A stretch of DNA of 20,233 nucleotides from a virus. Positions 1 to 20,233 of the stretch are shown here, piece by piece. The DNA is taken from positions 1-20,233 of IMG/VR virus record IMGVR_UViG_3300031963_001158; one strand, given 5' to 3'. Below the pieces are notes generated by a model. That model ran no database searches. It had not been told where the DNA came from and saw only the letters and a list, made by a program, of their open reading frames with translations. Within the stretch, counting starts at the first letter, position 1; the number at the start of each line of letters is the position of its first letter. The translations under genes were made by a program, and so were the position numbers.

Positions 1-407
1 AGCCTAGTCGGGTTAAAAGAATTACTCCACAACAGATAATTGCTCATAATCCATTTGATTTAACCAATGAAGAACAAGATACTGTTGAATTAGTAAAAAA
101 ACATCTTGAATCTGCCGGTGCTAGTTATAATGTGGATATTATTGCTATCAATATGCTAGCAAGGTTATTGACTGTTATCCAGCACGCAGCTAATAATATT
201 TTAAAAAATGATGGTGTAGTGGTTTATCCTAACGGCGTTCAGCAAATATCACCAGAGTGGACAATGTTTAAACAGTCAGTTGAAATTTATAATGATATGT
301 CTGATAGGTTTGGACTTGACCCGAAGGCTAGGTTGAAGCTAGAATACTTTAATCGTGCTGATAAGAAAGAAGAAGATCCTATTATGAAGCTAATTAAAAA
401 CGCCTAA
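1..407 (+). CDS. terS: Phage terminase small subunit, P27-like (5' truncated)
   Basis: The frame starting at base 3 is open from the window edge through the TAA at 405-407, so the true start lies upstream; a GTG at 132 is only an internal codon. About 134 residues are visible. The C-terminal half (N-D-G-V-V-V-Y-P-N-G, then P-E-W, then F-G-L-D-P-K-A-R-L-K-L) matches the pattern of P27-family small terminases, where a conserved segment ends in a 'G-L-(T/S)-P-x-A-R' motif before a charged tail. Small terminases recognise phage DNA and regulate the large subunit during packaging. The stop overlaps the large-terminase start in a TAATG, so the two are translationally coupled. The family call rests on motif recognition plus position directly before terL; no alignment was run. 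Confidence 0.8.
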   Translation, partial: PSRVKRITPQQIIAHNPFDLTNEEQDTVELVKKHLESAGASYNVDIIAINMLARLLTVIQHAANNILKNDGVVVYPNGVQQISPEWTMFKQSVEIYNDMSDRFGLDPKARLKLEYFNRADKKEEDPIMKLIKNA

Positions 408-2053
408 TGTTTGATTTAGAAAAAGAATTGATAGGCGAATATGCTAGATTAGCCATACAAAGACACTATGGCGACTTAAAAAAGTCCGAAAGTGCTAATT
501 ATCCTTATTATTACGACCAAAAGGCAGCTGAAACCTATATTTCCTTTATGAAGGTGTGTAGATTGACGAAAGGTGAGTATGCAGCTATGAATGTGAATGT
601 CATGCCCTGGCAAGAGTTCTTTTGGGCTATGATATTTGGGTGGAAGCGTAAAATTGATAAAAAACGTAGATTTAGGAAGGTTTACTTAGAAATATCAAGA
701 AAAAACGCTAAAACCGAAACAGCTGCCCTTACTGCGGTTGCGTGTTTTATTCTTGATCAAGAAAAGGGAGCTGAAATTTACACGGCTGCAACTACCAGAG
801 ATCAGGCTCGTATATGTTGGGATGCTGCAAAAGTCATTTTGGATTATTTAAAGAAAGATAGTTCGGCAGTAAACAAGATGGTTCAGGTTAGAGCGCACTC
901 AATTTACTCTACAGGTTCAAATTCTAAAATGATTCCTGTATCTTCTGACGCTAAAACTTTAGATGGATTAAATCCTCATGTAGCTATAGTTGATGAATTT
1001 CACGCACATCCGGATTCATCGGTACTTGAAATTATGGAAAGTGGTATTGGTAGTAGAAGTCAACCTTTAATTTTAATTACTACTACAGCAGGATTTAATA
1101 AAGAAAGTCCTTGTTATCAGTTGCGTAAAGTTTGCTTAGATATTATTAAGGGCCATAAACATGATGATGCAGTATTTCCACTAATATTTTCTTTAGATGA
1201 AGATGATGATTGGCAAAATAGTGAAGTATGGGTAAAATCTAATCCATCTATGAATGTCACTATTGGTATGGGTTATTTGCAGGATCAATACACAAAAGCC
1301 ATAAATGAGGGTGCAGCCAAGCAAATTGGCTTTATGACTAAGAATCTTAACTACTGGACTAATACTCACGCTACATGGATTAATGAAAATATGTGGAATG
1401 AATGTGAAATGAAGATTAAAGATGATTTTTTATTAAACAGACCGGCATTTGGTGGGTTAGACTTGGCTCAAACTATAGATATTAGTGCTTTTTGTTTGTT
1501 TTTTCCAGAATTTGACGGTAAACCAGCTTTTGTTATATGGAAATACTGGATTCCTGAAGAAAACGTAAAGGAAAGAAGTCTTAGGGATGGAGTTCCTTAT
1601 ATGGATTGGGCGTTAAATGGAAGTATAAAGGTAACAAATGGCAATATTGTAGATAATGATGCTATTATTAACGATATATACCTTTTATTTCAAAAATACA
1701 ACATAAGAAGTCTTGCTTACGACCCGTGGAGAGCAACCCATGTTGTTATTTCATTACAAGAAAGGGGAGTTAATGTAAGACCGTTTCCGCAAAGTTTTCC
1801 CGAAATGAATACGCCTATTTGTGAATTTGAAAAAATGATAACTGGTAAAAAAGTATTTCATGATGGCGATCCGGTAGCAAAGTGGATGTTATCAAATGTG
1901 GCGTTAATAATAAACTCTACTGGATTAGTAAAGTTTGACAAAAGAAAGTCTAATGAGAAAATTGACGGCATGGTTGCAGCTGCAATGGCTATTGGTGAAG
2001 CTATTGACCCAAAAAATAAAATTAATTTGGATTTTAACCTAATTATTGGCTAA
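407..2053 (+). CDS. terL: Terminase large subunit (ATPase/nuclease packaging motor)
   Basis: This is the DNA packaging motor, which pumps DNA through the portal and cuts concatemers. At 548 residues it has the usual length for the family. The N-terminal ATPase carries a deviant Walker A, S-R-K-N-A-K-T at residues 97-103, of the type seen in the HK97/P27-associated terminases. Walker B is A-I-V-D-E-F with D196/E197, and the coupling motif is T-T-T-A-G at 225-229. The C-terminal RNase H-like nuclease shows candidate metal ligands D352 (G-L-D-L-A), D439 (A-Y-D-P-W) and D520 (K-I-D-G-M-V-A-A). Start and stop fit tightly: the ATG at 407 overlaps the previous stop, and a 44-bp gap with a promoter-like sequence follows. 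All key motifs are intact. Confidence 0.96.
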   Translation: MFDLEKELIGEYARLAIQRHYGDLKKSESANYPYYYDQKAAETYISFMKVCRLTKGEYAAMNVNVMPWQEFFWAMIFGWKRKIDKKRRFRKVYLEISRKNAKTETAALTAVACFILDQEKGAEIYTAATTRDQARICWDAAKVILDYLKKDSSAVNKMVQVRAHSIYSTGSNSKMIPVSSDAKTLDGLNPHVAIVDEFHAHPDSSVLEIMESGIGSRSQPLILITTTAGFNKESPCYQLRKVCLDIIKGHKHDDAVFPLIFSLDEDDDWQNSEVWVKSNPSMNVTIGMGYLQDQYTKAINEGAAKQIGFMTKNLNYWTNTHATWINENMWNECEMKIKDDFLLNRPAFGGLDLAQTIDISAFCLFFPEFDGKPAFVIWKYWIPEENVKERSLRDGVPYMDWALNGSIKVTNGNIVDNDAIINDIYLLFQKYNIRSLAYDPWRATHVVISLQERGVNVRPFPQSFPEMNTPICEFEKMITGKKVFHDGDPVAKWMLSNVALIINSTGLVKFDKRKSNEKIDGMVAAAMAIGEAIDPKNKINLDFNLIIG

Positions 2054-2061
2054 AAATTTTA

Positions 2062-2093
2062 TTTGCTTAATAAAATTAATATATTCATCTTTG
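2062..2093 (+). promoter_or_regulatory. Bacteroidota-type promoter upstream of the portal gene
   Basis: The 44-bp gap between terL and portal holds TTTG at 2062-2065 and CATCTTTG at 2086-2093, separated by 20 bp. The Bacteroidota housekeeping consensus is a -33 TTTG and a -7 TAnnTTTG about 19-21 bp apart; the -7 box here differs in its first base (C for T). The predicted transcription start falls at about 2097-2100, right on the portal ATG, so a transcript from here would be leaderless or nearly so. Based only on consensus matching. Confidence 0.5.
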
Positions 2094-2097
2094 CATT

Positions 2098-3330
2098 ATG
2101 GAATTTTTAAATAAAATTGTAAAATTCATTAAAAGAAGTAGAATATCCAATTTAGGGCCTGCTAAAGATTGGAAATTATACCAGGAATTGTTTGGTACTA
2201 ATCAAAGAAGGGTTAGTCATGAAACATCTTTGTCTATACCGGCTTATTTTAGGGCACTATCTATTTTATCGGAGCAAATAGCTGCTTTGCCATTTTCAAT
2301 ATATGAAACTAAAGCTGATGGAAATGTAGTTGAGGCTATTAATCATCCATTGTATTCTTTAATTAAATATAGGCCTTCAAGTAAGTACGATACATTTAGT
2401 TTTAGAGAAGCCATAGTAAGGCAAGCGGTTAATGGTTCAATGTCAACAAAAAGTGGAAATGTTCTTATTATACCTAATAGAAATCAGGCAGGAACTGTAA
2501 TTGATTTGCATTTGGTTGATGTTCCATGGGAAATGTATAAAATAAATGATGAATTTTACTATAAACTAGAAAATAATAACGAAATCTATAGTTCTTCTGA
2601 AGTTTTACACATTAAATCGTTTAGTGAGAATGGTTATTGGGGTAAAAGTCTTATTGAGGCTGGTAAAACTACTTTATCAAGAGCATTACACGAAATTGAT
2701 TATGGAAATGATATTTATGCTAAAGGGACAAACCTTAGTGGAACAGTTGAAACCGATTTAATTCTTAATGAGGATCAATTAAACGTAATTAAAAAGTCTT
2801 GGGCTGATAAACATTCAGGGCCTAATAATCAGCAAGGTGTAGCATTTTTACAAGCTGGTTTTAAATTTAAACCTATAGCTTCTAAATTAGAGGCAGCAGA
2901 TATTGACGCAAGAAAGTTAACTATTGAGGATATATCTAATCTTACTGGAGTTCCAGGCTTTTTGCTTTTAGGGAACAACAATATTTCCACTACAAATATT
3001 GAGATATTAAACAGGATATTTGTTCAATATACTTTAAGAGCATGGACTAAGCGTATTGAAAATGAATTTAATACGAAATTATTTCCTCAAAAAGATTGGG
3101 GAAAATATTACGTTAAATTAGATTTAGATGAGTTGTATAGAGGTGATGTTATGGCTAGAGCAGAATTTTACACTAAGCTTTATAATATTCGGGCTATTGC
3201 ACCAAATGAAATAAGAAACTTAGAAGGATTTAATCCTTATGAAGGTGGAGATAAGTTTGGTATGCCATTAGCATCAAATAGTAGAGAAGTTCCTGTTGAA
3301 GGTCAACAAAATAATGTTCAACAACAATAA
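2098..3330 (+). CDS. Portal protein, HK97 family
   Basis: The portal is the dodecameric ring at the capsid vertex through which DNA enters and leaves and onto which terminase docks. At 410 residues it is close to the HK97 portal. The N-terminal block (S-I-P-A-Y-F-R-A-L-S-I-L-S-E-Q-I-A-A-L-P at about 46-65) is the hallmark segment of this family, followed by H-P-L-Y at about 82-85. A later stretch I-E-D-I-S-N-L-T-G-V-P-G-F-L-L is the typical clip/stem-region motif, followed by a region rich in aromatic and acidic residues. The C-terminus is Gln/Asn-rich and low complexity. It sits between terL and the protease, as expected. The ATG at 2098 is the only start that includes the conserved N-terminus. 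Confidence 0.94.
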   Translation: MEFLNKIVKFIKRSRISNLGPAKDWKLYQELFGTNQRRVSHETSLSIPAYFRALSILSEQIAALPFSIYETKADGNVVEAINHPLYSLIKYRPSSKYDTFSFREAIVRQAVNGSMSTKSGNVLIIPNRNQAGTVIDLHLVDVPWEMYKINDEFYYKLENNNEIYSSSEVLHIKSFSENGYWGKSLIEAGKTTLSRALHEIDYGNDIYAKGTNLSGTVETDLILNEDQLNVIKKSWADKHSGPNNQQGVAFLQAGFKFKPIASKLEAADIDARKLTIEDISNLTGVPGFLLLGNNNISTTNIEILNRIFVQYTLRAWTKRIENEFNTKLFPQKDWGKYYVKLDLDELYRGDVMARAEFYTKLYNIRAIAPNEIRNLEGFNPYEGGDKFGMPLASNSREVPVEGQQNNVQQQ

Positions 3331-3333
3331 TAT

Positions 3334-3891
3334 ATGGAAACAAGGTATTTTAATATAGAATTTGCTGCCGTAGAAGAAAGAAAAATAGAAGGCACTGCGT
3401 CATCAATGGATAGCCCTTATGATATGGGTAATTTTGACGAAGAAATTGATATGGATGCTTTTAATGATGCTGATTTTAGTGAGGCAGCTGCTTTATTTAA
3501 TCATGACCAGAATATTGTTCTTGGAAGGGTTAGAAATAATACTTTGCAGATAAAAAGAGAAGGCAATAAATTAAAATATACTATTGACCCACCAGAAACT
3601 AATGCTGCAAATGACGTTATGACATTAATTAGGAGAGGTGATGTTTATCAATCATCTTTTGCATTTTCATTAAAAGAAAATGGTGATTCTTGGGAAATGA
3701 GGGATGGTAGATGGAAAAGAACTATTAAAAAAATTGACAAAGTATATGATGTTTCACCGGTAACATATCCTGCTAACCCAAATACAATGGTTGCCGCAAG
3801 AAATATGGAAAGACATATTCAGCAAAATGAAAAAGCGGAATGCAATTTCAATGAGTTTGTTGAATTTTTAAACAATTTAAAAAAATATTAG
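3334..3891 (+). CDS. Prohead (capsid maturation) protease, HK97 family S78
   Basis: This serine protease acts inside the prohead to cleave the delta domain from the major capsid protein. At 185 residues it has the usual length. H57 in L-F-N-H-D and S107/S108 in Y-Q-S-S-F-A-F match the conserved catalytic His and Ser positions of the S78 herpes/HK97 assemblin-like fold. The motif V-S-P-V-T-Y-P-A-N-P at about 140-149 is the typical C-terminal signature. The gene lies 3 nt after the portal stop and just before the capsid gene, the canonical placement. Its start is preceded by an A/T-rich sequence without a Shine-Dalgarno, as is usual in Bacteroidota. Confidence 0.93.
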   Translation: METRYFNIEFAAVEERKIEGTASSMDSPYDMGNFDEEIDMDAFNDADFSEAAALFNHDQNIVLGRVRNNTLQIKREGNKLKYTIDPPETNAANDVMTLIRRGDVYQSSFAFSLKENGDSWEMRDGRWKRTIKKIDKVYDVSPVTYPANPNTMVAARNMERHIQQNEKAECNFNEFVEFLNNLKKY

Positions 3892-3892
3892 T

Positions 3893-5230
3893 ATGTTAAA
3901 ATCTGATGAATTAAAGCAGTCGCGTTCCGCTAAAATAGAAGAAATGCGATCTTTAATTTCTGCCATTGAAACATTAGGGGCGAACGCCAACGATGAACAA
4001 AGGTCGAAATTAACCAACATTCGGAATGAGGTGACTAATCTTGAAAATGATATTGAAAATCATTTGATGTTAGAAGCCGAAGCCAAAAGAATGGCTACTC
4101 CTGCGGCTAAGGGTAATGAAAACAAAGTTAGCGACGAGCAAAGAGTAAAGAAAAACTATTCTTTTCTTAGAGCCGCTAATTTGGTAGCCAATAATAAAAA
4201 CTTAGACGGCTTGGAGCTTGAAATGCACCAGGAAGCTGAAAGAGAATTTAAACAGGCAGGAATTTCAGCATCTGGAAATCTTTACGTTCCTAAAATGTTT
4301 GTTAGGAGTGAAAAGAGGGACATGACTGTAAGCTCCGCGCCTGGTGGTGGTAACACTGTACCCACTATTTTAGGTGACTTGATTCCTTTTCTTGATCCTA
4401 GATTAGCGGTTATTCAGGCAGGTGCTACTTTGCTTACTGGATTAACCGGTAACTTGGATTTTCCTAGAAATGATGCTGCGGCTACAGCGGTTTGGGAAAC
4501 TGAAAATTCTGCAAACGACGAAACTAGTCCAACGTTTGATAAAATCAGTATGTCACCAAATCGTTTGGGTGCATTCACTGATATTTCTAAACAGTTATTG
4601 GTTCAATCGTCTATTGACGTGGAAAACTTTGTAAGGAATCGTTTAAGTGAAGCAATTAATAGAGCATTGGACTATGCTTTAATTAATGGTGATAATTCTA
4701 CGCAACCATTTTACGGTATTTTAAATACTGCTGGAATTGGTTCAGTGGCTATTGGCACTGATGGCGGTCCGCTTACTTACAAGCACATTATTGACTTGGA
4801 AACTGCTTTAGCTACAGATAATGCTGATTTTGGTACTTTAGCATACCTTACTACTCCTGGAGTAAGAGGATTTTTAAAAAATACTGAAAAAGCATCTGGT
4901 ACGGCTCAATTTGTTTGGTCAGATGGTGCGCCTCCTGTAGGTCAGCAAGGCATTAGAACTGATTTGTTAAATGGGTATAGAGCTTATGTGTCAACACAGG
5001 TTCCAAACAATTTAACTAAAGGCGGTGGCACTAATTTGCATTCAGTAATTTTCGGAAACTTTGCAGAATTGCTTATTGGTCAATGGGCTGGTTTAGATGT
5101 GGTTATTGATCCATATTCATCTTCCAAAAATGCTTTAGTTACCATTGTTGTTAACTCATGGTGGGATGCTGCTGTTCGTCATGCTCAATCATTTGCTGCA
5201 ATTAAAGATGCAGATATTACTGGCATATAA
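3893..5230 (+). CDS. Major capsid protein, HK97 fold
   Basis: This is the shell protein of the icosahedral head. Its 445 residues include an N-terminal delta domain predicted to be coiled coil (about 1-70, rich in E, K, L with heptad-like spacing, e.g. around M-R-S-L-I-S-A-I-E-T-L). The delta domain acts as an internal scaffold and is removed by the neighbouring protease. The HK97 fold begins near residue 147 (S-S-A-P-G-G-G-N-T-V-P), with P-F-L-D-P-R-L-A-V-I and the G-x-L-D-F-P-R strand. The N-G-D-N-S-T-Q-P-F-Y-G-I-L-N motif is a very typical family signature, and the W-W-D-A-A-V-R-H-A-Q-S-F C-terminal segment also fits. The exact cleavage site cannot be read from sequence alone. Confidence 0.95.
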   Translation: MLKSDELKQSRSAKIEEMRSLISAIETLGANANDEQRSKLTNIRNEVTNLENDIENHLMLEAEAKRMATPAAKGNENKVSDEQRVKKNYSFLRAANLVANNKNLDGLELEMHQEAEREFKQAGISASGNLYVPKMFVRSEKRDMTVSSAPGGGNTVPTILGDLIPFLDPRLAVIQAGATLLTGLTGNLDFPRNDAAATAVWETENSANDETSPTFDKISMSPNRLGAFTDISKQLLVQSSIDVENFVRNRLSEAINRALDYALINGDNSTQPFYGILNTAGIGSVAIGTDGGPLTYKHIIDLETALATDNADFGTLAYLTTPGVRGFLKNTEKASGTAQFVWSDGAPPVGQQGIRTDLLNGYRAYVSTQVPNNLTKGGGTNLHSVIFGNFAELLIGQWAGLDVVIDPYSSSKNALVTIVVNSWWDAAVRHAQSFAAIKDADITGI

Positions 5231-5241
5231 ATCTTAATAAA

Positions 5242-5682
5242 ATGAAGAATATTTTAATTGGTTTGTTTGTTTTTGCTGCCATTGGTTTGACGGCATTTAA
5301 AAACGACCGAAGCAAAACTTTAGATGCTAATTACGATGATGCGTCTAGTACGTTTTATAGCTATTCAGTAAGTGACACAATTACTAACACTGAAATAGAC
5401 ACAATAACTATTCCGGTAAGTTTACTTAGTCCGTGGAGTGGTTATTGGAGCGTAGTAGCTACTAATTTGTCAGGCACTACTTATATTTTGCCTACTGTAT
5501 TGCAGGCGGCTAGTTCTACCGATTATACCAACGTCGCAACTATGGACACATTAAACGTAAATGGTTTAGTGCAATCTAATGAAGATGCTTATATTGGTGG
5601 AACTAAATATAGATTAGTGTTAACTGGTGTTGGTACGCAGTCAACAAAATATACTGCGTACTTTGTAGCTAAAAACCCATAA
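5242..5682 (+). CDS. Unknown post-capsid protein with signal-peptide-like N-terminus
   Basis: This 146-residue protein matches no family I can name. Residues 1-18 (M-K-N-I-L-I-G-L-F-V-F-A-A-I-G-L-T-A) form a short positive n-region and a hydrophobic core like a Sec signal peptide or membrane anchor; there is no lipobox cysteine. The rest is rich in Ser, Thr, Tyr and beta-prone residues, with a T-I-T-I-P-V-S-L-L-S-P-W-S-G-Y-W block and alternating hydrophobic strands, so probably a small beta-sandwich. It lies 11 nt after the major capsid gene, the slot often used for head decoration proteins, but a signal peptide would be strange for that role. Either it is a virion protein with a hydrophobic N-terminus or an exported accessory protein. 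The sequence supports the gene; the function is open. Confidence 0.8.
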   Translation: MKNILIGLFVFAAIGLTAFKNDRSKTLDANYDDASSTFYSYSVSDTITNTEIDTITIPVSLLSPWSGYWSVVATNLSGTTYILPTVLQAASSTDYTNVATMDTLNVNGLVQSNEDAYIGGTKYRLVLTGVGTQSTKYTAYFVAKNP

Positions 5683-5683
5683 T

Positions 5684-5896
5684 ATGAGAGTGCGGTTTAT
5701 TAAATCGCCATCTGGTTCACCACATTCCCTTGGATATTTTCAGGGGGATGTGGCTGAATTAAATGACGTTACGGCAAATGAATTAATAAAAGCAGGTATA
5801 GCAGAATCTTTTGAAAGTAAAGTTACTGTAGAAGAAAATGCAGTTTTAATTGAAACCAAAATTAATTCTAAACCCAAAAAGGCAATTAAAAGATGA
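5684..5896 (+). CDS. Small unknown protein, paralogue of the gene at 9767
   Basis: This 70-residue protein begins M-R-V-R-F-I-K-S and has a G-D-V-A-E-L, then A-N-E-L-I-K-A-G-I-A-E core, followed by a Lys-rich tail (K-P-K-K-A-I-K-R). The same scaffold occurs in the 93-residue protein at 9767-10048 (M-R-I-I-F-I-K-S, G-N-V-C-D-V, A-N-Q-L-I-N-L-G-I-A-E). Small proteins of this pattern (a beta-hairpin with 'G-D-V-x-E-L', then a helix ending in 'G-x-A-E') are common next to capsid and connector genes in siphophages, with no settled function known to me. It starts 1 nt after the preceding stop and overlaps the connector start by 4 nt (ATGA). Confidence 0.8.
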   Translation: MRVRFIKSPSGSPHSLGYFQGDVAELNDVTANELIKAGIAESFESKVTVEENAVLIETKINSKPKKAIKR

Positions 5897-6477
5897 AACC
5901 CTGGAGAGTAACAGTTGATCAAACAAATGAATTATGGACTTCTGCGGAAGTTAAAAATTATTTGAAAGTTGATGATTCAACTGATGATGCTCTTATTGCC
6001 ACAATGCTAAAAGCTGCCAGACAAGCGGTAGAATCTAGGCAAAATATATCTACGCTTACCAAAACTATTGTACAAAGATTAGAGCGTTTTCCTTCAAGTT
6101 ACAAAGTAGCTACTGATTATGAAAACGTAATTAAATTGTTAGTTTACCCTTGTGTTGGCGTTACGTCAATTACTTATTTAGATGAAAATGGTATATTGCA
6201 AACATTGTCACCTAGTTTATACGAAGTAGATACCTATAAAGGTATTATCGGAGAAGCGGTAGATCAGGATTTTCCAGACACTTATTTATCATTAAATGAT
6301 GTGACGATTACATATACTGCTGGTTACGGAATAAACGCTACAGATTGTCCATCAGACATTAGAATTGCAATTTTAAAATTAGTTGCATCTATGTATGATA
6401 ATAGAGGTGATGCAGTACATAAAATGCCAACAGCTACTGACATAATGCTAAATAGGTATAAATATGATTGGGTATAA
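5893..6477 (+). CDS. Head-tail connector (gp6-like adaptor)
   Basis: This protein forms the ring beneath the portal that adapts the head for tail attachment. It has 194 residues. The N-terminal helical part (T-S-A-E-V-K-N-Y-L-K-V-D, then D-D-A-L-I-A-T-M-L-K-A-A-R-Q-A-V-E) is the classic signature of the HK97 gp6/SPP1 gp15-type connector. The central beta-rich insertion is typical: V-Y-P-C-V-G-V-T-S-I-T-Y-L-D, then V-T-I-T-Y-T-A-G-Y-G. The protein closes with a helix (D-I-R-I-A-I-L-K-L-V-A-S-M-Y-D-N-R-G-D) and a short tail. The gene overlaps its neighbours by 4 nt upstream and 14 nt downstream, and its position between capsid and head closure agrees with the role. Confidence 0.9.
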   Translation: MKPWRVTVDQTNELWTSAEVKNYLKVDDSTDDALIATMLKAARQAVESRQNISTLTKTIVQRLERFPSSYKVATDYENVIKLLVYPCVGVTSITYLDENGILQTLSPSLYEVDTYKGIIGEAVDQDFPDTYLSLNDVTITYTAGYGINATDCPSDIRIAILKLVASMYDNRGDAVHKMPTATDIMLNRYKYDWV

Positions 6478-8008
6478 TAAAAGTGAGATTGTTGGCAAAA
6501 TGAGGGAAAGAGTAATTCTGCAAAATAGAATTATAACTCAATCAGATAGTGGATTTCAAAGTGAAATTTATAGTGATATAGGTATTTATTGGTCAAAAAT
6601 AGAATATAAAACAGGTTTTGAGGAAGAAGATGCAGACAAATTGTCAAATCAACAAAAAATAAATATAACTTTAAGATACAATATACTTGTAAATGTTAAT
6701 TCAAGATTTGTTTATAGAAACGAATTATATCAGGTAGAAAAAGTTGAGTATAGTGACGATAGACGATTTATGATTTGTGTCTGTGTTTGGCGTTCATCCT
6801 ATACGTCTATATATGCAGGGTCTATTTTCTGCTCCGCTTCTCTATTGGCACAAAGTAGCCTATCGGCTGCCTTGATGCGTGTTATTAAATATCAAGCATC
6901 GTTAAACGCATTTGGCTCTGTTTCCGCTGACATTAACTTTGTTCAAAAGGTTGCATCAAGTTTAAACGCCAATGGTTTATTAAGCGGTGATATTTCCTTT
7001 GTTCAAAAGGCGCAAGCCTCCTTGTTAACGTCGGCAAATGTAAACGCATCGGCATTGATTAGCAAGTTGCCGCAAGCCTCCTTGTTAGCCACAGGGACAA
7101 CAACGGCAGATTTGACGGTGCAGGCGGCGGCTTCCTTGTTACTTGATTTATATCCAAATGCGGCAGCGGCTTATTCTTTGCGCAAGTTAAGAACGGCATA
7201 CACAGGGAGTGCAGTAAGGGTGAGGGCAAGTATAAGCGGTGCAGAAGGTGATGTTTCTTTTGATGTAAATAGTACGATAAGCGCAAGTAGCACGGTTACA
7301 GTTACTGCCGTTGGAACAAGTGGGCTTAGTATTGGACAGCAAGTTACATTTAGTACTTTTTGGAATGCAGGTGGAAGTAATCAAAATGTATTTGTAACCA
7401 CGTGGTATGACCAAAGTGGGAGTGCAAGGAACGCAACACAAACAACGCAAGCAAGTCAGCCAAGTATAGTAAATTCGGGGTTTATAAATTTTATTAATTT
7501 AAAACCTGGAATTAATTTTGTTGGTGGCAGTACGGTGTTAATGAATTTTAACCAAATAACTTTAAGTAATTTTACGATTTTGTGGGTTAGTAGAAAAACT
7601 CCCTTAAATCAAACGGCTATTATTTTATCAGGTGGATTAGGATCCCCAAGCTATGCAGGTGATGATGTAGATAATGCAGGTTGTCCTAATTTATACGCAG
7701 GCGCTCAATCTGTAATAGTTAAAAGTTTAAATAACACGACATCAGAATTAACAGGTAGATTATCGCAACATTTATGTTATTTAAATCGTAGAAATACAAA
7801 TCAAGCTGTTGGTCAGTTTAATAACTCAAATAATTCATATAATAATGTAGTGTCAGCTAACAATTTTGTTGCTGCTGGTATTGCAAACTACGGTAGTAAT
7901 TATAATTATGCTGGAGATTTGCAAGAAATAATAATTTACAGTTCTGATAAATCAGATGAAAGGACTAATATTTCAAATAACATAAACATACATTATGGCA
8001 TCTATTAA
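6464..8008 (+). CDS. Head-closure protein fused to repeats and a concanavalin/LamG-like module
   Basis: This 514-residue protein has three parts. Residues 1 to about 110 look like a head-tail joining/head-closure protein (SPP1 gp16-like): M-R-E-R-V-I-L-Q-N-R near the start, then S-D-S-G-F-Q-S and Y-W-S-K-I-E-Y, ending near W109. Such proteins normally stop here. Residues about 140-222 are low-complexity repeats of about 20 residues (A-S-L-x-A-x-G), coded by a 60-bp DNA repeat. Residues 228-514 look like the concanavalin A-like/arabinofuranosidase-type module of phage and secreted Bacteroidota proteins: A-Y-S-L-R-K-L-R-T-A-Y-T-G, then W-Y-D-Q-S-G from W314, then L-Q-E-I-I-I-Y and a C-terminal I-N-I-H-Y-G-I-Y. 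Base use becomes richer in GC around 6800, at the domain join. I infer a carbohydrate-binding decoration on the head-tail joint; an internal start giving a separate protein is possible (M at about residue 137). Confidence 0.82.
   Translation: MIGYNKSEIVGKMRERVILQNRIITQSDSGFQSEIYSDIGIYWSKIEYKTGFEEEDADKLSNQQKINITLRYNILVNVNSRFVYRNELYQVEKVEYSDDRRFMICVCVWRSSYTSIYAGSIFCSASLLAQSSLSAALMRVIKYQASLNAFGSVSADINFVQKVASSLNANGLLSGDISFVQKAQASLLTSANVNASALISKLPQASLLATGTTTADLTVQAAASLLLDLYPNAAAAYSLRKLRTAYTGSAVRVRASISGAEGDVSFDVNSTISASSTVTVTAVGTSGLSIGQQVTFSTFWNAGGSNQNVFVTTWYDQSGSARNATQTTQASQPSIVNSGFINFINLKPGINFVGGSTVLMNFNQITLSNFTILWVSRKTPLNQTAIILSGGLGSPSYAGDDVDNAGCPNLYAGAQSVIVKSLNNTTSELTGRLSQHLCYLNRRNTNQAVGQFNNSNNSYNNVVSANNFVAAGIANYGSNYNYAGDLQEIIIYSSDKSDERTNISNNINIHYGIY
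6891..7130 (+). repeat. 60-bp tandem repeat, about four units, inside the fusion gene
   Basis: Four diverged units of 60 bp (20 codons) start near 6891, 6951, 7011 and 7071. CTTTGTTCAAAAGG is identical at 6937-6950 and 6997-7010, and CGCAAGCCTCCTTGTTA is identical at 7011-7027 and 7071-7087, each pair exactly 60 bp apart. They code for repeated A-S-L-x-A-x-G-x-x-S-A-D-I-x-F-V-Q-K units. The last unit runs a few codons short before the lectin-like module starts. Confidence 0.85.
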
Positions 8009-8228
8009 CGGCTACAAATACACCAATGAGGCTGATGCCTTGCACGCGCAGGACATTTGTCGAATCAATGAAGACTTACCAAAGCCAGGTGGAACAACCT
8101 TGCAAGCAGTTGACGTTCAGCACGCTGCCTTGAATGTGCCTCCATTTTGGTATATTACATTTTGCGACGAAAGTCAAATTCTCGGCATTCCTGAGACATT
8201 TGACGTTATTCAACCAGAATTAAATTAA
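7995..8228 (+). CDS. Small hypothetical protein, accessory to the lectin-like module
   Basis: This 77-residue protein begins M-A-S-I-N-G-Y-K-Y-T-N-E-A-D-A-L and contains L-P-K-P-G-G-T-T, then F-W-Y-I-T-F-C-D-E-S and I-P-E-T-F-D-V. The ATG at 7995 overlaps the end of the fusion gene by 14 nt, so the two are likely co-translated. I recognise the general pattern ('I-N-G-Y-x-Y', 'L-P-K-x-G-G', a Y-I/D-E-S strand, 'P-E-T-F') from short uncharacterised proteins next to phage tail adhesins, but cannot assign a function. Base composition matches the preceding lectin-like region rather than the AT-rich core genes. Confidence 0.75.
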   Translation: MASINGYKYTNEADALHAQDICRINEDLPKPGGTTLQAVDVQHAALNVPPFWYITFCDESQILGIPETFDVIQPELN

Positions 8229-8247
8229 ACAACAAAAAAAAAATATC

Positions 8248-8637
8248 ATGGCATTTTCAAATTATTTAGAAGACCAAATCACAGGGTGGATAAACGGCTC
8301 TGCCTTCGCCTCCGCTCCCACTTCTACCTTTGTCCAATTATATTCACAAGACCCAACTGACGCAGGCTCTGCCACAGGTGCATTGTACACACGCGTTGCC
8401 GTGGCAGCAGGTGGATGGACACGGGGAACAGGTGGCGCAGGGACATTGACAAACACGGCAGCGATTACCATTACATCAAGTGCAGCATCGGGCGCAACGG
8501 CTACACACGTGGCAGTGTTTGATACAATCACAGGTGGAAATATGTTATTTGCAGGTTTATTGGCTGCACCTAAAACCATTGCAACGGGAGATGAAGTTAA
8601 GTTTAACGCTACTGCATTGACTTTAACAGTAGCTTAA
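8248..8637 (+). CDS. Tail-fibre-like small beta protein
   Basis: This 129-residue protein opens with M-A-F-S-N-Y-L-E-D-Q-I-T-G-W and runs through F-V-Q-L-Y-S-Q-D-P-T-D-A-G-S, Y-T-R-V-A-V and V-A-V-F-D-T-I-T-G-G-N-M-L-F-A-G, closing with P-K-T-I-A-T-G-D-E-V-K-F. This pattern ('F-S-N-Y-L-E', 'L-Y/F-x-x-D-P-T-D-A-G', 'x-x-x-F-D-A-x-x-G-G-N-L-L-F', 'K-x-I-x-x-G-D') is shared by short phage proteins commonly labelled tail fibre or minor tail proteins; their biochemical role is not firmly known. It is richer in GC than the core genes, and a run of about ten A residues precedes its start. It is the last gene before the hairpin at 8638-8671 and probably belongs to the same accessory cassette as the two genes upstream. 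Confidence 0.8.
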   Translation: MAFSNYLEDQITGWINGSAFASAPTSTFVQLYSQDPTDAGSATGALYTRVAVAAGGWTRGTGGAGTLTNTAAITITSSAASGATATHVAVFDTITGGNMLFAGLLAAPKTIATGDEVKFNATALTLTVA

Positions 8638-8671
8638 AAACATTTGTGCCCTGAAATATGGGCGCACGTTT
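8638..8671 (+). terminator. Hairpin after the accessory cassette, candidate terminator
   Basis: TGTGCCC (8645-8651) pairs with GGGCGCA (8660-8666) as a 7-bp stem with one G-T wobble and an 8-nt loop. It is extended by AAAC (8638-8641) with GTTT (8668-8671) across a small internal loop. The first base of the extension follows directly on the stop codon of the 129-residue gene. The downstream T-run is short (TTT then A), so strength is uncertain. A promoter-like -7 box follows 28 bp later, which fits a transcription unit boundary. Confidence 0.55.
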
Positions 8672-8698
8672 AAAACTGCAATTAAGTTATTTATAGCT

Positions 8699-8706
8699 TA
8701 TATTTG
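8699..8706 (+). promoter_or_regulatory. Bacteroidota -7 promoter box upstream of the tail completion gene
   Basis: TATATTTG at 8699-8706 is a perfect match to TAnnTTTG and is followed by C, as in strong Bacteroidota promoters. No clean TTTG is present 19-21 bp upstream; the nearest trace is ACTG around 8675-8678. The predicted start is near 8712, giving a leader of about 10 nt before the ATG at 8722. This would give the tail genes fresh transcription after the hairpin at 8638-8671. Confidence 0.5.
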
Positions 8707-8721
8707 CATAAAATAATTTAA

Positions 8722-9375
8722 ATGCCAAGAAGACCTGCATCATTTGTACATACGGAAAGAGGAGTTGCTTATGCAAGAGCAAGAAACGAACAAAGATTAG
8801 CTGAACAAGGTGGTAAATTTGTTAGTAGAGAATATGCAATGAATTTGCAGATTTATGACAAAGATGTAATGAAAGCATTAGAACATTTAAGAACTAATGC
8901 AATGAGAGATTGGGAACAAAATAAGGTTAGTATTATTACTAACGCTTCTAAACCAATGGTTGATGCTATTAAGCCACAAATACCAATTTATAGGTTTCCA
9001 GAACACTACAGATATATTCAAAGTAAAAAATCTAGTAGAAGGATTAAAGTTACCTACAAGGCGGGTCATTTACGAAATAGTGTAAAAGTATTAAATCCTT
9101 TTAAACCCAGATTAAGAAGGCAGGACACTATTGTAATTGGCCCATTAAAACAGTATCCAACTAAAATGGACAAAGGCCCATTTGACGGCATAAATAAATC
9201 AGATGCTTATTACGCAAATTTTGTATTTGGTGGTGCAAATGAATTTAGAAACAAAGCTTTATTGCAAGGCTTTATTAAAGCGGAAAAAAGAACAGGAGAT
9301 ATTATAATCAATGGTGCAGAAAAAATCATTGAAAGAGAAACAAGAAATGCTGGATTAACTTATACTAGAACGTAA
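8722..9375 (+). CDS. HK97 gp10-like tail completion / head-tail joining protein
   Basis: This protein has 217 residues. The central part shows the family pattern: a helix ending V-M-K-A-L-E-H-L-R-T-N-A-M-R, basic K-K-S-S-R-R-I-K-V-T-Y, then A-G-H-L-R-N-S-V-K-V (the conserved 'T/A-G-x-L-R-x-S-I' segment of gp10-like proteins). After that come I-V-I-G-P and Y-Y-A-N-F-V-F-G-G, matching the usual 'Y-A-x-x-x-E-x-G' near the end. The N-terminal 45 residues (P-R-R-P-A-S-F, E-R-G-V-A-Y-A-R-A-R-N) are basic and look like an extension. The role is completing the tail and joining it to the head. The stop overlaps the next gene in a TAATG, and the promoter box at 8699 and the 84-bp gap put it at the head of a transcription unit. 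Confidence 0.82.
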   Translation: MPRRPASFVHTERGVAYARARNEQRLAEQGGKFVSREYAMNLQIYDKDVMKALEHLRTNAMRDWEQNKVSIITNASKPMVDAIKPQIPIYRFPEHYRYIQSKKSSRRIKVTYKAGHLRNSVKVLNPFKPRLRRQDTIVIGPLKQYPTKMDKGPFDGINKSDAYYANFVFGGANEFRNKALLQGFIKAEKRTGDIIINGAEKIIERETRNAGLTYTRT

Positions 9376-9770
9376 TGAATATTGGTAAAGTTATTTTTGC
9401 GATGGTTGCTGCTAATGGTAATTTAGTAAATTTAGTAGGAACAAAAATATATCCGGAAGAAGCACCAAGTAATGTGTCTTATCCTTATATAACTTATGTA
9501 AAAGTAAATACTAATCCAACTAGAGTTAAAAATTTAGTTAGCCCCAAAGACGAGTTTAAAGTTAATTTTTTTATTTATTCAGATAATTACGATACTACTC
9601 AAAATATTGGTGATGCATTGAGAATTGCACTTGATAATAAAAGAGGGACTTATGCTAATTTTAAAGTTGATTGGGTATTATTTGAGGACGAGGCTACTGG
9701 AGATCCTATTATGGAGGATAAAATATATTGGATGGTACAAGATTATATGTTTAAAATCAATAATGTATGA
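9375..9770 (+). CDS. Tail terminator / tail completion protein (DUF3168-like)
   Basis: This 131-residue protein shows a helix, then L-V-G-T-K-I-Y-P-E-E-A-P-S and V-S-Y-P-Y-I-T-Y-V-K-V. This 'I-Y-P-x-x-A-P-x-x-x-x-x-P-Y-I-T-Y' pattern is characteristic of the gp17-type tail completion/tail terminator family. It is followed by F-K-V-N-F-F-I-Y-S-D and a helix D-A-L-R-I-A-L-D, the usual alpha/beta layout. Tail terminators cap the polymerised tail tube at the head-proximal end. It is coupled at both ends, TAATG at 9373-9377 and ATGA at 9767-9770, and lies directly before the second small paralogue and the major tail protein, as expected. Confidence 0.85.
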   Translation: MNIGKVIFAMVAANGNLVNLVGTKIYPEEAPSNVSYPYITYVKVNTNPTRVKNLVSPKDEFKVNFFIYSDNYDTTQNIGDALRIALDNKRGTYANFKVDWVLFEDEATGDPIMEDKIYWMVQDYMFKINNV

Positions 9771-10048
9771 GAATAATATTCATTAAGAGTTATGATAGTT
9801 TTATTGCAGGTAATGTTTGTGATGTATTAAGTGCAAAAGCAAATCAGCTTATTAATTTAGGTATTGCAGAAGAATATCATGGTCAAAATGTTGAGGTATA
9901 TCCACAACGAGAGCAAGAACCTGAAAAAGAAATGGTTTATGTTCCAATTATTGTTCCAGAAAGTGAATTATATTCAATGCAAGAGGAGCAAGAAGAAGAA
10001 TTTGATTTAGAAGACAAACCAATTAAAAACAAAACTAAAATAAAATAA
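9767..10048 (+). CDS. Small unknown protein, paralogue of the gene at 5684, with acidic tail
   Basis: This 93-residue protein starts M-R-I-I-F-I-K-S, then G-N-V-C-D-V and A-N-Q-L-I-N-L-G-I-A-E. Its first 38 residues align with those of the 70-residue protein at 5684 (M-R-V-R-F-I-K-S, G-D-V-A-E-L, A-N-E-L-I-K-A-G-I-A-E) with one short gap. After the shared domain this copy gains a long acidic segment (E-E-Q-E-E-E-F-D-L-E-D) and a Lys-rich end, whereas the first copy has a shorter basic tail. Function unknown. The ATG overlaps the tail terminator stop (ATGA), and 2 nt separate it from the major tail protein gene. Confidence 0.8.
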   Translation: MRIIFIKSYDSFIAGNVCDVLSAKANQLINLGIAEEYHGQNVEVYPQREQEPEKEMVYVPIIVPESELYSMQEEQEEEFDLEDKPIKNKTKIK

Positions 10049-10050
10049 TC

Positions 10051-10779
10051 ATGCCAACTACAGGAATAATCAATGGTTCTTTGTTGCGTTTGTATGTAGG
10101 TGATGTTGCAGTAGCATATTCAACGTCTGATACATTAGATTTAACAAGGGCTATGCGAGAAATCGCACACAAAGACAATACGTCTGCTTGGGTTGAAGTT
10201 GCACCAGGTCAAAAATCTGCAACTTTTTCTACTGAATTATTATTTGCCGATGTAGGTGATACAAGTGCAAACGTAAAATTCAATACTTTATTTGATAGCT
10301 GGAATAACGGATCAGCAATAGTTTGTACTTATACTACAGATGTTCTTGGTGATTCTATTTACACTTTTACTGCGTTTATTGAGAGTTTGTCCCTTAATTC
10401 AGCTAATCAAGAAAACGTAACAGCTTCAGCTTCTTTAAGAATTAATGGTGCTGTAACTAAAGTAACAAATTCTGTATTAGCTGCTCCAACAAACTTGGTT
10501 GCAACGGCATTAGTTACAGGACAAAGAATACAATTAAATTGGACTGCTCCTTCGCAAGTAGGTTTTCCTGCATTAACTAATTACAATATTCAATACAGAC
10601 TTACTTCTGGTACTGTTAATGATTATCAAACTTTTGCAGGAACTTTTACAAGTCAACAGTTTACAACAGGTATTGGTGAGCTTACTGCTGCAACATCATA
10701 TACTTTCAGAGTTGCCGCAATAAACTCTGCTGGTACAAGTCAATTTTCTAATGAAGCAGTTCAAACAACTGGCGCATAA
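10051..10779 (+). CDS. Major tail protein with C-terminal fibronectin type III domain
   Basis: This is the tail tube subunit. Residues 1 to about 140 show the TP901-1/HK97-type tube fold: G-S-L-L-R-L-Y-V-G-D-V-A-V-A, H-K-D-N-T-S-A-W-V-E, G-Q-K-S-A-T-F-S, then V-T-A-S-A-S-L-R-I-N-G near the end. Residues about 144-242 form a fibronectin type III domain: A-A-P-T-N-L-V-A-T, I-Q-L-N-W-T-A-P, Y-N-I-Q-Y-R, S-Y-T-F-R-V-A-A-I-N-S-A-G, with the conserved W and Y residues. Ig-like additions of this kind stud the outside of the tail tube in many phages and are thought to bind cell-surface glycans. The domain is in-frame, so every subunit would carry it. A hairpin at 10790-10830 follows. Confidence 0.9.
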   Translation: MPTTGIINGSLLRLYVGDVAVAYSTSDTLDLTRAMREIAHKDNTSAWVEVAPGQKSATFSTELLFADVGDTSANVKFNTLFDSWNNGSAIVCTYTTDVLGDSIYTFTAFIESLSLNSANQENVTASASLRINGAVTKVTNSVLAAPTNLVATALVTGQRIQLNWTAPSQVGFPALTNYNIQYRLTSGTVNDYQTFAGTFTSQQFTTGIGELTAATSYTFRVAAINSAGTSQFSNEAVQTTGA

Positions 10780-10789
10780 TATTTACATG

Positions 10790-10830
10790 AGGCTTTTTGG
10801 GGGCAGGAAAAATCTTGCTCCCTTTAGCCT
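10790..10830 (+). terminator. Strong hairpin after the major tail protein gene
   Basis: GGGGGCAGGA (10799-10808) pairs with TCTTGCTCCC (10813-10822) in a 10-bp stem with two G-T wobbles and an AAAA loop. AGGCT (10790-10794) pairs with AGCCT (10826-10830) to extend it across a T-rich internal loop. A T-rich stretch follows (TTTAACTTTTAAATTATTTTT to 10850). This looks like a terminator or attenuator that lowers transcription of the chaperone genes relative to the abundant tube protein; an mRNA-stabilising 3' hairpin is an alternative. Confidence 0.6.
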
Positions 10831-10850
10831 TTAACTTTTAAATTATTTTT

Positions 10851-11165
10851 ATGACCTCTGTAAATTATGTAAAAATTGAAGACAAAGACATACCATTTAA
10901 AATTGGTGGTTATGCTTTGTCATTATTCCTTAAACAGAAAAAAATTAAATTTTCTGAATTTTCTAAAGCACTTGAAGACGATTTAACTCTATTGTATGAG
11001 GTATTGTATTTAGGTGTACAGAATGGATACAAAAGAGAAGCCATACCAAATCCATTTACTTTGGAAACATTTGCTGAACTTATTGACGATTATAATATGG
11101 TTAATAAATTTAGTGAATTGTTATCAGAAAGTATGGGAGGTGAAAAATCAAACGAAAAAAAATAA
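10851..11165 (+). CDS. Tail assembly chaperone, short form (gpG-like)
   Basis: This 104-residue protein lies between the major tail protein and the tape measure, the slot of the lambda G/GT-type assembly chaperones. It starts M-T-S-V-N-Y-V-K-I-E and is mostly helical (A-L-S-L-F-L-K-Q-K-K-I-K-F, then A-L-E-D-D-L-T-L-L-Y-E-V-L-Y-L-G-V). The protein ends E-K-S-N-E-K-K just before TAA at 11163-11165. Those last codons, GAA AAA AAA, form the slippery sequence that lets some ribosomes shift to the -1 frame. The unshifted product is the abundant form. Such chaperones coat the tape measure and recruit tube subunits and are absent from the finished virion. Sequence similarity to a named family is weak, so the call rests on position, size, helicity and recoding. 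Confidence 0.85.
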   Translation: MTSVNYVKIEDKDIPFKIGGYALSLFLKQKKIKFSEFSKALEDDLTLLYEVLYLGVQNGYKREAIPNPFTLETFAELIDDYNMVNKFSELLSESMGGEKSNEKK

Positions 11166-11221
11166 GTGACCCAAATACAAAAGTTTTAGAGGTAGAGGAT
11201 ATAGAGAGGTTGTGTTTGGGT
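11156..11221 (+). promoter_or_regulatory. Programmed -1 ribosomal frameshift signal
   Basis: The last codons of the short chaperone are GAA AAA AAA TAA. Bases 11156-11162 give the heptamer A AAA AAA in the 0 frame, a fully degenerate slippery site. Six bases later ACCCAAATACAA (11169-11180) pairs with TTGTGTTTGGGT (11210-11221) in a 12-bp stem containing one T-G wobble and enclosing 29 nt. A slippery heptamer, a 5-9 nt spacer and a stable stem are the standard parts of a -1 signal. The -1 frame is open across the stop and continues to 11527. All parts are visible directly; efficiency cannot be estimated. Confidence 0.88.
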
Positions 11222-11527
11222 GATTTACAGATGACACCGGATGAAATGAATCAATTTGACTTTAGAGAATTATTAATAAAGATTAAAGGTCATTTTGATA
11301 ACAAAGATTCGGAATACAAAAGAACCTGGGAACAAACTAGGTTTATGGCATATTGGAATGTTATGCCTCATACGTCAAAAACTTCTAACCTTAAACCAAC
11401 AGATTTAATTAAATTTGATTGGGATGGAAAAACAAAGAAGAGAGATTTGACTGTAAAAGACTACGACATGATGAAATTTATGGATGGTGTTATAAAAACT
11501 AAAAGTGTCGGAGAAAAAATAAAATAA
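11162..11527 (+). CDS. -1 frame extension of the tail assembly chaperone (gpT-like part)
   Basis: After slippage at 11156-11162 the -1 frame reads ATA AGT GAC and continues I-S-D-P-N-T-K-V-L-E-V-E-D-I-E-R to the TAA at 11525-11527. This adds 121 residues to the 104 of the short form, for a product of 225. There is no good independent start: TTG at 11210 lies within the stimulatory stem and the first ATG is at 11231, which would discard the leading part of the frame. The extension includes L-Q-M-T-P-D-E-M-N, then T-R-F-M-A-Y-W-N-V-M-P and L-I-K-F-D-W-D-G, a pattern seen in second chaperone proteins preceding tape measures. The lambda gpGT model has the extended form bind tape measure and tube subunits. 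The stop overlaps the tape measure start (TAATG). Confidence 0.82.
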   Translation: MSDPNTKVLEVEDIERLCLGDLQMTPDEMNQFDFRELLIKIKGHFDNKDSEYKRTWEQTRFMAYWNVMPHTSKTSNLKPTDLIKFDWDGKTKKRDLTVKDYDMMKFMDGVIKTKSVGEKIK

Positions 11528-14133
11528 TGGCAGGAATACTTAGTATAAAAATCAGGGCTGATGCTACTCCATTTGAAAGGAGTTTAAAGACTATTGGTAG
11601 AAACATAACTGCTTTCTCCCAAAAGTCACTTGCGGTTGGGCGTGGTATCAGTCTTGGTTTTACTGCCCCATTAATGGCAATCGGAGCTACTGCCGTAAAT
11701 GCTGCTGCTGATTTTGATAGTTTAGAAAGAGCATTGTCTGGTATAATGGGTGGTGCTAATGCGGCTGCTGGTGAAATGGTAAAGTTGAAAGAGGCAGCTA
11801 AATTACCTGGATTAGGATTTGAAGAAGCGGTTAGGGGATCTGTTAATTTACAAGCGGTGGGTTTAACTGCCGAAGAAGCTAGAAAAACATTAATTGGTTT
11901 TGGAACAGCTATTGCTGCAAGTGGTGGTGGTGCGGTAAACCTTGCCTCTGTTACAAAACAGTTAACTCAAATGATTAGTAAAAACAGAATCCTTCAAGAG
12001 GATTTTGGTATTTTACAAGAGAATGTTCCTTTGATTGGTGATGCATTAGAAAAAGCATTTGGTACAAGAAATATAGAAAAGGTAAGGGCAACTGGCATTG
12101 CTGCCGAAGATTTTAATATGCGTTTGGTTGGTGCTTTGCAAACATTACCTGCGGTTATAGCGGCTACTGGTGGATTAAGAAATAATTTAGATAACTTTAA
12201 AGACAGTCTTAAATTTGCTCAAGTAGAATTAGGTAAAGCTATTTTAAAAAATATAGATTTAGAAGGTGTATTAAAAAGCATTACAAATAGAATAGAGAAC
12301 CTTTTAATATTTTGGGGTGGTCTTAGCGAAGGAACAAAAGAATTAATTGTCATAACTGCCAAATATATAGCTATTGGTGGTGCATTAGCCTGGGTTATTG
12401 GTCAAATAATGAGTGCCGTTGGTACATTAACGATGGCATTTGGTGGACTTATAAGGTTTATGTCAACGTATGATCAACTTACAGGAATTATTAAAATTAC
12501 TACAGGTGGTTGGGTTACTATTGCTTTAGCAGCTGCGGCCGCAATAGCTCTTTTTGCTTATAATGTTTACCAGGCAAACAAACCTATAGATGATTTGTCT
12601 GGTTATTTGTCAAGTTCTGCAAGAGAAATGCAGAAAGAAATAACACAATTAGAATTTAGTTTTAAACTTATAAACGATACTAATACAAGTAATAAATTAA
12701 GATTAAAATTAATTAATGATATAAAAGATAAATACGGACAATATCTTCCTGATTTAAAAACCGAACAAGACTATTTAAATAATATGTCTTTAGTAATGAA
12801 GGTTTTAAATGTAGAATTAGCGAAGAAGTTTGAAATAATGAAATTACAAGGGGTTGCTGATAAACAACTTGAAAGATCAGTTCAATTATTAGATAGAGAA
12901 AAACAAGCTTATTTTGAAATAGAAAAATTAAGAAAAAGAAATCAGGAAATTAGTAAAATAGGATTAAACCCATTAACGGCAATAGAAGCAGCTTCAAATA
13001 CTCAAAAAATAAAATCTTTATTTAAAGAGGTAGAAAAAATAAAAAAAGAAAGCCTTGTAATAGAAACAGCATGGTCAAAAACATCTGAAGAATTAGATAA
13101 ATTATTAGGAGATGTTCCTCAATTAAATGATGAAATATTTAGTCCTACTACAGGAAGTGGATTAGATAAAGCTAAAACTCAATTTGAATTATTAGAAGAA
13201 GAATTAAAAAAGACAGAAGAACAATATAAAAATGTTGTTTTGACGCAAGGTGCTTTGTCGGCTGATGCAATAAAATTAGAAGCAAGATACTACGAACTGT
13301 TAAATACACTACAAGGCGTTAATAGAGAATGGGATAAAATAGAAAATAGAGAATTTGATATTAAACCATTACCACAAAGTAATCCAAGAAAAACAGATGA
13401 AGAAAATTTTGCCGAAGTAATTACTCCTGATATATCAAAAAAAATACAATTATCTACTGGTTATATTAAGGACCAAAGCAAAGCAATGAGGGAGTTAGGT
13501 AAGTCCACAAGTGAGGTAGCTAGTATTGTACAAACAACTCAAAACAATGCTTTTATAGATAATTTTACAAGAAAATACGATAAAGTTAGGAATGCTATTA
13601 AAGTAACTGTAGAGGATTTAAAAGAATTTAATGTTACTCTACAAAAATTAGTTGACGATACATTGGGTGACGTTGCATTTTCGCTTGGTGAACAACTTGG
13701 AAATGCTTTGTCAGGTGCTGGTTTTTCTATTAAAAGTATTTTAATGCCTGTTGCAGACGCATTAATACAATTTGGAAAGTTAGCAATACAAACTGGTTTT
13801 GCTGCTGAAAGTATTAAAGTAGCATTAAAAAGTTTAGGTGGTGTTGGTGCTATTGCTGCTGGTGTAGCGTTAGTAGCTTTAGGTACAATAGTCAAAAGTA
13901 AACTACAGGTGCCAAAACTTGCTAAAGGTGGTTTGGCATTTGGGCCCACAATGGCGGTAGTTGGAGATAACCGTGGTGCAAGTTATGATCCGGAAGTAAT
14001 TGCTCCTTTGTCAAAGTTAAAAGGAATGTTAGGAGATACTGGATTTAATGGAGTGCTTGAAACACGCATAAGTGGAAACGATTTAATTATTTTATTAAAC
14101 AGATCTCAAAAAGGATTAAATAGAATAAAATAA
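11527..14133 (+). CDS. Tail tape measure protein
   Basis: At 868 residues this is the typical long protein that fixes tail length; at roughly 0.15 nm per residue it suggests a tail near 130 nm (inference). The N-terminal block (I-K-I-R-A-D-A-T-P-F-E-R-S-L-K, then A-A-A-D-F-D-S-L-E-R-A-L) matches the tape-measure N-terminal family. L-Q-E-D-F-G-I-L-Q-E-N-V-P-L-I at about 156-171 is another typical segment. Hydrophobic segments lie near residues 272-312, 329-348 and 765-789, as usual for proteins that enter the membrane during ejection. Residues about 440-560 are charged and coiled-coil-like. The C-terminus has L-A-K-G-G-L-A-F-G-P-T and V-V-G-D, a common tape-measure ending. No peptidoglycan hydrolase domain is recognisable. 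Confidence 0.93.
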   Translation: MAGILSIKIRADATPFERSLKTIGRNITAFSQKSLAVGRGISLGFTAPLMAIGATAVNAAADFDSLERALSGIMGGANAAAGEMVKLKEAAKLPGLGFEEAVRGSVNLQAVGLTAEEARKTLIGFGTAIAASGGGAVNLASVTKQLTQMISKNRILQEDFGILQENVPLIGDALEKAFGTRNIEKVRATGIAAEDFNMRLVGALQTLPAVIAATGGLRNNLDNFKDSLKFAQVELGKAILKNIDLEGVLKSITNRIENLLIFWGGLSEGTKELIVITAKYIAIGGALAWVIGQIMSAVGTLTMAFGGLIRFMSTYDQLTGIIKITTGGWVTIALAAAAAIALFAYNVYQANKPIDDLSGYLSSSAREMQKEITQLEFSFKLINDTNTSNKLRLKLINDIKDKYGQYLPDLKTEQDYLNNMSLVMKVLNVELAKKFEIMKLQGVADKQLERSVQLLDREKQAYFEIEKLRKRNQEISKIGLNPLTAIEAASNTQKIKSLFKEVEKIKKESLVIETAWSKTSEELDKLLGDVPQLNDEIFSPTTGSGLDKAKTQFELLEEELKKTEEQYKNVVLTQGALSADAIKLEARYYELLNTLQGVNREWDKIENREFDIKPLPQSNPRKTDEENFAEVITPDISKKIQLSTGYIKDQSKAMRELGKSTSEVASIVQTTQNNAFIDNFTRKYDKVRNAIKVTVEDLKEFNVTLQKLVDDTLGDVAFSLGEQLGNALSGAGFSIKSILMPVADALIQFGKLAIQTGFAAESIKVALKSLGGVGAIAAGVALVALGTIVKSKLQVPKLAKGGLAFGPTMAVVGDNRGASYDPEVIAPLSKLKGMLGDTGFNGVLETRISGNDLIILLNRSQKGLNRIK

Positions 14134-16358
14134 TGGCTATAAGGTATCAATCAACAATTTATAGTGAAAAAGGTAGGAAAGTAACTATTGCTATTAAGGA
14201 TAAAAACTTTTCTGGTGTATTTGGTTCTTTTGATGTAATTAACTTAAATGTAAAATATGAAAGTGATTCTATTCAAGGGCAAGAAAGGTTTACACCGATT
14301 GTTGGTTCAAGTTGTGATTTAAGTATTATAATAAATTCATCGGGATTAGTAAATTTGTTAACTGATATTGGGTTAGCTATAGAAGGTAGATTTACTTTAG
14401 ATTTAACGGCTTATGAAAGCGATGATACTACAATTTCGTATAGATGGTACGGTTATATTGTCACAGATTTAATAGAATTTGAAGATTTACCATTAGCCAC
14501 AACTTATGAAGCTAAAATATCTGCTATTGATGGGTTAGGTTGGTTAAAAACACTAGATTATAAAAGTGCAGTTGGCCCCTATTTGGGTCAGGATACTGTA
14601 GTCCAACATATTTTAAATTGTCTTAATCAATTAGATTTTGTCCAGGATGATTTAGTAGCAAATAATTTACCCGTATTACATACCGTTTTTAATTGGCATG
14701 AAAACACTTTGACTTATAGTGCTGATAATGATTTTGCACTTAAAACGGCTATACAGCATAGGGCATTTTACCACAGGGATACAAAAAACAATTATATATG
14801 GCAAAGTTGCTATGATGTATTAAAAAAGATTTGTCAGGTATTTGGCGCAAGATTAATTTTTAGTGGCAGTCAATATTGGTTAATACAAATTAATGAATAT
14901 ACCAATACGCCAACATTTCATAGGTACTTTAAATATAGTGCTTATGGTGTTCAGTCTGTAGGTACATTTAATCTTGATTTTACTATAACTAATATCCAAA
15001 CCAATTTATCTGGTAGCGATTTAATGAGATTAGCCGGTGGTAGATGGACATATTATAGTGCATTAAAAAATGCAGTAGTAAGGTATAATCATAATGGTAA
15101 AAAGAATTTAATGCCTGGTGTAGTTTATAATTACATTACAAATACAGATCCTATTATTGTTAGAACGGATGTATTAGATAGTACGATAGATATAGCAAAA
15201 TTAAGTTATACAGGTATTTTATACCAAAGAAGTATATGGTTAACTGGCGGTGGTTTTATGCCTCACATATTTGTTTATGCAGTAAAAGTAGCGTCTATTA
15301 TTGATTATATTCCATTAATGGGATTTAATGTATTGCAAACATGGTCACTTGGTAGTGGATGGAGTATTTTAAATGGTAGTTTATTTGCAACAACTGTAAC
15401 TGGAATTACTCAATGGACAGGAGATTCTGTTGTAGCTAATAAATATTATTACATTACAATAAAAGTTTCATTACAATCAGGTACACTACGATTGAGAATT
15501 GGTGGAGTTACAAAAACTATAACAGATTCTGGTGATTATGAATATAAAATATATACAATTAACACAGACCCATTTAGATTGGATTCAGTATCTAATCCTA
15601 AATTTACAGGAGTGGTTGATGCTTTATTGGTAAAAAAAGAAAATAAATTTCTTAAAAGACCAGTCAATTTTACAAACGGATTTAATTATCAATTAGGTGC
15701 GGCAAGTTGGGAAAATAGTTTTTATGAATGGGAATTTGTTACCGATATTATACAATTAGATGGAACTGAAATTGTAAATAAAACTATATCATTTGACACA
15801 TTGGCTATTCCAGAAACTGGAGAGTATGTTTGGGAAATGAGATTAAAAGAAGTAAGAGATGAATTTGGTACAGATATAAAAGCAGATTATAATATTGAAT
15901 TTTATTTGACTAACAATTACCTAGAATTTATGCCAGATGGTACAATTCAAGGACAATCTGACTTACTTGAATTTGCTAGTGATAATGATGATAAATCATC
16001 AGTTGTATCTAATATAGATGTTTATCTTGGTGACGGGCCCTCCGCAACAACTACAGGTGCTTTAAGGATATTAAATACAAGTGGAATTTATGAACCTTCT
16101 GATGGATGGAAGGTAGGTAATACTGGTAGTGCAAAAAATATAAGTCAATTATTAGTAAACGAAGTTATCAAAGGTCAACTTACGCCTAAAAAAAGAATGA
16201 TTGATATGCCTTTCCAAAATTTGGTTGTAAACAAACCATTTTTACCTCATAAAATAATAGTTTACGAAAATAATTATTATGTATTTGAAAGAGGTGACTT
16301 AGATTTGCTAACAGAAATTACAAGAGGTGATTTTTTTAAAATAGAAATTGATGCCTAA
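14133..16358 (+). CDS. Tail tip / hub-like protein with a carbohydrate-binding-like module
   Basis: This 741-residue protein lies directly after the tape measure, where distal tail and hub proteins occur. The first about 170 residues follow a pattern I associate with tail-tip proteins of Bacteroidota phages: a beta-rich start (I-Y-S-E-K-G-R-K-V-T-I-A-I), E-R-F-T-P-I-V-G-S, E-G-R-F, W-Y-G-Y-I-V-T-D-L, and I-S-A-I-D-G-L-G-W-L-K. Residues about 400-502 look like an inserted beta-sandwich (W-S-L-G-S-G-W-S-I-L-N-G, Y-Y-I-T-I-K-V, G-T-L-R-L-R-I-G-G, F-T-G-V-V-D-A-L-L-V), resembling a galactose-binding-type fold also found in the fibre at 16722. The C-terminus returns to a tail-like domain. Likely role: tail tip and attachment of fibre. 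Start is ATG in TAATG with the tape measure stop. Confidence 0.8.
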   Translation: MAIRYQSTIYSEKGRKVTIAIKDKNFSGVFGSFDVINLNVKYESDSIQGQERFTPIVGSSCDLSIIINSSGLVNLLTDIGLAIEGRFTLDLTAYESDDTTISYRWYGYIVTDLIEFEDLPLATTYEAKISAIDGLGWLKTLDYKSAVGPYLGQDTVVQHILNCLNQLDFVQDDLVANNLPVLHTVFNWHENTLTYSADNDFALKTAIQHRAFYHRDTKNNYIWQSCYDVLKKICQVFGARLIFSGSQYWLIQINEYTNTPTFHRYFKYSAYGVQSVGTFNLDFTITNIQTNLSGSDLMRLAGGRWTYYSALKNAVVRYNHNGKKNLMPGVVYNYITNTDPIIVRTDVLDSTIDIAKLSYTGILYQRSIWLTGGGFMPHIFVYAVKVASIIDYIPLMGFNVLQTWSLGSGWSILNGSLFATTVTGITQWTGDSVVANKYYYITIKVSLQSGTLRLRIGGVTKTITDSGDYEYKIYTINTDPFRLDSVSNPKFTGVVDALLVKKENKFLKRPVNFTNGFNYQLGAASWENSFYEWEFVTDIIQLDGTEIVNKTISFDTLAIPETGEYVWEMRLKEVRDEFGTDIKADYNIEFYLTNNYLEFMPDGTIQGQSDLLEFASDNDDKSSVVSNIDVYLGDGPSATTTGALRILNTSGIYEPSDGWKVGNTGSAKNISQLLVNEVIKGQLTPKKRMIDMPFQNLVVNKPFLPHKIIVYENNYYVFERGDLDLLTEITRGDFFKIEIDA

Positions 16359-16722
16359 TTATACTGAAAGAACTGTATTATCTAAACCACGAGATTACAA
16401 TGAAGTAGCTAATAATGCTGGAAGTGGTGGAGTGGTAAATAATAATGTCACAGAGACAATAAACAATGTGACGGTAAATGGTTCTGTCGTTTCTATTTTC
16501 AATCAAGAATTTGTAAATGTTTATTCTAACGTATTAACATGGACACAAAATAACGGTAATTTACCCTTAACAAATGTAAATGCTTCTATTCATGTATATC
16601 AAAATGGACAAAAATTAATAGAAAGTCAGTTTACTATAACGCAACCCAATACAATTACTATTGATAGTGCAACACATTACGATGGAAGTAATTATATTAT
16701 ATTTGCATTAAACATAGCCTAA
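16351..16722 (+). CDS. Small tail-tip/adhesin-associated protein
   Basis: This is a 123-residue protein. ATG at 16351 is preferred over a TTG one codon upstream, and it overlaps the previous gene by 8 nt. The N-terminal part is basic and polar (Y-T-E-R-T-V-L-S-K-P-R-D-Y), followed by an Asn/Val-rich segment (N-N-N-V-T-E-T-I-N-N-V-T-V-N-G). The C-terminal half alternates hydrophobic strands with H-V-Y-Q-N-G-Q-K-L-I and ends in Y-I-I-F-A-L-N-I. The 'V-x-x-N-G-Q-x-L' strand pattern is common in small beta domains of phage baseplates and fibres. It shares its stop with the start of the long fibre gene (TAATG), so the two products are probably made and assembled together. Exact function unknown. 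Confidence 0.75.
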   Translation: MPNYTERTVLSKPRDYNEVANNAGSGGVVNNNVTETINNVTVNGSVVSIFNQEFVNVYSNVLTWTQNNGNLPLTNVNASIHVYQNGQKLIESQFTITQPNTITIDSATHYDGSNYIIFALNIA

Positions 16723-19700
16723 TGGAAGAAATAAAAACACCAAAGAAAGAACGTAAGTTTTTAAAAGCCGTTGGAAATATTGCCAAAGTTTTAGCGAATG
16801 AATTAGTCATGGGAATAGCCAGGAAGTTTATTGGTAAAGCTATTGACAAAGTAGGCAATAAACGGCAAGGTCTATCAATGGCTTTAATTATTATTGCCTC
16901 TACTTCTGCTTTTGCCCAATACCCAACAACCTCAAACAAACAAAGATTAGGTTTTCAAACCACGGGCGACGGGCTTGTTTGGCGAGGGTCATTATCCGAC
17001 ACAGCAACCATACAACCAATAAACAACCAAAACGCATGGGTTATTCTTGATACAATCAACCTTAAATTTTATACGTTTGATTTTACTTCCAACGTTTGGA
17101 ATTTAGTTGGCGGTGGCGGTGCGGCTTTTACGCAGCCCGTGGATTCCTTGTTTTTCAATGTCAATGTTCCGACAAATAATGTAGATACGGCAAAGATGCG
17201 TTGGGATTCCGATTTGGCAACCGTGGTACTTGGATTAAATGACAATGTACCTAATGAACTTGGATTCAAAAACTTTTGGCTTGTTAAGAATCAAACAGGA
17301 ACAACCATTACCAAAGGTAGCCTTGTTTACGCCAATGGCACGGTTGGTTCAAGTGGCAGAATAACGGTTGCGAAATTCATTGCCAACGGCTCAATAGATG
17401 CAAAGTATTTACTTGGAATAACGGCACATGATTTAACCGATGGTGAAGATGGGTATGTTATTTCATTTGGCAAAATAAGGCAAGTTAATACTGATACCTT
17501 TGCGGCTGGCGCAATTCTTTACCCATCGCCAACTGTGGCAGGTGTTTGGACAGATATAGAGCCTGTTGCACCTAATCTTGATATGCCTATTGGCTTTTGT
17601 ATCAATTCAGCAATAAACACAGGTACAATAGCCATACGCGTAGCATCGGGATATAAATTATCAGAGCTTCACGACGTTTCAATAACGTCTCCTGTTGAAA
17701 ATTCATCTTTGTATTATAAAGGTGGATTATGGAGAGACACAACGGCGGCGTTATTAACAAGTGACACGGCTTCAATGCTATTGCCTTACCTTCGCGATGC
17801 CGACACAGTATCTTTGTCAAATAGGATTAATCTTAAATTAAATATTGCTGACACATCAGCCTTCGCACGGGACAATCAAATCAGCGGAACAAGTGGGCAG
17901 GTGGCGTATTTTAATTCAAGTAGCAGCGTTGTTTCCGACACTGCTTTGCGTTGGAGCGCAGCCAACAAGTCACTTGGTATCAATATGAAAACCGTACCAT
18001 CGGGCGCAAACTTGATTCTTAAAAACAGTCAAGAGCCTGTTAGAAGTACGGTTGTGGCAACGCAAACATTTGGCGCAGATACAACGAATTGGACACGCGG
18101 TGCAGGTTGGACATTTAACGGAACACAGGCGGTGGCAACAGCAGCGACGGGTAATTTGACTTACACGCCTTCTTTGACTATTACGGCTGGAAATGCGTAT
18201 GAAGTTACATATACTTTAAGCGGTTATTCAGCTGGAACATTGACGGCGGCGGTTGGAAATGTTACTTATAATCTTCCGTCATATAATATAACGAATGTGG
18301 TAGTTTTATTACCAACAAACGCAACAGGCGGTTTTAGGTTTACTACATCTACATTTACTGGTAACTTGGATAATATTAGTATAGTGCAAATTTCAAATCC
18401 AGCACCTATTTTATTTGCTGGTCAAGATGATGATAATAATACTTTATACAATTCCATAGTAATGCCAAATTTAACATCATTAAGTTTTGGAGGAGGTGCA
18501 AGATATACAACTGGAACTAGTAATTTTTCACATGGATCTGGTTTAGAAAAAAATACAACTGGAAATAATAATATTTTTATTGGCATTAATAATGGTTTAA
18601 ACAATACAACTGGTTCAAATAATGTATTTTTTGGTCAAATATCTGGTCAAAATAATACAATTGGTAACAATAACTATTTTTTTGGTGAAAGAGCTGGACA
18701 GTTTAATACATCTGGTTCGCGTAATTATTTTTTTGGAACTACAACTGGTCAAAATAATACAGTTGGCAATGATAATGTATTCTTTGGAACAGCAGCTGGA
18801 TTTTCTAATTTATCTGGAAGTAATAATTTTTTCTTTGGTGTAAATGCAGGTAATAAAAATACTACTGGAGCTTCAAATAATTTTATTGGCTTTAGTGCAG
18901 GATTTAGCATGATAAATGGTAGTAGTAATAATTTCATAGGCGTTGACGTTGGTAGAAATGCAACAACTGGAAATAATAATAATTTTATTGGTGCAGATGC
19001 AGGAAATATAAATACTGGAAGTACAAATAATTTTATTGGTTTTCGCGCTGGATATTTTAATACATCTGGTGGAAATAATAATTTTATAGGTTCAAACGCT
19101 GGATATTTAAATAGAATAGGTAGTTTTAATTCTTTTTTTGGCGGAGATGCTGGTTATGTAAATAAAAGTGGTTCAAATAACGTATCTATTGGCTATCGTT
19201 CAATGTATAATACTGTTACTGCTGATTCGCTTTCAGGCTCAAACAACATTGCACTTGGCACAAACGCTGCCGATAACATTGCAGGCGCAGCCGCTGGCAA
19301 CGTTGCCATTGGCAATGCCGTTGACCTTCCCACCAACAACGGCTCAAATCAAGGCGTTTACCAAAACGTTTTATTTTTCACGGGCGCAAGTGGCACAGGA
19401 ACAACGATTGCAGCAGCCTCAAAAGCAGGAATAAAAACGAATGCTCCAAACCGTGACCTTGAAGTAGCTGGCGAAGTGCGAATAACGGATTTAACAACCG
19501 ACGCACCAACGCGCCTTGTTGGTGCAGATGCAGAAGGTGACTTGGGACAGGTGACGTTAGGCGCAGGGTTAAGCCTTGCATCTTCAAGTTTACTTGCTGA
19601 TACCAGTTTCCTTGTTACAAGGTTTGACACGGCTTCCATGCTTACGCCGTATTTCAGGGATGCAGATACAACTTCTTTAAACCTTACTTCAAGATTTGCA

Positions 19701-20233
19701 GCTAAATTAAATATATCTGACACGGCTTCGATGCTGACAAATTACTTGCGCACGGGCACGGCGGCTTCGACTTATTTACCTTTGACGGGTGGGACTTTGA
19801 CAGGTGACTTAGGTATTTCTAAAAGTAGTAATTCAATTTTAAGATTATCTTCAGCAGACGTTGGAAGTTATGGAAAGTTAATATTTTCATCAAATAATGG
19901 TGGTTATTTAAATTACGGTGCATCGATAGAATCTTCTGGCGATGGTGTTGGAATAGACGTTGGCAGCCTAAATTTTCTTACAGGATTTGGAACGGTAAGA
20001 ACAAATCGAATGACTATAACACCAACAGGTAATTTAACTATTGTAAATAGTGCTACAATCGGTGGCACGCTCGGCGTCACAGGCGCAACGACATTGACAG
20101 GTGGTATAAAAATTATTGGAACAACTGATATTTTTAACGGGCAACCTTTTTCAACGTTACAATTAATACCCGCACCAACCATTGGTTCAACAGATAATAC
20201 TATCCAAACAATAAATACAACAGGGCTATCATT
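16722..20233 (+). CDS. Long tail fibre / adhesin, 3' truncated by the window edge
   Basis: The frame from ATG at 16722 (coupled by TAATG) stays open to the end, giving at least 1170 codons. Residues 1-52 are basic and amphipathic, then M53-A65 form a signal-peptide-like stretch ending A-F-A before Q66. Residues about 184-307 resemble a fibre shaft domain (F-W-L-V-K-N-Q-T-G-T-T-I-T-K-G-S-L-V-Y). D-T-A-S-M-L modules occur at residues 348, 969 and 1000. Residues about 442-556 look like a beta-sandwich sugar-binding-type module. Residues about 611-830 hold thirteen 17-residue repeats (N-T-x-G-x-N-N-x-F-x-G-x-x-A-G). L-T-G-G-T-L-T-G-D-L at 1021-1030 is a classic fibre motif often found upstream of an S74 autocatalytic chaperone domain, which would lie outside the window. 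Probable host-receptor-binding fibre, trimeric by inference. Confidence 0.9.
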   Translation, partial: MEEIKTPKKERKFLKAVGNIAKVLANELVMGIARKFIGKAIDKVGNKRQGLSMALIIIASTSAFAQYPTTSNKQRLGFQTTGDGLVWRGSLSDTATIQPINNQNAWVILDTINLKFYTFDFTSNVWNLVGGGGAAFTQPVDSLFFNVNVPTNNVDTAKMRWDSDLATVVLGLNDNVPNELGFKNFWLVKNQTGTTITKGSLVYANGTVGSSGRITVAKFIANGSIDAKYLLGITAHDLTDGEDGYVISFGKIRQVNTDTFAAGAILYPSPTVAGVWTDIEPVAPNLDMPIGFCINSAINTGTIAIRVASGYKLSELHDVSITSPVENSSLYYKGGLWRDTTAALLTSDTASMLLPYLRDADTVSLSNRINLKLNIADTSAFARDNQISGTSGQVAYFNSSSSVVSDTALRWSAANKSLGINMKTVPSGANLILKNSQEPVRSTVVATQTFGADTTNWTRGAGWTFNGTQAVATAATGNLTYTPSLTITAGNAYEVTYTLSGYSAGTLTAAVGNVTYNLPSYNITNVVVLLPTNATGGFRFTTSTFTGNLDNISIVQISNPAPILFAGQDDDNNTLYNSIVMPNLTSLSFGGGARYTTGTSNFSHGSGLEKNTTGNNNIFIGINNGLNNTTGSNNVFFGQISGQNNTIGNNNYFFGERAGQFNTSGSRNYFFGTTTGQNNTVGNDNVFFGTAAGFSNLSGSNNFFFGVNAGNKNTTGASNNFIGFSAGFSMINGSSNNFIGVDVGRNATTGNNNNFIGADAGNINTGSTNNFIGFRAGYFNTSGGNNNFIGSNAGYLNRIGSFNSFFGGDAGYVNKSGSNNVSIGYRSMYNTVTADSLSGSNNIALGTNAADNIAGAAAGNVAIGNAVDLPTNNGSNQGVYQNVLFFTGASGTGTTIAAASKAGIKTNAPNRDLEVAGEVRITDLTTDAPTRLVGADAEGDLGQVTLGAGLSLASSSLLADTSFLVTRFDTASMLTPYFRDADTTSLNLTSRFAAKLNISDTASMLTNYLRTGTAASTYLPLTGGTLTGDLGISKSSNSILRLSSADVGSYGKLIFSSNNGGYLNYGASIESSGDGVGIDVGSLNFLTGFGTVRTNRMTITPTGNLTIVNSATIGGTLGVTGATTLTGGIKIIGTTDIFNGQPFSTLQLIPAPTIGSTDNTIQTINTTGLS
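18552..19211 (+). repeat. Thirteen in-frame 51-bp repeats in the fibre gene
   Basis: Units of 51 bp (17 codons) start at 18552, 18603, 18654, 18705, 18756, 18807, 18858, 18909, 18960, 19011, 19059, 19110 and 19161; the tenth is 48 bp. Each codes for a variant of N-T-T-G-x-N-N-x-F-F/I-G-x-x-A-G-x-x. A partial unit precedes them at about 18513. The repeats are AT-rich (AAT codons), unlike the flanking parts of the gene. The pattern suggests a trimeric beta-roll or beta-helix like the head repeats of YadA-type adhesins (inference). Confidence 0.88.

Follow-up and report, generated by a model that had tools for sequence, protein, structure and literature searches.

A phage head-closure protein with a repeat stalk and an exchangeable tip: a probable anchor of neck fibres

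Head-closure proteins are small and are commonly regarded as pure plugs. The locus described here raises the question of what else such a protein might do. The known stoppers of the SPP1 gp16, HK97-type and RcGTA g7 kind end after the head-closure domain, whereas the ORF at 6464-8008 (plus strand) of the window (the whole 20,233-nucleotide stretch of viral DNA that was analysed) runs for 400 more residues, through a stalk into a tip. It encodes an uninterrupted chain of 514 amino acids, composed of a head-closure domain, a repeat stalk and the tip, and was delimited from the ORF list together with PHROG and Pfam matches.

The setting of the gene is that of a siphophage-type structural operon, with every gene on the plus strand, in the order terminase, portal, protease, capsid, head-tail adaptor Ad1, the fused gene, a 77-aa gene, a gp80-like gene, neck1 and terminator, followed by the major tail protein, the tape measure and tail proteins; part of these gene names were assigned from position alone. 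The phages of this type probably infect Bacteroidota. The upstream neighbor, Ad1 (5893-6477, plus strand; phrog_442, 3.7e-24; phrog_40 Ad1, 5.6e-18; Pfam Phage_connect_1, 6.7e-9), marks the canonical neck position. Downstream, the 77-aa and gp80-like genes intervene before neck1, a tail completion gene (8722-9375, plus strand) identified by a weak phrog_5 match (0.025) and by its position in relatives, and the tail terminator (9375-9770, plus strand; phrog_347, 4.6e-11). The fused gene thus lies where a head-closure protein (Hc1) is expected, between the adaptor and the neck1-terminator pair, and no second Hc1 match occurs in the window.

The first-pass annotation had taken the N-terminus for a complete head-closure protein, and this assignment is borne out by several lines of evidence. 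Residues 1-113 (6464-6802, plus strand) comprise a match to Pfam Phage_HCP (PF05521; residues 11-107, model positions 4-103 of 106, E 8e-12, above the curated cut-off) and one to phrog_25 'head closure Hc1' (region of residues 11-108, 2.7e-9), a profile search with the domain matches 2KZ4 (7.5e-8), and stand-alone relatives of 113 aa exist. In an AlphaFold model of the full-length chain, the N-terminal domain is well predicted, confidence is low for the stalk, and the C-terminal part is rich in beta structure. The N-terminal domain has the stopper fold according to Foldseek, with SPP1 gp16 (7z4w) as the best match (TM 0.70 by target) and with other neck proteins and the RcGTA stopper (0.67) as the next phage matches; 2KZ4 also scores 0.67. 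In domain, fold and gene position, it is therefore the same as SPP1 gp16, HK97-type Hc1 and RcGTA g7, and the length of 113 aa is close to the 112 aa of RcGTA g7.

The stalk (residues ~114-219; 6803-7120, plus strand) is also real: the 20-residue repeats that had been noted after the head-closure domain emerge as a peak of self-match at lag 20 (1.07, against a 99% level of 0.44 in shuffled sequence), the repeats are exactly 20 residues long, and a period of 20 is present in four other stalks. Differences between stalk sequences fall at codon positions 1, 2 and 3 in the numbers 196, 161 and 377, the pattern of translated sequence. A frameshift or assembly error at the junction, which the first-pass annotation had named as a possible source of the fusion, could be suspected from the shift in G+C content near this point (from about 0.28 to 0.40-0.50), but an identical fusion is present in a second contig (99.4-99.7% identical) and an in-frame fusion in more than 40 divergent contigs, the operon is intact on both sides, and the substitutions are of the coding type. 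The independent contigs refute an assembly artefact, and the probability of a chimera or frameshift is negligible.

A subtler alternative is that two proteins are made from one ORF, with internal initiation or proteolysis freeing a stalk-tip product that would join a fibre elsewhere on the virion. There is a methionine at residue 138, a capsid-type protease gene is encoded in the same operon (3334-3891), and stand-alone GH54-like tip proteins exist elsewhere. However, Met138 is not common to the other stalk types, the bases before it are G+C-rich, in contrast to the A/T-rich sequence that precedes the neighboring genes, the repeats begin upstream of it, and the in-frame junction has been kept in 42 Hc1 fusions as well as in other carriers. 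An internal start near residue 137, raised previously, is accordingly unlikely, and a two-protein product in general appears rather improbable.

That a single chain carries both parts is further illuminated by relatives that lack the extension. There are 18 distinct relatives with a bare head-closure protein, which is 113 aa long where complete and ends where the extension in the window begins; in these loci, neck1 starts at the Hc1 stop codon or a few bases from it. A comparison with one such bare locus (L089) shows collinear sequence of ~90% DNA identity as far as 6778, and collinearity returns at 8722; the ~1.9 kb between these points (6779-8721, plus strand) is extra in the window and holds the stalk, the tip, the gene of the 77-aa partner and the gp80-like gene, which is homologous to the GP4 fiber I protein. 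Identity to L089 is 69% in the Hc1 domain, compared with 95% in Ad1 and 94% in neck1, which suggests that the Hc1 allele and its fibre were exchanged together. Among the neck genes, the terminator is the other one to have diverged from L089 along with Hc1: its identity dips to 73-78%, compared with 88-100% over the remaining neck region. This one comparison suggests the possibility that Hc1 and the terminator, the ring proteins that contact each other, were exchanged as a matched pair.

The fusion is widespread among uncultivated relatives. When a fused relative (L022) was used as the query of a scan, ~40 further contigs were found in which Hc1 continues into a repeat stalk, with Hc1 domains ~38-40% identical to that of the window where compared. 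Altogether, the distinct Hc1 ORFs with a fusion number at least 42, of which 31 are complete and 11 are cut by contig ends, against the 18 bare ones; the fusion was not found among the named phages in the collection or in the genome contigs searched. The stalks lead into four unrelated classes of tips, namely, GH54-like, glycine-rich (Pfam Gly_rich_2), Laminin_G_3 and phrog_17104-like. In a tree of Hc1 DNA, there is one change between the fused and the bare state, against a minimum of 13 switches of tip class within the fused members. In L083 and L084, Hc1 and most of the stalk are mostly 90-100% identical and the tips are unrelated, and stalk DNA is in parts 86-100% identical to that of phages with other tips or other carrier proteins. 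In the window itself, positions 481-960 of the gene are 88-100% identical to L007, in which the carrier is a different protein of 171 aa, over flanks at a background of ~52-76%, which points to recent exchange. A separate case of recombination is found in L294 (4288-5387), which combines two Hc1 clades, the capsid and adaptor genes being of the window type and Hc1 of the other clade; its Hc1 of 159 aa is an exception, with a short stalk, a gp80-like gene and no recognised tip.

The tip of the window protein (residues 220-514; 7121-8005, plus strand) is of an adhesive type, a putative GH54-like and concanavalin-like jelly roll as judged from PHROG, profile and structure matches. Over residues 222-513 there is a match to phrog_10356 'virion structural protein' (1.3e-16; 1.2e-16 in a further search), the motif W-Y-D-Q-S-G is at residues 314-319 (bases 7403-7420), and a profile of 59 tips matches the GH54 arabinofuranosidase AbfB (1WD3, 4.4e-8). 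The GH54 match spans only the first ~80 residues of the tip and residues 16-87 of the enzyme, so that the whole catalytic domain is not covered. Pfam ArabFuran-catal (PF09206) is matched by 52 of the 59 members of the family, the tip of the window not being among them. Foldseek returned 65 PDB matches at E <= 0.001 for the tip, with TM by query only ~0.3-0.4 and a model pLDDT of 68.7; the top neighbors are agrin LG, pentraxins, CBM40 and other concanavalin-like domains. Matches to the binding domains of clostridial neurotoxins reflect the common jelly-roll fold only and are uninformative with respect to function. The concanavalin/LamG-like module proposed earlier is probably right as regards the jelly roll, and is refined to a relative of the N-terminal part of GH54 that represents one of four tips. 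The tip alone occurs in genomes of Bacteroidota and others.

The matches of the family to AbfB and ArabFuran-catal leave room for the tip being an enzyme, a GH54-like arabinofuranosidase or another depolymerase that would clear capsule or exopolysaccharide near the neck. This is a quite unlikely function, given that the similarity is limited to the beginning of the tip and that glycine-rich and LamG domains, which are non-enzymes, replace it at the same site. Furthermore, the second half is variable, with the commonest residue at a mean frequency of 0.27-0.34 in the middle of the tip compared with ~0.8 in the first part; invariant acids are found only at tip positions 97 and 269, and no alignment to the GH54 catalytic residues was obtained. 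It is most economical to regard the tip as a putative binding module whose base is conserved and whose face varies, and which probably binds a glycan of the host surface.

The tips do not travel alone. The 77-aa partner gene (7995-8228, plus strand), which overlaps the fused gene by 14 bases, is specific to the GH54-like tip: genes of this type follow it in 6 of the 6 complete Hc1 fusions with such a tip, and no other tip class, and the pairing of the GH54-like module with this gene downstream is nearly constant across ~75 loci. The phrog_17104-like tips are followed by another partner (3/3) and the glycine-rich tips by a third type (16 of 19, the other three being without a recognised partner); no partner of their own was recognised for LamG tips in the fused loci, and there were no crossed combinations of tip and partner among the complete fused Hc1 loci compared. 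The partner genes gave no PHROG or Pfam match where searched. The next gene (8248-8637, plus strand) is a homologue of the fiber I protein gp80 of the podophage GP4, with a match to Pfam PF23140 over the full length (6e-28, model 1-128 of 128) and a profile match to 8JOU_a (3.5e-14). Such a gene is present in 29 of the 29 complete fused loci with enough downstream sequence and in none of the 18 bare loci. In these long-tailed phages, a family known from a podophage accompanies stalks that are anchored on a stopper or terminator. The arrangement of an interchangeable tip followed by a gene for its partner is reminiscent of T4-type gp37/gp38 and lambda Stf/Tfa, modular adhesins of tail fibres that likewise have a dedicated gene downstream; those adhesins, however, are on tail fibres or the baseplate, whereas the cassette described here is on proteins of the head-tail joint.

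An additional gene of 323-324 aa (MKLGIFTNIEAP...), a candidate glycosyltransferase from the look of its sequence, is found between the tip and the gp80-like gene in L127, L141, L143, L147, L148, L153 and L157, and upstream of gp80 in further contigs; the tips at its loci differ. As a 323-aa gene (pLam), it was considered as the partner of the LamG tip and rejected, being an optional extra gene that also occurs beside glycine-rich and phrog_17104-like tips.

The head-closure protein is not the only carrier. In unrelated phages, the cassette of stalk, tip, partner and gp80-like gene is fused to a different protein, of 171 aa, represented by 15 distinct sequences, all of them fused, with three recognised tip classes and the same partners; profile and family searches with this carrier gave no identity. 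A third carrier is a 256-aa myophage protein that, by profile, is a tail terminator/sheath stabiliser of the T4 gp15 type (5.6e-5 to 4HUH), with 7 of 12 members of its family matching phrog_227 and the gene preceding that of the tail sheath. In 26 relatives, this protein has no extension and no gp80 gene beside it, and at the fused locus a segment of ~1.9 kb takes the place of a few bases at the stop codon. These comparisons show that stalk, tip, partner and gp80 behave as a mobile cassette that has moved between phages and onto different joint proteins. On balance, we favor the broader notion that siphophage and myophage lineages share a neck-fibre cassette grafted on the C-termini of ring proteins, with the joint as a general landing pad and the stalk repeats and the conserved start of the tip providing homology for recombination. 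A further carrier type is found at L337:3538-5827, with a short stalk and a GH54-like tip followed by two tandem gp80-like genes.

What, then, would the extension do? We consider it probable that the head-closure protein doubles as the anchor of a neck fibre with an exchangeable adhesive tip for accessory adsorption. The evidence is good for anchoring at the neck and for fusion having occurred repeatedly, whereas binding of glycans, the number of copies and the role in adsorption are inferences. Arms displayed at the neck, as originally suggested, are the best explanation of the single ORF, the stopper domain, the gene order and the added cassette, and the proposal is now extended to four interchangeable tips and to a stalk-tip-partner-gp80 cassette that is also found on other joint proteins; the suggested attachment to mucus has been dropped, no pointer to it having been found. 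Residues 1-113 would assemble into the stopper ring of the head-tail joint, as suggested by domain homology, fold and gene position, and the 20-residue repeats would form an outward stalk of variable length. Published stopper rings, in RcGTA, lambda and R4C, are hexamers (PMC7296036, PMC10721106, PMC10276861), and each virion would accordingly be expected to carry up to six of the chains, perhaps as six single arms or two trimers. The stalks may leave the ring near the interface with the terminator; in RcGTA, the C-terminus of the stopper touches the terminator (PMC7296036). The putative jelly-roll tip at the end of the stalk would contact glycans of the host surface. Strict co-occurrence with the fibre suggests a probable task for each of the two accompanying genes: the partner would help or cap the tip to which it belongs, and gp80, as a fibre component, would take part in fibre assembly or anchoring. 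The likely role is a first, reversible contact with the cell besides that of the tail tip. The window also encodes, at 16722-20231, a long open-ended protein with many repeats of the G-x-N-N-x-F-x-G type, probably the tail fibre, in which a match to the GH54-like tip was sought and not found; the neck extension would therefore be an additional adhesin.

Adhesion to the host by the tip of a neck fibre is nevertheless not assured, given that the carbohydrate module with which the neck fibre of phage A-1(L) ends failed to bind its host (PMC10966104). This observation, along with the action of T4 whiskers on tail fibres (PMC10966104), is compatible with a mainly structural extension whose function, like that of T4 whiskers, would be to stabilise the neck or the folded fibres of the tail, with tips that stay off the host. 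Such a function is unlikely: the frequent replacement of the tip and its variable second half look like selection for changing targets, and the existence of bare relatives with necks otherwise 92-98% identical implies that the extension is dispensable for assembly.

The proposed anchor with its adhesive tip resembles the neck fibres of T4 (Wac/fibritin), Anabaena phage A-1(L) (gp80-82) and XM1 (gp40) in location and in the combination of stalk and tip, and that of A-1(L) also in ending with a carbohydrate-binding module. Those fibres, however, are separate proteins docked to the neck (A-1(L), PMC10966104; XM1 as described in PMC10491603), whereas the fibre encoded in the window is covalently part of the stopper. 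Modular swapping of the C-terminal domain of fibritin has been described as ancient and ceased (PMC3797505), in contrast to the recent exchange observed here, with up to 100% DNA identity between unrelated phages. The head fibres of RcGTA, which are flexible and bind the host capsule polysaccharide away from the tail tip (PMC7296036), offer a further comparison, but are fixed to the capsid vertices via a base protein, not to the stopper. Neck fibres and modular adhesins are thus already known, and it is the covalent anchor on a stopper or terminator that is unexpected; no description of a fibre-bearing stopper or terminator was found in a literature search whose coverage mostly excluded subscription journals. 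If correct, the proposal implies a second receptor-binding site, at the neck, in a phage clade with tip exchange, and offers a genetic handle on the role of neck appendages, a question that goes back to the T4 whiskers. It also provides a sequence signature for metagenomes: a Phage_HCP or terminator domain, then 20-residue repeats, and a gp80-like gene.

Beyond the joint proteins, tandem paralogous GH54-like tip proteins, each with its own short leader, are encoded in L050, L064 and L071.
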